The notes under the pieces: generated by a model
What the model was told of the DNA's origin: nothing
Seen by the model: the letters and a program-made list of their open reading frames with translations, nothing else
Database searches by the model: none
Shown here: positions 1 to 64,000 of the stretch, piece after piece
Position numbering within the stretch: the first letter of the stretch is position 1
Layout of the letters: the number at the start of each line of letters is the position of its first letter
Made by a program: the position numbers and the translations under genes
NCBI RefSeq assembly: GCF_000733935.1
Contig: NZ_JPON01000001.1
Coordinates: 2,154,501 to 2,218,500 of the forward strand
DNA from: Methylomarinum vadi
Lineage (GTDB): Bacteria > Pseudomonadota > Gammaproteobacteria > Methylococcales > Methylomonadaceae
Direction of reading: 5' to 3'
Length of the DNA stretch: 64,000 nucleotides

Positions 1-168
1 CAGTTGCAGACGCCCCCATTCAACCTCGTAGCGGTCCAGCTCCCGCTCCATTTTCTGTATTTCGATAAATATCCGGCGCGACTGGTATTTGCTGAAGATC
101 ACCGCTAGCGCGGACATCAACAAAATCAGACTCAAACCGGCTAACAGAGTCTTTTTCGATACCGCCAT
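1..168 (-). CDS. ftsL: Cell division protein FtsL (partial, runs off the window)
   Basis: Reading leftwards from an ATG at 168, the first 56 codons give a short basic N-terminus, one hydrophobic segment (about residues 8-24) and then a charged, coiled-coil-like stretch ending in an EWGRLQL motif typical of FtsL. FtsL is a bitopic inner-membrane divisome protein that works with FtsB and FtsQ to activate septal wall synthesis. The ATG directly abuts the rsmH stop codon, so it is almost certainly cotranscribed with mraZ and rsmH. The C-terminal half lies outside the window. The call rests on position and topology as much as on sequence. Confidence 0.85.
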   Translation of the reverse strand, partial: MAVSKKTLLAGLSLILLMSALAVIFSKYQSRRIFIEIQKMERELDRYEVEWGRLQL

Positions 169-1095
169 TTAACGCTTCTCTGCCACCCGCATTACCGCGC
201 TGCGCGCCCGCGGATTGCGCCGCAACTCTTCCTGTCCGGCGCGGATTGCCTTGTCTATCGTTTTCAATCGCCCCTGTTCGATATCCCGCTCCAAAACCGG
301 TAGTCTGCCGGGGTTGAATTTTCGCCCGGATTCGGCTCGAATAAAGCGCTTGACGATCCTGTCTTCCAGCGAATGAAAAGAAATCACCACCAAGCGCCCT
401 CCCGGCGCCAACACTTGTACCGCTTGCTCGAGGCCTTCTTCAATCTCCTGCAATTCTTGGTTAAGTGCTATTCTGATCGCTTGAAACGTGCGGGTTGCCG
501 GATGCTTATGCTTTTCCCGATAGGGAATGACATCCTCGATCAACCTAGCTAACTGCAGGGTCGTCCTTAACGCCTCCCGCTGTCTTCTTTCGACAATCGT
601 CCGGGCTATTTTTCGGGCGAACCTTTCCTCGCCGTACTCGAACAACACTTTACTTAATTCATTTTCCTCGACTTCGGCCAACCATTGCGCGGCAGTCATG
701 CCGGCGCTCCCGTCCATGCGCATGTCCAACGGCCCATCCTGTAAAAAACTAAATCCCCGATCGGCGGTGTCCAATTGCGGCGAGGACACTCCCAAGTCCA
801 TCAAGACGCCCCTCACCTTGCCAACGGCGTCATACAGTTCGACAGCCTTGGTCAATTCGGAAAAACGGCCATGGTACAGCACGAATCGTTTGTCTTTCTG
901 CAATTCTTGCGCATTAACCGACTCAATCGCCTCGACGTCACGGTCGATTGCCAGCAAACGGCCGGACTCGTCCAATTGCTGTAGAATCCCGCGGCTATGA
1001 CCGCCTCGCCCAAAGGTGCAGTCCAGATACCAGCCATCGGCTTCTATTTTTAGAAAATGCAACGCTTCTTCAAATAAGACCGGCAAATGCTCCAT
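169..1095 (-). CDS. rsmH: 16S rRNA (cytosine1402-N4)-methyltransferase RsmH
   Basis: 308 residues, normal length for RsmH (MraW). It methylates N4 of C1402 in 16S rRNA using S-adenosylmethionine; RsmI, also in this window, adds the 2'-O-methyl to the same nucleotide. The SAM-binding motif with DCTFGRGGHS is at about residues 25-34, DLGVSSPQLD near residue 100, and the family signature SFHSLEDRIVK near residue 240. The gene follows mraZ by 11 bp and abuts ftsL, the classic head of the dcw cluster. The ATG start at 1095 gives the conserved N-terminus H-x-P-V-L. Confidence 0.97.
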   Translation of the reverse strand: MEHLPVLFEEALHFLKIEADGWYLDCTFGRGGHSRGILQQLDESGRLLAIDRDVEAIESVNAQELQKDKRFVLYHGRFSELTKAVELYDAVGKVRGVLMDLGVSSPQLDTADRGFSFLQDGPLDMRMDGSAGMTAAQWLAEVEENELSKVLFEYGEERFARKIARTIVERRQREALRTTLQLARLIEDVIPYREKHKHPATRTFQAIRIALNQELQEIEEGLEQAVQVLAPGGRLVVISFHSLEDRIVKRFIRAESGRKFNPGRLPVLERDIEQGRLKTIDKAIRAGQEELRRNPRARSAVMRVAEKR

Positions 1096-1106
1096 AACGT
1101 CCCTGC

Positions 1107-1574
1107 TTAAAACGACAATGAATCCAAGTCTTCCAAACCTTCGCTGTCATCGCCACTCAACCACTCGTCTTCCTTGGCTTGCCAGGCTTCTTCGTTCCAG
1201 ATTTCGAATTTATTCAGTTGCCCAACCAGCACGATATGTTTATCCATGGAAGCAAATTTTCTTAATTTCTCAGGCAACAACAGGCGTCCTTGATTGTCCA
1301 TTTCACATTCGGAGGCATTGCCGATGACAAAGCGGCGCAATTTACCCGCCATTTTATTTAGCGTCGGCAACTTGCTGATGGTATGTTCCAACCGCTCCCA
1401 TTCCGGCAACGGATAAAGCCACAAACACCCTTGCTCACCGACGCATTTTTCATCGACCGCCACGGTCACGACCATTTGCCGCTCGCAACAATCCTGCAAT
1501 TCCGGCCGATAGCGAGTCGGAATCGTGATACGACCTTTCGTATCTAAATTGATTGTGCTGATACCACGAAACAA
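1107..1574 (-). CDS. mraZ: Transcriptional regulator MraZ
   Basis: 155 residues with two SpoVT/AbrB-like DxxxR repeats, DTKGR at residues 11-15 and DNQGR at 93-97, the hallmark of MraZ. MraZ forms a ring-shaped oligomer that binds repeats upstream of its own gene and represses the division and wall cluster. The family N-terminus (MFRG) is reached only with a TTG start at 1574, preceded by a GGGG ribosome-binding stretch, so a TTG start is inferred. It is first in the mraZ-rsmH-ftsL run, and a matching operator lies just upstream at 1590-1613. Confidence 0.95.
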   Translation of the reverse strand: MFRGISTINLDTKGRITIPTRYRPELQDCCERQMVVTVAVDEKCVGEQGCLWLYPLPEWERLEHTISKLPTLNKMAGKLRRFVIGNASECEMDNQGRLLLPEKLRKFASMDKHIVLVGQLNKFEIWNEEAWQAKEDEWLSGDDSEGLEDLDSLSF

Positions 1575-1589
1575 AATTGACCCCGACTA

Positions 1590-1613
1590 TCCAAAAAATT
1601 CCATTTTTTTCCA
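1590..1613 (-). promoter_or_regulatory. Probable MraZ operator (three TGGA repeats, 10-bp spacing)
   Basis: Read on the minus strand, TGGA occurs three times with exact 10-bp spacing (plus-strand TCCA at 1590, 1600 and 1610), only 16-39 bp upstream of the mraZ start. A fourth copy at 1631 is one base out of phase. MraZ of E. coli binds three TGGGN boxes with 5-bp spacers in the same position. The match in number, phase and place supports autoregulation; the box differs by A instead of the third G. Confidence 0.75.
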
Positions 1614-1974
1614 CTTTATCTCATTTATGTTCCACTATAGATAGCAAACTATTTTTAGTCAAGGCCGAGGAACTTTTAATTTCCTTTTTCTCTACAATGA
1701 CTTAGGGTCATTTTTACCTCCTTTCTTTTAGTGCAAAATTACAACATCAAAAACTTATTCCTTTCATAAGGTTAATTGATGTTATTGATGCCATTTATAA
1801 ATAAAACAACAGTCAAATATGATGAATTGCTAATTCATTGACACCTACTTACCCTGCCTCTCAACTTACAAATGGGAAGATCTTTCTACCTCACTCTGTG
1901 GATTACTTTTGTATTTCCCACTCACCCTTTCCGTCTATATTTCAACCATTTGTTTCAGCTCATTGGAATGACAA
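1614..1974. other. A+T-rich intergenic region upstream of mraZ
   Basis: About 360 bp without a credible gene. It should contain the mraZ promoter, but I see no unambiguous sigma-70 box. A nested inverted repeat lies at 1743-1783: outer arms AACATCAA / TTGATGTT and inner arms CTTAT / ATAAG. It is not followed by a T-run on either strand, so it looks more like a protein-binding site or a structured leader than a terminator. Confidence 0.4.
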
Positions 1975-2944
1975 GTGAAAAGAACCGATAAAACATTAAT
2001 CGAACAAATGCAGATCAGTGAAGCGGAAATTGAACTCAGAATGGTATTGCTTAACCTGGACACCCGTGCGCTGAACCTACTGGTCAACCATAAACTCCTC
2101 ATCAAGGAAAATATCGACCGGATCGTCAAGGAATTTTATGACAAGCAAACCGATATCGATGAAATGTCCCTCGTCATCGGAGATGCCAACACTTTAGCCC
2201 GTTAATCCCAGGCTCAACATCGCTATGTTCTCGATTTATTTTCAGGCTCATGCAAAAGCGACTATGTTAACAATCGCTTGCGCATCGGCACCATCCACAA
2301 ACGCATTGAAGTCAGCCCCAAACTTTATCTTTCGGCGGTCAGGTCGCTAAAGCAAATTCCCAATGATACCCTGGCTTCGAACAGCCGGGACCAAGCCCCC
2401 TGGACAAATTACTGTATTTCGACACCACCCTGATATTCAATACCTATATCACCAGCTTGATCGGCGAAATCGAAAGCGAAAAAAACGTACCGAACTTTAT
2501 GCGCAAAACCTGGAGGAAAAAGCTGCCGAAAGAACCCGACACCTAGAACAATTGACCAAACTCGATCTACTGACCAATTTATTCAATCATCGAGCCATGC
2601 AGGGACATCTGAAACGGGAATTACTGATTACCAAGAGGCGGCAAAACAAGCTCTTCATCATTTATTTCGATGTGGACGATTTCATGACCATTAATGACAA
2701 GGAGGGCCATTTGCAAGGCGATGAATTCTGCATTATCTTGCCGGAATGCGATATCCCAGGGAGCCGCAAAATTTGCTAGCGAATCATCGACGAATTCAGC
2801 AAAAGATTCCCCGAACTGACGCTCAGTTTCGGTATCGCCGAAACAGGACCGGAAGAATTTAGCGAAAAAGAAATATTGTTAAGAAGAGCCGACAGCAATA
2901 TGTATCTTGCAAAAAAGGGAACCGGCTTTCGGATATGCGCTTGA
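1975..2944 (+). pseudogene. Degenerate globin-coupled diguanylate cyclase
   Basis: Similarity to a sensor/GGDEF protein runs across three reading frames. The first part (1975-2205) resembles the N-terminus of a protoglobin-type sensor and ends in TAA at 2203; the same frame continues with VLDLFSGS and IHKRIEVSPKLYLSAVRSLK. A frameshift near 2390 leads into LLYFDTTLIFNTYITSLIGE. A second, in an A-run near 2480, leads into the linker and GGDEF start (LDLLTNLFNHRAM, FDVDDFMTIND). An internal deletion then joins KEGH directly to QGDEFCIILP, removing about 40 residues around the active site, and TAG follows at 2777. The ending (LSFGIAE, MYLAKKGTGFRIC) stops at 2942-2944. It cannot make c-di-GMP. 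Its original start is uncertain; GTG at 1975 is the nearest candidate. Confidence 0.85.
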
Positions 2945-3064
2945 ACGGGCTTATCGAGCCAAAAAAAAGGATTATCATCGCTCTCAGTTAGCGACAATCA
3001 AAATGAGAAACCCGTCACAATTCTAACTAACCAAGTCAGTTTTTGAGCAATAAGATGGAATTGG

Positions 3065-3421
3065 AACGAGTTGGCCTGTAAGCCGGGTTCTGTCGTGAAC
3101 AGTCATTCATCTGGGCTGCAAGTCACCCCGCAGCTCTAGCAATCTACCCAGGAACCGCGCGGGCCACGCGTATGCTCCTCTATTTGATCTTGCTCCGGAT
3201 GGGGTTTACCCTGCCACCGCTGTTACCAGCGGCGCGGTGCGCTCTTACCGACACCATTTCACCCTTACCAGCCCACTCGGAAGTGATCTGGCGGTATATT
3301 TTCTGTGGCACTTTCCGTAGGCTCACACCCCCCAGGCGTTACCTGGCACCCTGCCCTGTGGAGCCCGGACTTTCCTCCGCTCCACCTTTCGGTGAAACAG
3401 CGACTGTTCGGCCAACTCGGC
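3065..3421 (-). ncRNA. rnpB: RNase P RNA (class A)
   Basis: The minus strand carries the standard bacterial RNase P RNA landmarks. The 5' and 3' ends pair perfectly over 10 bp (P1 helix: 3410-3419 with 3067-3076). Conserved core blocks are present, including GAGGAAAGTCCGGGCTCC near the 5' end, GGTAAACCCC and TAGATTGCTAGAGC in the middle, and GACAGAACCCGGCTTA near the 3' end. It is the catalytic RNA that matures tRNA 5' ends. Length about 357 nt is usual. Its place between rsmI and mraZ is the order I recall from pseudomonads. Ends are set from the P1 helix and may be off by a few bases. Confidence 0.97.
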
Positions 3422-3425
3422 GTGC

Positions 3426-3431
3426 ATTATA
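3426..3431 (-). promoter_or_regulatory. -10 box of the rnpB promoter
   Basis: A perfect TATAAT on the minus strand lies 5-10 bp before the inferred 5' end of RNase P RNA, the right distance for transcription to start at the P1 helix. No good TTGACA is seen 16-18 bp further upstream. Confidence 0.6.
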
Positions 3432-3495
3432 CCTCAACCAGACGATTGACATTCAGTTATTTTAAGCCTTCTTCTGCGGACGCTTTCATCAAGAT

Positions 3496-4341
3496 TTAGC
3501 GTTCCTGTCCCATTTCCAGCGCAGCCTGATACAAAAGTTTTTTTCGCTGCCCGGTAATTTCCACCGCCATTGCGACGGCGGTCTTGATCGAACATTGGCC
3601 CAACAATACCCGTAAAATTCTACGCTCTTCCGTACTGATACCTTCGCCCTTCGTTTCCGGTTTGGCGCCTTCGACGATCACGACAAATTCCCCTTTGCGC
3701 ATATTTTCGTCGGCCTTGACCCGCTCGACGACATTCATCAATCGATCCTTGACGATGGTTTCATGTAATTTGGTCAGCTCCCTGGCGACCACGATTTCAC
3801 GATCAGGTGGCAGAACAGCAAGCATATCCTCCAGCGACGCCAAGATCCGATGACTAGACTCATAAAAAACCCAGGTCGCGGTCTCCTGCAATTTTTCCTC
3901 AAAAAATGCCTTACGGGCTCCTGCCGTGCGCGGCAAAAACCCTTCGAAAAGAAACCGGGTTACCGGTAAACCCGATACCGACAACGCCGCGATCAGGGCA
4001 CAAGCGCCCGGCACGGGTGAAACCTCGATCCCCTGATCCCTCGCCAACTTAACCAGCGGCATACCGGGGTCGCTCACCAACGGCGTACCGGCATCCGAAA
4101 CCAGCGCAATGACCTCTCTCTGTTGTATTTTTTCCACAAGCATGGGCGCCACTTTGTCCTCATTATGCTGATGCAGAGAAACGACCCGATTTGAAATACC
4201 GTAATGCTGCAACAATAATTTAACGTGACGTGTATCTTCGGCCGCGATCAAATCGGCCTGTTGTAAAATTTCCACAGCTCTGTGGCTAAAATCTGCTAAA
4301 TTACCTATTGGTGTTGCGACAACATATAATTTACCCGGCAT
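3496..4341 (-). CDS. rsmI: 16S rRNA (cytidine1402-2'-O)-methyltransferase RsmI
   Basis: 281 residues from the ATG at 4341, chosen because the family starts just before LYVVATPIGNL. RsmI is a tetrapyrrole-methylase-fold enzyme that 2'-O-methylates C1402 of 16S rRNA. TPIGNL is at about residues 10-15, EDTRHVKLLL near 34-43, and SDAGTPLVSDPG near 80. An upstream in-frame extension runs into the divergent lpoA coding region and is unlikely. The gene is divergent from lpoA across about 50 bp and reads towards rnpB. Confidence 0.96.
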   Translation of the reverse strand: MPGKLYVVATPIGNLADFSHRAVEILQQADLIAAEDTRHVKLLLQHYGISNRVVSLHQHNEDKVAPMLVEKIQQREVIALVSDAGTPLVSDPGMPLVKLARDQGIEVSPVPGACALIAALSVSGLPVTRFLFEGFLPRTAGARKAFFEEKLQETATWVFYESSHRILASLEDMLAVLPPDREIVVARELTKLHETIVKDRLMNVVERVKADENMRKGEFVVIVEGAKPETKGEGISTEERRILRVLLGQCSIKTAVAMAVEITGQRKKLLYQAALEMGQER

Positions 4342-4390
4342 CTGTGTTTTCGCCCTCTTGTGTGAATTAACTTTTAAAGGTTCGACCATC

Positions 4391-6307
4391 ATGATGACCC
4401 GCCATCGCTTGACGTGCTGCTTTTTCGGCCTCGCCCTGTTATCTGCCTGCACCCCCGTTCCAACACAGAACCAGTTGTTTCTCGAACAAGCGGCGGAAGC
4501 GGACAATTTGATGTCCGCCGGCCAACACAAACAGGCAGCCCGATTGTATCAGAATCTGGCGGAAAGCCAGCCGACCAGGCAAAACCAATTTCGCCTGCTC
4601 GCGGCGCGGGCACTGGTCCGCTCGGGAGACCATGACAAGGCAAAACAATATGCCGACAGCATCGACCCGGCCGGCTTGTCGGAACAACAACGGCAACAAC
4701 TGAACCTGGTGTATGCCCAAATCAACCTAAGCCATGGCAACGCGGAACAGGCTTTGCACCGACTACAACTGGTCCGTCCCGACCTGTTGCACAGCGAAGA
4801 CCGCAAAGGCTTTTATCAATCGGAAGCGTTTGCCTATTCTTTGACCGGCGACCTGTTGGCCAGCGCCAAAGCCCGCATACAATTAAGCGAATTACTGACT
4901 GCCCCCCAAGAAATCAACGAAAACAACGCCGCCATTCTAGAAACCCTCAGCTTATTGCCTCGACAAGCACTGATATTAAACCAACCCCCAGCCCCAGACA
5001 TTTTGGGCGGATGGATGGCATTGGCCAATTTGTTGCAACAGCGCCCCAGCGACAACGTCGAATTCTCCGATGAATTGCTTCGCTGGCGGCGTAATTTCCC
5101 CACTCACCCGGCTAACAGCGGTTTCCTGCAAGCCTATCTGCAAAAACCACACCATGCTTTTAAACAACCCTCCGCCATTGCCATTCTGCTACCGGAATCA
5201 GGGCCGTATGCACAAGCCGGCAAAGCCATACGCGAAGGCTTCATGGCGGCTTACTATCAGCAACAAAACAATGCACCGCAGCCGACGATCCGCTTTTACG
5301 ATAGCCATCAAGGCCACCCCATCACGCTTTACGACCAGGCCGTCGCCAACGGCGCCGAACTCATCATCGGCCCCTTGGAAAAAGACAACATTGCCGCGTT
5401 GGCTGCCGGCAGCGAATTGAACGTCCCGGTGCTAGCGCTGAATCATGTCGACAATCTCAGCAAGAGCAATCTTTTCCAATTCGGCTTGAGCCCCATTGAT
5501 GAAGCCCGACAACTTGCCGCCAAAGCCTGGCAGGAGGGCCACCAAAAAATCCTGATCCTGACGCCACGAGGAGAACAAGGCGAACGCATCGCCAATTATC
5601 TAGCGGAGGCCTGGCTACAGGCGGACGGCACAGTACTGGCAACACAATCCTTCAATGCCAACGAACATGACTTTTCCTATCCGATCCAACACATTCTTAA
5701 TCTGGACGAAAGCGAAAGGCGTTACCGGCAATTACGCAACCTATTGGGAAGAAACCTGAAATATACCCCAAGAAGACGCCACGATGTCGATGCCATCTTC
5801 ATCAACGCCTACCCGGTCACGGCCCGCTCATTGAATCCTCAATTGCGTTTCTATCATGCCGTCGATGTGCCGGTTTACGCCATGCCCCAATTATATAGCG
5901 GCGTCCCCAATCCCTCCCAGGACATCGATCTCAATAACATCACTTTTTGCGATATCCCTTGGCTGTTTCCCTCCGCTTATCAAGGAGAACTCAACCAGGA
6001 AGCCCTGCGCAACAGTTGGCAGCAATTTCCCAATGTTTATTTGCGCCTGATCGCCCTCGGCATCGACGCTTACAACCTGGTATCACACCTCGACAAACTC
6101 GATACGGCAAAATACCACGGCGCGACCGGCGACCTGTTGTTGAATGGTGAAAACCGCATTACACGCCAATTAATCTGTGCAAAATTCACGGACGGCATTC
6201 CAGTCGTAACGGGTTTTACCGATCCGGCCAGCGAGGACTATCAAAGCATCGCGACCGACGAACCATCTCCATCACCCTCTGATTCTCCCGCCTCCGATGC
6301 TCGATAA
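4391..6307 (+). CDS. lpoA: Penicillin-binding protein activator LpoA (outer-membrane lipoprotein)
   Basis: 638 residues from the ATG at 4391; an adjacent ATG at 4394 is equally possible, and AAAGG lies about 10 bp upstream. A signal peptide ends in a lipobox LLSAC with the lipidated Cys at residue 20. The N-terminal third is helical and TPR-like; the C-terminal part (about 255-600) has a periplasmic binding-protein fold with AILLPESGPYAQAGKAIREGF. LpoA reaches from the outer membrane through the wall to stimulate PBP1A. It overlaps yraN by 11 bp and heads lpoA-yraN-diaA-dolP. The usual divergent partner rsmI is present. Confidence 0.93.
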   Translation: MMTRHRLTCCFFGLALLSACTPVPTQNQLFLEQAAEADNLMSAGQHKQAARLYQNLAESQPTRQNQFRLLAARALVRSGDHDKAKQYADSIDPAGLSEQQRQQLNLVYAQINLSHGNAEQALHRLQLVRPDLLHSEDRKGFYQSEAFAYSLTGDLLASAKARIQLSELLTAPQEINENNAAILETLSLLPRQALILNQPPAPDILGGWMALANLLQQRPSDNVEFSDELLRWRRNFPTHPANSGFLQAYLQKPHHAFKQPSAIAILLPESGPYAQAGKAIREGFMAAYYQQQNNAPQPTIRFYDSHQGHPITLYDQAVANGAELIIGPLEKDNIAALAAGSELNVPVLALNHVDNLSKSNLFQFGLSPIDEARQLAAKAWQEGHQKILILTPRGEQGERIANYLAEAWLQADGTVLATQSFNANEHDFSYPIQHILNLDESERRYRQLRNLLGRNLKYTPRRRHDVDAIFINAYPVTARSLNPQLRFYHAVDVPVYAMPQLYSGVPNPSQDIDLNNITFCDIPWLFPSAYQGELNQEALRNSWQQFPNVYLRLIALGIDAYNLVSHLDKLDTAKYHGATGDLLLNGENRITRQLICAKFTDGIPVVTGFTDPASEDYQSIATDEPSPSPSDSPASDAR

Positions 6308-6659
6308 ATTACGCCGGTTACATTTGCAGCGCGGCGATCAGGCCGAACAACAAGCCTTGGATTTCCTGATCGAACAAGGACTGCAATTGGTCGATAGAAA
6401 CTACCGCTGTAAAAACGGCGAACTGGACTTGATCATGCAACATGCTCACACCTTGGTCGTGGTGGAAGTTCGTTTCCGCACCAGCGCTCAATACGGCGGC
6501 GCGGTGGAAAGCATTACCTCACGAAAACAATCACGTATAATAGCGACAACGCAACACTATATGATGAAGCACAAGATTAACAGCGCCATCCGTTTCGATG
6601 TCGTCGCCATCACGGGCGACCGACGCATCGAATGGATTCAAAACGCCTTTCAAAGCTAA
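6297..6659 (+). CDS. yraN: UPF0102 family protein YraN
   Basis: 120 residues, the usual size. The endonuclease-like core of the UPF0102 family is visible: RNYRCKNGELDLI around residues 34-46 and VVVEVRFR around 54-61, the acidic and E-x-K/R-type positions of a restriction-like fold. Its biochemical function is not settled. The start overlaps the lpoA end by 11 bp and diaA follows after 3 bp, so it is translated within this operon. Confidence 0.9.
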   Translation: MLDKLRRLHLQRGDQAEQQALDFLIEQGLQLVDRNYRCKNGELDLIMQHAHTLVVVEVRFRTSAQYGGAVESITSRKQSRIIATTQHYMMKHKINSAIRFDVVAITGDRRIEWIQNAFQS

Positions 6660-7250
<591 letters not shown>

Positions 7251-7251
7251 T

Positions 7252-7830
7252 ATGAAACGAATTTTTCCTTTGCTGTTGATTCCAATGCTTACCAACGGCT
7301 GTTCGGCAATTGCTACCGGCGGCGCCGAAGTAACCGGCCTGTCGTTGCTGCACGACCGCCGCACCAGCGAAGTGATGTTAGTCGACGAACGCATTGAAAT
7401 CAACGCCGGTATCGAACTCAATGCCCACGACGATATTCGCGACCGTTGTCATGTCAATGTCACGGCCTACAACGGCAAAGTATTGATCACGGGCGAGGCG
7501 CCCACTGCCGAGCTACGCGATAAAATCGTCGGGATCGTGCGGGTTATCTCCGGAGTCAAATTGGTGCATAATGAACTGGCCATCGCCGAACCAACCTCGC
7601 TGGGCAGCCGCTCGAAAGACACCCTGATCACCACCAAAATTAAGGCTGCGTTGAGCGAGGTTAGAAACTTGCCCGGCTTCGACGCCACCCGCGTCAAGGT
7701 CGTTACCGAAAATGGCGTCGTCTACCTGATGGGGCTGCTTCACCGCAACGAGGGCAATGTCGCCACCGAAATCGCCAGACGCGAAGATGGCGTTAAACAG
7801 GTGGTAAAAGTATTCGAATATATCGAATGA
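7252..7830 (+). CDS. dolP: BON-domain outer-membrane lipoprotein DolP
   Basis: 192 residues from the ATG at 7252, which directly follows the diaA stop and places a signal peptide first; an upstream start would precede the signal with extra residues. The lipobox LTNGC puts the lipidated Cys at residue 17. Two BON domains follow (about 45-110 and 120-190), typical of DolP (YraP), which binds anionic phospholipid and supports outer-membrane integrity at division sites. It is the last gene of the lpoA operon. Confidence 0.92.
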   Translation: MKRIFPLLLIPMLTNGCSAIATGGAEVTGLSLLHDRRTSEVMLVDERIEINAGIELNAHDDIRDRCHVNVTAYNGKVLITGEAPTAELRDKIVGIVRVISGVKLVHNELAIAEPTSLGSRSKDTLITTKIKAALSEVRNLPGFDATRVKVVTENGVVYLMGLLHRNEGNVATEIARREDGVKQVVKVFEYIE

Positions 7831-7886
7831 TTGACCGCAACCACCCCGTTTTATAGACTCACAATTTTTCTTAACTTATCGCCGCC

Positions 7887-8054
7887 ATGAACAAATTGTC
7901 ATTATTCCTGATCCCCGTATTGCTAGCCCTGCTAACCGCCTGCGCGCCTGAAATCGGCAGCGAGGCTTGGTGCGAAGACATGAAAGAAAAACCGAAGGCC
8001 GATTGGACCGCGAACGAGGCGGCCGATTTTGCCAAACATTGCTTATTCAAATAA
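7887..8054 (+). CDS. Small DUF3012 lipoprotein
   Basis: 55 residues. The signal peptide ends in LLTAC with a lipidated Cys at residue 19, followed by the compact DUF3012 sequence containing GSEAWCEDMKEKPK, DWTANEAADFAKHC. Function is unknown; members are short lipoproteins with two conserved cysteines. It lies 56 bp after dolP and its end overlaps the convergent amidohydrolase gene by 8 bp. The protein match is clear despite the short length. Confidence 0.85.
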   Translation: MNKLSLFLIPVLLALLTACAPEIGSEAWCEDMKEKPKADWTANEAADFAKHCLFK

Positions 8055-9261
8055 CGCTCGTCACGGCGCCTGTATTCCAACAGGATACTGGCGCCAACTG
8101 CATCTCCACCAGCTTCACCCAATAACTGGCACCGACCGGTAAAATATCGTCATTGAAATCGTAATGAGGATTATGTAGCAGGCAACCGCCGGCTCCCGGC
8201 CCGTTACCCAACCACAGATAACAGCCTGGCTTTTGTTGCAACATGAAGGCGAAATCCTCCGACCCCATGCTTGCGACCGGTTGCAGATCGACCGCTTCGC
8301 TCCCCACCACAGCTTGGGCTGCCGCTATCGCCGCTGCCGTTTCCGCGTCACTGTTCCAAGTCACCGGGTACCCCGGATTTTCCGGATTAATCTTGACGTC
8401 GGCCCGCAAACCGAAACATTGCGCAACCGACTCGGCGATGTGACGAATTTTGTTCTCGATCAGCGCCTGTACGTTGGTATTGAAACAGCGATAAGTCCCC
8501 CGCAACACCACTTCGTCCGGAATCGCATTCCAGGTATTGCCGCCATGAATCTGCGTGACACTGACCACCGCTGCCTCGACCGGGTTAACATGCCGGCTGA
8601 CAATGGCTTGCAATGCTGTCACCGTTTGCGCGGCGGCCAGCATCACATCATCGCCTAGATGCGGCATGGCCGCGTGAGTCGCCGTGCCGCATAGCCGAAT
8701 CTCGAAACAATCGAAGGACGCCATCATCGCCCCCGGCTTGACGGCGAAATGTCCGGCCGGAATATCCGGAAAATTATGCAGCCCGAACACGGCTTGGGCC
8801 GGAAATCGCTCGAACAAGCCATCGTCGATCATGCGCTTGGCCCCGGCCCGCCCTTCCTCGGCCGGCTGGAAAATAAAATACACCGTGCCGTCGAAATGGC
8901 GATTTTCCGCCAGATATTTTGCCGCCCCCAACAGCATCGCGCTATGCCCGTCATGGCCGCAAGCATGCATCTTGCCAGGATGGCGCGATTTATATTCCAC
9001 GTCGTTACGCTCCTCGATGAACAGCGCATCCATATCGGCGCGCAGTGCAATTTTGCGCTTGCTTTGACCGACCGACAAGATCCCCACCACCCCGGTCACA
9101 CCCAGCCCGCACTCGACCTCCAAACCGAAACTTTGCAACTGCCGACAAATAAAGTCGGCAGTCTGTTGCTCTTCATAAGCCGTTTCCGGATATTGATGAA
9201 AATGCCGTCGCCACTGTCGCATTTCCTCATGTAACATTGCGATATCAGGATAGATGTTCAT
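8047..9261 (-). CDS. M20 family amidohydrolase (hippurate hydrolase-like)
   Basis: 404 residues, standard for the M20D zinc amidohydrolases that cleave N-acyl amino acids. Metal and catalytic signatures are present: ADMDAL near residue 75, HACGHDGHSAMLLGAAKYL near 100, and PAEEG near 135, with a conserved MGSEDFAFM near 355. The product is cytosolic by sequence, with no signal peptide. The natural substrate cannot be told from sequence; N-acetyl-diaminopimelate or other N-acyl amino acids are typical. It stands alone and converges on the DUF3012 gene. Confidence 0.9.
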   Translation of the reverse strand: MNIYPDIAMLHEEMRQWRRHFHQYPETAYEEQQTADFICRQLQSFGLEVECGLGVTGVVGILSVGQSKRKIALRADMDALFIEERNDVEYKSRHPGKMHACGHDGHSAMLLGAAKYLAENRHFDGTVYFIFQPAEEGRAGAKRMIDDGLFERFPAQAVFGLHNFPDIPAGHFAVKPGAMMASFDCFEIRLCGTATHAAMPHLGDDVMLAAAQTVTALQAIVSRHVNPVEAAVVSVTQIHGGNTWNAIPDEVVLRGTYRCFNTNVQALIENKIRHIAESVAQCFGLRADVKINPENPGYPVTWNSDAETAAAIAAAQAVVGSEAVDLQPVASMGSEDFAFMLQQKPGCYLWLGNGPGAGGCLLHNPHYDFNDDILPVGASYWVKLVEMQLAPVSCWNTGAVTSVI

Positions 9262-9725
9262 ACCGTGCTCCTAACTATTAGCCTACAGCATAGATCACTT
9301 GTGAATTGGCCTCGCTGTTTTACCGAAATAGATTCATTTCGCGTTAGATTCCCAGAAAATTCAAATCCAAACAACGAATAAATCGAGAAAGGCAAAAACA
9401 GCCAAAACCAACAATTCAAACAAAAAGGAATGATGGCACCTGGAAACATTAAAAGTGAAACACTTTGAAGAAATAACGTCACAAGAAAAGAAGAATTATG
9501 ACGAAATGGCACAAGAAAGACACAAGCACGAAGAGGAAGTGACCGGCTTGTTCTAAAATGAAACAAAAGTCAACTCAACAGCGTTTTCTTTATAACCAGC
9601 ATTTTTAACGGCATATCCCGCTTCACTGGAATGTTTAGCTAATTTGAGCAACCCATCAGATTGTTCTAGCTTAGAACCTTTTCCGAGAATGCCTCACTAG
9701 TCTTTTTATCGGAATGTCAAAACCT
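9262..9725. other. Gene-poor region with a possible HMG-box-like remnant
   Basis: No convincing complete gene. The plus-strand stretch 9434-9556 reads W-x-x-x...FEEITSQEKKNYDEMAQERH...EEEV and then stops. It resembles the last helix region of an HMG-box-like domain (W, then EEK-x-x-Y-x-x-x-A). It is preceded in frame by TGA at 9431 and by a Lys-rich run, with no proper start. Promoter elements for the amidohydrolase must lie near 9262-9350 but are not obvious. Confidence 0.3.
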
Positions 9726-9745
9726 TGGCGTCCCGAGAGGGATTC
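9726..9745 (+). repeat. attL-like copy of the tRNA-Arg 3' end
   Basis: TGGCGTCCCGAGAGGGATTC differs from the tRNA-Arg end at 12681-12700 at only two adjacent-region positions. Copy and tRNA have the same orientation, as expected for flanking att sites of an element inserted at a tRNA gene. Confidence 0.65.
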
Positions 9746-9847
9746 TTATTATCTTAGTAACGTATTGGTTTTACATGATTTTTTATCAAACCAACCAGAT
9801 TTATCCATCACTTGTACCATCAACAACACGTTTTTTGTAAAAACCAA

Positions 9848-10414
9848 TTACAGAAGCTCAATATACTTCTTAAGTGCTGATACGGTTTGGGGAAGCTGTT
9901 GTTTTTGAAGAATAGCCAAAAACTCATCAATACTCTTTGGCGGATTCCTCAGTGATTGGCGCTGTCGTTTTATCGCGGCGCATGCAACGGCTGGAGCCAA
10001 ATCGATTTGATAATAAATAAAATCGTCAGGATGGATCGCTTCAATCCCATACCGTGACAGAGTTTGTTCAGGAAAGTCTTTCAGATTGGTCGTTATGATA
10101 GCATCGGCACCAGCTTTAATTGCTGCCGCCAAAACGTGCCTATCATCAGGATCGGGCAATTCAATGCCCACGATTAAGCCCTCATAACCGATAATTTTTG
10201 CATCGCGGACATTGGCATCCATTAAATCCCTTGTTCTTTCTAAAATAGTCGTGTCATATTGCCCACGCCTTAATAAAGCGTTGATCCATTCTTCGTGGAT
10301 CTGATCAGTCCACCTGGCTTTAAACAGATCGGTTAAAGCCAGGCGCATTAATAGATCCCTTAATGGTGCGGGATACAATACGCAAGCATCATAGATAACA
10401 GAAAACTTCGCCAC
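9848..10414 (-). CDS. PIN-domain toxin (VapC-like ribonuclease)
   Basis: 188 residues with a PIN fold: a first acidic residue in VIYDACVLYP (D9), HEEWINALLRRG around 40-51, and the later acidic cluster PDPDDRHVLAAAIKAGADAIITTN around 88-111. PIN toxins are Mg-dependent RNases, usually held in check by a cognate antitoxin. It begins with GTG, whose G is the last base of the antitoxin stop codon, so translation is coupled. The C-terminal extension of about 50 residues beyond the PIN core is typical of the PIN_3 group. Confidence 0.85.
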   Translation of the reverse strand: MAKFSVIYDACVLYPAPLRDLLMRLALTDLFKARWTDQIHEEWINALLRRGQYDTTILERTRDLMDANVRDAKIIGYEGLIVGIELPDPDDRHVLAAAIKAGADAIITTNLKDFPEQTLSRYGIEAIHPDDFIYYQIDLAPAVACAAIKRQRQSLRNPPKSIDEFLAILQKQQLPQTVSALKKYIELL

Positions 10415-10869
10415 TATTCATATCCCATGCCCAGTTCTTGAGATTGGGCCGCCAACTCATCCAGTGTTGTTTGTCGCGCCTCATCAATGCGCTGTTTATA
10501 CTCAAAGACATCCTTTGCCATGACTCTTCGATGCGTCCCTACTTTCCTATATGGCAATTCCCCTTGTTCCAGCAAGCTAACCAGGTGTGGGCGGCTCACG
10601 TTCAATAGTTCGGCCGCTTGCTGAGTGGACAACTCGGCATTAATCGGCATCAACGTAACGGCATTGCCTTTTGACATTTCCGTCAAAACATCAAGCAACA
10701 TGTTTATAGCAAACCCGGGAAGAATTAAATCTTCGGTCTCTCCCCCATTAAGTGTGACTTTCAAGTTTAACCTATCGCTATTAGCGTATTTCGATAGGGT
10801 TCTACTTGTGACTTTAGCTGCTTCTGCCTCTTCTTTCGTTGGCAGATGCGCAACATTTGATCCAGACAT
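10414..10869 (-). CDS. HTH (excisionase-type) antitoxin of the PIN toxin
   Basis: 151 residues. The C-terminal half holds an excisionase/MerR-type helix-turn-helix, LSTQQAAELLNVSRPHLVSL, followed by the wing GELPYRKVGTHRRV. The N-terminal 75 residues are not recognised. It sits just upstream of, and overlaps, the PIN gene in the usual antitoxin-first order. A GGAGG ribosome site precedes the ATG at 10869. It probably binds the toxin and autoregulates through the palindrome at 10890-10909. Confidence 0.85.
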   Translation of the reverse strand: MSGSNVAHLPTKEEAEAAKVTSRTLSKYANSDRLNLKVTLNGGETEDLILPGFAINMLLDVLTEMSKGNAVTLMPINAELSTQQAAELLNVSRPHLVSLLEQGELPYRKVGTHRRVMAKDVFEYKQRIDEARQTTLDELAAQSQELGMGYE

Positions 10870-10889
10870 CTCGCCTCCTGATTATAGTA

Positions 10890-10909
10890 GTTTATTACTC
10901 AGTATAAAC
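10890..10909. promoter_or_regulatory. Candidate toxin-antitoxin operator palindrome
   Basis: GTTTAT-T-ACT-C-AGT-ATAAAC is a dyad with 9-bp arms interrupted by one extra T, about 20 bp upstream of the antitoxin start. The position suits autorepression by the HTH antitoxin. No experiment is implied. Confidence 0.45.
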
Positions 10910-11043
10910 GAAATAAACGAAACAGCAAATAAGATAAAAAGGTGTGCAGCACTCTTCTTCGCCCTCGCAGTTTTTGCGTAGAAATTTAGCTTTCTATTTA
11001 GAAATTCCAACCGGCTTAACACCTAGGATTGAACGCGTCGGCT
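10910..11043. other. Intergenic spacer in the island
   Basis: A+T-rich sequence with no recognisable gene between the toxin-antitoxin operator and the RadC remnant. Confidence 0.4.
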
Positions 11044-11221
11044 GTGATATTTGCCCTCAATCACTCGAACGGAGAAGCCGTACCAAGCAATGGCGGACAA
11101 ATGCATAACAGCCAAATTAAAAGAAGCGTTGAGCATGGTTGATATTAGGACGCTCGATCATTTCATTATTGGCGGCGGGGATCAGTACTCATTTTCTACG
11201 CGGGGGTGTTGTAGGCTGTAA
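11044..11221 (+). pseudogene. RadC/JAB-domain protein remnant (C-terminal fragment)
   Basis: The first frame reads VIFALNHSNGEAVPSN, matching the RadC metal-binding motif region (normally H-N-H-P-S-G). Near 11092 the similarity jumps to another frame: ADKCITAKLKEALSMVDIRT, then LDHFIIGGGDQYSFSTRG and a stop at 11219. The N-terminal two thirds are missing, one metal-ligand His is lost (ALNHS for A-H-N-H-P) and there is a frameshift, so it is dead. RadC-like genes are common cargo of genomic islands, which agrees with the tRNA-Arg island. Confidence 0.8.
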
Positions 11222-11226
11222 CCGTT

Positions 11227-11265
11227 GGGCGATAAAAACCGGCTACATGCCGGTTTTTATCGCCC
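11227..11265. terminator. Strong bidirectional hairpin terminator
   Basis: A perfect 17-bp inverted repeat (11227-11243 and 11249-11265) around a 5-base loop. The inner stem ACCGGC/GCCGGT is flanked by A5 and T5, so both strands give a G+C hairpin followed by a U-rich run. It closes the RadC remnant on one side. Confidence 0.7.
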
Positions 11266-11396
11266 GATTAATCAAACGTTGTTTTTTGCGGTCTATTGCT
11301 GTTTGATATACTTTTTAATCCGAACAGCGCAAGCGCGTTATTGAAGTTGATATGGGATACCCAAAAAGATGCCCGTTATCCGGGCTATTTTCGGCA

Positions 11397-11627
11397 ATGG
11401 GCGCGACATTAGCCATAGACATCGATGTCATTTATGATGACGATGCCAATGTATTCATTGCCACAAGCAAAGACGTGCCCGGCTTGATTTTGGAGGCGGA
11501 AAGCTTCCACGATTTACGCAAAGAGATAGAAGAAGCAATCCTTAATTTGCTGAACCATGACAACCACGTCAAGAAACGCAAAACCCTAGCCGAATTAATC
11601 ATTAAAAACCATATTGCAATTGCATGA
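11397..11627 (+). CDS. DUF1902 domain protein (HicB-like antitoxin family)
   Basis: 76 residues from the ATG at 11397; an upstream ATG at 11352 would add 15 residues without family similarity, though it cannot be excluded. The sequence IDVIYDDDANVFIATSKDVPGL is the start of a DUF1902 domain, a partial RNase H-like fold related to HicB antitoxins. No HicA-like partner is visible beside it, so it is either an orphan antitoxin or has lost its toxin. It is inside the tRNA-Arg island. Confidence 0.65.
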   Translation: MGATLAIDIDVIYDDDANVFIATSKDVPGLILEAESFHDLRKEIEEAILNLLNHDNHVKKRKTLAELIIKNHIAIA

Positions 11628-11753
11628 TTGGTTATGAGCAGGCGGTTTTTATCTATTGTAAACTTTCGTTGTCTACTCTTGCTGATTAATATAGTTTATT
11701 TTGTTTCATTGACTTGTGTAAAAGTGGAGTGATACAGTGAAACTACCGAATAG

Positions 11754-11785
11754 CCTCAGTAACAATTATGGTACTGGGGTTTTTT
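11754..11785 (+). terminator. Rho-independent terminator
   Basis: Stem CCTCAGTA / TACTGGGG (one G-T pair), 10-base loop, then six T at 11780-11785. It lies after the DUF1902 gene and before the next gene pair. Confidence 0.6.
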
Positions 11786-11818
11786 CGTGCGCTGGAATAG
11801 TAGAAAGAATTTAGTGGC

Positions 11819-11824
11819 TATAAT
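11819..11824 (+). promoter_or_regulatory. Candidate -10 box for the small-gene pair
   Basis: A perfect TATAAT about 47 bp before the ATG at 11871. No good -35 hexamer lies at 16-18 bp, so the call is tentative. Confidence 0.3.
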
Positions 11825-11870
11825 AAGAGCTGTCGGAGCAGCCTAGTAATTAATAATTAGGAGTAGGAAC

Positions 11871-12074
11871 ATGCTTTATAAAACATATGCGGAAGCCTAT
11901 GAGGCTTCGCAACAATTAAAGCACCAATATGCGGCAGACGGCATCATGGTAAAAATAGAAAAATCTCCTTACGGCGGTTTTCGTCTTAAATTAGTACCAA
12001 TTGACCTTATGATTGATAACTTATCTGGTACAACTCAAAATGGAAAATCAAGAGGAACAGCAATCTGCTTCTAA
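11871..12074 (+). CDS. Unrecognised 67-residue protein in the island
   Basis: I do not recognise this protein. It has a good ribosome site (TTAGGAGT about 8 bp before the ATG at 11871). It begins MLYKTYAEAYEASQQLKHQY, a likely amphipathic helix, followed by MVKIEKSPYGGFRLKLVPID, which looks like beta strands; the last 20 residues are polar. No signal or membrane segment is seen. It overlaps the next gene by 35 bp in another frame. It lies between two clear terminators, so the pair forms an independent unit. Confidence 0.55.
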   Translation: MLYKTYAEAYEASQQLKHQYAADGIMVKIEKSPYGGFRLKLVPIDLMIDNLSGTTQNGKSRGTAICF

Positions 12075-12477
12075 ACAACCAGTAGAAGGGGAATTTTTAT
12101 CTGGCAAGGAAATGCTTGAACTTGAAAGGGAGCGCATAAAAAGCGCTGATAAAAGAACGGATATTGCAAGACGGGCAATAGAAGCTAACGACGCTGCGGA
12201 TAAACGAATGTTTGATTTTCACATGTCGCGGCTAGATAAAGAAACAGAGTTTCAATCAGAGCAAATAAAAGTTGCCAAACGCTTGATTTATGGAGGCAGC
12301 GCCTTTTTAGCAGCAATAATAGTTTTGCTTCTTTGTATGTCTTTTTTTGGGACTGAAAGCCAAGCTGAAACAGCTTCCATATTGCTTGAAAAGTCAATAA
12401 CCGCGCTGGGAGGGATTGCCGTTTATATGCTAGGAAAGGGGGCGCTAAGTAAACTTACTAAACCTCCATCAGAATAA
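12040..12477 (+). CDS. Unrecognised small membrane protein in the island
   Basis: 145 residues from the ATG at 12040, chosen because the codons upstream (from 12013) lie in the preceding gene. I do not recognise the family. Residues 1-80 are charged, rich in E, K and R, and probably coiled-coil (EMLELERERIKSADKRTDIA). Two hydrophobic segments follow (about 82-104 and 112-136), then a short basic tail. It would be an inner-membrane protein with a long cytoplasmic helix. No clear ribosome site is seen, so it may be translationally coupled to the 67-residue gene. A strong terminator follows. Confidence 0.6.
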   Translation: MENQEEQQSASKQPVEGEFLSGKEMLELERERIKSADKRTDIARRAIEANDAADKRMFDFHMSRLDKETEFQSEQIKVAKRLIYGGSAFLAAIIVLLLCMSFFGTESQAETASILLEKSITALGGIAVYMLGKGALSKLTKPPSE

Positions 12478-12493
12478 AAAGTTTCAAACGAAG

Positions 12494-12514
12494 CCCGCTT
12501 AAGCGGGTTTTTTT
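12494..12514 (+). terminator. Rho-independent terminator
   Basis: Palindromic stem CCCGCTTAAGCGGG followed by seven T, 16 bp after the end of the membrane-protein gene. Confidence 0.85.
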
Positions 12515-12617
12515 ATGCCTGGAGGTAATTTAGTCGCAGATCAGCCAAAATCGGGCAAATTAACTTAGCGACTCAGACTGCCATGAATGCCGGTTAAAAC
12601 TAATATTTTTTTAAAAC

Positions 12618-12635
12618 TGTGCCAGGAGTGTGCCA
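12618..12635 (+). repeat. TGTGCCA direct repeats beside the tRNA
   Basis: TGTGCCA occurs at 12618 and 12629, an 11-bp period, about 50 bp from the tRNA end. Short direct repeats near an att site can be integrase arm-type sites. This is weak evidence, given as context for the island. Apart from these repeats, 12515-12680 shows no gene. Confidence 0.3.
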
Positions 12636-12680
12636 CAGACCATTTCTGATAATAAAAAAACAACTAAGCCATTGATTTAA

Positions 12681-12757
12681 TGGCGTCCCGAGGAGGATTC
12701 GAACCCCCGGCCTGCCCCTTAGGAGGGGGCCGCTCTATCCTACTGAGCTATCGGGAC
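12681..12757 (-). tRNA. tRNA-Arg (anticodon CCT)
   Basis: 77 nt on the minus strand with an encoded CCA end. The acceptor stem is GTCCCGA paired to TCGGGAC; the D-arm contains AGCTCAGTAGGATAGAGC; the anticodon loop is CTCCTAA with anticodon CCT; the T-arm contains GGGGGTTCGAATCC. It reads AGG codons. Its 3' end forms one boundary of the integrated mini-island. Confidence 0.97.
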
Positions 12758-12828
12758 AATGCGAATATTTTAACATAAGCAAAATTAGCTATGCTTATTG
12801 ATTTCTCATTTTGTATTGATCCAGCCCC

Positions 12829-13273
12829 TCAACTTATCAGAGAATGCTGACCTTCCTCAACCGGCGTAATTATCAAGCTCATACCGCCTTTAGGTCTTAT
12901 CGTCACGGCCATATCCATTTCGGGCGGCACCCCTTCATGAACGAACCGAAAGTGTTGCAGCAGCATACTTAACGACAGTGTCGCTTCGGTCAAGGCGAAA
13001 TGCATGCCGATACAAAATCTGACACCGATACCGAACGGCAGGAAAGTCGCCCTGGCAGGCATTTTTTCGATAAACCAGCTGGAGTCGAACTACTCAGGAT
13101 TTGCCCAAAGCTGTGGATGATGGTGAATATTGTAGATGTTCATCAAAGCCAATGCGCCGGCTTGCAGCGGATAACCATCGAGCTCGGTATCCTGCGTAAT
13201 TTTAGGTATCAAAAAACCCGCTGGCGGGCGCATGCGCAAGGCCTCGAGCAAGACGGCAATCGGCAACATCGAA
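12829..13273 (-). pseudogene. Cytochrome P450 pseudogene (C-terminal fragment)
   Basis: Only the last third of a P450 remains. Reading right to left on the minus strand: LLEALRMRPPAGFLIP (start of the ExxR-side region, with the family E-x-x-R motif as EALR), then ITQDTELDGYPLQAGALALM and NIYNIHHHPQLWANPE. An in-frame TAG follows at 13090-13092, then the haem-binding loop FLPFGIGVRFCIG and the end. The I-helix and everything before it are missing and the nonsense codon separates the cysteine loop, so no functional enzyme is possible. It lies between the tRNA-Arg and bluB. Confidence 0.85.
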
Positions 13274-13305
13274 ACAGACTCCCTAAACCCATTTCACCTC
13301 GCCAT

Positions 13306-13953
13306 TTAATCATCGCGCCAACTATTTTCATAAACGAATGCTTCCAAGGGTTGCGCTTCGGCCCAGTTTTCCATCTCCAGCATCGGTTTGGCGTAAAACG
13401 ACTCGACATGTCCGAGGCATAATATCGCCACCGGACGGCTGCCATCCGGCATGGACAATAAATGCGCTAACGCCCGTGGATCGAACAAAGAAACCCAACC
13501 CATGCCAAGCCCTTCGGCGCGCGCGGACAGCCACAAATTCTGGATGGCGCAGGCTGTGGAGGCTAGATCCATTTCCGGTAAAGTACGGCGGCCGAATACA
13601 TGTTGCTCGCGTTTATCCGGCATGGCTACGACCAGCAATTCACCACACTCGAGGATACCTTCCACTTTCAATTTCATGAACTCGTCATGGCGTTCGCCCA
13701 ACGCTTTGGCCGTTTCCAGACGTTCCTCCTCAACTAACTCGTGTACTCGCTCTCTAAGCGCCTGATCGGTAATTCGGATAAACCGCCAAGGCTGCATCAA
13801 GCCTACACTGCCAGCCTGATGCGCGGCCTGCAGCAACCGTTTAAGCACGGTGGGATCGACCGGATCGGGCAAAAAATGCCGCATGTCGCGACGTTCGGCA
13901 ATCGCCCGGTATACGCCGGCGATTTCTTCCTCGCTAAATCGGCGTTTAGTCAT
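13306..13953 (-). CDS. bluB: 5,6-dimethylbenzimidazole synthase BluB
   Basis: 215 residues of the nitroreductase-like BluB family. BluB uses reduced FMN and O2 to break down the flavin to 5,6-dimethylbenzimidazole, the lower ligand of cobalamin, so this is an oxygen-dependent route. ERRDMRHFLPDPV near residue 20 and SVGLMQPWRFIRI near 50 are characteristic flavin-contact regions. It overlaps cobS by 8 bp and is downstream of it. Together with cobT and cobU it forms the nucleotide-loop assembly branch. Confidence 0.93.
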   Translation of the reverse strand: MTKRRFSEEEIAGVYRAIAERRDMRHFLPDPVDPTVLKRLLQAAHQAGSVGLMQPWRFIRITDQALRERVHELVEEERLETAKALGERHDEFMKLKVEGILECGELLVVAMPDKREQHVFGRRTLPEMDLASTACAIQNLWLSARAEGLGMGWVSLFDPRALAHLLSMPDGSRPVAILCLGHVESFYAKPMLEMENWAEAQPLEAFVYENSWRDD

Positions 13954-14707
13954 AGGAAATACATCCCATTAGCACGGCGACCTCGACCAGTTCGACCGCG
14001 GCGCCATAAACATCTCCGGTCATACCTCCCAATCGCCGCAGCCCCGTCATTCTGATCCAGACGGCCATGGCGATCGCCAACAGAACCGGCAAAATGCCAA
14101 TCGATAACATGGCGGCCAACGCAATAAAGACGATCATTGCTTGCGATTCCCTCAGCGGCAGATTTTTCAGCAGGTTTTCCGCCAGGCCGCCTTTGCTGAC
14201 ATACGAAGCAGAAACCATCAAGCCAAGAATGGCGGTGCGCCCCAGTACGGGCGCCATCAACAATGCCATTCCTATTCGCCCCTCCATTAACGCCTGCAGC
14301 GCCGACCATTTCAACATCAACGTCAATAACAACACGATAACCGCAATCGGCCCCGCCGAAGGGTCTTTCATGATCCGCAGACTCTTATCCCTGTCGCCCA
14401 GGCCGCCGGCCCAGGCATCGGCGCAATCTGCCAAACCGTCGAGATGCAAACCGCCGGTCAATAGCACCCAAAAGGTTAAAATCAACGCCGTTTGTAACGG
14501 TGGATGAACGGCTGGCAATGAAATTGCCGCTGACGACAACAGCAAACCGATAATCAGCCCCACCAAGGGATAAAACAGCACCGACCGACCCAATTGCTGG
14601 TCGGTAGCCGAAAATGAAAAGGGAACGGGAAGACGGGTCAGGAATTGTAGTGCCAATACAAAAGAGTACGTCGACAGCGGCTTATTTGAGGAAACGCCCT
14701 TTCGCAT
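13946..14707 (-). CDS. cobS: Adenosylcobinamide-GDP ribazoletransferase (cobalamin synthase) CobS
   Basis: 253 residues, a polytopic membrane enzyme joining adenosylcobinamide-GDP with alpha-ribazole (or its phosphate). The N-terminus ALQFLTRLPVPF and the acidic motif GGLHLDGLADCADAW (about residues 85-99) are family hallmarks. The ATG at 14707 lies 26 bp inside the upstream TM2 gene, so the genes overlap; a later start would remove part of the lead-in before the conserved region. It overlaps bluB by 8 bp. Confidence 0.94.
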   Translation of the reverse strand: MRKGVSSNKPLSTYSFVLALQFLTRLPVPFSFSATDQQLGRSVLFYPLVGLIIGLLLSSAAISLPAVHPPLQTALILTFWVLLTGGLHLDGLADCADAWAGGLGDRDKSLRIMKDPSAGPIAVIVLLLTLMLKWSALQALMEGRIGMALLMAPVLGRTAILGLMVSASYVSKGGLAENLLKNLPLRESQAMIVFIALAAMLSIGILPVLLAIAMAVWIRMTGLRRLGGMTGDVYGAAVELVEVAVLMGCISYD

Positions 14708-15098
14708 CTTTATATATATGCCCGGTCATCAGCAGAACACCTTCGATAAATCCCCACATCACGCCATAACCTCCAGTAATCAACGTGACTAAAATCTGCG
14801 CAATGCCCAAACCGTAAAACCCTAAATAAATTCGATGCAAACCCACCGCGCCGAATAACAAGCCCAATACGACAGCTACCCATTTCCTTTTAACTGGTTT
14901 CGTATCCCGCAAATAGGCGCCGACCGGACTGACATCAATCACCTTACCTTCCTCATCGATATCGAAATCGACGTCATCGCCGGGCTGGGGCGGCGATTCG
15001 AGCTCCCACTGGTCGATGTAAAACTCGTAAAACTTGTCCTCGAACTTGATGATGCCGGTCTGAATCTTGTTATCGTAACTTTCTATGTGTCCAATCAT
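14682..15098 (-). CDS. TM2-domain membrane protein with a soluble N-terminal domain
   Basis: 138 residues. Residues 1-65 form a small beta-rich domain resembling a cold-shock/OB-like fold (GHIESYDNKIQTGIIKFEDK), and residues 72-130 form a TM2 domain: two membrane helices with GLLFGAVGLHRIYLGFYGLG and a glycine-rich turn. TM2 proteins have no established general function. Its placement inside the cobalamin genes, overlapping cobS by 26 bp, suggests shared transcription but not necessarily shared function. Confidence 0.8.
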   Translation of the reverse strand: MIGHIESYDNKIQTGIIKFEDKFYEFYIDQWELESPPQPGDDVDFDIDEEGKVIDVSPVGAYLRDTKPVKRKWVAVVLGLLFGAVGLHRIYLGFYGLGIAQILVTLITGGYGVMWGFIEGVLLMTGHIYKDAKGRFLK

Positions 15099-15134
15099 TA
15101 ATTCTTTACCTTGTAAGCTTCACAGCTCTTGTCA

Positions 15135-16181
15135 TTAGTTAGTGGTTATTTCTGCCTCGGCAAAAGTCGCCATTTCGTTATGTAATCGGCACGCCATCTG
15201 CAGCAAGGGCACGGCGGCCAGCGCACCGCTACCTTCGCCCAAGCGCATATCCAAATCCAATAACGGCCGAACGTCCATTTCCCGCAAAAGCCGCCGGTGG
15301 CCTTTTTCATGGGAACAATGGGCAAAAAACAGCCATTCTTTCGCCGCCGGATTCAGATGTATGACACACAACGCTGCGACGCTGGCAATGAAACCATCCA
15401 CCATGACCGGCAAACGCCGCTGGGCGGCGGATAGATAGGCGCCAACCAACGCCGCTATTTCAAAGCCGCCCAGAGTTTGCAAGATATTGAGCGGCGAGAC
15501 AAGTCGGTTGCGATGCTTTTCCAAAGCCATTCGGATGACCCGGCTTTTATGTTCAATTTGCACCGCATCCAATCCCGTCCCCGCGCCGGTCAATTCGGCC
15601 GCATCGATGTTCAATAGCGCACTGGCGACGGCGGTGGCGCTGGCGGTATTGGCGATCCCCATTTCGCCACCGACGAATAAATCGGCGCCGCCGGCCAAAG
15701 CCCTCGCAACGGCTTTTTTCCCGGCATTCAGCGCCAACTCTAACTGGGCTTCGACCATCGCCGGTTGCTGACTGAAATTGGCGGTGCCCTGGCCCGCTCG
15801 ATCGCAAACGACCGATTCGAGGGCGAGCGGTTCGAGCAAACCGACATCGACTACCTCGAATTCGGCCGCACTATAACGCGCCAGTACATTGACCGCGGCG
15901 CCTCCCCGGGCAAAATTCCTAACCATTTCCGCCGTGACGACTTGTGGAAAAGCCGACACGCCTTCTGCGGCTATGCCATGGTCGGCGGCGAAGACCGACA
16001 CCCAGATCCGGTCGATCGAGGGCGTGCTGCTACCTTGCAGCGCCGCCAAACGAACGGCCGCCTCTTCCAGCCTGCCCAACGAACCGGGCGGCTTTGTCAG
16101 CCGCAGTTGTCTGTCGCGCGCTTTTTGCAAAATACTATTGTCAGGTTCCGCTATGGCGACAAACAACCAATCCATTTCCAT
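15135..16181 (-). CDS. cobT: Nicotinate-nucleotide:dimethylbenzimidazole phosphoribosyltransferase CobT
   Basis: 348 residues, standard size. CobT transfers phosphoribose from nicotinate mononucleotide to 5,6-dimethylbenzimidazole, giving alpha-ribazole phosphate. Diagnostic stretches are KPPGSLGRLEEAA near residue 31, FAADHGIAAEGVSAFP near 66, GGEMGIANTASATA near 170 and the final EGSGALAAVPLLQ with the catalytic Glu region. It lies 4 bp from cobU, upstream of the TM2-cobS-bluB genes, and supplies the CobS substrate. Confidence 0.96.
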   Translation of the reverse strand: MEMDWLFVAIAEPDNSILQKARDRQLRLTKPPGSLGRLEEAAVRLAALQGSSTPSIDRIWVSVFAADHGIAAEGVSAFPQVVTAEMVRNFARGGAAVNVLARYSAAEFEVVDVGLLEPLALESVVCDRAGQGTANFSQQPAMVEAQLELALNAGKKAVARALAGGADLFVGGEMGIANTASATAVASALLNIDAAELTGAGTGLDAVQIEHKSRVIRMALEKHRNRLVSPLNILQTLGGFEIAALVGAYLSAAQRRLPVMVDGFIASVAALCVIHLNPAAKEWLFFAHCSHEKGHRRLLREMDVRPLLDLDMRLGEGSGALAAVPLLQMACRLHNEMATFAEAEITTN

Positions 16182-16185
16182 TCGT

Positions 16186-16725
16186 TCAACGCCTTACGCC
16201 GTTCCTTTTTAATACCATGGGCAAGCCGGCGGTGACCAGCACCACCTTATCGCTGATCGCGGCGATTTCCTGGTGTAAGCGTCCGGCTTCGTCGACGAAA
16301 CGCCGTGTCGTTTTATGGACGGAAACGACGCCCTGCCCCACTTCGTTACTAACCATGACGATGCGGCCGGGACGTGCGGACAGCGCCTGTAATAAGGCGT
16401 CTTTTTCCTGCTGAAACCTGGATAATTGCAAAACCCCCTGTTTATCGAACAACACGTTGCTAAGCCATAGGGTCAAACAATCGATCAGCAGGCAATGGCC
16501 TTCGCCGGCATGCTGTTTTATCGTTTCGCCCAATCTGATCGGTTCCTCCACGGTTTGCCAGGATTCCGCCCGATCCGCGCGATGGCGTTCGATTCTCGCC
16601 CGCATTTCGTCATCGCCAGCCTCGGCGGTGGCAATATAAACGACACTTTTGCCCGAGGCTTGTGCCTGCTGTTCGGCATAACGGCTTTTACCGGAGCGGG
16701 CGCCGCCCAGAACCAGTTCAATCAT
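16186..16725 (-). CDS. cobU: Bifunctional adenosylcobinamide kinase / guanylyltransferase CobU
   Basis: 179 residues. The P-loop GGARSGKS is at residues 7-14, and the histidine that carries GMP in the guanylyltransferase step is likely H48 in RIERHRADR. The enzyme phosphorylates adenosylcobinamide and converts it to adenosylcobinamide-GDP, the CobS substrate. It overlaps the upstream universal stress gene by 8 bp. With cobT, cobS and bluB it completes the lower-ligand assembly. Corrin-ring genes are absent from this window, so salvage or distant synthesis is implied. Confidence 0.96.
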   Translation of the reverse strand: MIELVLGGARSGKSRYAEQQAQASGKSVVYIATAEAGDDEMRARIERHRADRAESWQTVEEPIRLGETIKQHAGEGHCLLIDCLTLWLSNVLFDKQGVLQLSRFQQEKDALLQALSARPGRIVMVSNEVGQGVVSVHKTTRRFVDEAGRLHQEIAAISDKVVLVTAGLPMVLKRNGVRR

Positions 16726-17161
16726 CCTTCAATCGCACCGCCAAGACGTCGCATTTGGCGTAATGCAATACGCCGTTAGCCGTCGACCCTAATAACAAGG
16801 CCAACCCGTGCCGTCCATGCGAACCGATCACCAATAAATCCACGGCGTTTTCTTCCGCAATCCTGACGACCTCCAGCTTAGGACTGCCAATTTCCAGCCA
16901 TTGCCGCTCAGCCGGTACGCCCAACTCCTCGCCCAGTTCCGCCAGGCGTTTTTTGGCGGCCGCCATCAATTCCTCGGTTAAATCGACATCGAAAGGAATG
17001 ATTGGGCCGTAAGAGGCATCGGTAATCGGCAAATTATCGACGACATGCACCAGGCTTAATTGTGCCTGGTTCAGCTCCGCCAATTGTTTCGCTCTGCGCG
17101 CGACCTCCTTGCCGTGCTCGGAAAAATCCGCCGCCAATAATACATGCCGGTAAATACTCAT
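16718..17161 (-). CDS. Universal stress protein (UspA family)
   Basis: 147 residues with a complete Usp fold. The start HVLLAADFSEHGKEVARRA and the C-terminal nucleotide-binding signature VIGSHGRHGLALLLGSTANG (G-x2-G-x9-G-S/T) indicate the ATP-binding class. Such proteins are small cytosolic dimers induced in stasis or stress. It overlaps cobU by 8 bp and lies 12 bp after a membrane-protein gene, so it is probably part of a longer minus-strand transcript starting at or before yheS. Confidence 0.9.
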   Translation of the reverse strand: MSIYRHVLLAADFSEHGKEVARRAKQLAELNQAQLSLVHVVDNLPITDASYGPIIPFDVDLTEELMAAAKKRLAELGEELGVPAERQWLEIGSPKLEVVRIAEENAVDLLVIGSHGRHGLALLLGSTANGVLHYAKCDVLAVRLKDD

Positions 17162-17173
17162 CCTGCCTCTCCT

Positions 17174-17683
17174 CTATTGATTGTTCGCCAGTTCAGGAAA
17201 CAAAAAAGCCATCACCTGATAGGACGCCAGTATATACAAAAATGCCACCCCCAGCGCGAAAATGAACGGCTGGGACAAGGCGTGCCTCAGGATATGGCCG
17301 GTCACCAACCAATGCCACAACATCATCGCCACAACCACCACTAAGGCCAGGACGTTGCCTTGTCCGATCAACGAGGCAATGGCCGGCAAAGCGAACAGGC
17401 TGATCATTGCATCGCTGCCCAGCAACGCCATAGCGGTTTGCCGAAAACGTTCCGGTTTGCCGGCTATAGCCAGCAGCACCCAGGCAAAAGCGATGATCAG
17501 CAACACTTCGACACCCACCTGCAGCAATGCATTGAAGGTATCGGTGCTGATATTGACAATCAGGAAATTAATCGCCATATAAACCAGAATCAACAGGCGC
17601 AGCAGCCAACGCGATGCCGGCACGTCCTGCGGACCTTTTTGAAAAATGACGATCTGATAAAACAGTTTGATCAGTTCATACAT
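17174..17683 (-). CDS. Small polytopic membrane protein of unknown function
   Basis: 169 residues from the ATG at 17683, chosen because it lies just past the yheS stop and avoids a long overlap. After a short cytoplasmic start (YELIKLFYQIVIFQKGPQDVP) there are four or five hydrophobic helices (about 27-44, 51-70, 82-100, 104-122, 135-158). It resembles conserved hypothetical membrane proteins found beside yheS and usp genes, and I cannot assign a function. The 2-bp gap to yheS suggests cotranscription. Confidence 0.75.
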   Translation of the reverse strand: MYELIKLFYQIVIFQKGPQDVPASRWLLRLLILVYMAINFLIVNISTDTFNALLQVGVEVLLIIAFAWVLLAIAGKPERFRQTAMALLGSDAMISLFALPAIASLIGQGNVLALVVVVAMMLWHWLVTGHILRHALSQPFIFALGVAFLYILASYQVMAFLFPELANNQ

Positions 17684-17685
17684 GT

Positions 17686-19572
17686 CTATTCGACTTGTTC
17701 CAGTTGCTCTTCCGCCTCCATCCACTCGGCTTCCGCCTGTTCCAGCGCGGCGTCGACCTCCGCCTTGCGAGCCAACAATTGCTTCAGCTGTTCCTTATTG
17801 GCGTCTTGATAAATGTCGGGATCAGCCAGTTGCCGTTCCAAGTGTTGCTGCTCATCATGATATTGTTCTACCCGTTGCTCCGCTTTTTTCAAGGCATCGA
17901 GCAATGGCTTCAGGCGCTTACGCCGTTCCGCCTCCAGCTTGCGCTGGTCCTTGCGCGAGAGAGCGGACTGCGCTTCGCTGGCAACCGCCGTTTCCGCGTC
18001 CTTTTTTTGTTCGCTCAACCAATTTCGATAATCGTCCAAATCGCCGTCGAACGGTCGCACCGAGCCATCGGCCACCAACAGCAGCTGATCGGTGACCGAG
18101 CGCAGCAAATGGCGGTCATGCGACACCAGCACGATCGCGCCTTCGTATTCCTGCAGGGCCACACTCAAGGCATGCCGCATCTCCAGGTCCAGATGATTGG
18201 TCGGTTCGTCCAGCAATAATAGATTTGGATTCTGATAAACCAATAACGCCAAAACCAGACGCGCCTTTTCACCACCGGAAAACGGCCCGACCGGATCGTT
18301 GACCTTATCGCCGCGGAAATCGAAACCGCCGAGGAAATTGCGCAGGTCTTTTTCAGTGGCTTGTTGGTCGAGTTTCTGCAAATGCCATAACGGACTTTCT
18401 TCGAGCCGCAACTGCTCCAATTGATGCTGGGCGAAATAACCGATATGCAATGCCTCGGCGGTCTGCAGCTTGCCGCTCAACGGCGCCATTTCGCCGGCCA
18501 GCACCTTGATCAGGCTGGACTTGCCGGCCCCGTTCGGACCCAACAGACCGATGCGGTCGCCCGGCGAGATCGATAACGAAGCCTCGCCGATCACGGTTTT
18601 ATCGCTGTAACCGATCGCAACCTCGTCTATTTTCAATAAGGGGTTCGGCAGTTTATCCGGCTTAGGGAAGGTAAAACCGAACGGCGAGTCGACATGGGCC
18701 TGGGCGATCAATTCCATGCGCTCCAACGATTTGATCCGGCTTTGCGCCTGCTTGGCCTTGGTTGCCTTGGCCTTGAAGCGGTCGATGAAACTTTGGATAT
18801 GGGCGATTTCGCGCTGCTGCCGCTCAAAGGCCGACTGCTGTTGCGCCAGTTTTTCCGCGCGCATGCGCTCGAAAGCGGAATAATTGCCGGTATAGATTTC
18901 GGCTTTGTTCTGCTCGATATGGACGATGTGATCGGCAATCGCATCGAGAAAATCGCGGTCATGCGAAATCAGCAACAGCGTGCCGGGATATTTGCACAGC
19001 CACTCCTGCAACCAGATCACCGCATCCAGGTCCAAATGGTTGGTCGGCTCGTCCAACAGCAACACATCGGAACGGCACATCAACGCCTGCGCCAGATTGA
19101 GTCGCATCCGCCAACCGCCGGAGAAAGAGTTAACCGGCATGATCTCCTGCCCGGCGGCAAACCCTAAGCCGTTTAGCAAACGCGAAGCCCGCGCCTGCGC
19201 GGCATAGCCGCCGATATGTTCCAGCATGCCATGCAGCTCGGCCAATTTTAGTCCATCGTTTTCTTGTTCCGCCTGCTGCAGTTGTTGCTGCAAGCGTCTC
19301 AGTTCACGGTCGCCGTCGATCACAAAGTCGAGCGCCGAACATGCCAGCGCCGGTGTTTCCTGGGCGACATGGGCAATTTCCAGATTGGGCGGCATGCTGA
19401 ACTCGCCCTCATCGGCATGCAGTTCGCCGCGCAGCATCGCGAACAGGCTGGACTTGCCGACGCCGTTGGCGCCGGTCAAACCGACTTTCTGTCCTTTGTG
19501 GATGGTCAAGGATGCGCCGCTAAACAGCACCCGGGCGCCGCGGCGTAAAGAGATATTTTTAAAATTCAGCAT
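17686..19572 (-). CDS. yheS: ABC-F ATPase YheS (ribosome-associated)
   Basis: 628 residues. There are two ABC ATPase domains without membrane segments: Walker A GANGVGKSS near residue 34 and GPNGAGKSS near 345, signatures FSGGWRMRLNLAQAL and FSGGEKARLVLALL, and LLLLDEPTNHLDL in both halves. The linker has the family KATKAKQAQSRIKSLERM motif, and the C-terminus is a long charged coiled coil (about 520-628). ABC-F proteins act on the ribosome to resolve stalled translation. Similarity to E. coli YheS extends over the full length. Confidence 0.93.
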   Translation of the reverse strand: MLNFKNISLRRGARVLFSGASLTIHKGQKVGLTGANGVGKSSLFAMLRGELHADEGEFSMPPNLEIAHVAQETPALACSALDFVIDGDRELRRLQQQLQQAEQENDGLKLAELHGMLEHIGGYAAQARASRLLNGLGFAAGQEIMPVNSFSGGWRMRLNLAQALMCRSDVLLLDEPTNHLDLDAVIWLQEWLCKYPGTLLLISHDRDFLDAIADHIVHIEQNKAEIYTGNYSAFERMRAEKLAQQQSAFERQQREIAHIQSFIDRFKAKATKAKQAQSRIKSLERMELIAQAHVDSPFGFTFPKPDKLPNPLLKIDEVAIGYSDKTVIGEASLSISPGDRIGLLGPNGAGKSSLIKVLAGEMAPLSGKLQTAEALHIGYFAQHQLEQLRLEESPLWHLQKLDQQATEKDLRNFLGGFDFRGDKVNDPVGPFSGGEKARLVLALLVYQNPNLLLLDEPTNHLDLEMRHALSVALQEYEGAIVLVSHDRHLLRSVTDQLLLVADGSVRPFDGDLDDYRNWLSEQKKDAETAVASEAQSALSRKDQRKLEAERRKRLKPLLDALKKAEQRVEQYHDEQQHLERQLADPDIYQDANKEQLKQLLARKAEVDAALEQAEAEWMEAEEQLEQVE

Positions 19573-19590
19573 TCAATTTAAAATACTTGG

Positions 19591-19815
19591 ATGATTCAAA
19601 GACCCCGCAAACCCAAGCACCCGCTGTTCAAACCGCAAGACCGCTATTATGTCAATGAACGGGGCTGGTGGTTTTATACCGTCGACATGATCAGCGGCCC
19701 TTACCCGAGCAAGGCGGACTGCGTGGACGCCTGCCGGACCTATATTCAATGGCGCGACGGGGTTTATTTCCCGTCCTCGCCGGACTCGACTCCGATCGGC
19801 AGACAGGCAGATTGA
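19591..19815 (+). CDS. Short conserved protein (possibly DUF6316)
   Basis: 74 residues, divergent from yheS. It contains QDRYYVNERGWWFYTVDMISG, GPYPSKADCVDACRTYIQW: an aromatic W-F-Y core then a G-P-Y/F-x-S-x-A-x2 pattern, seen in short gammaproteobacterial proteins of the DUF6316 type. That family name is recalled rather than searched. No signal or membrane segment is seen. It is followed by about 100 bp without a gene. Confidence 0.55.
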   Translation: MIQRPRKPKHPLFKPQDRYYVNERGWWFYTVDMISGPYPSKADCVDACRTYIQWRDGVYFPSSPDSTPIGRQAD

Positions 19816-19922
19816 TTAACCCGCTATTTCCATTATTCGTAACTAATCAGCATAAAAATGCTTTTCCATCAGTCGCTTGCTCCAGAAGACGCCGTTAATT
19901 AAGCAAGCGTTCGGTTATCCTA

Positions 19923-20444
19923 TCAAGACAACCGTTCGATCATACTCTCAGCTTGTTTGGCGAATTTTTTCAGATCGCCCGATTTGACTGTCTCCCTCGG
20001 AATCACGATCGCCGAATCGAAGGCGATATAAATATGAACATAGTCTTTCAGATTATCGACCCGCAGCATTTCCGACCATGGCGTTTTATGGGTCCCGCCG
20101 GGCGATACTTCTTTCAGGTGTTCCGGCTCGATAGTCAGTTTATGCACGCCGAAAATGGCTTTTTTCTCATCCTCGGTATAGTTATTCATGATCTGCCGGC
20201 GCATGTCCATCTTCATGACCCAAGGCGAGACTATGCCCCAAACCAGCGCCAGAACCGTAATATAAGCGGTCGTCGTCATGTCTACGTAATATACGTAATA
20301 AAACAGGCCAAAAAACAGCATGACGCCAGGGACGAGCAAACGGTTTTTACGGATGTTCTTTTGCATCTCCACGTCATCTTTGAGGCGCATTTCATTAAAA
20401 TGCAGCAAGTCTTCTTCCCGGAATTCGTATTCTATTTCAAACAT
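19923..20444 (-). CDS. YcxB-like membrane protein
   Basis: 173 residues. A soluble N-terminus (EIEYEFREEDLLHFNEMRL) is followed by two hydrophobic segments (about 36-54 and 58-78), then a C-terminal domain with EPEHLKEVSPGGTHKTPWSEM and VIPRETVK, the pattern of the YcxB-like C-terminal domain. Function is unknown. It lies 48 bp downstream of ndh on the same strand and may be read from the same transcript. Confidence 0.7.
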   Translation of the reverse strand: MFEIEYEFREEDLLHFNEMRLKDDVEMQKNIRKNRLLVPGVMLFFGLFYYVYYVDMTTTAYITVLALVWGIVSPWVMKMDMRRQIMNNYTEDEKKAIFGVHKLTIEPEHLKEVSPGGTHKTPWSEMLRVDNLKDYVHIYIAFDSAIVIPRETVKSGDLKKFAKQAESMIERLS

Positions 20445-20492
20445 TGTTATTTCTTATGGTTATGGTTTTAGTATTAATGGATTATCGCCATT

Positions 20493-21794
20493 TTAATGCA
20501 TTTTGATCTTGGCATGGGTGCTACGCCTAAATAAATTAGACAAGGTCAGCATCGCCGTCCTGAAATAACCATGCACGGCCACTTGATGCATTTTATATAA
20601 GGACAGATAGACCACCCGGGCGATGAAACCACCGATCGTCACACTGCCAATCAAATTGCCCATCAAATTGCCGACGGTCGTATATTTGCCCAATGACACC
20701 AGCGAGCCGTAATCATGGTAAACGAAGGCCACCGGCTGCGCGCCGCTCAATCTGTTGATAATCGATTTGGCCAGGCAGGAAGCCTGCTGATGCGCCGCTT
20801 GCGCGCGGGGCGGCACATTGGCCTGATGGCCCGGCCATTGGCATGCCGCGCAATCGCCGATCGCGAAAACATTCTCATCGGCCGTGCGCAAATATCGGTC
20901 GACGACCAATTGATTGATATTGTTGGTTTCCAGACCGCCCAAATTTTTCATCCAGTCCGGCGCCTTGATTCCCGCCGCCCAGACCTTCAGATCGGCCTGA
21001 AATACCTCGCCATCATGGGTTTTGATGGACTGTTCGCTCACTTCAATGACCCTGCGCCCCAATTTTAACTCGATGCCCAATTTCACCAGTTGCTGTTGCG
21101 TCGCCAGGGACAATCTTCTCGGCAAAGCGGGCAACAACTGCTCGGCGGCCTCGATAATCGTAATTTTGACATTGCCCGGCATATCCAGGCCATAGACAGC
21201 CAATAACTTGGTCACTTCGTGCAGCTCGGCGGACAGTTCGACGCCCGTGGCGCCGGCGCCGACGATGACGATGGACAAGGGCTCGTCATGATCTTTATCG
21301 ATATCCGCATGGGAGCGGATATAGGTTTCCACCAACCGTTTCTGGAAGCGGAATGCTTGCGCCGTCGTATCCAGAAACATACAGTGTTTGTCGACGCCGG
21401 CAATATTGAAGGTATTGCTGACACTGCCCACCGCCATCACCAAGGTATCGTAGCGGAAAGTCCGCCGCGGAATCAGCTCGATCCCCTCATCGTTAAGGGT
21501 CGGGCTGACATAAATTTCCTTTTTAGTGCGATCCAGGCCTTCCATGCGCCCCAAGCGAAAGCGGAAATGGTTGCGGTGCGCCTGAGCCAGATATTCGGTT
21601 TCCTCGGCTTCCGCCAGGGTTCCGGCCGCCACTTCATGCAATAACGGTTTCCAGATATGCGTCGAAGAGGCATCCAACAGCATCACATCGGCCGCTCCCG
21701 ACTTGCCCAGTTTATTACCCAGGCGGGTGGCCAGCTCCAAACCGCCGGCCCCTCCACCTACAATCACTATTTTATGGTTATTATTATCAGTCAT
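20493..21794 (-). CDS. ndh: Type II NADH dehydrogenase
   Basis: 433 residues, a normal length for NDH-2. This single-subunit flavoenzyme passes electrons from NADH to quinone without pumping protons. The FAD Rossmann motif IVGGGAGGLELATRLG is at about residues 11-26, the NADH motif IVIVGAGATGVELSAEL at about 174-190, and the second FAD signature VFAIGDCAA near 310. The C-terminal amphipathic region (about 375-430) attaches it to the inner face of the membrane. It is 15 bp downstream of the prohibitin-like gene. Confidence 0.93.
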   Translation of the reverse strand: MTDNNNHKIVIVGGGAGGLELATRLGNKLGKSGAADVMLLDASSTHIWKPLLHEVAAGTLAEAEETEYLAQAHRNHFRFRLGRMEGLDRTKKEIYVSPTLNDEGIELIPRRTFRYDTLVMAVGSVSNTFNIAGVDKHCMFLDTTAQAFRFQKRLVETYIRSHADIDKDHDEPLSIVIVGAGATGVELSAELHEVTKLLAVYGLDMPGNVKITIIEAAEQLLPALPRRLSLATQQQLVKLGIELKLGRRVIEVSEQSIKTHDGEVFQADLKVWAAGIKAPDWMKNLGGLETNNINQLVVDRYLRTADENVFAIGDCAACQWPGHQANVPPRAQAAHQQASCLAKSIINRLSGAQPVAFVYHDYGSLVSLGKYTTVGNLMGNLIGSVTIGGFIARVVYLSLYKMHQVAVHGYFRTAMLTLSNLFRRSTHAKIKMH

Positions 21795-21809
21795 ATCGCC
21801 ACGGTACGT

Positions 21810-22700
21810 TTATTTGCCAGTAGTCGGCAGGCTTAAGATCAACCCTTCGTTTTTACCGCCCAATAAGGTTCGTGGATATTCGCCATTCCACTTGTGTACG
21901 GCATTATATCTGATCAATGCCGGCGTCACCGATTTTGCCAGCAACTCGTTGGCCTTAGCCTGTGCTTCCGCTTCCTTACTGATTCGGTAAGCCTCGGCAT
22001 CGGCCTGGATTTTTTTCGCATTGGCATCGGCAACCGCCGCCATCTGCCGGGCTTCGGCCTGCTTAACCTGCTGTTGGGCCTGCTGTTCGACGATTTTCAG
22101 CTGCGCTTTTTCCCGCTCCAATTGTTCCTGTCTTTCCTTGGTCTGAATCACCGCATCGGTAACAACCTGCGGCAGGGTAATGTCGCGGAACAGTACCGCG
22201 GTAACGATCACGCCTTTCGTGTCGAGATATTCGCGCAAACCGTTTTCCATATAACTTTGCAATTGCTGCTGCACGCTATCGAGGTAAAAATCCTGCGACT
22301 GTTCGACCGTCTTGCCCGCTTCCCGCAATAAGGAACGGACTTTCGGCGTGATGTGTTTGGACACCACGTCCTCAAGCGTTCCGCTTTCCTGCAGGATCGT
22401 CGGCGTCCGCGAGCCGTCCAGCCTGAAGGTGACGGAAATGTCCATCGAAGTCTTCAGCTTGTCCTGCGACGGTACATGCACTTTCTCCCAGGTATAGGTC
22501 TGTTGTCGCAGGTCGAAGCTGATGAAATTCAACAACGGATTGACGATATGCAACCCTTCCGAATAGGGTTCGGGCTGAACCTTTCCGAACAGGGTCGCGA
22601 CCTTGTTATGGCCGGCCTCCACGGTCGTATAGGAATTGAATACCAGGATCAGTAGCAACAGCGCCGCGCTCAGCCAGCCGAAATATTTGAATTTACCCAT
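21810..22700 (-). CDS. Prohibitin/SPFH-domain membrane protein
   Basis: 296 residues from the ATG at 22700; a GTG one codon upstream is possible. There is one N-terminal membrane helix (about 7-23), then an SPFH/band-7 domain beginning VEAGHNKVATLFGKVQPEPY, and a coiled coil (about 190-250) with the KAQLKIVEQQAQQQVKQAEA type repeats of prohibitins. Such proteins form large membrane-bound rings or scaffolds affecting proteases and lipid domains. It is not HflK or HflC, as no hfl partner is adjacent. It is cotranscribed with ndh. Confidence 0.88.
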   Translation of the reverse strand: MGKFKYFGWLSAALLLLILVFNSYTTVEAGHNKVATLFGKVQPEPYSEGLHIVNPLLNFISFDLRQQTYTWEKVHVPSQDKLKTSMDISVTFRLDGSRTPTILQESGTLEDVVSKHITPKVRSLLREAGKTVEQSQDFYLDSVQQQLQSYMENGLREYLDTKGVIVTAVLFRDITLPQVVTDAVIQTKERQEQLEREKAQLKIVEQQAQQQVKQAEARQMAAVADANAKKIQADAEAYRISKEAEAQAKANELLAKSVTPALIRYNAVHKWNGEYPRTLLGGKNEGLILSLPTTGK

Positions 22701-22785
22701 CACTTTCCTCGCTTTTTTTACCCATCAACATGCAATCTGTACTATGATGTTTTCCCGATGATAAATACCAAGAGATCCCGATTTC

Positions 22786-23118
22786 ATGCGCCGATTTATT
22801 ACCATCCCCCTGCTACTGCTGCCGGCATTGTCCCATGCCGAGCAGGAACTTGCCCCTGTCCCTGAACCGCCGGAATTGCCCTTGCCGGTGCAAGACGGCG
22901 AAGTGTTAGAGCCCGATATTACCATCATTCGCAAGGGAAAGAAGACTATTCAGGAATTCCGCAAGAACGGGCAATTGTATATGGTCAGGATCAAACCCGA
23001 TATCGGGCCTGCCTATTATCTGATCGATACCGATGGTGACGGCAACATGGATGTCAGGCGCAGCGATTTGGACAAAGGCCTGCATATCAATCAATGGAAA
23101 CTGTTTGAATGGAAATAA
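22786..23118 (+). CDS. DUF2782 family periplasmic protein
   Basis: 110 residues with a signal peptide (RRFITIPLLLLPALSHA, cleavage near 18-19), a proline-rich start and the DUF2782 core: DITIIRKGKKTIQEFRKNG, YMVRIKPDIGPAYYLIDTDG. Function is unknown; members typically sit beside thrB or polA-like genes in gammaproteobacteria, as here. It precedes thrB by 7 bp and divergently faces the prohibitin-like gene. Confidence 0.85.
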   Translation: MRRFITIPLLLLPALSHAEQELAPVPEPPELPLPVQDGEVLEPDITIIRKGKKTIQEFRKNGQLYMVRIKPDIGPAYYLIDTDGDGNMDVRRSDLDKGLHINQWKLFEWK

Positions 23119-23125
23119 TCGGACC

Positions 23126-24070
23126 GTGTCAGTTTATACCCTTATCGACGCGGCGCAATTACGCGCATTTTTACAATATTATCGACTCGGAGAATTGATC
23201 GCGTTTTCAGGCATCGAAAACGGCATCGAAAATACCAATTACCGAATCCAGACCAACCGTGGCCACTATGTTTTGACGCTATTCGAAGAACTCGAGGATG
23301 CCCAGATCCGGCCTATTTTCAACCTGCTGGAAGCCTTAGGCCGCCAAGCATTACCCGTCCCCGCTCCTTTGTCGGACAGCCAAGGCCGTAAACTTATCAA
23401 ACTCGGCCCTAAATCCGCCGCCCTGTTCAACCGCCTTCCCGGCGCATCGATCTTTAATCCTACGCGGCAACATTGTTACCGGATCGGGCGCCTGCTTGCC
23501 CAATTACATATTGCCTCGCGCCATTCCGGCTTTCACCGCAGAAACCCCAGAGACCTCAAGGCCTGTCGAACCCTGTTCTACGCGTGTAAAGAGCATTTAA
23601 GCCGGCAAGAGCGAGATAAAATCTCCGCCGAGCTTGCCTACCAACAATGCTATGACGATGCCGAAATACCGCGCGGCGTCATACACGCCGATCTGTTTCG
23701 GGATAATGTCTTGTTTGTAGGCAATAAAATCAGCGCGGTCCTGGATTTTTACGGCAGTTGCAACGACTTTCTGCTATACGATATCGCCATCGTCATTAAC
23801 GACTGGTGCCGGGAACAAGCGTCGGTTTGCGCCGACAGGACGGCAAGTTTATTAAGCGGCTATCAATCGCTCAGGCCGCTGGAACCATTGGAATCGCAGT
23901 TATTACCGGTGTTTCTGCGCCGGGCGGCGTTACGTTTCTGGTTATCGAGATTAGCCCACCGGATCGAGGGTAGAAGCGGAAGTATCACGCAACAGAAGGA
24001 CCCCGGCGAATTCCGCCGGATCCTGGAACAACATAGCACGCTAGAACCAGCCGTCGCAGCGATGTTTTAA
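23126..24070 (+). CDS. thrB: Homoserine kinase (ThrB, aminoglycoside phosphotransferase fold)
   Basis: 314 residues from a GTG at 23126, which gives the family N-terminus M-S-V-Y-T; the longer frame from 23033 lies inside the DUF2782 gene and is rejected. It phosphorylates homoserine with ATP on the path to threonine. IENGIENTNYRIQT near residue 33 is the nucleotide-binding loop, and VIHADLFRDNVLF near 190 and ISAVLDFYGS near 207 are the catalytic and metal-binding loops of this kinase fold. It is the non-GHMP ThrB type of pseudomonads. Confidence 0.9.
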   Translation: MSVYTLIDAAQLRAFLQYYRLGELIAFSGIENGIENTNYRIQTNRGHYVLTLFEELEDAQIRPIFNLLEALGRQALPVPAPLSDSQGRKLIKLGPKSAALFNRLPGASIFNPTRQHCYRIGRLLAQLHIASRHSGFHRRNPRDLKACRTLFYACKEHLSRQERDKISAELAYQQCYDDAEIPRGVIHADLFRDNVLFVGNKISAVLDFYGSCNDFLLYDIAIVINDWCREQASVCADRTASLLSGYQSLRPLEPLESQLLPVFLRRAALRFWLSRLAHRIEGRSGSITQQKDPGEFRRILEQHSTLEPAVAAMF

Positions 24071-24453
24071 ACTGTTCGCCTTTCGAATTTCGGCATTTAC
24101 ACAAGACGGCACAGGGTTTATTAGCAGTGGTTTCGACAACAGGGATGCTGTCGCAAAGCTTCCACGGAAGGATGTATGGCGTCCTCTGATAGAGCTCCCG
24201 TGCCGAAATTTCTCTAAAGTTGAGTATAAACTCCGGTGCCGCATCGGAACATGATTTTTCGCGCGGCCGGATTTGCCTGAATCGCCGCTTCCAGGAGAAG
24301 ATAAGACGGCACGGACATTTTCAATATCTGCTAATCCCGGACCGAAATAAGGAAGATAATGGCCTTACGACCACTTGCCAGGAAAAACAACGCCCGTCAT
24401 AAACGGGCGTCGATACAGTCAGAAAAAAAGCGGATGCAGATGCCATGCGTCCG
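24071..24453. other. Intergenic region with a dispersed-repeat-like segment and a terminator
   Basis: No gene is seen. The segment 24086-24210 is bounded by a 10-bp inverted repeat (AATTTCGGCA at 24086-24095, TGCCGAAATT at 24201-24210) and has an inner CGACA/TGTCG stem (24134-24153), suggesting a noncoding repeat. A minus-strand terminator sits at 24384-24410. The rest, 24211-24383, shows nothing I can name. Confidence 0.4.
24384..24410 (-). terminator. Rho-independent terminator of the 24454-24921 gene
   Basis: Stem ACGCCCGT/ACGGGCGT (24390-24397 with 24403-24410) around a 5-base loop; on the minus strand it is followed by TTGTTTTT. It lies 44 bp past the stop of the gene it would terminate. 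Confidence 0.75.
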
Positions 24454-24921
24454 TCAATGATATTTGTCCATCATTTTCAATTGATCCATCGCGGCCTTGA
24501 TTTTGGCTGTCGCTTCTTCATCCAATTCGTTGTTTTTGTAGATTTTGTCGAGCAATCCTTCGGCGACCAGGGCCTCCTTGATCCAGCGCTTGGTAAACCG
24601 GTAATTATTCGGCACCTTGACCTCTTCCCCGGTCTCGGGGTTTTTCAAGGTATCGGGTAGCGAACCGGCAGCGCTGGCCGGTTGCGATTGCGGTTTCGCT
24701 GCTGCGGAGGCGGGCTTCTTTTCGGACGGCGCCGGCGTTTTAGCGGCAGACTCGGCTTTAACGGCCGATTCGGCTTTTGCCGCGGCTGCCGGTTTGGAGG
24801 CCGCCGGCTTTGCCTTCTGTTTGGCTTCTTCTATTTTCCTTTTCTCACACTCAACTACGACAAAGACCACATACGCCACAAACACCGTGGTCAAAATAAA
24901 AAGCACCTCAGCCATTTCCAT
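24454..24921 (-). CDS. Membrane-anchored protein with Ala/Lys/Pro-rich linker, unknown function
   Basis: 155 residues; starts at 24921 or, with better spacing to AAGGGG, two codons later at 24915. One N-terminal membrane helix (about 4-23) is followed by a low-complexity A/K/P/S-rich linker (about 35-88) with AESA/AAKA repeats, then a compact charged domain (about 90-155) containing NPETGEEVKVPNNYRFTKRW and AEGLLDKIYKNNELDEEATA. I do not recognise the family. The layout, an anchor with a long flexible tether and a small head, suggests reach across a compartment. It is a single-gene unit with its own terminator. Confidence 0.7.
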   Translation of the reverse strand: MEMAEVLFILTTVFVAYVVFVVVECEKRKIEEAKQKAKPAASKPAAAAKAESAVKAESAAKTPAPSEKKPASAAAKPQSQPASAAGSLPDTLKNPETGEEVKVPNNYRFTKRWIKEALVAEGLLDKIYKNNELDEEATAKIKAAMDQLKMMDKYH

Positions 24922-25145
24922 TCCCCTTTAATTATTTTTTTAGTTAGCATCCGAAAACAATCGTCCCTATCTTGTTTCGTGTACAAACGGTATTGCCTGA
25001 TCCCGTTCCGTTACCTGTTCGTTGCGCATTCATCGCCTTTTAACCCGCCAACGATTGCCGATAGCCTCCGCCCTGTCAATGGGCGGCGCTCAAGGCCGAC
25101 TATACCAGAACCAGCGCCGCACGGTAAACCCACTGCCTTCTTGCC

Positions 25146-26363
25146 TTACCAACAAACCTGCCGGTTCGCCAACAAAGGCAAATCATCGCGCAACCCCATG
25201 GCGTGGTTGTTGAAATAATTTTTCACCAAATCGCTATGCTCGACCCAATTCATGCCGACCGAGCGCAACGACACAAACGGCAAGGCTCGCACGGCAAAAG
25301 TCTTGTTCAAGACATCCATGCCCGCCATCATCAACAAGTTGTCCCCTTTCCGCCAGCGTTCGTATTGGCGAAGATATTTATGCCCGGCCAATGGCCGTCC
25401 CGCCTGTTTGGTCTTGATAACCAATTCCGCCAACGCGGCGGCATCCAGCAGCCCGGCATTGGCCCCCTGACCGGCCAATGGATGCATGGCATGGGCGGCG
25501 TCCCCGATCAAGGCGAAGTGTTGATCGGTGTAACGATCGGCGTATTGGAATTTGAGCGGAAATGCCGCCCTAGGCCCGGTCGCCAACATCCTGCCCAAAA
25601 TACCGGCGGAAGCCTGCTCCAATTCGTGCAAGAACTCATCCTCCGGTAATTGCAGATAAGCCTGCGCGGTCGCCGTTTTCAGAGTCCAAACGATGGAGCA
25701 TTGCCCGTTCGCCAAGGGTAAAAAAGCCAGCGGCCCCTCGTCGAGAAAACGTTGCCAGGCAGTGGCTTGATGGCTATGTTCGGTGGTGATCGTCGCCACC
25801 AGTCCATCCTGGTGATACGGCCAGCCGGTCACAGTGATGCCGGCGCGGTTGCGCAGGAACGATTCCCGACCGTCGGCGGCGACAATCAAATCGGCTTCGA
25901 GGCGGCGGCCATCCTCCAATACTAATTGTCCGCTCCGCTCCAGCAGTTGCAGATCGGCCACCATGACACCGGTTATGCAGGCAGCCTCGGACAACGTTTC
26001 CAGCTCATCCCACAAGGCAGCCACCGTCACGCGATTTTCGACGATATGGCCCAATTCGTTGTATTCGGTCGCCGAGCAATCGAAATGCAATTCGCCATCG
26101 GCCTTGCCGTCCCAGACCCGCATGTCACGGTAAGCGCAAACGCCCCGTTCCTCCATCAACGGCCAGGCGCCAATACATTCCAGGATATTCTGCGACGCAC
26201 GGGTCAATGCGGAAACGCGCAGATCGACCGTGTCTTGGGGCCACTGCCTAGGCGGCTCGTGTCGGTCCAATAAGGCGACTCGAATGCCGCCATGCGCCAG
26301 CGCGCAGGCGGCGGTCGCTCCGACCATGCCGCCGCCGACGATGATGACGTCGAATTTTTCCAT
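25146..26363 (-). CDS. ubiI: Ubiquinone-biosynthesis FAD hydroxylase, UbiI (VisC)-like
   Basis: 405 residues from the ATG at 26363, 1 bp after the ubiH stop; the longer frame would overlap ubiH. The FAD motif DVIIVGGGMVGATAACALA is at residues 5-23, the DG motif in IVAADGRESFLRNRAG near 165, and GDAAHAMHPLAGQGANAGL near 285. It is one of the flavin monooxygenases that hydroxylate the ubiquinone ring. The place in ygfB-pepP-ubiH-ubiI favours UbiI (C5 hydroxylation), but UbiF- or UbiM-like specificity cannot be excluded from sequence alone. Confidence 0.82.
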   Translation of the reverse strand: MEKFDVIIVGGGMVGATAACALAHGGIRVALLDRHEPPRQWPQDTVDLRVSALTRASQNILECIGAWPLMEERGVCAYRDMRVWDGKADGELHFDCSATEYNELGHIVENRVTVAALWDELETLSEAACITGVMVADLQLLERSGQLVLEDGRRLEADLIVAADGRESFLRNRAGITVTGWPYHQDGLVATITTEHSHQATAWQRFLDEGPLAFLPLANGQCSIVWTLKTATAQAYLQLPEDEFLHELEQASAGILGRMLATGPRAAFPLKFQYADRYTDQHFALIGDAAHAMHPLAGQGANAGLLDAAALAELVIKTKQAGRPLAGHKYLRQYERWRKGDNLLMMAGMDVLNKTFAVRALPFVSLRSVGMNWVEHSDLVKNYFNNHAMGLRDDLPLLANRQVCW

Positions 26364-26364
26364 G

Positions 26365-27579
26365 TCAGCCTCTCTTGCTGCCCACGCGGGGCAAACGTTG
26401 CGCCAAGCCCATGGCATGCCGGGCCAATAGCGTCTTGGCGAAAGGAATGTGGTCCAATACCGTCAACGCACTGTTTCTTAGCGCCGCCAACGCCAACCAA
26501 TCGCTGGAAAAAATCTTGACGACATTGTCGGTGAAAGCAATGGTGTGGTCGTGATCTTGCTGCCTGAGCTCGGCATAACGCCCGAGCAGGTCGCTTCCGC
26601 CGATATCCAGCCCTTGCTCCCAACGATCCAATACCATTTCCGCCAATTGCACGACATCGCGCAGCCCCAGATTGAAGCCCTGGCCGGCGACCGGATGCAG
26701 CTGATGGACGGCATTGCCAATGATGACCGTGCGCCCGGACACCATGGTCTGCGCCCGAATCAGGCTTAACGGAAAAGCCCGGCGCGGGGCGGCCAATGTC
26801 AATTCGCCGAGACGATAACCGAAACAGTCCTGCAATTGTTCGATGAATTCCGCCTCGCCGCCGGCCATCAAAGCTTCGGCTTCCTCATGCTTGCGCGTCC
26901 AGACCACCGCCGACAAATTGTCCGCCTGCGGCAACAAGGCCAACGGGCCGGAAGCGGTAAAACGCTCGTAAGCCGTATTGTGATGCGGGAGTGACGAGCG
27001 CACTGTCGTCACCAAGGCGGTCTGGCCGTATTCGGTAACCTGTTGGGGAATGTCGAGCAATTTACGCACCGATGAATTTCCGCCGTCGGCGCCAACCAGC
27101 AACGCCGCCGCCAAATTCACCGAATGGCCGTCCTGCTTCAAACTGACATTGACGGACTGCAGCCCGGACATCAGGCCGGCGACCCGGGCTGGACGAAATT
27201 GCTCGATATCGGCTTGCTCCACCAATGCCGCGACATGATCCTCGATATCGCGGGCACGAATGACATAACCAAGCGCATCGACACCCTGTCGTTGCGCGGA
27301 CAGGCGGGCCTTGCCGAAATGGCCGCGATCGGAAATGTGGATATCGGTGATCGCGGTCGCCCGATCGGCGACGCCCTGCCAAACATTCAACGCCTCCAGC
27401 ATGTGAACGGTTCCCGCCGCCAGCGCCAAGGCCCGGTCGCCGGCCGGCGAGACATACACCTGTTCGCGACTAAAGGTTTCGACGATAGCGACTTTCAGCC
27501 CCGAATCCTTTAGCGCCAGCGCCAAACAATTGCCCGCCAAGCCGGCCCCGGCAATCAAGATATCGTAATCATGCTGCAT
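26365..27579 (-). CDS. ubiH: 2-octaprenyl-6-methoxyphenol hydroxylase UbiH
   Basis: 404 residues. The FAD-binding start is DILIAGAGLAGNCLALAL (residues 6-23); LVGADGGNSSVRKLL lies near 165 and IGNAVHQLHPVAGQGFNLGL near 290, where the H-x-x-H-P-V/I-A-G-Q-G-F pattern is characteristic of UbiH. The enzyme hydroxylates C1 of the ubiquinone precursor. The start overlaps the pepP end by 11 bp, and ubiI follows at once, so translation is coupled in this operon. Confidence 0.9.
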   Translation of the reverse strand: MQHDYDILIAGAGLAGNCLALALKDSGLKVAIVETFSREQVYVSPAGDRALALAAGTVHMLEALNVWQGVADRATAITDIHISDRGHFGKARLSAQRQGVDALGYVIRARDIEDHVAALVEQADIEQFRPARVAGLMSGLQSVNVSLKQDGHSVNLAAALLVGADGGNSSVRKLLDIPQQVTEYGQTALVTTVRSSLPHHNTAYERFTASGPLALLPQADNLSAVVWTRKHEEAEALMAGGEAEFIEQLQDCFGYRLGELTLAAPRRAFPLSLIRAQTMVSGRTVIIGNAVHQLHPVAGQGFNLGLRDVVQLAEMVLDRWEQGLDIGGSDLLGRYAELRQQDHDHTIAFTDNVVKIFSSDWLALAALRNSALTVLDHIPFAKTLLARHAMGLAQRLPRVGSKRG

Positions 27580-28888
27580 GGCTTTCCCGCATTAACAATT
27601 CTATGTCTTCGATGCTCTTCGGCACGCCGCCGGTCAGTATTTCATGCCCATCGCGCGTCACCAATACATCGTCCTCGATACGAATGCCGATTCCGCGCCA
27701 CTTTTCATCGACCGTTTCGCACTCGGCAGGAATATAAAGCCCGGGCTCGACAGTCAAGACCATGCCCGGCTCCAATACACGCCACTGGTCGTTGACCTTG
27801 TAATCCCCCACATCATGCACATCCATGCCCAGCCAATGGCCGATGCGATGCATATAAAACTGTTTGTATTTTTCATCCTTGATCAATTTGGGCACGCGTC
27901 CCTTCAATAGCCCCAATTTCACCAGGCCTTTCGTCAAGACCTGCACCGAGGCGTCATGCGCCTTATTCCAAGGCAGGCCCGGACGCACCTGTTCGATCGC
28001 CGCGTACTGGGCATCCAACACCAATTGATAAAGCGCCTTCTGCGCCTCGCTGAATTTTCCCGATACCGGAAATGTACGGGTGATGTCAGCCGCATAATGG
28101 TCGCACTCGACACCGGCATCGATCAGCAGCAAATCGTCTTTCCTGAGCTTGTCCTTGTTTTCGGTGTAATGCAACACACAAGCATTTTGACCGCCGGCCA
28201 CAATGGAAGGATAAGCGACCGCGCGCAGACCTTCGCGCATGAATTCATGGACGATTTCCGCCTCCACTTGATATTCGTACATACCCGGCTTGCAACACTG
28301 CATGGCTCTGGCATGGGCCTTGGCCGACACTTCGGCGGCCCGGCGCATCAGTTTCAATTCGGCCGGACTCTTGATCAAGCGCATTTCATGCAACACATGT
28401 TCCAGCGACACCAATTCGCCCGGCGCGCTGATACCGTTGCGCGACTGTTTGCGAATATTGTTGATCCATTCCAATAATTGATGGTCCAGGTCGCTATCCC
28501 TGCCCATCGGATAAAAAACTTTCGCCTTGTTTTCCAGCATACCCGGCAGGATATCGCTCAAATCATCAATCGGGAACGAGTCGTCAGCTTCATAATGCTT
28601 GGTCGCACCTTCCAAACCGGCATGCGCACCTTCCCACAAGGCCTTTTGCTCATCGAACTCGCGGCAAAACAAGATATATTCCCCTTGTTCGCGCCCGGGG
28701 ATGAAAACCGCCAGGGAATCCGCCTCGTTGAAGCCCGTAAGATAATAAAAATCGCTGTCCTGGCGGAACGGATATTCGACATCGCGATTGCGGGTTCGGC
28801 TGGAAGCGCTGGCAATCAACGCGATATTGCCCTTGCCCACTTGCTGCATCAGCAATTTACGGCGTCTTTTGAATTCGTTTTGTTTCAT
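27569..28888 (-). CDS. pepP: Xaa-Pro aminopeptidase PepP
   Basis: 439 residues. The pita-bread metallopeptidase ligands are visible: D in LIDAGVECDHYAADITRTFP, H in MHRIGHWLGMDVHDVG, E in LTVEPGLYIP and E in IGIRIEDDVLV. It removes N-terminal residues preceding proline. The N-terminal domain (about 1-170) is of the AMP_N type. It lies 16 bp after ygfB and overlaps ubiH, the conserved gammaproteobacterial arrangement. Confidence 0.95.
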   Translation of the reverse strand: MKQNEFKRRRKLLMQQVGKGNIALIASASSRTRNRDVEYPFRQDSDFYYLTGFNEADSLAVFIPGREQGEYILFCREFDEQKALWEGAHAGLEGATKHYEADDSFPIDDLSDILPGMLENKAKVFYPMGRDSDLDHQLLEWINNIRKQSRNGISAPGELVSLEHVLHEMRLIKSPAELKLMRRAAEVSAKAHARAMQCCKPGMYEYQVEAEIVHEFMREGLRAVAYPSIVAGGQNACVLHYTENKDKLRKDDLLLIDAGVECDHYAADITRTFPVSGKFSEAQKALYQLVLDAQYAAIEQVRPGLPWNKAHDASVQVLTKGLVKLGLLKGRVPKLIKDEKYKQFYMHRIGHWLGMDVHDVGDYKVNDQWRVLEPGMVLTVEPGLYIPAECETVDEKWRGIGIRIEDDVLVTRDGHEILTGGVPKSIEDIELLMRESHAA

Positions 28889-28904
28889 CGTCTTGCATCC
28901 TTGA

Positions 28905-29435
28905 TTATTGTCGGCTCTGCTGCTCTGCGTTTTCCATCAATTGGTCTCTAATCAATAGCACGGCGGAACGCAAATATTCATGGATTTCCATGAAGGCATT
29001 TTCATCCTCCTCGCCGTCGGCCTCGGCATCGACTTTGGTAAATTCAACGATATCACGCATGATCTCGCCACAATCGCCCGGCCACACCGACGTCGATTTC
29101 GCATAACCGACACCGAACAAAAAACCTTGGCACCAGTGACGCAACGCCTCGACCTGTTCAGACAATTCCGCGTCATCATCCGGCAACAACAAATCGAAAG
29201 CAAATTGTTCGTCTTGCGCATTCAATAATTCCCGGGTTTGCTCGAACAACGCCAATAAAAGACTATTTTCCTCCTCGGTTAAGGAAACATCTTCCGGAAA
29301 CAGCTCCCGCAGCCAATCGTCCGCCTTGGCCCGAATATCGACACATAACAAGCCGGACGCCATGCCATGGGCTTCCGCCACATCGAGATCGGCCGCATGC
29401 CCTGTAAAAATCGCATTTATTGTCTGATAAGTCAT
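28905..29435 (-). CDS. ygfB: YgfB/UPF0149 family protein
   Basis: 176 residues, acidic, with the UPF0149 pattern: DVAEAHGMASGLLCVD near residues 18-33, W-C-Q-G-F-L-F-G-V-G near 110, and a C-terminal E-Y-L-R-x-A-V-L-L-I-R run. It is the first gene of ygfB-pepP-ubiH-ubiI. Its biochemical role is not clear from sequence. It is divergent from the zapB-like gene across about 140 bp that must hold both promoters. Confidence 0.88.
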   Translation of the reverse strand: MTYQTINAIFTGHAADLDVAEAHGMASGLLCVDIRAKADDWLRELFPEDVSLTEEENSLLLALFEQTRELLNAQDEQFAFDLLLPDDDAELSEQVEALRHWCQGFLFGVGYAKSTSVWPGDCGEIMRDIVEFTKVDAEADGEEDENAFMEIHEYLRSAVLLIRDQLMENAEQQSRQ

Positions 29436-29488
29436 AATCGCAAAATTTTACTCATCGCCGCTAAAAAAAAATACCGCTTATGCTAACA

Positions 29489-29518
29489 TTGATCAGCAGT
29501 CAGTATGATTTTTATATT
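29489..29518 (+). promoter_or_regulatory. Candidate sigma-70 promoter of the zapB-like/zapA/6S unit
   Basis: TTGATC at 29489-29494 and TATATT at 29513-29518 with an 18-bp spacer, about 59 bp before the ATG at 29577. The hexamers are good but not perfect. Confidence 0.4.
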
Positions 29519-29576
29519 ATTTTTTCCTCTTAGATAACGGTATTGCTATTTTATTGTAATAGTCAGCAACGATTTC

Positions 29577-29804
29577 ATGTCCACCGCAGAACAAGACCCA
29601 GCAACAGAACTACAAGAACTCGAAGCAAAATTGGATGCATTGCTTGCGCAATACAATTTATTAAAAAATGAAAATTCCTCGCTAAAGGTTAAGCAAGAAG
29701 CGCTGGTCAAGGAAAAAGCGAAACTATTGGAAAAAACGACATTGGCGAGAACCCGTGTGGAAGCGATGATTACCCGTCTCAAAGCGATGGAGCATGGCTC
29801 ATGA
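29577..29804 (+). CDS. ZapB-like coiled-coil protein (TIGR02449 family)
   Basis: 75 residues, nearly all coiled coil with heptads: ELEAKLDALLAQYNLLKNEN and ALVKEKAKLLEKTTLARTRV. TIGR02449-type proteins are short, ZapB-like, and commonly sit directly upstream of zapA, as here (4-bp overlap). A role at the Z-ring is inferred from this pairing. Confidence 0.85.
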   Translation: MSTAEQDPATELQELEAKLDALLAQYNLLKNENSSLKVKQEALVKEKAKLLEKTTLARTRVEAMITRLKAMEHGS

Positions 29805-30100
29805 ACAAGCGTCCGCGGCCGGTCACCGTAACCATTCTCGGCAAGGAATACAAAATCGTCTGCGATGAAGACGAAAAAGAAACACTGATCCAATCGGCCC
29901 AGGATCTCGACAAACAAATGCGCGCCATCCGCGACAGCGGGAAGGTCACCAGCCCGGACCGCATCGCCGTCATGGCGGCGTTGAATTTATCGCATGAGTT
30001 GCGACAGGCGCGAAGCATCAATCACAGCCCCTCGCAAACCCTGGTCGAGAAATTGACCACCCTGCGACATAAAATAGAAAACGTTTTAGAAAACGCTTAA
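29801..30100 (+). CDS. zapA: Cell division protein ZapA
   Basis: 99 residues. The N-terminal fold VTVTILGKEYKIVCDEDEKE (about residues 7-26) followed by long helices (LIQSAQDLDKQMRAI, DRIAVMAALNLSHEL) is characteristic of ZapA, which crosslinks FtsZ filaments. It overlaps the ZapB-like gene by 4 bp and is followed by 6S RNA, as in enterobacteria. Confidence 0.93.
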   Translation: MNKRPRPVTVTILGKEYKIVCDEDEKETLIQSAQDLDKQMRAIRDSGKVTSPDRIAVMAALNLSHELRQARSINHSPSQTLVEKLTTLRHKIENVLENA

Positions 30101-30121
30101 ATAAGTTAAACTATCAGCTCG

Positions 30122-30300
30122 GTATCTCCTGCGGCGTTCGAGTAGTGCCGGGTGTTTCCTGAACCTACAATTGCCCCGGAAATAAACGCCAGTGTTGGTG
30201 AGCATGCCCGTCGATACGGGAAGCCTGATATGCTGGTTTAGTTTCCACTTGAACCTCTGGTTCAAGGACGAAGGCATGAGACGGCGCAGGCGGGAGATAC
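30122..30300 (+). ncRNA. ssrS: 6S RNA
   Basis: About 179 nt. The terminal stem GTATCTCC (30122-30129) pairs with GGAGATAC (30293-30300). The conserved 6S blocks TTGGTGAGCATGCCCG and GAAGCCT are present, as is the hairpin TTGAACC-TCT-GGTTCAAGG near 30250. 6S RNA mimics an open promoter and holds sigma-70 RNA polymerase in stationary phase. Placement directly after zapA is the classic locus. A T-run at 30311-30318 follows. The ends are set from the stem. Confidence 0.95.
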
Positions 30301-30474
30301 TACCTTCTCGCTCTTTTTTTTGGCAAGGGAAAATCCCAGTTATCAAGTCTTACCAATTTGCCGGAGCTTTTAGCCCTTGTCGCCAAAACAGCTTCCCGCC
30401 GAACTTTTCGAAATACTGCGCCTCGCTGGCAAATTCATGAGGAGTACTTTCTCAATTACTAACCAGGGAGCAAT

Positions 30475-31311
30475 GTGCTGAGTTATCAACATGGCTTTCA
30501 TGCCGGAAATTTTGCCGATGTTTTAAAACATTGCATTTTGGTGCGGACATTGCAGTATCTTATCCAAAAAGATAAGCCTTTGTTTTATCTCGATACCCAT
30601 GCCGCGGCAGGCGCTTATACCTTGAACTCGGACATGGCGAGAAAAACCGGCGAATACAAAAACGGCATCGGCAAATTATGGGGGCGAGACGACCTACCGC
30701 CGGCACTCGCCGACTACGTTCGATGGGTGCGCACGTTCAACGGCGCCGGTTCTTTGTATCGTTACCCTGGCTCTCCCTGGTTTGCCAGTCAATTACTCAG
30801 AAACAATGACCGGCTAGCCTTATGTGAGCTGCATGTGAACGAATACTCGGCGCTTAAGCACAACATGGCCGGCGACCGCCGGATCAGGGTGCTGCGTGAA
30901 GATGGCTTCAAATCTGCATTGGCCTTATTGCCCCCACGCGAAAGACGGGGCCTGGTGCTCATCGACCCGCCTTATGAAATCAAGCAGGATTATCAACTTG
31001 TCGTACAAACCCTGAGCAAGGCCTATCGACGTTTCGCCCACGGTGTTTACGCCTTATGGTATCCGGTGGTGGATCGCCATCGTATCGACGCCATGGAAGC
31101 CGCTTTACGCGCTAGCGGTATGCGAGACATCCAATTATTCGAACTAGGCGCGCAAGCCGACAGCTCCGCCCCCGGCATGACCGCCAGCGGCATGATCTTA
31201 ATCAACCCGCCATGGTCTTTGCGCGAAGAGATGCAGTCGGTGCTACCCTATTTGGCCAAGTTGTTGGGCAATCAAGGGCATTATCGGATTGAAGAATTGC
31301 TTGCCGAATAA
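30475..31311 (+). CDS. rlmJ: 23S rRNA (adenine2030-N6)-methyltransferase RlmJ
   Basis: 278 residues from a GTG at 30475 with GGGAG just upstream; the family N-terminus L-S-Y-Q-H-x-F-H-A-G-N-x-A-D-V is reached exactly. RlmJ methylates N6 of A2030 in 23S rRNA with SAM. The catalytic motif D-P-P-Y (LVLIDPPYEIKQDY) is near residue 165, and FYLDTHAAAG near residue 40 is the SAM loop. It replaces ygfA as the gene after 6S RNA. Confidence 0.95.
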   Translation: MLSYQHGFHAGNFADVLKHCILVRTLQYLIQKDKPLFYLDTHAAAGAYTLNSDMARKTGEYKNGIGKLWGRDDLPPALADYVRWVRTFNGAGSLYRYPGSPWFASQLLRNNDRLALCELHVNEYSALKHNMAGDRRIRVLREDGFKSALALLPPRERRGLVLIDPPYEIKQDYQLVVQTLSKAYRRFAHGVYALWYPVVDRHRIDAMEAALRASGMRDIQLFELGAQADSSAPGMTASGMILINPPWSLREEMQSVLPYLAKLLGNQGHYRIEELLAE

Positions 31312-31411
31312 ACGCCGCCCCCTATCGTTGCTGTCTTTAATTCTGCAGGCAGAGCCAACAACCCGCGCATAGCCACGGTAAACGTCTTTGCATGCCTTTC
31401 CAACCTCCGCA

Positions 31412-31440
31412 ATGACGGTCGGAACGAAACATTTTATAAT
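31412..31440 (+). promoter_or_regulatory. Sigma-70 promoter of gmk
   Basis: A perfect TATAAT (31435-31440) and ATGACG (31412-31417) with a 17-bp spacer, 78 bp before gmk. Confidence 0.55.
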
Positions 31441-31472
31441 TCGGATATTTAATCCTAACCGATAAGTCTTAG

Positions 31473-32138
<666 letters not shown>

Positions 32139-32292
32139 AAACCCTCCATCCCTGCTCTCTCGGTGAAAACGCCCGATTAAAACCAACAATTTTTAATCGA
32201 CGATATATTTCTTCGCGGTGCGCCTATCCAATTGGGTGATTCTAGCCACCGCCTCGTAACTGCCGTGGCGATCGTAAAGAAAACGGCAATAG

Positions 32293-33874
32293 CCCGGATA
32301 TTTCATCAGTCCCTTGAAACCCTATCGAAACCCTCGTTTGTTTTAAAACATGCGATCGTAAGGAGAAATTGAGCGGTCAAAAAGGGAATTAAGCATTGAT
32401 TTCCGTTTTTCAGGCGCAACTTCCCCTTACCCCATTGTTTATCAGCGTGCCGGGCACAGCACTCTGTTTGTACTAATCAGGGCACAGGCGCTGACAAACG
32501 GATTTAAACAGGGATTGAAACGGATACTGACTGCTGAACAGCAGTCGAATACGACGGGTGTTACGAATGATGACGGCACCGATTTTAAACAATTTCAGGC
32601 GAATGGTGGCGCAAGTGGCTGTCGCTAGTTCGGTGTTGTTGAGGGCGATTCGGCGAATCGCCTGGATCAGGGTATAGGCCAAGGTGGATAACAGCAAACG
32701 AAACTGATTCGGCCACCACAGGCTGCAACTGGTGCGGTCGGCAAACAGATCCAATTGTTGCTCTTTAATCCGGTTTTCCATGTCGCCTCGCGCACAGTAA
32801 ACGGTTTCATAGAGTGTTTGTGCATCGCCGTCCAGATTGGTTACGACATAGCGGGGATTACTCCCTTGGCTCATGTGTTCGGCCTTAAGAATGACACGGC
32901 GTCGGCGTTTCCAGGTGCCGGCTTTATAGTGGAAATCGGTAAAGAGACGCTGTTTCTGCTGTTCGCTTTGGAACTGTTGCCGGGCTTGTTCAATCCAGGG
33001 TTGGCTTAAGCGCGTTAAGCGTTTATTTTTGGCCAACCCGACAATATAGTGAACGCGATGCCGCTCGCACCAACTCAGCATCTTATGGCGACAAAAACCG
33101 CCATCGCCGCGAAACGTGATGTCAACGTCCGGCCAAGCCTGACGCAAGCGCCTGACCAGCAACGCCAGAATCGCCCAGCTGTGCTTGGCGCCATCAATAT
33201 TGCTGGGACGTAGATAACTGACCAAGCAATGATGGCCGCAAAAGACATACAACGGCAGGAAACAATAGTGCCGATAGTAGCCATGAAAAAAACGTCCGTC
33301 CTGTTCGCCATGAACCGGATCGTCGGTGGCGTCGAAGTCCAGGACCAACGATTTCGGCGGTGTCTCATACGAAGCGATAAACTGCGCCACCAGTTCCTCA
33401 TGAACGCGCCACATCAAGGCGCGATCCGCCTGCTGCTCAAACCGGCACAAGGTGGATCGGCTGCCCAATGTCTGATCCTTTTCCACCGCCGTCTGAAAGG
33501 CGATATCATTTCTGAGCGTGTCATGATCATTCAAATCCTCATACCCACACGCCAAGCCATAAACCCGTTGACGGAGCAGGTTGATCACAGAGTGTTGCAC
33601 GCGGTCAGGGGCTCTGGCGTCAGGAATCTGCGCCGCTATCCGTTCGGTTAATCCTAATTGCTGGTCAATCGCTCTTAACAACAGCACACCGCCATCACTG
33701 GTGATCGCTCCACCACTGAATTGGGCCTCGATTTTACGGCGTTTTAAGGGAGGAAATTCTATTTGAGCTGGAGTACAATTTGTCATGGGCAAGTTGTTGG
33801 TTAAATTCAATCTAAGTAACTGAATTTTATCAAATATCAACAAACTTGCCCGCCTCTATCATGAAATATTCGGG
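32293..33874 (-). mobile_element. IS1380-family insertion sequence (1582 bp)
   Basis: The ends are imperfect inverted repeats beginning CCCGGATATTTCAT (32293-32306) and, on the other strand, CCCGAATATTTCAT (33874-33861), 13 of 14 identical. A 4-bp target duplication ATAG flanks it at 32289-32292 and 33875-33878. IS1380 elements are known for 4-bp duplications, ends starting with CC and a single DDE transposase, all seen here. It is intact with a full transposase, so it may still move. It interrupts the sigma-54 activator gene. Confidence 0.93.
32473..33786 (-). CDS. IS1380 family transposase
   Basis: 437 residues from the ATG at 33786, chosen as the first ATG giving the family start before PAQIEFPPLKRRKIEAQFSG; a longer frame would extend 19 residues towards the element end. 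DDE residues are in VLDFDATDDPVHG, FRGDGGFCR and ARGDMENRIKEQQLDLF. The transposase cuts and joins the element ends. There is no frameshift or stop in the frame, so the enzyme appears complete. Confidence 0.93.
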   Translation of the reverse strand: MTNCTPAQIEFPPLKRRKIEAQFSGGAITSDGGVLLLRAIDQQLGLTERIAAQIPDARAPDRVQHSVINLLRQRVYGLACGYEDLNDHDTLRNDIAFQTAVEKDQTLGSRSTLCRFEQQADRALMWRVHEELVAQFIASYETPPKSLVLDFDATDDPVHGEQDGRFFHGYYRHYCFLPLYVFCGHHCLVSYLRPSNIDGAKHSWAILALLVRRLRQAWPDVDITFRGDGGFCRHKMLSWCERHRVHYIVGLAKNKRLTRLSQPWIEQARQQFQSEQQKQRLFTDFHYKAGTWKRRRRVILKAEHMSQGSNPRYVVTNLDGDAQTLYETVYCARGDMENRIKEQQLDLFADRTSCSLWWPNQFRLLLSTLAYTLIQAIRRIALNNTELATATCATIRLKLFKIGAVIIRNTRRIRLLFSSQYPFQSLFKSVCQRLCPD

Positions 33875-35427
33875 ATAGTCCTTGAGCAATTGTTGAGCGC
33901 TGATTTCGGCACCACTTTCCCGCAAAGCAAACAGAATTTGCCGGTCTTCCGGCTTATGCCGCTCAGCGACTTGGTAACTGCCGGTCAGACAAATACGGCG
34001 GATACATTGCTCCAATTCCCTGACATTACCGGGCCAGGGATAGTCCCGCGGTACGGTTTCATGAATTTTCCTTTCGATGCGTGCCACCAAATCGCCATTG
34101 GGATTGGCGATGACCCGCCACAACAAACCGGCGATCAGCTGACTCAATTCCGCCGAATTTTCCCGCAACCGTTGCTTCAAGCCGGGCACAACAATGACGT
34201 CGGAACACAGGCGGTAATACAAATCGTCCCTAAATTGGCCGTTTTTGCGTAATTTTTCGATATCGCGATTGGTCGCGCTAATCACGCGGCCGGAAAAACG
34301 TAATTTTTCATGACTGCCGACAGGACTGAAAACCCGGTCCTGAATGACATTCAGCAATTTGACCTGGGTCGGAATATCGATATCGCCGATTTCGTCGATG
34401 AACACCGCACCATTGGCGCTACATCGTGCAAACAAGCCTTGATGGTTTTCGATCGCGCCGGTAAAAGCGCCTTTCTTGTGCCCGAACAATTCCGATTCCA
34501 ACAGCGACGCCGGAAATTGCGCCAGATTGATCGCCTGAAAAGAACGGGTGAAACTTTCACGGAACCGCCGCCGAGTCAAATCGAAAGGAATGAAACCGGA
34601 GCAGCCGATCGCATGCGCGACCAGACTCTTGCCGCTGCCGGTCGAGCCCAACAGCAATGTGGAAAATTCCTCCATGCGCCCCAACAGGTAATCCAAATAC
34701 CAGCGCGGATTGAAGGTAAAAATATTGTTCCATAACCGCATACGCAGTTCGATGATGGAGGGACAGTCGCCCGATAGCGATGAGTTGATGAAATAAAAAC
34801 CGCGATGCAATTGATAAAACAGGCCGATGTACTTGATCAATTCCTCGTCCTGATAGCCGGCCCGACGAAAACAATCGACCAATTCCACCGCAAAAGGCAA
34901 TTCCAAGGGCTCGTCGCCGAATTGTCGCTGAGCGTCGATGAATTGATTGAACGCCTGCTGGAAGCGGTGAAATTGATAAAACAACCAGGCATATTCGATG
35001 CTGTTACGGTCGCGCCGCTGAAAATCGTCAATCCGAAAATCGGCTAGCGGGCCCAATTGTTGCAATTGCGCTTCCAGCACGAGCTGAATTTGTTCGACAC
35101 GCTGAAAAAGATCCATGCTGCCTGGGGGGATACGTAATACACGGCAATCGGCCCGCTCGCGCTCCTTGCTGAAAGGGTTGACGAAAGCCAGCTCGGCAAT
35201 TTGGCTAAAAAAGTCGCGTTGTTCGGGCAGTATGTTTTTCATCAGATACCATCGTTAAAAGTTACATTTTCCCCGCTACATGTGTCGGCGCAGGAGAAGA
35301 ATCGCCACCTAAAGCCGCACATAAATCATACATTTTTTGCTTATCATGTCTGCATTTTCTGCCTATTTATTTTTACCCACTATGGCCAAATAAGAACATC
35401 TCATTGATTTTATTAAGATATTAAACT

Positions 35428-35443
35428 TGGCCCGGCTCTTGCC
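35428..35443 (+). promoter_or_regulatory. Sigma-54 (-24/-12) promoter of the PspA-like operon
   Basis: TGGCCCGGCTCTTGCC has GG and GC elements separated by exactly 10 bp, matching the sigma-54 consensus TGGCAC-N5-TTGC. It lies 41 bp before the ATG at 35484, and the divergent gene encodes a sigma-54 activator. The 240-bp region between the two genes would hold the enhancer sites. Confidence 0.85.
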
Positions 35444-35483
35444 ATAGCGAAAATGAATAAACACTTAACAAAGGAGCATCGCT

Positions 35484-36137
35484 ATGAACAGTTTCAAACG
35501 CTTATTCGTCAGCATCAAAAGCCAAATCGACCATGTCGCCGACGAATTTGAAAATCACGAAGCCCTGGCGGAAACCGCGATCGGCGATTTACAGGAAATC
35601 GCCCGCAAAACCCGTCTGCATTTGCATCGTGTCGACAAGATGACCGAACAATATCAAAAACAATTACAGAAACAACAGGAACAGGCCCGCTTATGGTCGG
35701 AACGGGCGCTCAAGATCAAGCAACAAGACGAGCAAAAAGCCTTGCAATGCGTCAGACGCTTGCGTCAGGCCCAACGACAAAGCCACGCCCTGGAACAACA
35801 AATTCAGGAAGCCAAGACTCAGGCAGCCAAAATCCGCGACGACCTGAGCGCCATCCAGGAACAGCTGTTGGTCTTGAAAAACAAAAAGGAAATTTTAGCG
35901 GCCCGGCAACATCGCACCAGCGTCCACGATGTTTTATTGGACAGACAAGCCAACCCGCTGCGCGACGCGCAGTCGATTTTCGACCGCTGGGAAGGCTCGG
36001 TGGTCAGCTCGGAATTCGATCTTCCGGAAACAATCGATAGCGACATTTTCGCCGAGCAATTCGAGCAGGAAGAAGATGAACTGGCATTGAAGATGATGCT
36101 GGATGAATTGGAAAAAACCGATTCAGCTACAAAATAA
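35484..36137 (+). CDS. PspA/IM30 family coiled-coil protein
   Basis: 217 residues, preceded by AAAGGAGC. It begins with an amphipathic helix (MNSFKRLFVSIKSQIDHVAD), then a long coiled coil (about 40-150) rich in Q, E, K and R, and an acidic C-terminus (EQEEDELALKMMLDELEK). This layout matches PspA, an ESCRT-III-like protein that binds stressed membranes. It differs from E. coli PspA in the lack of pspBC neighbours. It is first in a two-gene operon behind a sigma-54 promoter. The family assignment is by architecture and modest similarity. Confidence 0.75.
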   Translation: MNSFKRLFVSIKSQIDHVADEFENHEALAETAIGDLQEIARKTRLHLHRVDKMTEQYQKQLQKQQEQARLWSERALKIKQQDEQKALQCVRRLRQAQRQSHALEQQIQEAKTQAAKIRDDLSAIQEQLLVLKNKKEILAARQHRTSVHDVLLDRQANPLRDAQSIFDRWEGSVVSSEFDLPETIDSDIFAEQFEQEEDELALKMMLDELEKTDSATK

Positions 36138-36155
36138 CAACAACGGGAGACAGCC

Positions 36156-37466
36156 ATGTATGCCAACGAATTCGACCTCCAAACAGGCCATGTGACGGAG
36201 GAAAACACCACGAACGACAGCTTGACGAAAAAAATTACCGCCTATTTACGCTGGGTCGGCTCGATCTTGATCATCGTCTCGGCGATCAGCTTCATGCTGC
36301 AAGGCCATGACGAGATTTTACCCGCCTATCGTTATTGGATCGGCCTGGGCCTAACTTTATTACTGTGCGGCGGCGGCCTGGTCTGCGCTTATCTATTCCA
36401 CGAAACCAAGGGCGCCCGCATCTTCTTCGGCCTTGGCGCCGCCTTCCTGCCGGTGCAGGTATCGCAAGTGAGCGCGATGATTTATGCCTATTGGCACGGA
36501 CAGGCTGCACTGCAACCGCAATACCGCTGGCTGCAGTTCATGGATGTCAGCCCTGCAATCATCGCGCTGGATTTAGTGACCACCGGCGCGTTATTGCTCT
36601 TGGTCAGCTACGCCAGTTACGCGATGTTGGCGCGCAAACACTTGAAGACGTTATTGTGGGCCTTTCTGGTCGGCAATCTCTTGTTGCTGCTGCCATTACG
36701 CGATGCGACCGCCATAGCTATCGTCATTGCCGGCCTGTTTGTGTTTCTGAGACAAACCGAGCAACGCTTGCATAACGACAGCAGCATGCGATTGCCGGAA
36801 GGCATGGCGGCCAGAGCGCTGATTACCCTGCCGCTTTGGATCATCGTCGGCCGCAGCCTGTTACACCCGACTTCCTCCTTATTGGCGATCGTGCTATCGG
36901 CCGTTGTCGTCGCCTACGGCATTTTCGACATCAAGCGTTATACGCAATCGACGTTGCTCGTTTATAGCGGCCAATGGCTAGGGACCTGTGCCGCCGCCGC
37001 TATCTGGCTCATGGTTCTGGACCAATTCGCCGTCGACGCCGGCTCCCAATTGAGCGCGTTGTTGCCGATCGCGGCAATCCTGTTCGCCCTATCCGGCAAG
37101 GTCGAATTTCACGCCCGGCTTTACCGCTCGGCCAGCTCGACACTGGCGGTCATATTGAGTTACGCGGCCTTACTGGACCAGCAAACGCTGGCGCCGATAT
37201 TCGCGATCGCCACAGGCATTCTGTTAACCGTCGCCGGCATTCGCCACCGCGAAAAAATCCCGTTTTTCGCTGGCAACCTGTGTGTCGTCGGCGGTTTGAT
37301 GTTTTATTGGGAATATGCGGTCGATATCTACGCCACCTCGCCCTGGATCAGCTCGATAGCCTTGGGACTGTCGGTCATTCTGCTGGCATCTTATATGGAA
37401 AACAAAGAGAAACAAATCATTGCCAAATCGCGTTATTATTTCAAGGAATTGAAACATTGGGATTGA
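36156..37466 (+). CDS. Polytopic membrane protein, partner of the PspA-like protein
   Basis: 436 residues with a soluble start of about 30 residues, then about 11-12 predicted membrane helices from residue 32 to 420 and a short basic cytoplasmic tail. I recognise no transporter signature. It starts 18 bp after the PspA-like gene and so shares its sigma-54 promoter. A direct role as the membrane partner or effector in envelope stress is inferred from the operon only. Confidence 0.7.
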   Translation: MYANEFDLQTGHVTEENTTNDSLTKKITAYLRWVGSILIIVSAISFMLQGHDEILPAYRYWIGLGLTLLLCGGGLVCAYLFHETKGARIFFGLGAAFLPVQVSQVSAMIYAYWHGQAALQPQYRWLQFMDVSPAIIALDLVTTGALLLLVSYASYAMLARKHLKTLLWAFLVGNLLLLLPLRDATAIAIVIAGLFVFLRQTEQRLHNDSSMRLPEGMAARALITLPLWIIVGRSLLHPTSSLLAIVLSAVVVAYGIFDIKRYTQSTLLVYSGQWLGTCAAAAIWLMVLDQFAVDAGSQLSALLPIAAILFALSGKVEFHARLYRSASSTLAVILSYAALLDQQTLAPIFAIATGILLTVAGIRHREKIPFFAGNLCVVGGLMFYWEYAVDIYATSPWISSIALGLSVILLASYMENKEKQIIAKSRYYFKELKHWD

Positions 37467-37547
37467 CTCGAAAAGTGGCGGCCTCTTGCTGCGCAAAGGG
37501 TTTGTTAGTTGGCCCGCGATTTACCTCCTTGCCGACAACGGCCGCCA

Positions 37548-37568
37548 GGCCGGGGCCGCGCCCCGGCC
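37548..37568 (+). terminator. G+C-rich hairpin after the PspA-like operon
   Basis: A perfect 9-bp stem GGCCGGGGC/GCCCCGGCC around CGC, followed within 30 bp by short T-runs. The position, 80 bp past the membrane-protein stop, suits a terminator, though the T-run is not adjacent. Confidence 0.5.
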
Positions 37569-37642
37569 CACACGGCTTTTGCGGTTTTTCCCTGCCGTGA
37601 CGAATGCTACAATAACGACTTTAAAACACGCCATTACAGGGT

Positions 37643-40600
37643 ATGTCAGTGGACGCAGAGACCCCTCCGACTTTTTCCGATGCGCCGCCGGTACGGCTGC
37701 GTGAAATTCCCTATAACTATACCTCTTTTTCCGACCGCGAAATCGTCATCCGCATGCTGGGCGAGGAAAATTGGCAGGTCCTAGAGTCGCTACGTAGCGA
37801 ACGGATAACCGGCCGCTCCGCACGCATGTTGTTCGAAGTGTTGGGCGATATCTGGGCGGTACAACGCAATCCCTATCTGGAAGACGATTTGCTCGACAAC
37901 CGCAAGCGCCGCCGCGCCTTGTTGAAGGCGATGCGCCACCGCCTGCGCCAAATCGAAAAGCGACACGACGAATATGAACAGGAGTACCCCGACCGCGCCC
38001 GGCGTGTCGCCTTGTTGATCGAAGCGGCCCAGCAAGCCGTAAACGCTTTCGAGGCGCACTTCGACCGGACCCGGGAGATGCGCCGCAAGACGCAGGCTCT
38101 GCTATCGAAACATACCCGCAAGGACAATATTTGTTTCGACGGTTTCGCCCGTGTCTCCCATGTCACCGACGCCACCGACTGGCGAGTGGAATATCCCTTC
38201 GTCGTGCTCTATCCGGCCAATGAAAAGGAAGTCGCCCACCTGGTGCGCGACTGCATCAAGTTGGGCCTAACCATTATTCCGCGCGGAGGCGGTACGGGTT
38301 ATACCGGCGGCGCGGTGCCGTTGACGCCGTTTTCCGCCGTGATCAATACCGAAAAATTGACCGATATAGGTCCGATCGAATACGAAACCGAGTTGCCTGG
38401 CATCGAGCAGACCTACACCACAATCCAGACCGGCGCCGGCGTCGTAACACGGCGGGTCATGGATGTCGCCGACAATGCCGGCCTGGTGTTCGCCTGCGAC
38501 CCAACATCGGCCGACGCTTCCTGCATCGGCGGCAACATAGCGATGAACGCCGGCGGCAAGAAGGCTGTCCTGTGGGGAACGGCGCTGGACAACCTGGCGT
38601 CCTGGCGCATGGTCATGCCGGACGGCAACTGGCTGGAAGTCGAACGACTGAATCACAATCTCGGCAAGATTCACGACCAGGAACGAGTCAGTTTCTCGTT
38701 AAAACGCTACGATCGCAAACGCAAGCAACTGCTCGCGGAAGAACGCATCGACATGCCCGGCGCGCATTTCCGCAAGGGAGAACTGGGCAAGGACGTCACC
38801 GACAAGTTTCTCGGCGGCCTGCCGGGTATCCAAAAAGAAGGCTGCGACGGCATCATCACGTCGGCGCGCTGGATCTTGCACAAGATGCCGGCGCATACCC
38901 GAACCTTTTGCCTGGAATTCTTCGGCCAAGTGCGCGAAGCGGTGCCGGCCATCGTTGAAATCCGCGATTACCTGGCCTCCCTGCCGAAACAAGGCCCGGC
39001 CCGGGTCATGCTGGCGGGGCTGGAACATCTAGACGAGCGTTATGTCAAGGCCGTCGGCTACGCCAGCAAAGCCAAGCACCGCGGCCGGCCGAAGATGGTG
39101 TTGCTCGGCGACATCGTCGGCGACGACGAACACCAGGTCGCCTTGGCCGCCTCGGAAGTCGTGCGCCTGTGCAATGCCCGTGACGCCGAAGGCTTCATCG
39201 CCGTCAGCCCGGAGGCGCGCAAAACCTTTTGGCTGGACCGCGCCCGCACCGCCGCCATCGCCAAGCATACCAACGCCTTCAAGATCAACGAGGACGTCGT
39301 CATTCCACTGCCGCGCATGGGCGATTATTGCGACGGCATCGAGCGTATCAATATCGAACTGTCGCTGCGCAATAAACTGCGCCTGTGCGACGCGATGGTC
39401 GAATTGCTGGAAGGCGAGTTGCCGCTGCGCGCCTACGATGAAAGCGTGGACAAGGACGAATTGATCGGCGACCGCCGTGGCCAAGCCTTGGCCGACGTCG
39501 CCCAAGTCCGCGAACGCTGGCAGTGGCTGTACGACAATCTCGACTTGCCGTTACCGCAAGCCGAGGAACAATTCAATCGCTTAGGAATCAGTTTCACCGA
39601 ACTGACCAATCGCGCCAACCGCCCGACGCTGTTTCACCGACTCCAGGACCGATCCGTGCGGGTATCGTGGAAACAGGAGTTATTGCCGAGATTACAAGAG
39701 ATTTTCGAAGGGGATCATTTTCGTCCGGTGCTCGAAAAGATAGAGGCGGTGCACAAAGAGATTCTGCGCGGCCGCGTGTTCGTCGCGTTGCACATGCATG
39801 CCGGCGACGGCAACGTGCATACCAATCTACCGGTCAATTCCGATCATTACGAGATGCTGCGGGAAGCCAACGAAGCGGTGGCGCGCATCATGGCCTTGGC
39901 CCGTTCCCTGGACGGTGTTATTTCCGGCGAACATGGCATCGGCATTACCAAGTACGAATTTCTCGACCCGGCCGAATTGGCGGACTTCCATGCCTACAAG
40001 CAACGCGTCGACCCGGAAAACCGCTTCAATAGCGGCAAACTGATGCCGGGCGCCGATCTCCGCGCGGCCTACACCACATCGTTCAGCCTGATGGGCTATG
40101 AGTCGCTGATCATGCAACAAAGCGACATCGGCGCGATCTCGGAGTCGGTCAAGGACTGCCTGCGCTGCGGCAAATGCAAACCGGTCTGCAGCACCCATGT
40201 CCCCGGCGCCAATCTGCTGTATTCGCCGCGTAATAAAATCCTCGCCACCTCGCTGTTGATCGAAGCCTTTCTCTACGAGGAACAAACCCGGCGCGGCATC
40301 TCCATCACCCATTGGAAGGAATTCGAGGACGTCTCCGACCATTGCACGGTCTGCCATAAATGCTTCAACCCCTGCCCCGTCGACATCGATTTCGGCGATG
40401 TGTCAATGAACATGCGCAATCTGCTGCGCAAGATGGGCAAGCAAAGCTTCAACCCGATCAAAACGGCGGCGATCGCCTTCTTGTCCACCGGCCGCCCGAG
40501 TAGCGTCAAACTGATGCGCAAGCTGTTGATAGAGTGGTCTTATAAAGGCCAGCGCCTGGGCAGTCTCTTTCTGCGGCCCTGGGGCAAGGCCCAGCTCAAG

Positions 40601-41560
40601 CAACCGCCGTCATCGACCGGCAAGCCGGAAATGCGCGAATATGTCGTGCATTTCACCAACCGCAAAATGCCGGGCAAACTGCCGAATAAAACGGCCAGGG
40701 CCTTATTGGGCGTCGAGAGCGACCAAATCGTACCGATCATCCGTGACCGCGCCAAGACTCGCAGCGATTCCGAGGCGGTATTTTATTTTCCCGGTTGCGG
40801 CTCCGAGCGCCTGTTCTCGCAAGTGGGGCTGGCCACCCAGGCCATGTTGTACGAGATCGGCGTGCAGACGGTACTGCCGCCCGGTTATCTGTGCTGCGGC
40901 TTCCCGCAGCGCGCCGCCGGCCAGTTCGAGGAAGCGCAGCAAATCAGCACCGACAATCGCGTGCTATTTCACCGCGTCGCCAATACCCTGAACTATCTTG
41001 ACATTAAGACCGTCGTCGTCAGTTGCGGCACCTGTTACGATCAGTTGATCGATTACGAATTCGACAAGATTTTCCCAGGTTGCCGCATGCTCGACATCCA
41101 CGAATATCTGTTGGAAAAGGGCGTCAAACTGAACGGTGTCAGCGGCCAACGCTATCTGTATCACGACCCATGTCACACGCCGATGAAACAACAGGACCCG
41201 TTGAAGACCGTCAACAGTCTGATCGGCACGACCATCAACAAATCCGACCGTTGTTGCGGCGAATCGGGCACGCTAGCGGTCGGAAGGCCGGATATTTCCA
41301 CCCAGGTGCGTTACCGCAAGGAAATCGAACTGCAGGACGGCAGCGCCAAATTGCGCGCCGACGGTTATAACGGCTCAGTCAAAGTGCTGACTTCCTGCCC
41401 GTCCTGTTTGCAGGGACTGCAGCGTTATCAAGGCGAGGTGGACAAGCTGGAAGCCGATTACATCGTGGTCGAGATCGCCAAGCATGTGCTGGGCAAGAAC
41501 TGGATGAAAGACTATATCAAAAAAGCCTCAAAAGGCGGCATCGAGCGGATCTTGGTATAG
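37643..41560 (+). CDS. Large FAD/Fe-S oxidoreductase with DUF3683 (D-lactate dehydrogenase-like)
   Basis: 1305 residues. In order: DUF3683 region (about 15-150), FAD_binding_4 domain (about 185-330, with [18 protein letters not shown]), FAD-oxidase C-terminal domain (about 480-800, with [20 protein letters not shown]), two [4Fe-4S] motifs ([11 protein letters not shown] near 836 and [12 protein letters not shown] near 902), and two CCG domains ([33 protein letters not shown]) that bind Fe-S or act as thiol redox modules. The design combines a D-2-hydroxyacid dehydrogenase with an iron-sulphur relay, probably feeding quinone. The substrate is unknown; lactate or glycolate are guesses by family. 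Start ATG has AGGG upstream. Confidence 0.88.
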
Positions 41561-41571
41561 AGGACACAATC

Positions 41572-42072
41572 ATGCCGGGATTTAGATTTGTTTTTCTCGG
41601 CTTATTTTTGTCAATGGCTTCCCCTTCACGCGCCGGCCAATTGGCCGATTTTCGCAGTGACGGTTGTTCTTTGTTCCCGGACGGCACGCCGATGCAGCAG
41701 GACCTGTGGTGCGAATGCTGCATCGCCCACGACATCGCCTATTGGCAAGGCGGCAGCCGCAGGCAAAAACAACAGGCCGACCGTGCCTTGCGCGATTGCG
41801 TGGCGAAAAAAACCGATAACCAACTACTGGCCGAAACCATGAATTACGGCGTTGCCTTAGGCGGCTCCCCGGTATTCCCTACCTGGTACCGCTGGGGTTA
41901 CGGCTGGCGCTATGGCCGCGGATTCCGCTCGCTAACTCGCTTTGAAAAGCAACAAGTAACCGAAAAGTTACAGCATTACCGCCTATTGATTCCGCAATCG
42001 CCCTGTACTATCGAACATCCGCTTGAACCCATCATCAGGGAAGGAATGAGGCAATGGCTACCGCAAGATTAA
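41572..42072 (+). CDS. Secreted phospholipase A2-like protein
   Basis: 166 residues. A signal peptide (about 1-21, cleavage after SRA) is followed by a Cys-rich core: DGCSLFPDGT and WCECCIAHDIAYW, with H53-D54 matching the catalytic His-Asp of the phospholipase A2 loop CCxxHDxxY. Further conserved parts are ADRALRDC and a Tyr/Trp-rich block WYRWGYGWRYGRGF. The calcium loop of true PLA2 is not clear, so activity is uncertain. It starts 11 bp after the large oxidoreductase and is probably cotranscribed. Confidence 0.65.
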   Translation: MPGFRFVFLGLFLSMASPSRAGQLADFRSDGCSLFPDGTPMQQDLWCECCIAHDIAYWQGGSRRQKQQADRALRDCVAKKTDNQLLAETMNYGVALGGSPVFPTWYRWGYGWRYGRGFRSLTRFEKQQVTEKLQHYRLLIPQSPCTIEHPLEPIIREGMRQWLPQD

Positions 42073-42217
42073 TCCTTACCAATACAAAATTGTCACGAAA
42101 CTCTTAACTCGATTCGTCACTGAAAAAAATTCGTTCATCCTCCGACGGTTTTTCGCTGCCGATCCGTTATAACGGTAACAGTGTTGTTATTTTCATCAAT
42201 CCAATCGGAGTAAGACC

Positions 42218-42808
42218 ATGAACAAATATTTAATGCCATTGATCGTCGTCCCCCTGGTGTTGAGCCAAACTGTCGCGGCAGAACAAGACACCCGTCCCCA
42301 AGGCGGCAGACACCCGCATTTTCTGAAACTGTTCGACAGCAACAACGACGGCCAGGTGACCGAGGAAGAATTCAACAACGCCATGCAACAACGCTACGAC
42401 CAAATGGACAGCGATAAAAATGGCAGCGTCAGTACCGAGGAATTCAAACAACACGCGGCCGAACACCAAAAAAAATGGCAAAATAAGAAGCACGGCAAAA
42501 TGGATAGCGACCGCGATGGCAATGTCAGCAAACAAGAGTTTATCGATAGGGCCGTGAAGCGGGCCGAACGCCGTTTCGCTAAGCTCGATAAAAATCAGGA
42601 CGGCGTGCTGAGCGAGGAGGAGAATTTTCAGCGTCATCAGATGAAAGAACGCAAGCTGCTGAACAAAATGGACAAAAACAATGACGGTCAGATCAGCCGC
42701 GAGGAACATGCGCAAATGGCGCAACGCTGGTTCGAAAAACTGGACGCCAACAACGACAAGGTGGTTAGCGGCGACGAATTGAAAGGTTTTCGCCATCCGC
42801 GAAAATAA
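42218..42808 (+). CDS. Exported EF-hand protein with six EF-hand motifs
   Basis: 196 residues with a signal peptide (about 1-21). Six EF-hand loops follow in tandem: DSNNDGQVTEEE, DSDKNGSVSTEE, DSDRDGNVSKQE, DKNQDGVLSEEE, DKNNDGQISREE and a weaker DANNDKVVSGDE. The periplasmic location and repeated loops imply calcium binding or sensing. It is 3 bp upstream of an ECF sigma gene, and an anti-sigma-like gene follows, which suggests a regulatory unit. Confidence 0.85.
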   Translation: MNKYLMPLIVVPLVLSQTVAAEQDTRPQGGRHPHFLKLFDSNNDGQVTEEEFNNAMQQRYDQMDSDKNGSVSTEEFKQHAAEHQKKWQNKKHGKMDSDRDGNVSKQEFIDRAVKRAERRFAKLDKNQDGVLSEEENFQRHQMKERKLLNKMDKNNDGQISREEHAQMAQRWFEKLDANNDKVVSGDELKGFRHPRK

Positions 42809-42811
42809 GAC

Positions 42812-43390
42812 ATGACCGGCTACAGGCAGAGCGGTGACAACGCGCTGATGGCGCTGATCGCCCAAGGCGATAGACAGGCTTTCGGCGAGTTGATGCACCG
42901 CCATCTGCCGGCGGTGGTCAATTTCAGCAAACAGTATCTTCCGCAGGAAGCGGAAGACATTTGCCAGGAAGCGTTTCTCCGGCTTTGGAACAAGGCCCCG
43001 GACTGGCAAGACCAGGGATTTTCCCCCAAGGCATGGCTGATGCGGGTCAGTTATAACCTGTGCATCGACGAGCTGCGCAAACGCAAAGCCGATGCCCTGG
43101 AGGATCGGGACATGCAATTATCGGATATACGCAGTTCCGGAGAACGTCAGCTCGCGGCCCAATCTGACTTGAGGCAACAAATGTTGGCCTTGCAAACCTT
43201 GCCCGAAAGGCAGCGCAGCGCGATCACCTTATGCGCCTATAGCGGCCTGAATAATAAGGAGGCCGCAGAAGTATTGAATATCAGCGTCGATGCGCTGGAG
43301 TCACTGCTGGCCCGAGGCCGCAGGACATTGAAAAAAGCGTTTAGCGAGAGCACCGGCTACGCAAGCGGAGATTACCATGATTACGATTGA
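42812..43390 (+). CDS. ECF-type RNA polymerase sigma factor
   Basis: 192 residues. Region 2 (about 21-95) contains the core-binding stretch QEAEDICQEAFLRLW and the -10 recognition region SYNLCIDELRKRK; region 4 (about 125-180) has the helix-turn-helix LPERQRSAITLCAYSGLNNK then EAAEVLNISVDALESLLARG. It is a group IV sigma, normally held by an anti-sigma factor. It follows the EF-hand gene by 3 bp and overlaps the next gene by 14 bp. Confidence 0.92.
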   Translation: MTGYRQSGDNALMALIAQGDRQAFGELMHRHLPAVVNFSKQYLPQEAEDICQEAFLRLWNKAPDWQDQGFSPKAWLMRVSYNLCIDELRKRKADALEDRDMQLSDIRSSGERQLAAQSDLRQQMLALQTLPERQRSAITLCAYSGLNNKEAAEVLNISVDALESLLARGRRTLKKAFSESTGYASGDYHDYD

Positions 43391-43907
43391 AAGAGCGCGA
43401 CAAATTATCGAGTGCTACGGCGGCAACCCGAACCGATGGCCGGAGACCGAACGGGCGGCGATGCAACGATTGTTATCAAACCATCAAGATTTACAGGAAC
43501 TGCAACGCCAGGCAATGCAGCTGGATGAGCGACTGCTGGAATTGTTTACTGTTCAGGAAGATACAAACCACGAAACGTTGGCCGATCAAATACTGGCAAA
43601 CCTGCCGGATCGCACAGCAACCGAACCAGAACCTACTCTCCGTCCGCTGAAAAATTTAACCAACCTTCTGCCGTCACTGTTCAACCGGCCAATGCCGGCC
43701 TGGTCCCTGGCCGGCGCCGCCTTGGTAATGCTACTGGCATTAGGCGTGGTGCAATTCGGCCGACAACAGGCCTCTCACGAGCCACAATTGGCAAACGGGG
43801 AAAACCCCTGGCTATTAATGGCCGAAACGCTGGATAATTCCGCCGACCTGGAACTGCTCGCGGTATTGGAGCCAGAATTAGCCGAGGACGATTTGGATAT
43901 TTTGTAA
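43377..43907 (+). CDS. Probable anti-sigma factor (single-pass membrane protein)
   Basis: 176 residues. A helical cytoplasmic part (1-100) starts with ERARQIIECYGGNPNRWPET, then comes one membrane helix (about 107-127) and a short periplasmic tail rich in E and D. No zinc H-x3-C-x2-C motif is present, so it is not a standard ZAS domain. The overlap with the sigma gene and the topology support an anti-sigma role; there is no direct sequence proof. Confidence 0.65.
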   Translation: MITIERARQIIECYGGNPNRWPETERAAMQRLLSNHQDLQELQRQAMQLDERLLELFTVQEDTNHETLADQILANLPDRTATEPEPTLRPLKNLTNLLPSLFNRPMPAWSLAGAALVMLLALGVVQFGRQQASHEPQLANGENPWLLMAETLDNSADLELLAVLEPELAEDDLDIL

Positions 43908-43920
43908 CAATAAATAACAG

Positions 43921-43957
43921 TCCTCCCTGAGTTCTAACGACTTAGGGAGGGAATTTT
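43921..43957. terminator. Rho-independent terminator between convergent units
   Basis: Stem CCTCCCT/AGGGAGG (extended by G-T pairs) around a loop near 43932-43940, followed by GAATTTTT at 43951-43957. It lies between the anti-sigma-like gene and the convergent apbC end; the plus strand has the better T-run. Confidence 0.75.
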
Positions 43958-43968
43958 TCTAATGCCTC

Positions 43969-45060
43969 TCAAGAATTCTGAATCACGATATTCGGAAATT
44001 TAGTGCTGTAATCCTTGGCTTTTAGCGCCAGCCGCGCCGCCATTTTTCTGGCGATGGAACGGTAAATCTCGGCCGGCCGGCCGTCGGGGTCCGCTACGAC
44101 CGTCGGCCGTCCGGAGTCGGCGAATTTGCGGATGTTGATGTCCAGCGGCAGAGATCCCAACAATTCGACGTTGTTTTTCGCCGCCATCGCCGCGCCGCCG
44201 CCTTCGCCGAAGATCGCTTCTTCGTGGCCGCAGTTGCTGCAAATATGGATGCTCATATTTTCCACCAAGCCCAATACCGGCACGTTGACCTTGTTGAACA
44301 TCGACAGACCGCGCTGGGCGTCTATCAGGGCGATGTCCTGCGGCGTCGTGACGATGACCGCGCCGCTGACCGGGATCTGCTGAGCCAACGTCAGTTGAAC
44401 GTCTCCGGTGCCTGGCGGCAGGTCGATAATCAGATAGTCGACATCGCTCCAATTGGTATCTTTCAACAATTGTTGCAGAGCGTTGGTCACCATCGGTCCG
44501 CGCCAGATCATGGCCTGGTCTTGATCGATCAGATAGCCGATGGAATTGGTTTGCACGCCGTAGGATATTTTCGGCATCATGGTCTTGCCGTCTTCGCTGG
44601 CCGGATAGCCGGACAAGCCCATCATGGTGGGAATGCTGGGGCCGTAAATGTCGGCATCCAACAAGCCGACCTTGGCGCCTTCGGCCGCCAGGGCCAACGC
44701 CAGGTTGACTGAAGTAGTCGACTTGCCGACCCCGCCCTTGCCGGAAGCCACGGCAATGATATTTTTAACGTTCGGTAATGGCTTCAAGGCCTGCTGCACG
44801 GCATGGGCGACGATATTGACCCTCACTTCGACAGCCACCTTACCGACACCGTCCAATTGTCGCAACGTCTCCTCGACCGCCGCCCGGCATTCTGCCAGAT
44901 AACTTTTAGCCGGATAGCCCAGTTCGATACTTACCTGAACGTCCGCTCCGTCGACAGTAATGTTTTTGACGGATTTGGCGGACACCAGATCGGTGCCAAC
45001 ATTGGGGTCGATGAAGGTTTTAAGCAGATTTTCCACATCCGCCTTGACGATTTCTGGCAT
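43969..45060 (-). CDS. apbC: Iron-sulphur cluster carrier ApbC (Mrp)
   Basis: 363 residues. An N-terminal DUF59/MIP18 domain (about 1-90) is followed by a deviant-Walker NTPase: ASGKGGVGKSTTSVNLALAL near residue 104, IDLPPGTGDVQLTL near 213 and the cluster-ligand motif CSNCGHE near 272. It carries [4Fe-4S] clusters to apoproteins in the cytosol. It is divergent from metG across 170 bp, the usual neighbour in gammaproteobacteria. Confidence 0.94.
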   Translation of the reverse strand: MPEIVKADVENLLKTFIDPNVGTDLVSAKSVKNITVDGADVQVSIELGYPAKSYLAECRAAVEETLRQLDGVGKVAVEVRVNIVAHAVQQALKPLPNVKNIIAVASGKGGVGKSTTSVNLALALAAEGAKVGLLDADIYGPSIPTMMGLSGYPASEDGKTMMPKISYGVQTNSIGYLIDQDQAMIWRGPMVTNALQQLLKDTNWSDVDYLIIDLPPGTGDVQLTLAQQIPVSGAVIVTTPQDIALIDAQRGLSMFNKVNVPVLGLVENMSIHICSNCGHEEAIFGEGGGAAMAAKNNVELLGSLPLDINIRKFADSGRPTVVADPDGRPAEIYRSIARKMAARLALKAKDYSTKFPNIVIQNS

Positions 45061-45230
45061 GAATAACTCCGATTTGAAAAGAAATAAAAACCTAGTATTT
45101 ATCTCTGGATATAATGGCTCAACCCGCGGATATCAAGTGAACAAACCATTTGATGTCCAAGATCATGAAATTCAGGTGATTATATGCAATAATTACCGGT
45201 TCGTTTTTATCATGCTAACCAACTATTTTC

Positions 45231-47249
45231 ATGTCTGATAGAAAAATTCTTGTTACCAGCGCCTTACCCTACGCCAACGGCCCGATACATTTAGGCCACC
45301 TGGTCGAATATATCCAGACTGACATCTGGGTGCGCTTTCAAAAACAGCGCGGCCATCAATGTTACTACGTTTGCGCCGACGACACCCACGGCACGCCGAT
45401 CATGCTGCGCGCCGACCGCGAAGGCATCACGCCGGAACAACTGATTGCCAAAGTTGAACAAGAACACCGCGCCGATTTCGACGAGTTCGGCGTCGCCTTC
45501 GATAACTACCACAGTACCCATTCGGCGGAAAACAAGGAGCTATCGGCACTGATTTACCAACGTCTGCGTGACGGCGGCCATATCAGCAAGCGCACCATTA
45601 CCCAGGCCTACGACCCGGTCAAGAACATGTTTTTGCCGGACCGCTTCATCAAAGGCGAATGCCCAAAATGCGGCGCGCAGGAGCAATACGGCGACAGTTG
45701 CGAGGCCTGCGGCGCGACCTATGCCCCGACCGAGCTGAAAAACGCCGTTTCGGTCGTCTCCGGCGAGAAACCGATCGAAAAAGACTCGGAACATTACTTC
45801 TTCAACCTGGCGGACTTTACCGCCTTGCTGGAAGACTGGACCAAGGCCGGCCACCTGCAAGCCGAAGTCTGCAACAAGATGGCAGAATGGCTGGAACACG
45901 GACTACAGCAATGGGATATTTCCCGCGACGCGCCTTATTTCGGTTTCGAGATCCCCGATGCGCCGGGCAAGTATTTTTATGTTTGGCTGGATGCGCCGAT
46001 CGGCTATATGGCCAGCTTCAAGCACCTGTGCGACAAACTCGACCTGAATTTCGACGAATTCTGGAGCAAGGACAGCGACGCCGAGCTCTATCACTTCATC
46101 GGCAAGGACATCATTTATTTCCATGCTCTGTTCTGGCCTGCCATGCTCAGCGGCGCCGACTTCCGAACCCCGAGTGCGATCTTCGCTCATGGTTTCCTGA
46201 CCGTCAACGGCGAAAAGATGTCCAAATCGCGCGGCACCTTCATCAAGGCCCGCACTTATTTGGACCATCTGAATCCGGAATATCTGCGTTATTATTTCGC
46301 CGCCAAGCTCGGCGCCGGAGTCGAGGATATCGACCTAAACTTCGACGACTTCACTCAGCGCGTCAATTCCGACCTGGTCGGCAAGGTGGTCAACATTGCC
46401 AGTCGCTGCAGCGGCTTCATCAGCAAACGCTTCGACGGCAGGTTATCGGCGAATTGCGCCGAGCCGGAACTGTTCCAGCAATTCGTCGACGCCAACGCAA
46501 GCATCGCCGAGCTCTACGAAAAACGCGAATTCGGCAAGGCGATGCGCGAAATCATGGCATTGGCCGACAAGGCCAATCAGTATATCGACGAGAAAAAACC
46601 TTGGGTCATCGCCAAGGAAGAAGGCCGCGACGGCGAGCTGCATGATATCTGCTCGATGGGCCTGAATTTGTTCCGGCTGTTGGCCGCCTACTTGAAACCG
46701 GTGATCCCTACACTGGCTGAAAATGCCGAGGATTTCTTGAATATCGCGCCGCAGGCCTGGCCGTCCGACGTTAAGCCCTTGCTCGACCATGCCATCAATA
46801 AATTCAAACCGCTGATGACCCGCGTCGAAGCGGACAAAATCGACGCGATCATCGAGGCCTCCAAGGAAAATCTGGAAAAAGAAGCGCCGCTGCAAAAAGC
46901 AAAGAAATGCGAACCGATCGCCGAGACCATCGAGTTCGACGATTTCGCCAAGATCGACCTGCGTATCGCCAGGATCGTCAAGGCCGAGCACGTCGAGGGC
47001 GCCGACAAGCTGCTGCAACTGACCGTCGATATCGGCGACGAAACCCGCAACATTTTCGCCGGCATCAAATCCGCCTATGCCCCGGAGGATTTGCAGGGCA
47101 AGTTGACCGTCGTCGTCGCCAATCTGAAACCGCGCAAGATGCGCTTCGGCCTGTCCGAGGGCATGGTGCTGGCTGCGGGCCCGGGCGGCAAGGACTTGTG
47201 GATATTGAGTCCCGAGGAAGGCGCGCAGCCGGGGATGCGGGTTAAATAA
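45231..47249 (+). CDS. metG: Methionyl-tRNA synthetase
   Basis: 672 residues. A class I synthetase: the HIGH-type motif is HLGH (residues 20-23), the KMSKS motif is intact near residue 330, and a zinc-binding insert has CPKCG and CEAC. A C-terminal tRNA-binding domain (about 570-672, [20 protein letters not shown]) gives the dimeric, long form. It charges tRNA-Met and initiator tRNA. Divergent from apbC. Confidence 0.97.
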
Positions 47250-47258
47250 ATTGAATTT

Positions 47259-47359
47259 TGTAGGTTAGGTTGGTTTTTGCCTCAAGGATACAAGAACGCA
47301 TTGTACCCCCCTTGACGGCGAAAATGTCGGATTACGGCTAACGCCTAATCCAACCTACG
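47259..47359. repeat. Dispersed palindromic repeat (MITE-like)
   Basis: The ends are inverted: TGTAGGTTAGGTTGG at the left and CCTAATCCAACCTACG at the right, with CGGATTACGGCTAACG inside. This GTAGGTTGGATTAGGCGTTAGCCGTAATCCG type of sequence is a frequent dispersed intergenic element as I recall it. It lies between metG and hcp. The following 47360-47511 shows no clear gene or promoter. Confidence 0.6.
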
Positions 47360-47511
47360 ATATGGGGAACGATTGGGAAAAGTTGTGAAGGATGTGCCGA
47401 GCGAACGCGAAGCGCATCATGTCGGGACCGCTGCGGCGCAGCAAAACCCGGGATATTCGCCCCCGCCACGGAACTGGGATCGATTAGAAAAAAGCATTAG
47501 AGAGATAAAAA

Positions 47512-49188
47512 ATGTTTTGCTATCACTGTCAAGAAGCCAAGAAAAACAAGGTCTGCGACACGGCCGGCATTTGCGGCAAAAAAGCCAATGTTGCGAGCTT
47601 GCAAGACTTGTTGATGTTCAGCTTGAAAGGCCTCGCCTATTACTGTACCCGGGCGGAGACATTTGAGTTGGTCAGTGATAAGACCGATCGCTTCATGGCC
47701 AAGGCGTTGTTTTCCATGGTCACCAACGTCAATTTCGACCCGGCCGATTTCGTCGGTTTGATCGACGAAGCGGTCAGACGGCGCGACTCGATCCGCAAAA
47801 AATTCCTGGCGGCTTACAAGCTGAGACACGGCGAGGAATTCAACGAAGCGTTGCCGGAAGAAGCCAGTTGGCATTACGACGCCATCGACGAAAAAGCCTT
47901 CACGGCCAAAGGGGAAACGGTCGGCGTCGAAAAAGACCTGGAGAAACTGGACCCGGATGTGCACGCGCTGCAGGAATGCTTGCTTTATGGCGTCAAAGGG
48001 CTAGGCTCCTTGGCCGTGCACGCACAGGAGATGAACGTCGAAGAGACGGAACAATACCGCTTCATGCATCAGGTGCTGAACTTCACGCTGGCGCTGAACA
48101 ATTCGCTGGAAGACGTGATGCAAATGCTATTGCGCTGCGGCGAACTTGGCCTCGCGGCGATGGGGCGACTAAACCAGGCCAATAGCGACCGATTCGGCGA
48201 CCCGGAGCCGACCACGGTTTATCTGGACACCTGGGACAGGCCCGGCATTCTAGTCTCCGGCCACGATCTGCACGACATAGAAGACCTATTGGAGCAGACC
48301 GCCGGCACCGGCGTCGACGTCTATACCCACGGCGAAGCGATCGCCGCCCACGCCTATCCGGCGCTGAAGAAATATTTCAATCTGGTCGCCAACTACGGCA
48401 ACGCCTGGCAAGACCAGAAAACCGAATTCCCCAAATTCAACGGCCCGATTCTGGTCACGACCAACAGCATCCAGCAGCCGAAAAAAACCTATCAGGACAA
48501 GTTGTTCAGCACCGGTATGGTCGGCTGGCCCGACGTCACTCATATCCCGGACCGCAAACCAGGACAACGCAAAGACTTCAGCGCGCTGATCGAACTGGCC
48601 AAACAAAGCGAACCGCCGACACCATTGGCCGACGGCACGACCACCACCGGCTACGGCATCAAGTCGCTCTGCGCGCTGAGCGACTCTATCGCCGAGGCGA
48701 TCAAGGCGGAAAAAATCAAACGCATCATCGTTCTGGCCGGCTGCGACGGCCGCCATAAGGAACGCCGCTATTACAGCGAACTGGCCGATTCGTTGCCGGA
48801 AGACGCGCTCATCGTCACAGCCGGCGACACCAAGTACCGCTTCCACCAGAAAGATTTTGGCCGCATCGGCGATATTCCGCGCTTTCTCGACGCCGGCCAA
48901 AGCAACGACTTCCATGGCATCATCGTATTCCTGCAACAACTGCAGCAAAAACTCGATTCAAGCGAACTGCAGCACCTGCCGGTCTCGTTCAACATCGCCT
49001 GGTACGAACAAAAAACCATCCTGATGATGCTGGCGCTGTTCGCGTTGAATTTCAAGAACGTCCGGGTCGGCCCGACCCTGCCGCCGTTCTTCACGCCGAA
49101 AATATTGGAAATGTTGGGCGATAACTACGGCTTGAAGGGCATCGATAGCGCCGAAAACGATGTCGCGGCGATGATGGCCGGAGAATAA
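47512..49188 (+). CDS. hcp: Hybrid cluster protein (hydroxylamine reductase / NO-related)
   Basis: 558 residues. The N-terminal cluster motif is C3-x2-C6-x8-C15-x5-C21, the close spacing of the [4Fe-4S] type known from anaerobes, rather than the C-x2-C-x11-C-x6-C of enterobacterial Hcp. The hybrid-cluster ligand regions are present further on ([15 protein letters not shown] near 277, [12 protein letters not shown] near 405, [12 protein letters not shown] near 495). Hcp reduces nitric oxide or hydroxylamine in nitrosative stress. The adjacent RsxB-like ferredoxin is a probable electron donor; no Hcr-type reductase is present. Confidence 0.94.
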
Positions 49189-49196
49189 GCAACGCC

Positions 49197-49763
49197 ATGA
49201 CGCAACCGTCCGTAGCGGATCAAATCGACGCGCTGTTGCCGCAAACGCAATGCACAAAATGCGGTTATACCGGCTGCCACCCCTACGCGGAGGCGATCGC
49301 CGTTGGCGAGGCGGACATCAACCAGTGCCCCCCTGGCGGTGCGGCCGGCATCGCAAAACTGGCTGAACTATTGGGCATCGAGCCGAAGCCGTTAAACCCG
49401 GACTATGGCACGGAACAGCCGCGCAAAGTGGCCGTCATTATCGAGCAGGACTGTATCGGTTGCACCAAATGCCTGCCACCTTGCCCGGTCGATGCTATTC
49501 TCGGCGCCAACAAGCACATGCACACCGTCATCGAAGCCGAGTGCACCGGTTGCGAACTGTGCATCGCCCCTTGTCCGGTCAATTGCATCGTCATGCAGGA
49601 GCCGCTGCATCCCTTCAATTGGGACCGGCAAGCCGCGGACCATGCCCGCAGGCGCCATCAAGCCAAGCAACTGCGCCTGGCAAAACAGGAACAGGAAAAA
49701 GCCGAACGCCTGCGGCGGCAGAAGGAGATGTTGGCTAAACTGAAAACCAAAAATCGCGATTAA
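49197..49763 (+). CDS. rsxB: RsxB-like ferredoxin (electron donor candidate for Hcp)
   Basis: 188 residues. An N-terminal 4Fe-4S (Fer4_21/RnfB-like) motif [15 protein letters not shown] (about 17-31) is followed by two [4Fe-4S] ferredoxin motifs, [16 protein letters not shown] and [16 protein letters not shown]. RnfB/RsxB normally has an N-terminal membrane helix; this one lacks it, so it is probably a soluble version. It starts 9 bp after hcp. The symbol reflects family resemblance; a role in the Rsx complex is not implied, since the other rsx genes are absent. Confidence 0.82.
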
Positions 49764-49895
49764 GCGTCATTTGCTCGCGTAGATTCCTGATCGGATTCCC
49801 GCAGAGTATGGGAAGCGTATGAAAGGAAGCGAGCGTGATCAAAGCAACGACCGACATCGAGCTTGGAGAAATTTATTGCGTCGAACATTTCATGC

Positions 49896-49921
49896 GTACG
49901 ATTACGCTGCGCTAATCGTAC
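49896..49921. repeat. Short palindromic element
   Basis: Perfect 9-bp arms GTACGATTA/TAATCGTAC around CGCTGCGC, in the 194-bp gap between the ferredoxin and antiporter genes. There is no adjacent T-run. It may be a REP-like element, or a hairpin between two convergent genes. Confidence 0.5.
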
Positions 49922-49957
49922 CTATGGTCGTCAAAATGCCGAAACATGATCGGTAAG

Positions 49958-51673
49958 TTATTTGGTTTCCGAAGGCTCGCTACTCATTTGCTCGCGCAAG
50001 CGTTGATAGTAACCATGCCGGTAGTCGTTGAGTAATTGGCTGGTTTTAACCTGATCGACTCCGCTATCGGTCAAGGCCAGCTCCGCCAGACGCAGGCTGG
50101 CTTCCAGCGTCTCCGACACCGCCGTATTGGCGCCATGGCTCAACAAGGTTTCGCAATGGCTGCGGCTGCGCCCCCGGGCGTGTATCGGCAAATTCGGATA
50201 ATTTTGCCGGATCACGGTAACCAGGTTTTCGGCGTGCTCTCTGTTGTCCAACGCTACGATCAGCATACTGGCGCGATCCGCGCCGGCCGCTTTCAAGACT
50301 TTCAATTTACTGGCATCGCCGAAAAAAACCGGAAAACCGTTCAGCCGGCCTTCGGTCACCATTTGTTGATTGTAGTCCAGCGCGATATATGACAATTGCG
50401 CGTTTTCCATGATCGAGGCGATACGTTTCCCGACGCGGCCGAACCCAGCCAAAATGATGTGGTTTTGCCGGTTTTCGGCGATATTTAGCAAGGGATGATC
50501 CGGATGTTTATTGACTTCCAGATACCAGCTCAATTTGTCGCCCAATTTGACCAGTAACGGCGTCAGGATCATGCTGAGAATGATCATCAGCGACAAGATC
50601 TGCACCCTAGGCTCGATCAGGACGCCGGAAACCAGCGCCAGGCCGAACAAAACGAATCCGAACTCGCCGGATTGCGATAATAAAAACGCCACTCTCAGGC
50701 TAACGAGGTTGCTTAATTTACTGACCCTGCAGAGCAACCAGATCACACCGATTTTGATCAAGATCAACAAGACAACCAGGCCTGCGATCAGTGCGAAATT
50801 ACCCAGCAATACGCCTACATTCAGGCTCATGCCGACCGACATGAAGAACAGGCCTAATAAAATCCCGCGGAAAGGCTGAATATCGGCCTCGATCTGATGG
50901 CGATAATGCGATTCGGCTAGCATCAACCCAGCCAGAAAGGCCCCTAAGGCCATCGACAATCCAGCGATTTCCATCAATTTTCCCGCCCCCAGCACCAACA
51001 ACACGGCGGCAGCGATAAAAACCTCCGAATTTTGGCTGGCGGCCACTCGGTCGAGAAAGGGGTTTAGCAGATAGCGTCCTGCAATGACAACCAAGGCCAC
51101 CCCCAATATTGCATTGACCGTGGCGCGTCCGATACTGTCGAAGAGCTCCGCCCCTCCCCCCAGTAACGAAACCATGACCAATAACGGCAACACGGCCAGA
51201 TCCTGCATCAGCAGCACCGAAAAAGCCGTACGACCGGTGACGCTGGTCAATTCGGCTTTTTCCGACAGAATCTGCAAACCGAAGGCGGTCGATGACAAAG
51301 CCAGGCCCATGCCGGCAATCAGCGCCGATCTCAGGGGTAAATCAAGATATAGCCCCGCCAGCGTCAGCAATCCACCGGTCACAAAAATCTGGGCCATTCC
51401 CAAGCCGAAAACCCAACGCCGCATGACCCAAAGACGGGCCGGTTTCATCTCTATTCCGATCAGGAACAGTAAAAAAATAACGCCGAATTCGGCAAAATGA
51501 TAAATATCGTCGACATTATCGATAATCGCCAGTGCCGACGGGCCGAGCACGATGCCGGCAAACAGATATCCCAATACCGAGCCGAGACCGAGATGGTGGA
51601 ACACTGGCACCGCAATCACCGCAGCGGACAGCAGGGCGAAAATATCAATAAAAACTTGACCGTCGGCGTGCAT
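49958..51673 (-). CDS. CPA2-family cation:proton antiporter with TrkA-N domain (KefB-like)
   Basis: 571 residues from the ATG at 51673; the frame could extend to a TTG at 51688. Twelve or so membrane helices (about 7-385) hold the CPA2 signature regions GYLFAGIVLGPSAL and LSSTAFGLQIL; the C-terminal TrkA-N domain (about 405-515, HIILAGFGRVGKRIASIME) binds NAD(H). It belongs with the KefB/KefC-type K+ or Na+/H+ antiporters of the inner membrane. The ion is not determined by sequence. No KefG/KefF-like partner is adjacent. Confidence 0.88.
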   Translation of the reverse strand: MHADGQVFIDIFALLSAAVIAVPVFHHLGLGSVLGYLFAGIVLGPSALAIIDNVDDIYHFAEFGVIFLLFLIGIEMKPARLWVMRRWVFGLGMAQIFVTGGLLTLAGLYLDLPLRSALIAGMGLALSSTAFGLQILSEKAELTSVTGRTAFSVLLMQDLAVLPLLVMVSLLGGGAELFDSIGRATVNAILGVALVVIAGRYLLNPFLDRVAASQNSEVFIAAAVLLVLGAGKLMEIAGLSMALGAFLAGLMLAESHYRHQIEADIQPFRGILLGLFFMSVGMSLNVGVLLGNFALIAGLVVLLILIKIGVIWLLCRVSKLSNLVSLRVAFLLSQSGEFGFVLFGLALVSGVLIEPRVQILSLMIILSMILTPLLVKLGDKLSWYLEVNKHPDHPLLNIAENRQNHIILAGFGRVGKRIASIMENAQLSYIALDYNQQMVTEGRLNGFPVFFGDASKLKVLKAAGADRASMLIVALDNREHAENLVTVIRQNYPNLPIHARGRSRSHCETLLSHGANTAVSETLEASLRLAELALTDSGVDQVKTSQLLNDYRHGYYQRLREQMSSEPSETK

Positions 51674-51968
51674 TATCCAAGGTTCCAATGGTTGAACGAA
51701 TTTTCATGGTAACGCCAAACCGGTTCCGTTGATAGCACTTCATGGCGAACGATACCGTGACATGAGCAGGGGAATGGCGGTAGATTATACTGTTTGATCG
51801 TTCCGACACTCTAAGCGTGAACTTGGGCTTGGACTGCTCTGAAGCAAAGGACGCGGAAACTCCTCGGTAGGGTTCCCATGCGGAACATAGGAACCCTAAG
51901 TGTTTACACCCATGCTCCCGACAGCCTAAATCGCCCCGAGGGTATGCGGGGAAACTGCAGACCGGCGG
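51674..51968. other. Intergenic region with a hairpin
   Basis: No gene is seen. It contains an inverted repeat TAGGGTTCC/GGAACCCTA at 51868-51876 and 51890-51898 and a second short stem CCCCG/CGGGG near 51932-51949. No T-run follows either, so a role as mgtE terminator is possible but not clear. Confidence 0.35.
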
Positions 51969-53324
51969 TTACAATAAAAATACCGTCGCCAGTCCCAAAA
52001 AGGCCATGAAGCCAATCACATCGGTCACGGTCGTTAACAGCACACCGCCGGCCAATGCCGGATCGATACCCATTTTGTCCAGTATGACCGGGATACTGGC
52101 GCCTGCCAATGCCGCGCACACCAGGTTGATGATCATCGCGGCGCCCAACAGCAAGCCCAGACTGACACTCTGGAACCATACTCCGCCAATCAGTGCGACA
52201 ATAAAGGCCCATAGCATACCGTTGACGGCGCCGACCGCCATTTCCTTGATTAACAGGCGCCCGGCATTGGCGCTGCTGATCTGGCGCAACGCCAGGCCTC
52301 GCACGGCCAGCGTCAGCGTCTGGCTACCGGCGATCCCGCCCATGCTGGCAACGATCGGCATCAATACCGCCAACGCCACGATCTCGGCCAAAGTCGCCTC
52401 GAACAAGCCGATCACCCAGGAGGCCAGGAAAGCCGTGAATAAGTTGATGCCGAGCCAGACCGCCCGGCGCTTGGCGCTCACCATGACCGGCGCGAACATG
52501 TCTTGCTCCTCATCCAGCCCGGCCATGCTCATGATCGAGTGATCGGCTTCCTCGCGGATAATGCCGACTACGTCATCGATCGTGATCCGTCCCATCAAAC
52601 GGCCGTTTTCGGTCACCACCGGCGCCGACAACATGTCTCGTTGCTCGAACATGATGGCGACATCGTGGGCGGGCATTTGATAAGGAATACTGGTGGCGTT
52701 CTTGTCCATCACATCCGCAACCTTGGTATGGCCGTCGTGAGTCAGCAGGGCATTCAGCGACAGCACACCTTGGAAATGATCGGTTCTGTCGACGACGATC
52801 AAACTGTCGGTCGCCGGCGGCATATTGCCGCGCTGGCGCAAATAACGTAACACCACATCCAGCGTGACGTCGGCGCGAATAGTCAACACATCCAAAGACA
52901 TCAAACCGCCGGCGGAATGGTCGTCATAGGCCAACGCCGATTCCAAGCGATTGCGTTGGTGCACGCCGATGGATTCCATGACCTGCGACAACAGCGGTTC
53001 CGGTAACACATGCAACAAGTCGACCATATCATCCGATTCCAGGGTGCCCGCCGCCTTGATCAAATCCTTTCGGTCGGTGATCTTAAGCAGTCCTGCCCCG
53101 ACTTCGGTATGGACCCGCACCAGGATCTCGCCCATGACATTGGGCGGAATCACGGCCCATATTTGGGCTCTCTGTTCCGATTCCAGTGATTCGAGGATAT
53201 GCGCCGTTTCGGCCGGATAGAGGTTATGGATAAACGTTCTTATTTCGTATTGCGAGCCTTTTTCCAACACGTCCAAGGCGCGATCCAATAGAGTTATTTT
53301 CTTTTCTTGCTGTGTTGTTGGCAT
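51969..53324 (-). CDS. mgtE: Magnesium transporter MgtE
   Basis: 451 residues. The architecture is an N-terminal superhelical domain (about 10-135), a CBS pair (about 140-265, with DVLTIRADVTLDVV and VVTENGRLMGRITIDDVV), and five membrane helices (about 290-450, with MPIVASMGGIAGSQTLTLAV containing the conserved GGxAG). Mg-sensing by the N and CBS domains gates the channel. It is the gene after rapZ here, where npr lies in E. coli. Confidence 0.95.
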   Translation of the reverse strand: MPTTQQEKKITLLDRALDVLEKGSQYEIRTFIHNLYPAETAHILESLESEQRAQIWAVIPPNVMGEILVRVHTEVGAGLLKITDRKDLIKAAGTLESDDMVDLLHVLPEPLLSQVMESIGVHQRNRLESALAYDDHSAGGLMSLDVLTIRADVTLDVVLRYLRQRGNMPPATDSLIVVDRTDHFQGVLSLNALLTHDGHTKVADVMDKNATSIPYQMPAHDVAIMFEQRDMLSAPVVTENGRLMGRITIDDVVGIIREEADHSIMSMAGLDEEQDMFAPVMVSAKRRAVWLGINLFTAFLASWVIGLFEATLAEIVALAVLMPIVASMGGIAGSQTLTLAVRGLALRQISSANAGRLLIKEMAVGAVNGMLWAFIVALIGGVWFQSVSLGLLLGAAMIINLVCAALAGASIPVILDKMGIDPALAGGVLLTTVTDVIGFMAFLGLATVFLL

Positions 53325-53422
53325 AATTTTTCGGGTCCTGATTGTTATATGTTTGCATCCACATCATGCCGATACATTGGGTCAATTGGCGACGACATCA
53401 TCGCTGGCCGAGCAAGCATTGA

Positions 53423-54280
53423 TTACTGCAATTCGCGGTGCCTGACGATAACGTTGTGCGCCGATTGTTGAAAATGCCTGACCAACAAATCGACCAAAAA
53501 AACCGAACGGTGCTGGCCGCCGGTGCAACCGATCGCGACCGTCAGGTAACTGCGATTATCCGCTTCGAATCTTGGCGCCCAACGTTCGATGAAGTTTCTG
53601 ATATCCTGAAAATATTGCTGCACGACTTCTTCAGCCTGCAGAAATTCAATGACCGGCATGTCTTTTCCGGTCAGCCCCCTCAAATCGGCAACCCAGTAGG
53701 GATTCGGCAAACTCCGGGCATCGAACATGAAATCGGCTTCCAGTGGTATGCCATGTTTAAATCCGAAGGACAAAAACTGAATCACCATCCTTCGCTGAAG
53801 ACCTTCTCCCAACTGACTTTTCAGCAAATCTCTCAGTTGATGGTAGTGGGTATGGCTGGTATCGATAATGATATCGGCGCATTTCGCCATCGGCCGCAAC
53901 ATATCCTTCTCCATTCTTAAAGCTTCCTTCAAAGGAATATTAAGATCGGTTAACGGATGTTTACGCCGTGTTTCGCTATAACGCTTAAGCAGTATGTTTT
54001 CTTCTGCTTGTAGATAAAGCACATCACATTGGATGCCTTTACTTCTGATATAGTTAAGACTTTCTGAAAAATCAGCCAGTTTTTCGGTCTGGTTTCTGGC
54101 ATCGATTCCGATCGCGGTTTTGGAACAGATTTTTTTATCGTGCAGCATGACACGGCTGATAAAATCCTTCAATAAGGTAAAAGGAAGATTATCAACACAA
54201 AAATAGCCGCAGTCTTCCAGAGTATCCAAGGCGATACTCTTTCCCGAGCCTGACAGTCCGCTGACGATGATGAGTTTCAT
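53423..54280 (-). CDS. rapZ: RNase adapter protein RapZ
   Basis: 285 residues. The N-terminal P-loop is GLSGSGKSIAL (residues 8-18), YFCVDNLPFTLL lies near 31 and the C-terminal RNA-binding domain begins with LSFGFKHGIPLEADFMFDAR near 170. The end has IGCTGGQHRSVFLVDLL. In E. coli RapZ guides RNase E to the GlmZ small RNA in amino-sugar control. It follows hpf with no ptsN in between. Confidence 0.95.
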   Translation of the reverse strand: MKLIIVSGLSGSGKSIALDTLEDCGYFCVDNLPFTLLKDFISRVMLHDKKICSKTAIGIDARNQTEKLADFSESLNYIRSKGIQCDVLYLQAEENILLKRYSETRRKHPLTDLNIPLKEALRMEKDMLRPMAKCADIIIDTSHTHYHQLRDLLKSQLGEGLQRRMVIQFLSFGFKHGIPLEADFMFDARSLPNPYWVADLRGLTGKDMPVIEFLQAEEVVQQYFQDIRNFIERWAPRFEADNRSYLTVAIGCTGGQHRSVFLVDLLVRHFQQSAHNVIVRHRELQ

Positions 54281-54390
54281 GGAAGTAAAGCCATAAGGAT
54301 TGAAGGCAAAAGACTCAAGACAGGAACATCATGGCATTCACTTGAAAAACCACCTTATTCGTGGCCTTTTATCTTTCGCCTTTGTTTTTC

Positions 54391-54681
54391 CTATCTATGG
54401 CTGTTCAGCTTTTCCTTGTGTTTAATGATTTGCCTGTCCAATTTATCGACCATCATGTCGATAGCCGCATACATATCTTCCTGAGTATCTTCAGCAAATA
54501 ACTTCGCGCCGCTGACCTGGACCGTCGCTTCCGCTTTTTGTTGCAGTTTTTCCACGGTCAAAATCACATGAATGTCGGTCACATTATCGAAATGGCGTTT
54601 CAATTTACTGATTTTTTCTTCGACATAATTCCTCAAGGAATCGGTTACGTCTACGTGATGTCCAGTTACACTTACTTGCAT
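54391..54681 (-). CDS. hpf: Ribosome hibernation promoting factor HPF
   Basis: 96 residues, the short HPF form: MQVSVTGHHVDVTDSLRNYV at the start, the basic KLKRHFDNV and a C-terminal HKEKLNSHR. It joins ribosomes into inactive 100S dimers in stationary phase. It follows rpoN by 43 bp, the normal order. Confidence 0.95.
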   Translation of the reverse strand: MQVSVTGHHVDVTDSLRNYVEEKISKLKRHFDNVTDIHVILTVEKLQQKAEATVQVSGAKLFAEDTQEDMYAAIDMMVDKLDRQIIKHKEKLNSHR

Positions 54682-54724
54682 GGATTACTCCTAGTTAACA
54701 AAATTGTTTTGATAAATAAAACGC

Positions 54725-56161
54725 CTAAAGAATTCTTTTTCTCTGGCTGGAAGGGGGAATCGACATCGATTCCCGATATTTGGCAATCGTGCGCCGCGCG
54801 ACATTAATGCCCTTTTCTTTCAATAGCTCGGCTATTTTACTGTCACTCAGCGGTTTCGCCGGTTTTTCACTACTTATTAACTCCTTAATAAAGGCTCGGA
54901 TCGCAGTCGCCGAACATTCGCCTCCGGCATCGGTCGAGACATGACTGGAGAAAAAGTATTTGAATTCAATTATACCATTGGGCGTATGCATGTATTTCTG
55001 CGTGGTCACCCTGGAAATGGTCGATTCGTGCAGCTCCAGCTCCTCGGCAATGTCGCGCAACACCATCGGTTTCATCGCGATCGCGCCATGTTCAAAAAAA
55101 TCGGTTTGTTTTTCAACAATACTCTTGGCCACCCGGAGCAGGGTGTCGTTTCGGCTATGCAGGCTTTTGATGAACCAGCGCGCTTCCTGCAAATGCTCCT
55201 TCATGCTGACATTGTCCTTGCTGTTATCGGCGCGTTTGATCATTCCGGAATAAAGGGGATTGATACGCAATTTCGGCGCGATATCGGGATTCAGGCTTAC
55301 CACCCATTGGCCTTTGACTTTGCTGACAAAGACATCGGGGACGACGTATTGCGAATCGAAATTTTGCAAGTAAGCGCCCGGCTTCGGATCCATGGTGCGA
55401 ATCAGCGCGATGATTTGCTTTAATTGATTTTCCGTCACGTCCAGACGCCGCATCAGTTTACTGAGTTCATGCGACGCCAATAAATCCAGGTGATAGCCGA
55501 CCAATTCCAGTGCTTCTTTTTTAAAGGGGGTATCGTCGGGCAGCTGTTGTAATTGCAATCGCAAACAGTCTCCCAAATCCAACGCGGCGACGCCGACCGG
55601 ATCGAAATTCTGCACCCGGTGCAACACCGCTTCCACTTCCTCGATATCCAAATCCTCCAGTTGCTCCTGTAACCCTTGAAAAATCTCTTGCAGATCCGTC
55701 CCCAAATAACCGTCTTCGTTGATCGAATCGATGATGGCGATGGCGATGGCATGATCCCGTTCGGAAATCGGGCTCATTTCCAGTTGCCACAATAAATGAT
55801 CCTGTAGCGTTTCCGCTTTGCTACGGAAAGATTCGAACTCGACCGCTTCGCCGGGTTCGCTGCCGGCCGGCAGAGAGGCTTCGTAAACGTCTTCCCAACT
55901 GCTGTCCACGGGCAATTCATCGGGGATTTCGGACTGCGAACCTTCGCTGCTAATTTGGTCGCTGATATCGGTTTTACGCTCCTGGCGCTCCTGATCCAGC
56001 TGTTCTTCTTCCTCGACCTCGAGCATCATATTCGATTCCAGGGCCTGCTGAATTTCCTGTTGCAAATCCAGCGTCGACAATTGCAGCAATTTGATCGCCT
56101 GCTGCAATTGCGGCGTCATGGTCAGATTTTGGCCGATTCGAAGTTGTAATGACTGTTTCAT
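54725..56161 (-). CDS. rpoN: RNA polymerase sigma-54 factor RpoN
   Basis: 478 residues from the ATG at 56161, which yields the conserved M-K-x-S-L-Q-L-R-x-G-Q-x-L-x-M-T-P start; the frame upstream is in lptB. The Q-rich activator-contact region (1-50), an acidic linker, the core-binding domain (about 130-300) and the HTH plus RpoN box ARRTIAKYRE (about 457-466) are all present. It needs an ATP-driven activator; the sigma-54 promoter at 35428-35443 and the split activator nearby belong to its regulon. Confidence 0.97.
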   Translation of the reverse strand: MKQSLQLRIGQNLTMTPQLQQAIKLLQLSTLDLQQEIQQALESNMMLEVEEEEQLDQERQERKTDISDQISSEGSQSEIPDELPVDSSWEDVYEASLPAGSEPGEAVEFESFRSKAETLQDHLLWQLEMSPISERDHAIAIAIIDSINEDGYLGTDLQEIFQGLQEQLEDLDIEEVEAVLHRVQNFDPVGVAALDLGDCLRLQLQQLPDDTPFKKEALELVGYHLDLLASHELSKLMRRLDVTENQLKQIIALIRTMDPKPGAYLQNFDSQYVVPDVFVSKVKGQWVVSLNPDIAPKLRINPLYSGMIKRADNSKDNVSMKEHLQEARWFIKSLHSRNDTLLRVAKSIVEKQTDFFEHGAIAMKPMVLRDIAEELELHESTISRVTTQKYMHTPNGIIEFKYFFSSHVSTDAGGECSATAIRAFIKELISSEKPAKPLSDSKIAELLKEKGINVARRTIAKYRESMSIPPSSQRKRIL

Positions 56162-56174
56162 AACTTTCGGACTG

Positions 56175-56900
56175 TTATAAACTGAAGTTATCGCCCAGAT
56201 ACACTTTACGAACTTCCGGGTTCGCCACCATTTCATCGGCCGTGCCGCGGGCGATAACACCACCGTTATTAAGTATATAAGCGCGGTCACAGATTTCCAA
56301 TGTCTCCCTGACCTTGTGCTCGGTTATCAATATGCCTATGCCACGATGTTTCAGATGGGCGATAATTTGCTGCAAATCGATCACCGAAATGGGATCGACC
56401 CCGGCAAACGGTTCATCCAACAATATGAAACGTGGCTCGGTCGCCAAAGCCCGGGCGATCTCCACCCGCCGTCTTTCCCCTCCGGACAAGCCGATGGCTA
56501 CCTGATCGCGTAAATGCGTGATGCTGAATTCCTCCAGTAATTCCTCGATCAGCAACTCGGCCTGGCCATCGCTCAAATCGCCCCGTATTTGCAGCACCGC
56601 GCGCAGATTATCGGCAACGGTGAGCTTGCGGAATACCGAAGGCTCCTGGGCCAGATAACCGATGCCCAGCCTTGCCCGGCTGTGCATGGGATAATGCGTC
56701 ACCTGTAAATCGTCGAGATAAATATCGCCGCGGTCCGCCTTGATCAAGCCGACCACCATATAAAAGCTGGTGGTCTTACCGGCGCCGTTCGGCCCGAGCA
56801 ACCCGACCACTTCGCCGGTATTCACCTCGAAGCTGACGCCGTTGACGACGGAGCGTTTATTGTAATTTTTAACCAGGTTTTCGGCTGCCAAACGGGTCAT
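56175..56900 (-). CDS. lptB: LPS export ATP-binding protein LptB
   Basis: 241 residues. ABC ATPase with Walker [21 protein letters not shown] (near residue 34), signature [16 protein letters not shown] and Walker [17 protein letters not shown]. The FAGVDP sequence is characteristic of LptB. It powers the LptB2FG extraction of LPS from the inner membrane. It overlaps lptA by 4 bp (ATGA). Confidence 0.97.
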
Positions 56901-57463
56901 GGATTTTGCGGCTGTTTCGGTTTGGGTTTGAACACGGAATGCACGCGCTTGGCATCGGATGATTTTTCGCCCGCCTTGATCAATGCATTCCTGCTGTCGT
57001 AATGGATCAGATCGCTGGCGGATTTATTGCCGCCCTGCCAAACGACAGCCTCCTTTTTCAAAATCAGCAAATCCTTGCCGGGATAGTATTCACCGATCAA
57101 CGCCTCTCCCTTGATTTTTTCCTTGCCCTCGGCCGGCAATTGCTCGAATCTGGCCGGCTTGCCGGTCGCCACCAATTTACTGATTTCGCCGTTCTTCAAA
57201 TAAACGACCAGCTTATCCGAATCCACTCGCAGACTGCCCTGTACCGTCACGACATTGCCGGTATAAACGCTGGTCTGTGCCTTGTCATCGTAGGTCGCGG
57301 TATTGGAATCGATATAGATCGGCTGCTCCGAATCGCTTTCCAACGCATGCGCGGCGGAAACGAATGCCAACAAAGCGCAAACAATAGCGCCACGGCCATC
57401 TCGCAATAGCATCTCCACCCGTTTTTCAATCTTTGTTTGCATCAATAATCTAGTTAACTTCAT
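56897..57463 (-). CDS. lptA: LPS transport periplasmic protein LptA
   Basis: 188 residues with a long N-terminal region: a signal sequence ends at about residue 40 ([12 protein letters not shown]). The OstA-like beta-jellyroll follows, with [20 protein letters not shown] then [20 protein letters not shown]. LptA forms the periplasmic bridge between LptC and LptD. Overlaps lptC by 14 bp and lptB by 4 bp. An internal ATG at codon 8 or 18 could be the true start and would shorten the odd lead before the signal. Confidence 0.92.
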
Positions 57464-58016
57464 AGCGCCCTTTTACCTTCCTCAACAAACGCAAATGGAC
57501 CGGTTCCACAAACGTGGTTTTCATTCCGATACCGGTTGTTCTGTTAGGCGGGCTAATAATTTCCGCCCATTCGTCGGTTTCGGCGTAATTATCCGGCAAT
57601 CGAACCCGCATTTGGGAGGTGTTGACCGTCAGCGGACTGACGCCTTTCCCACCTTCCCGGTTGATATGGACCTTGCCGTTCAATTGCAGATTATCGCCGT
57701 CTGCCGATAAGATGCCACTTTCTGACTGAATCACCCAGGGCGGGAGACTGTCGTTGTATAAGGTCATGACCGGATGTTGCAAATGGACGGTCCCATCGCC
57801 ACTATGATGCATCATGCTGTCGGCAATCAAGTCGCTCTTGGGCACGCCGGACTCGTTCATCTCGGTCTTGCTATACCCCTGACTGAAATAATCAGCACCG
57901 TTATGCAATACCACCGTGCTTTCCTCATCGCCCTTTTCGCTGAGGTCCGCCAGCCATGCCGATACCACGGCGACCACTCCGACTACTATATATAAGCGAT
58001 AGGGCTGCCAATTCAT
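57450..58016 (-). CDS. lptC: LPS export protein LptC
   Basis: 188 residues. A single N-terminal membrane helix (about 6-24) is followed by a periplasmic beta-jellyroll with DYFSQGYSKTEMNESGVPKS then LQHPVMTLYNDSLPPWVIQS, typical of LptC. It passes LPS from LptB2FG to LptA. It overlaps kdsC by 4 bp and lptA by 14 bp. Confidence 0.92.
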   Translation of the reverse strand: MNWQPYRLYIVVGVVAVVSAWLADLSEKGDEESTVVLHNGADYFSQGYSKTEMNESGVPKSDLIADSMMHHSGDGTVHLQHPVMTLYNDSLPPWVIQSESGILSADGDNLQLNGKVHINREGGKGVSPLTVNTSQMRVRLPDNYAETDEWAEIISPPNRTTGIGMKTTFVEPVHLRLLRKVKGRYEVN

Positions 58017-58549
58017 GCCAGATAACGCTGCAACACGGCACGAAAACTATCCTGAGCCTGCATAATCAGATCGCAGACCTCCCTGACCGCGCCGAGTCCG
58101 CCATTCGTTTCGGTGCACCAATCGGCATGCTGTTTCACGGCAAAATTGGCGTCGTTGACCGCGACGGCAAAACCGACCCGGATCATGATCGGCAAATCCA
58201 ATAAATCGTCTCCGACATGCGCTGCTTGTCCCGCGCTTACCCCAGTTTTCGCCAGCACTTCGTGAAACGCGGCGATCTTATCTTCGTGCCCTTGGTATAC
58301 ATGCTCGATGCCCAGGTTTTTCATGCGCAATGCCACTGAATTGGATTTACGCCCGGAAATCACCGCCACTTCGACGCCGCTTTGTCTTAACAGTTTGATG
58401 CCATGGCCGTCGCGGGCATGAAAACATTTGTATTCCCGCCCCTGATCGTCGAAAAACAAACGGCCGTCGGTCAACACGCCGTCGACATCGAGAATCAGCA
58501 ATTTGACCTGCTTGGCTTTAGCCAAAATTTGCGGACAGACAAAATTCAC
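58013..58549 (-). CDS. kdsC: 3-deoxy-D-manno-octulosonate 8-phosphate phosphatase KdsC
   Basis: 178 residues, HAD superfamily. The nucleophile motif is LLILDVDGVLTDGRLFF (about 17-33), KxxxL-type motifs follow (VISGRKSNSVALRM), and the last motif is VGDDLLDLPIM. It releases phosphate from KDO-8-P, giving KDO for lipid A. It lies between kdsD and lptC. Confidence 0.95.
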   Translation of the reverse strand: MNFVCPQILAKAKQVKLLILDVDGVLTDGRLFFDDQGREYKCFHARDGHGIKLLRQSGVEVAVISGRKSNSVALRMKNLGIEHVYQGHEDKIAAFHEVLAKTGVSAGQAAHVGDDLLDLPIMIRVGFAVAVNDANFAVKQHADWCTETNGGLGAVREVCDLIMQAQDSFRAVLQRYLA

Positions 58550-58574
58550 TCATTCACCTCATGCACTTAAAATT

Positions 58575-59552
58575 CTACACAATCCCGGCCCGCAGCAAAT
58601 CATGCATGTTCAAGGCGCCAATCAATTTTTGCTGTCGATCGACGACCAGCAGCGCATTAATTTTTTTCTGTTGCATGATCTGCATCGCTTCGGCGGCCAG
58701 AATGTCATCGCCAATCGTCGTGCAGGATGCGGTCATCACCTCGGTAATGGGGGTACGATGCACATCCAGATTTTTTTCCAGCATCCGGCGCAAATCGCCA
58801 TCGGTAAAGATCCCGCTCACTCTACTCTCGTCATCGACCACGGCGGTCATTCCCATTTTTTTTCCGGTCATTTCCAACAGGACAGTCGACACTAAGGCAC
58901 CTTTTCCGACCCTCGGAACTTCCGATCCGCGGTGCATCAGATCGCTGACTCGCATCAATAGACGCTTACCCAAGCTGCCGCCGGGATGCGACAAGGCAAA
59001 ATCGTCGCGGGTGAAGCCCCGGGTTTGCAACAGCGAAACCGCCAGAGCATCCCCCATCACCAATGCCGCCGTAGTGCTTGCAGTCGGCGCTAGCCCCAAG
59101 GGGCAGGCCTCTTGCCGGACAGCGACATTGACATGGGCGCTGGCCAAATTGGCCAGCGTCGATCCGGGATTGCCGGTCATCGCAATCAACGGTACTCCCA
59201 GACGCTTGATGATCGGCAGAATCGTCGTAATCTCCTCGGTTTCACCGGAATTGGACAACGCCAGCACCACATCTTGCGCGGTAATCATGCCCAAGTCGCC
59301 ATGGCCGGCTTCGCCGGGGTGGACGAAAAATGCCGGCGTACCGGTACTGGCCAACGTCGCGGCGACCTTGCCGGCAATATGACCGGATTTACCCATGCCG
59401 GTCACCACGACCCGGCCCTTGCAGGCCAGCATCAAATGACAAGCTTTGACAAAATCGGCATCGATTCGTTCGGCCAATGCCTCGACCGCCTCTCTTTCGA
59501 CATTAATGACGGCCAACGCTAAGGTCATGATATCCTGGTCGTTTTGTTTCAT
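58575..59552 (-). CDS. kdsD: Arabinose-5-phosphate isomerase KdsD
   Basis: 325 residues from the ATG at 59552, where its ATGA overlaps the antiporter stop; the longer frame would overlap the antiporter by 49 bp. A SIS domain (about 30-180, VVVTGMGKSGHIAGKVAATL, SNSGETEEI) is followed by two CBS domains (about 200-325). It makes arabinose-5-phosphate, the KDO precursor. Confidence 0.95.
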   Translation of the reverse strand: MKQNDQDIMTLALAVINVEREAVEALAERIDADFVKACHLMLACKGRVVVTGMGKSGHIAGKVAATLASTGTPAFFVHPGEAGHGDLGMITAQDVVLALSNSGETEEITTILPIIKRLGVPLIAMTGNPGSTLANLASAHVNVAVRQEACPLGLAPTASTTAALVMGDALAVSLLQTRGFTRDDFALSHPGGSLGKRLLMRVSDLMHRGSEVPRVGKGALVSTVLLEMTGKKMGMTAVVDDESRVSGIFTDGDLRRMLEKNLDVHRTPITEVMTASCTTIGDDILAAEAMQIMQQKKINALLVVDRQQKLIGALNMHDLLRAGIV

Positions 59553-60523
59553 AACATCGCGGTCGCGCTTTGATAAACAATAAATTGATAAGCACAATAA
59601 GCCAACAACAATAGCGCGCCTTCCAACCGATTAATCCGGCCCGATTGATTCAATCCGAAGCCCAGCAGAAACAAGATCCCGGTAAAACCCAGCATCACAG
59701 GAAAATCCCGCTGCAAAACGCTAGGCGCAACGACTCCCGGCGCAATCAAGCCAGGCAACGAATAAACCGCCAATAGATTATAAATGTTGGAACCGATGAC
59801 ATTACCGACGGCAAGATCGTCTTCCTTCTTGATGACACTGGCAATTGAAGCCGCCAATTCCGGCAAACTGGTGCCTAACGCGACAATGGTCAAGCCGATC
59901 ACCAAATCGCTGACGTCGAAGGCCTCGGCGATGTTGACCGCTGCCCATACCAACAAACGCGAACTGAGCAACAAGCCGGCGAGACCGATAACAAAAAACA
60001 ACCAGGCTTTCCAACTTGCCATTTTCGCCGGCAATTCCGCGGTTAATTCTTCCTCGAATTCATCGGCTCCATTATGCTGCTTTTGCCCGACATGAATCAG
60101 CCAAAATATAAACAAGGCCAAGGCCAGCAACATCAGCACGCTGTCCGCACGACTCACCCCATCGAAACTCAACAAAAAACACATGACGCTGATCAGCAGC
60201 AAAATCGGTAACTCTCTTTTCAACAAATCCGAATGAAAGGCCAGCGGCGAGATCAACGCGGTACAGCCTAAAATCAGACCGATATTGGCAATATTCGATC
60301 CCAAGGCATTCCCGACGGCCAAGCCGCTATTACCCTGCAACGATGCGATGGCCGACACTAATATTTCCGGCGCCGAAGTTCCCAAACCGACGATAGTCAA
60401 ACCGATCAACAACGGCGACACACCAAGATTCCTGGCAATCGAAGCGGTACCATTCACGAACATATCGGCCGCAATCACTAGAACAATCAATCCCCCCAGC
60501 AATGCAACAAAATTTATCAGCAT
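59549..60523 (-). CDS. Calcium/sodium antiporter (YrbG family)
   Basis: 324 residues. Ten membrane helices in two inverted repeats; each has the alpha-repeat G-x-x-x-x-S/A-P-E/L-L-x-x-S motifs: TIVGLGTSAPEILVSAIAS near residue 43 and TIVALGTSLPELAASIAS near 210, with GNALGSNIANIGLI and GNVIGSNIYNLLAV following. This is the CaCA family. It is the yrbG position at the head of the kdsD-kdsC-lptCAB-rpoN run. Confidence 0.93.
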   Translation of the reverse strand: MLINFVALLGGLIVLVIAADMFVNGTASIARNLGVSPLLIGLTIVGLGTSAPEILVSAIASLQGNSGLAVGNALGSNIANIGLILGCTALISPLAFHSDLLKRELPILLLISVMCFLLSFDGVSRADSVLMLLALALFIFWLIHVGQKQHNGADEFEEELTAELPAKMASWKAWLFFVIGLAGLLLSSRLLVWAAVNIAEAFDVSDLVIGLTIVALGTSLPELAASIASVIKKEDDLAVGNVIGSNIYNLLAVYSLPGLIAPGVVAPSVLQRDFPVMLGFTGILFLLGFGLNQSGRINRLEGALLLLAYCAYQFIVYQSATAML

Positions 60524-60680
60524 GTCTTTTTTGGGCTCAAAAACTGGGTATTATGGCATGTTTAAAGCAATTTTTGTGCACACATTTTCCACTTTACACA
60601 GTTCATTCATTGACTTATCCACCTCCTCCCATACAATATGACGGCTTATTTCATCAGAAAGGCCCTCATCACATCGCTCT

Positions 60681-61505
60681 ATGGACAACAGTGCAAGCCA
60701 AGAAAACTCTTTGGTTTCAATCAGAAATCTAAGCTTTTCCCGTGGCTCCCGCGTCATTTTCGACGACATCTCGCTCGACATCGAACGAGGTAAGGTCACG
60801 GCAATCATGGGCCCTAGCGGAACCGGAAAAACCACGTTGTTGAAACTGATCGGCGGTCAACTTCGCCCCAACGACGGCAGCATTTTTGTCGACCAACAAA
60901 ATGTCCACCGCCTCAAACTAAAGGGCCTGTACACCTTGCGTAAGCGTATGGGGATGCTGTTTCAAAGCGGCGCCCTATTAACCGATATGAATGTTTACGA
61001 CAATGTTGCCTTTCCATTGCGCGAACATACCCATCTGCCGGAATCGATGATCCGCACCCTGGTGTTGATGAAACTGCACGCGGTAGGTTTGCGCGGCGCC
61101 CGCGACCTGATGCCGAACGAGCTATCGGGCGGCATGGCCAGGCGAGTGGCCTTGGCGCGGGCGATTGCGCTGGACCCCATGATGATCATGTATGACGAAC
61201 CCTTTACCGGACAAGATCCAATCTCGATGGGCGCACTGGTGCACTTGATCAAGGCATTGAACAATACGCTGGGCCTGACCAGTATCATTGTCTCGCACGA
61301 TGTCCAGGAAACGGCCGCCATCGCCGATTATATCTATGTGCTTTCGGACGGCAAAATCGTCGGCCAGGGCACGCCCGAGCAACTGGCCAACTGCGATTCC
61401 GCCTGGGTACAACAATTCATTCATGGCAAGGCGGACGGACCGGTTCATTTCCATTACCCGGCGGCGGATTATCTCGATGATCTGCTATCCTCAAAGGCTC
61501 GCTGA
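60681..61505 (+). CDS. mlaF: Phospholipid ABC transporter ATP-binding protein MlaF
   Basis: 274 residues. Walker A GPSGTGKTTLLKLIGG (about 44-59), signature ELSGGMARRVALARAI, Walker B MIMYDEPFTGQDPISMG, the switch His in IVSHDV. It drives MlaE in the Mla pathway for retrograde or anterograde phospholipid traffic keeping outer-membrane asymmetry. It is divergent from the antiporter and heads mlaFEDB. Confidence 0.95.
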   Translation: MDNSASQENSLVSIRNLSFSRGSRVIFDDISLDIERGKVTAIMGPSGTGKTTLLKLIGGQLRPNDGSIFVDQQNVHRLKLKGLYTLRKRMGMLFQSGALLTDMNVYDNVAFPLREHTHLPESMIRTLVLMKLHAVGLRGARDLMPNELSGGMARRVALARAIALDPMMIMYDEPFTGQDPISMGALVHLIKALNNTLGLTSIIVSHDVQETAAIADYIYVLSDGKIVGQGTPEQLANCDSAWVQQFIHGKADGPVHFHYPAADYLDDLLSSKAR

Positions 61506-61515
61506 TTCTTAACCT

Positions 61516-62298
61516 ATGCTTCAATATTTACAAAAACTAGGGGAAACGACGCGCCTGGGTTTTGCCAAACTGGGCCGCGGCACATTCTTTTTGTTCCATT
61601 CGCTCAGCGGCATAGGCAGCATCTTGCTTCGTCCTGGCTTGCTAATCAAACAAATGTATTCGATCGGCGTGCTATCGTTCCTGATCATCACCATTTCCGG
61701 ACTGTTCGTAGGTATGGTACTGGGGCTGCAGGGCTATTACACGCTATCCGATTTCGGCGCCGAGGAAACCCTGGGAGTCCTGGTAGCCGCCTCGCTGGTC
61801 AGAGAATTGGGGCCAGTGGTATCGGCTCTGTTGTTCGCCGGACGCGCCGGCTCGGCGCTGACTGCCGAAATCGGCTTGATGAAGGCGACCGAACAACTGT
61901 CCGGCATGGAAATGATGGCGGTGGACCCGGTCAAACGCATCATTACCCCGCGATTTCTGGCCGGCCTGTTATCCATGCCTTTTCTGGCGGCCATTTTCAG
62001 TTCCATCGGCGTAATGGGCGGCCATATGGTCGGCGTCGGTATGCTAGGCGTCGACGATGGCTCCTACTGGTCGCAAATGCAATCCTCGATTGACTTCTAC
62101 GACGACATCGTCAACGGCATCATCAAAAGCGTCGTTTTCGGTTTCGTGGTGTCATGGATCGCGCTGTTCGAAGGTTATGACACCATTCCCACCTCAGAAG
62201 GCGTCAGCCGCGCCACCACTCGCACGGTCGTCAATTCCGCCTTTAGCGTATTGGGGCTCGATTTCATTCTAACCGCTCTCATGTTCGGAGATATTTAA
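61516..62298 (+). CDS. mlaE: Phospholipid ABC transporter permease MlaE
   Basis: 260 residues with about five or six membrane helices. The MlaE family hallmark LVRELGPVVSALLFAGRAGS then ALTAEIGLMKATEQLSGMEM is at residues 95-135. It is the inner-membrane core of the Mla transporter. It follows mlaF by 10 bp, and mlaD starts 1 bp after. Confidence 0.96.
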   Translation: MLQYLQKLGETTRLGFAKLGRGTFFLFHSLSGIGSILLRPGLLIKQMYSIGVLSFLIITISGLFVGMVLGLQGYYTLSDFGAEETLGVLVAASLVRELGPVVSALLFAGRAGSALTAEIGLMKATEQLSGMEMMAVDPVKRIITPRFLAGLLSMPFLAAIFSSIGVMGGHMVGVGMLGVDDGSYWSQMQSSIDFYDDIVNGIIKSVVFGFVVSWIALFEGYDTIPTSEGVSRATTRTVVNSAFSVLGLDFILTALMFGDI

Positions 62299-62299
62299 C

Positions 62300-62770
62300 A
62301 TGACGCATTCTTACACTCAGGACACCTTAGTGGGGCTTTTTGTCGCCTGTGGCATCGCCGCATTGTTTTACATGTCCCTGCAAATCAGCAATCTCGGCAC
62401 ATACAACAATGGGGAAAGTTATAAAATTACCGCGCGTTTTGAAAATTCCGGCGGACTCAAGGTAAAATCGCCGGTCACTGTCGCGGGTGTCCGCATCGGC
62501 CGCGTTTCCGCCATTACCTTCGACAAGAAAAACTACCAATCGGTCGTGGAAATGAGCATCGAATCGCAGTACGACACATTACCGGACGACACCACGGCGA
62601 GCATCTATACCGCCGGTTTGCTGGGGGAACAATACGTCAGTCTCGAACCGGGCGGTTCGCTGGAGTACCTGACCGACAACGGCGAAATCGAAATCACCCA
62701 ATCCGCCATCGTGCTGGAAGAAGTGATCGGTCAATTCTTGTTTAAAGACAAAGGCGCGCCGGAAGAATAG
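62300..62770 (+). CDS. mlaD: Phospholipid ABC transporter substrate-binding protein MlaD
   Basis: 156 residues. A single membrane anchor (about 11-29) then an MCE domain (about 40-120) with ARFENSGGLKVKSPVTVAGV and YTAGLLGEQYVSLEPGG. Six copies form the periplasmic ring on MlaE. Overlaps mlaB by 1 bp. Confidence 0.95.
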   Translation: MTHSYTQDTLVGLFVACGIAALFYMSLQISNLGTYNNGESYKITARFENSGGLKVKSPVTVAGVRIGRVSAITFDKKNYQSVVEMSIESQYDTLPDDTTASIYTAGLLGEQYVSLEPGGSLEYLTDNGEIEITQSAIVLEEVIGQFLFKDKGAPEE

Positions 62771-63072
62771 TGTCTCAGCTCAGCATAATCGAACAACGGC
62801 CCGGCTATTTTTTGATTGAAGGCCCCTTGACCTTTGCCAGCATCGATAAAAAAACGGTCAAATCCTTCAATTTTCTGAACTCGGCGGAACAAATCTGCAT
62901 CGATTTAGGCCATGTTGAAACCACCGACAGCGCGGGCCTGGCGTTGATGATCGAATGGATCAAGCAAAGCCGACAATACAATACCCGCCTGTCGTTCAAA
63001 AACATTCCGCCTCAATTGCTGACGCTGGCCAAGCTTAGCGGTTTCGATAACAACGAATATTTTGTCGGCTAA
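62770..63072 (+). CDS. mlaB: STAS-domain protein MlaB
   Basis: 100 residues from a GTG at 62770 that overlaps the last base of the mlaD stop. A STAS fold with the typical Thr-Asp-Ser-Ala-Gly-Leu motif (VETTDSAGLALMIEWI, about 55-70). MlaB supports assembly and activity of MlaF. mlaC, which lies between mlaD and mlaB in E. coli, is absent here. Confidence 0.92.
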   Translation: MSQLSIIEQRPGYFLIEGPLTFASIDKKTVKSFNFLNSAEQICIDLGHVETTDSAGLALMIEWIKQSRQYNTRLSFKNIPPQLLTLAKLSGFDNNEYFVG

Positions 63073-63105
63073 GCCGAACAAGTATAGCCCTATATCCTTA
63101 ATTGA

Positions 63106-64000
<895 letters not shown>

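Follow-up and report, generated by a model that had tools for sequence, protein, structure and literature searches.

A PspA-family gene and its polytopic membrane partner behind a sigma-54 promoter in Methylomarinum vadi: a candidate alternative Psp-type module

Results

The window, by which we mean the whole 64-kb stretch of Methylomarinum vadi DNA that was analysed, holds a pspA-like gene (PspA/IM30, ESCRT-III superfamily; 35484..36137, plus strand, 217 aa) that is followed by a gene for a polytopic membrane protein of 436 aa, here called MEM (36156..37466, plus strand). The two are separated by 18 bases, so there is no PspB gene between them, nor room for one at that place. A ribosome binding site (aaaggag, 35470..35476, plus strand) was read from the sequence ahead of pspA, and a -24/-12 sigma-54 promoter of the form GG-N10-GC, TGGCCCGGCTCTTGCC (35428..35443, plus strand), lies 56 bases upstream of the gene; RpoN is encoded in the genome. 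On the other side, a sigma-54 activator (bEBP) is transcribed divergently as a 470-aa ORF (33830..35242, minus strand; Pfam Sigma54_activat, E 1.3e-43) with the GAFTGA sigma-54 contact motif at 34454..34471 (minus strand). The arrangement sketched in the preliminary description, a PspA-like protein and a membrane protein behind a sigma-54 promoter with a divergent activator, is thus confirmed as a whole.

In this strain the activator is truncated, as had been noticed, and the cause is an IS1380-family element (32293..33874; placed by copy comparison and sequence, its ends read directly) inserted within the HTH. The element carries an IS1380-family transposase (32473..33843, minus strand; NCBIfam transpos_IS1380, 5.8e-128) and is flanked on both sides by ATAG (32289-32292 and 33875-33878), read as a target duplication; the genome holds 16 near-full copies, this one included. 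Residues 1-456 of the activator are native (down to 33875), the last 14 are encoded by the IS element, and a remnant of the C-terminal HTH can be translated from the left flank beyond it (32193..32291, minus strand). Complete orthologues have 486-510 aa, with a Fis-like HTH at the C-terminal end; the activator is intact in cultivable relatives such as Methylovulum miyakonense and Methylobacter marinus. Because the DNA-binding domain has been lost, pspA-MEM is probably induced weakly in this strain, not at all, or only by activator that is not anchored to DNA.

By sequence, the product of ORF 35484-36137 is a member of the PspA/IM30 family, in keeping with its earlier description as a PspA/IM30-like coiled coil. 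It matches Pfam PspA_IM30 with 45.7 bits (cut-off 33.9; E 7.6e-12), a cut-off below which several PspA-like orthologues fell in the genome search. A 22-row profile of the window protein and its orthologues aligned nearly over the full length with solved Vipp1/PspA chains, the best match being Vipp1 chain 8qfv (profile positions 4-211 of 220, E 8.7e-14); TAL-effector rows in this search (down to 1.9e-5) were set aside as composition noise because they were confined to one short stretch. Helix alpha0 of PspA sits at the N-terminus, and it is there that the hydrophobic moment of the window protein is highest (a value without shuffle control). In a tree that included 10 of the 15 other PspA-like candidates (L126-L128, L130, L145 and all Vipp1 were left out), the PspAs of trios and pairs formed a clade separate from E. 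coli PspA and YjfJ, with support of 99/96 and a long-branch warning.

MEM reached the cut-off of no family in Pfam or NCBIfam. It is indeed polytopic and without a family, as first described, but its structure model (mean pLDDT 79.6) has 15 helices of at least 15 residues instead of about 12; a hydropathy scan gave 22 fragments and was disregarded for this count. Foldseek returned nothing for the model at E <= 0.001, and a second structure comparison gave a middling best match to a designed protein (Z 9.6, rmsd 3.6, 110 aligned). The window MEM did not match DUF2157 (Pfam PF09925). The MEM of one distant locus (L081) resembles this domain weakly (E 0.0002; 21.5 bits vs cut-off 32.4), and an hhalign comparison of MEM with DUF2157 gave E 5.5e-4 over 339 columns at a probability of only 30% (MFS control, 0.74).

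MEM was found in 16 of 61 genomes, Methylomarinum vadi included, at 17 loci, and pspA and the activator stood beside it at all 17; the linkage of the three genes is therefore conserved in other genomes, and wherever the activator was found in the window's gene order it was divergent from pspA. MEM likewise adjoins pspA in 24 of 25 named loci, the remaining one being cut by a contig end, in a scan that favours near relatives because it used one peptide pattern built from Methylococcales rows, and in 15 of 15 distant loci. Among 370 sampled Gammaproteobacteria, the same 16 genomes hold both MEM and the PspA clade, always as adjacent genes, with a gap in E from 2e-57 to 2e-21; nine of these carriers belong to the PspA search profile, so that only seven are free of circularity, and one match (G195) has an internal TAG. 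A sample of 397 genomes across the phylum yielded the own genome and one clear carrier (G763), while a match in G660 (5.4e-4) was set aside for its internal stop. The activator was not found in 13 of the 15 distant pair carriers; six distant carriers have a divergent regulator in its stead, and the two that were scanned proved to be HTH_26. PspC occurs in one of the 16 MEM genomes (G060) vs 5 of the 45 without MEM. Most genomes thus have neither PspC nor MEM, and these counts do not show that the trio strictly takes the place of PspC.

The consensus promoter claimed for the operon was confirmed, and its position is kept across relatives. TGGCCCGGCTCTTGCC is one of four sites scoring at least 12 on both strands of the 64 kb, with p ~0.005 in 200 shuffles of its own 330-base region. 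Of 30 loci of the same kind as the window's, 29 have their best -24/-12 site 48-69 bases upstream of pspA, and the thirtieth has a weaker GG-N10-GC at the aligned position. For pairs without the activator, the best sigma-54 site lies elsewhere in 13 of 13 cases, two of them poorly testable. In L083 and L086, distant pairs with an activator nearby, it lies at about -54 with an imperfect -12 box; this distant-pair scan included one misplaced pspA start (L084) and one locus with 104 upstream bases only (L089). Farther upstream, a candidate half-site for activator binding, ATACAT (35328..35333, plus strand), belongs to a family motif, ATGTAY/RTACAT, often TGTACA. The motif is present in 16 of 19 intergenic regions (L042 and L056-L058 left out) vs 6.2 in shuffles, having been chosen on these very regions, and in four of six regions outside that choice (expected 1.2, p 0.01). 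No operator palindrome exceeded the thresholds of a dyad search.

PspF consists of AAA+ and HTH only, and its W56 loop and YLW patch dock PspA. The window activator differs from this bare layout, as had been pointed out, by an extra N-terminal domain of about 190 aa (34673..35242, minus strand) that matched no family and is predicted to be helical. The model of an orthologue (L041) is wholly helical over residues 1-170, with block pLDDT of 71-93; its AAA+ part, of low confidence, matched PspF-like AAA+ domains. The label of a TPR-like N-terminus was not upheld, since none of the TPR families matched any of 16 such N-domains at E up to 0.5. The only Pfam matches among the 16 were two chance families, one member each, at E ~0.09.

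The second departure from PspF is an expanded loop at the W56 position (about residues 213-238; 34529..34606, minus strand). In the alignments, all examined activators of this type carry 12 additional residues exactly at this site. Walker A and ELFGH lie 45 aa apart in every row of two overlapping alignments (A2, 14 rows; A7, 20 rows). Neither E. coli PspF nor three other activators from the Methylomarinum vadi genome have residues in the 12 extra columns, in an alignment that leaves out L021 and L023 (two of four own activators). Locus and alignment counts are not independent, as the two alignments overlap and loci partly share genomes (e.g. L053 is in G028, L049 in G007, and L058 and L059 lie in one genome). 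The YLW patch is absent from the examined activators of this type, the window protein being aligned with F at two of the three positions. In genome G146 an activator of this type, with the expanded loop, occurs although the pspA-MEM pair is missing, so that the loop need not serve PspA.

Discussion

The locus resembles canonical Psp (pspF/pspABC, Enterobacteriaceae) in that a sigma-54 activator is divergent from pspA, a -24/-12 promoter is present, and a PspA-family coiled coil shares its operon with a membrane partner. It differs in that the partner is one large polytopic protein in a genome without PspC (no match, as first noted; E. coli control positive), that the activator has an extra N-domain, a W56-type loop longer by 12 residues and no YLW patch, and that its PspA falls in another clade. 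The earlier view that the set shares the logic of Psp but not its parts agrees with the absence of PspC, the separate clade and the activator N-domain. The interpretation as a whole was partly supported: the Psp-like logic and the linkage stood, and the TPR label found no support.

We suggest, with a probability of roughly 55%, that the locus is an alternative Psp-type envelope-stress module that works in a Psp-like manner without being canonical Psp, MEM replacing PspB/PspC. The PspA family match, the pairing with MEM, the conserved promoter, the loop expansion at the docking site of PspF and the presence of RpoN speak for it. The dedicated activator, with a helical sensor or control N-domain, AAA+ and Fis-like HTH, would bind upstream of pspA and, together with RpoN, drive pspA-MEM. 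Like other PspA/Vipp1 proteins, PspA might polymerise on inner membrane under stress, and MEM might take the role of PspB/PspC as its anchor or sensor in the membrane. If PspA and PspF are a guide, free PspA would restrain the activator via the enlarged W56-type loop or the N-domain until MEM or membrane damage recruits PspA and the activator is released. We infer that stress is the signal, that PspA contacts both the activator and MEM, that MEM senses, and that membrane repair is the output. Several observations count against this reading: the missing YLW patch, the G146 activator without a pair, the 13 of 15 distant carriers without the activator, a MEM without assigned fold or function, and the imperfect -12 box of L083 and L086.

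A more far-reaching reading, which we can advance only tentatively, is that a separate PspA lineage has an obligate polytopic partner replacing PspB/PspC and has exchanged its regulator in evolution. In Methylococcales the regulator would be a sigma-54 activator that has gained a sensor domain and whose PspA-docking loop has been rebuilt; elsewhere it would be of Cro/C1 type. The partner would both recruit PspA and report the membrane state, so that signalling would need none of the known Psp sensors. For many bacteria it is an open question by what means PspA, in the absence of PspB/PspC, is recruited and passes its signal on to transcription. A two-gene module of PspA and its partner, with exchangeable regulators and a rebuilt docking loop, makes this question testable with few parts, and it gives MEM, a conserved membrane protein without a family, a genomic context. 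We found no published description of the pspA-MEM module among the open-access papers searched.

It is also conceivable, if unlikely, that the sensor domain of the activator answers a signal unrelated to PspA, which would then have no control over the activator, the pair being an effector operon. The activator type without the pair in G146, the other regulators beside distant pairs and the missing YLW patch would all fit. However, in the window's order the activator is divergent from pspA wherever found, which is the pspF-pspA layout, and the change in its loop falls precisely where PspA docks on PspF.

Slightly less likely still is a Vipp1-like housekeeping or lipid-handling module, in which the PspA clade and MEM would shape membranes or move or modify lipids (e.g. 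for methanotroph intracytoplasmic membranes) and sigma-54 control would reflect metabolism, not stress. The best PDB matches of the PspA-like protein are Vipp1 chains, and some distant pairs have lipid-type genes in their neighbourhood: genes for AMP-binding/acyltransferase and MFS proteins near L081 (by Pfam), neighbours of the same types near L082 and L085 (called by look or alignment), and in L083 a fatty-acid hydroxylase gene between MEM and the activator. Such neighbours are few, however (4 of 15, a count without background comparison), and 45 of 61 genomes, some incomplete, have no MEM match, so the common lifestyle does not require MEM. The dedicated activator and the conserved -24/-12 promoter also point to induction.

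An ordinary psp locus whose partners have degenerated or been overlooked is very improbable and was rejected: it would account for the divergent bEBP, the -24/-12 promoter and pspA as first gene of the operon, but the window proteins score far below the cut-offs of TIGR02977 (PspA; 19.2 bits vs 242.95) and TIGR02974 (PspF; 141.2 vs 443.55), the genome has no PspC, and the PspA lies in a separate clade.

Other known systems resemble the locus in part. The best-scoring models for the window activator were those of RtcR/CARF activators, NF038308 (RtcR; 188 bits vs cut-off 650) and PADLOC RtcR_PspF2 (6.6e-59), but these matches are limited to the AAA+ part, and an RtcR/CARF identity was rejected on that ground. 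CARF is a Rossmann-type fold; the N-domains gave no CARF match, and the orthologue model, a full-length fold, is all-helical there. Anti-phage defence was likewise set aside: PADLOC gave no match for MEM, and for PspA weak ones to long coiled-coil proteins (best 0.0019). DUF2157, a LiaF/LiaI-type membrane domain according to the survey of Ravi et al. (2024, PMC11237479), has weak similarity to MEM, but MEM is below the Pfam cut-off and roughly three times as long as the 146-position model. The survey also describes PspA/YjfJ operons with CesT/Tir-like YjfI and flotillin, in which, as in the window module, a PspA-family protein has membrane partners other than PspBC; the YjfJ proteins form a clade separate from the window PspA. 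A YjfJ-type locus is also present in the Methylomarinum vadi genome, separately, at C1:1956877, its partners being labelled by look.

Organization and distribution of the module

A module consisting of a pspA-like gene, a gene for the polytopic membrane protein MEM and a sigma-54 activator is well supported. In M. vadi, whose genome is a single contig of 4,335,162 bases, pspA (35484-36137, forward strand) lies 18 bases before MEM (36156-37466, forward strand), and the activator starts at 35242 on the reverse strand, running in the opposite direction. Among 61 genomes, MEM was found at 17 loci in 16 genomes, M. vadi included, with pspA adjoining it and an activator match at all 17; a 277-aa ORF intervenes at the G004 locus, and the activator is interrupted by a stop in G023 and cut off by the contig end at one locus of G036. 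Of 25 named loci with MEM, 24 have pspA and 22 have the activator; contig ends explain two of the three loci without an activator, and at the third, L046, none was found within ~2.1 kb upstream. The relatives of the M. vadi locus are Methylococcales: 22 of the 25 are named for this order or its members, the other three being labelled just 'bacterium' or 'Gammaproteobacteria', and the MEM-bearing relative G028 belongs to the 'same family'.

Among 370 gammaproteobacterial genomes, each at least 90% complete, MEM occurred in 16, including M. vadi. The PspA clade (E <= 2e-57) was confined to the identical 16 genomes, and the two genes were adjacent in all 15 other carriers. The activator N-domain was detected in five of the 370: M. 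vadi, two distant pair carriers with the activator downstream of the pair, G146, which lacks the pair, and G261, where the match is weak and partial; it was not found in the other 13 of the 15 distant carriers. In six of these 13, and likewise in L147 from a separate phylum sample, a divergent regulator of 243-247 aa lies upstream of the pair (213 aa in L147, where it is cut); both of those scanned matched HTH_26, and the rest were grouped with them by similar N-termini. The pspA-MEM pair persists while its regulator varies.

The activator looks labile beyond this strain, given L046, the 13 distant carriers and L061 (2561-4027, reverse strand), where a stop splits it into two adjacent ORFs, one of 189 aa for the N-domain and one of 298 aa for AAA+/HTH. 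In M. vadi, an IS1380-family element (32293-33874) sits in the activator HTH; because the genome holds 16 near-full copies at 96-100% identity, this element was probably active recently. At L042 (3131-3862, forward strand), pspA is broken into fragments of 61 and 166 aa adjoining an open MEM, either an error or a pseudogene. AMP-binding/acyltransferase and MFS genes adjoin the pair's regulator at L081 (6963-10375, forward strand), similar genes were judged by look at L082 and L085, and a fatty-acid hydroxylase gene lies near the pair at L083; a link to lipid repair is possible.

PspA proteins and their clade

The M. vadi PspA matched Pfam PspA_IM30 above cut-off (7.6e-12), and a 22-row profile aligned almost end to end with Vipp1/PspA chains. 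A tree of 41 rows placed 13 PspAs from loci with the activator and 15 from pairs in one clade (support 99/96), whose 29th row was OTH_L129, the same protein as TRIO_L061. They were separate from E. coli PspA and YjfJ-type proteins, a separation that sequence comparison supports for the tested rows and no further, since the tree carried a long-branch warning and lacked Vipp1 and five other PspA-like candidates. The second PspA of M. vadi (G000:C1:1956877-1957557) also falls outside this clade, among the YjfJ-type proteins; its operon partners are YjfI-like and flotillin-like, as labelled by look. A further PspA-like type, outside the tree rows, occurs in relatives as open frames of 179-213 aa (G032:C1:2489507, G006:C46:144459, G031:C1:3660645, G037:C278:275 and G004:C289:16860).

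Control region

In 29 of 30 window-type loci, the best -24/-12 site is found 48-69 bases ahead of pspA; three of these loci (L049, L050 and L027) have the GC without the final C. In the thirtieth, L063, a weaker site occupies the aligned position. In activator-less pairs the best site was elsewhere in 13 of 13, two of them poorly testable. Of the 19 regions on which the motif ATGTAY/RTACAT was itself selected, 16 have it upstream of the promoter (6.2 in dinucleotide shuffles, 0/500 reaching 16), as do four of six further regions against 1.2 expected (p 0.01, single-base shuffles); the M. vadi region has one half-site. The genome encodes RpoN (Sigma54_DBD at 54734-55204, reverse strand, E 1.9e-69), and rpoN lies within the window itself, ~17-19 kb from the module.

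A proposed Psp-like circuit

The module does not belong to canonical Psp, and it is still best read as one that works in a Psp-like manner, a function that we infer from family knowledge. Its parts fit a Psp-like circuit in which, unlike canonical Psp, MEM would take the position of PspB/PspC. Nothing similar appeared in the available text of two large Psp surveys or of the other open-access literature searched.

MEM has 15 long helices in its predicted structure; it reached no Pfam or NCBIfam family at cut-off, and its profile found no relative in the PDB. A distant MEM relative matched DUF2157 weakly (0.0002, below cut-off), and profile comparison of MEM with DUF2157 gave an E-value of 5.5e-4 with a probability of 30%, against 0.74 in a control comparison with an unrelated family of membrane proteins. 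Since DUF2157 is the name that Ravi et al. (PMC11237479) give to the membrane part of LiaF, a remote link between MEM and this known Psp partner is possible.

The activator has an AAA+ domain with Walker motifs and GAFTGA, and its orthologues carry a Fis-like HTH. It differs from E. coli PspF in its N-domain, which is helical in the model of an orthologue and matched no family in the proteins scanned, in the absence of the YLW patch (R, F and F are aligned there in the M. vadi protein) and in a longer loop. The segment from Walker A to ELFGH spans 45 residues in 14/14 and 20/20 rows of two overlapping alignments, 12 more than in E. coli PspF or in three other M. vadi activators, and the insertion is common to the L083, L086 and L150 activators. 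The extra residues align with residues 50-62 of PspF, which form the W56 loop, where PspA primarily docks (PMC3791423). This expanded W56-type loop is the strongest hint that the activator may be in contact with PspA. However, the activator of G146 (L150, 4826-6316, reverse strand), which is of the same type, has the same loop in a genome with no pspA-MEM match.
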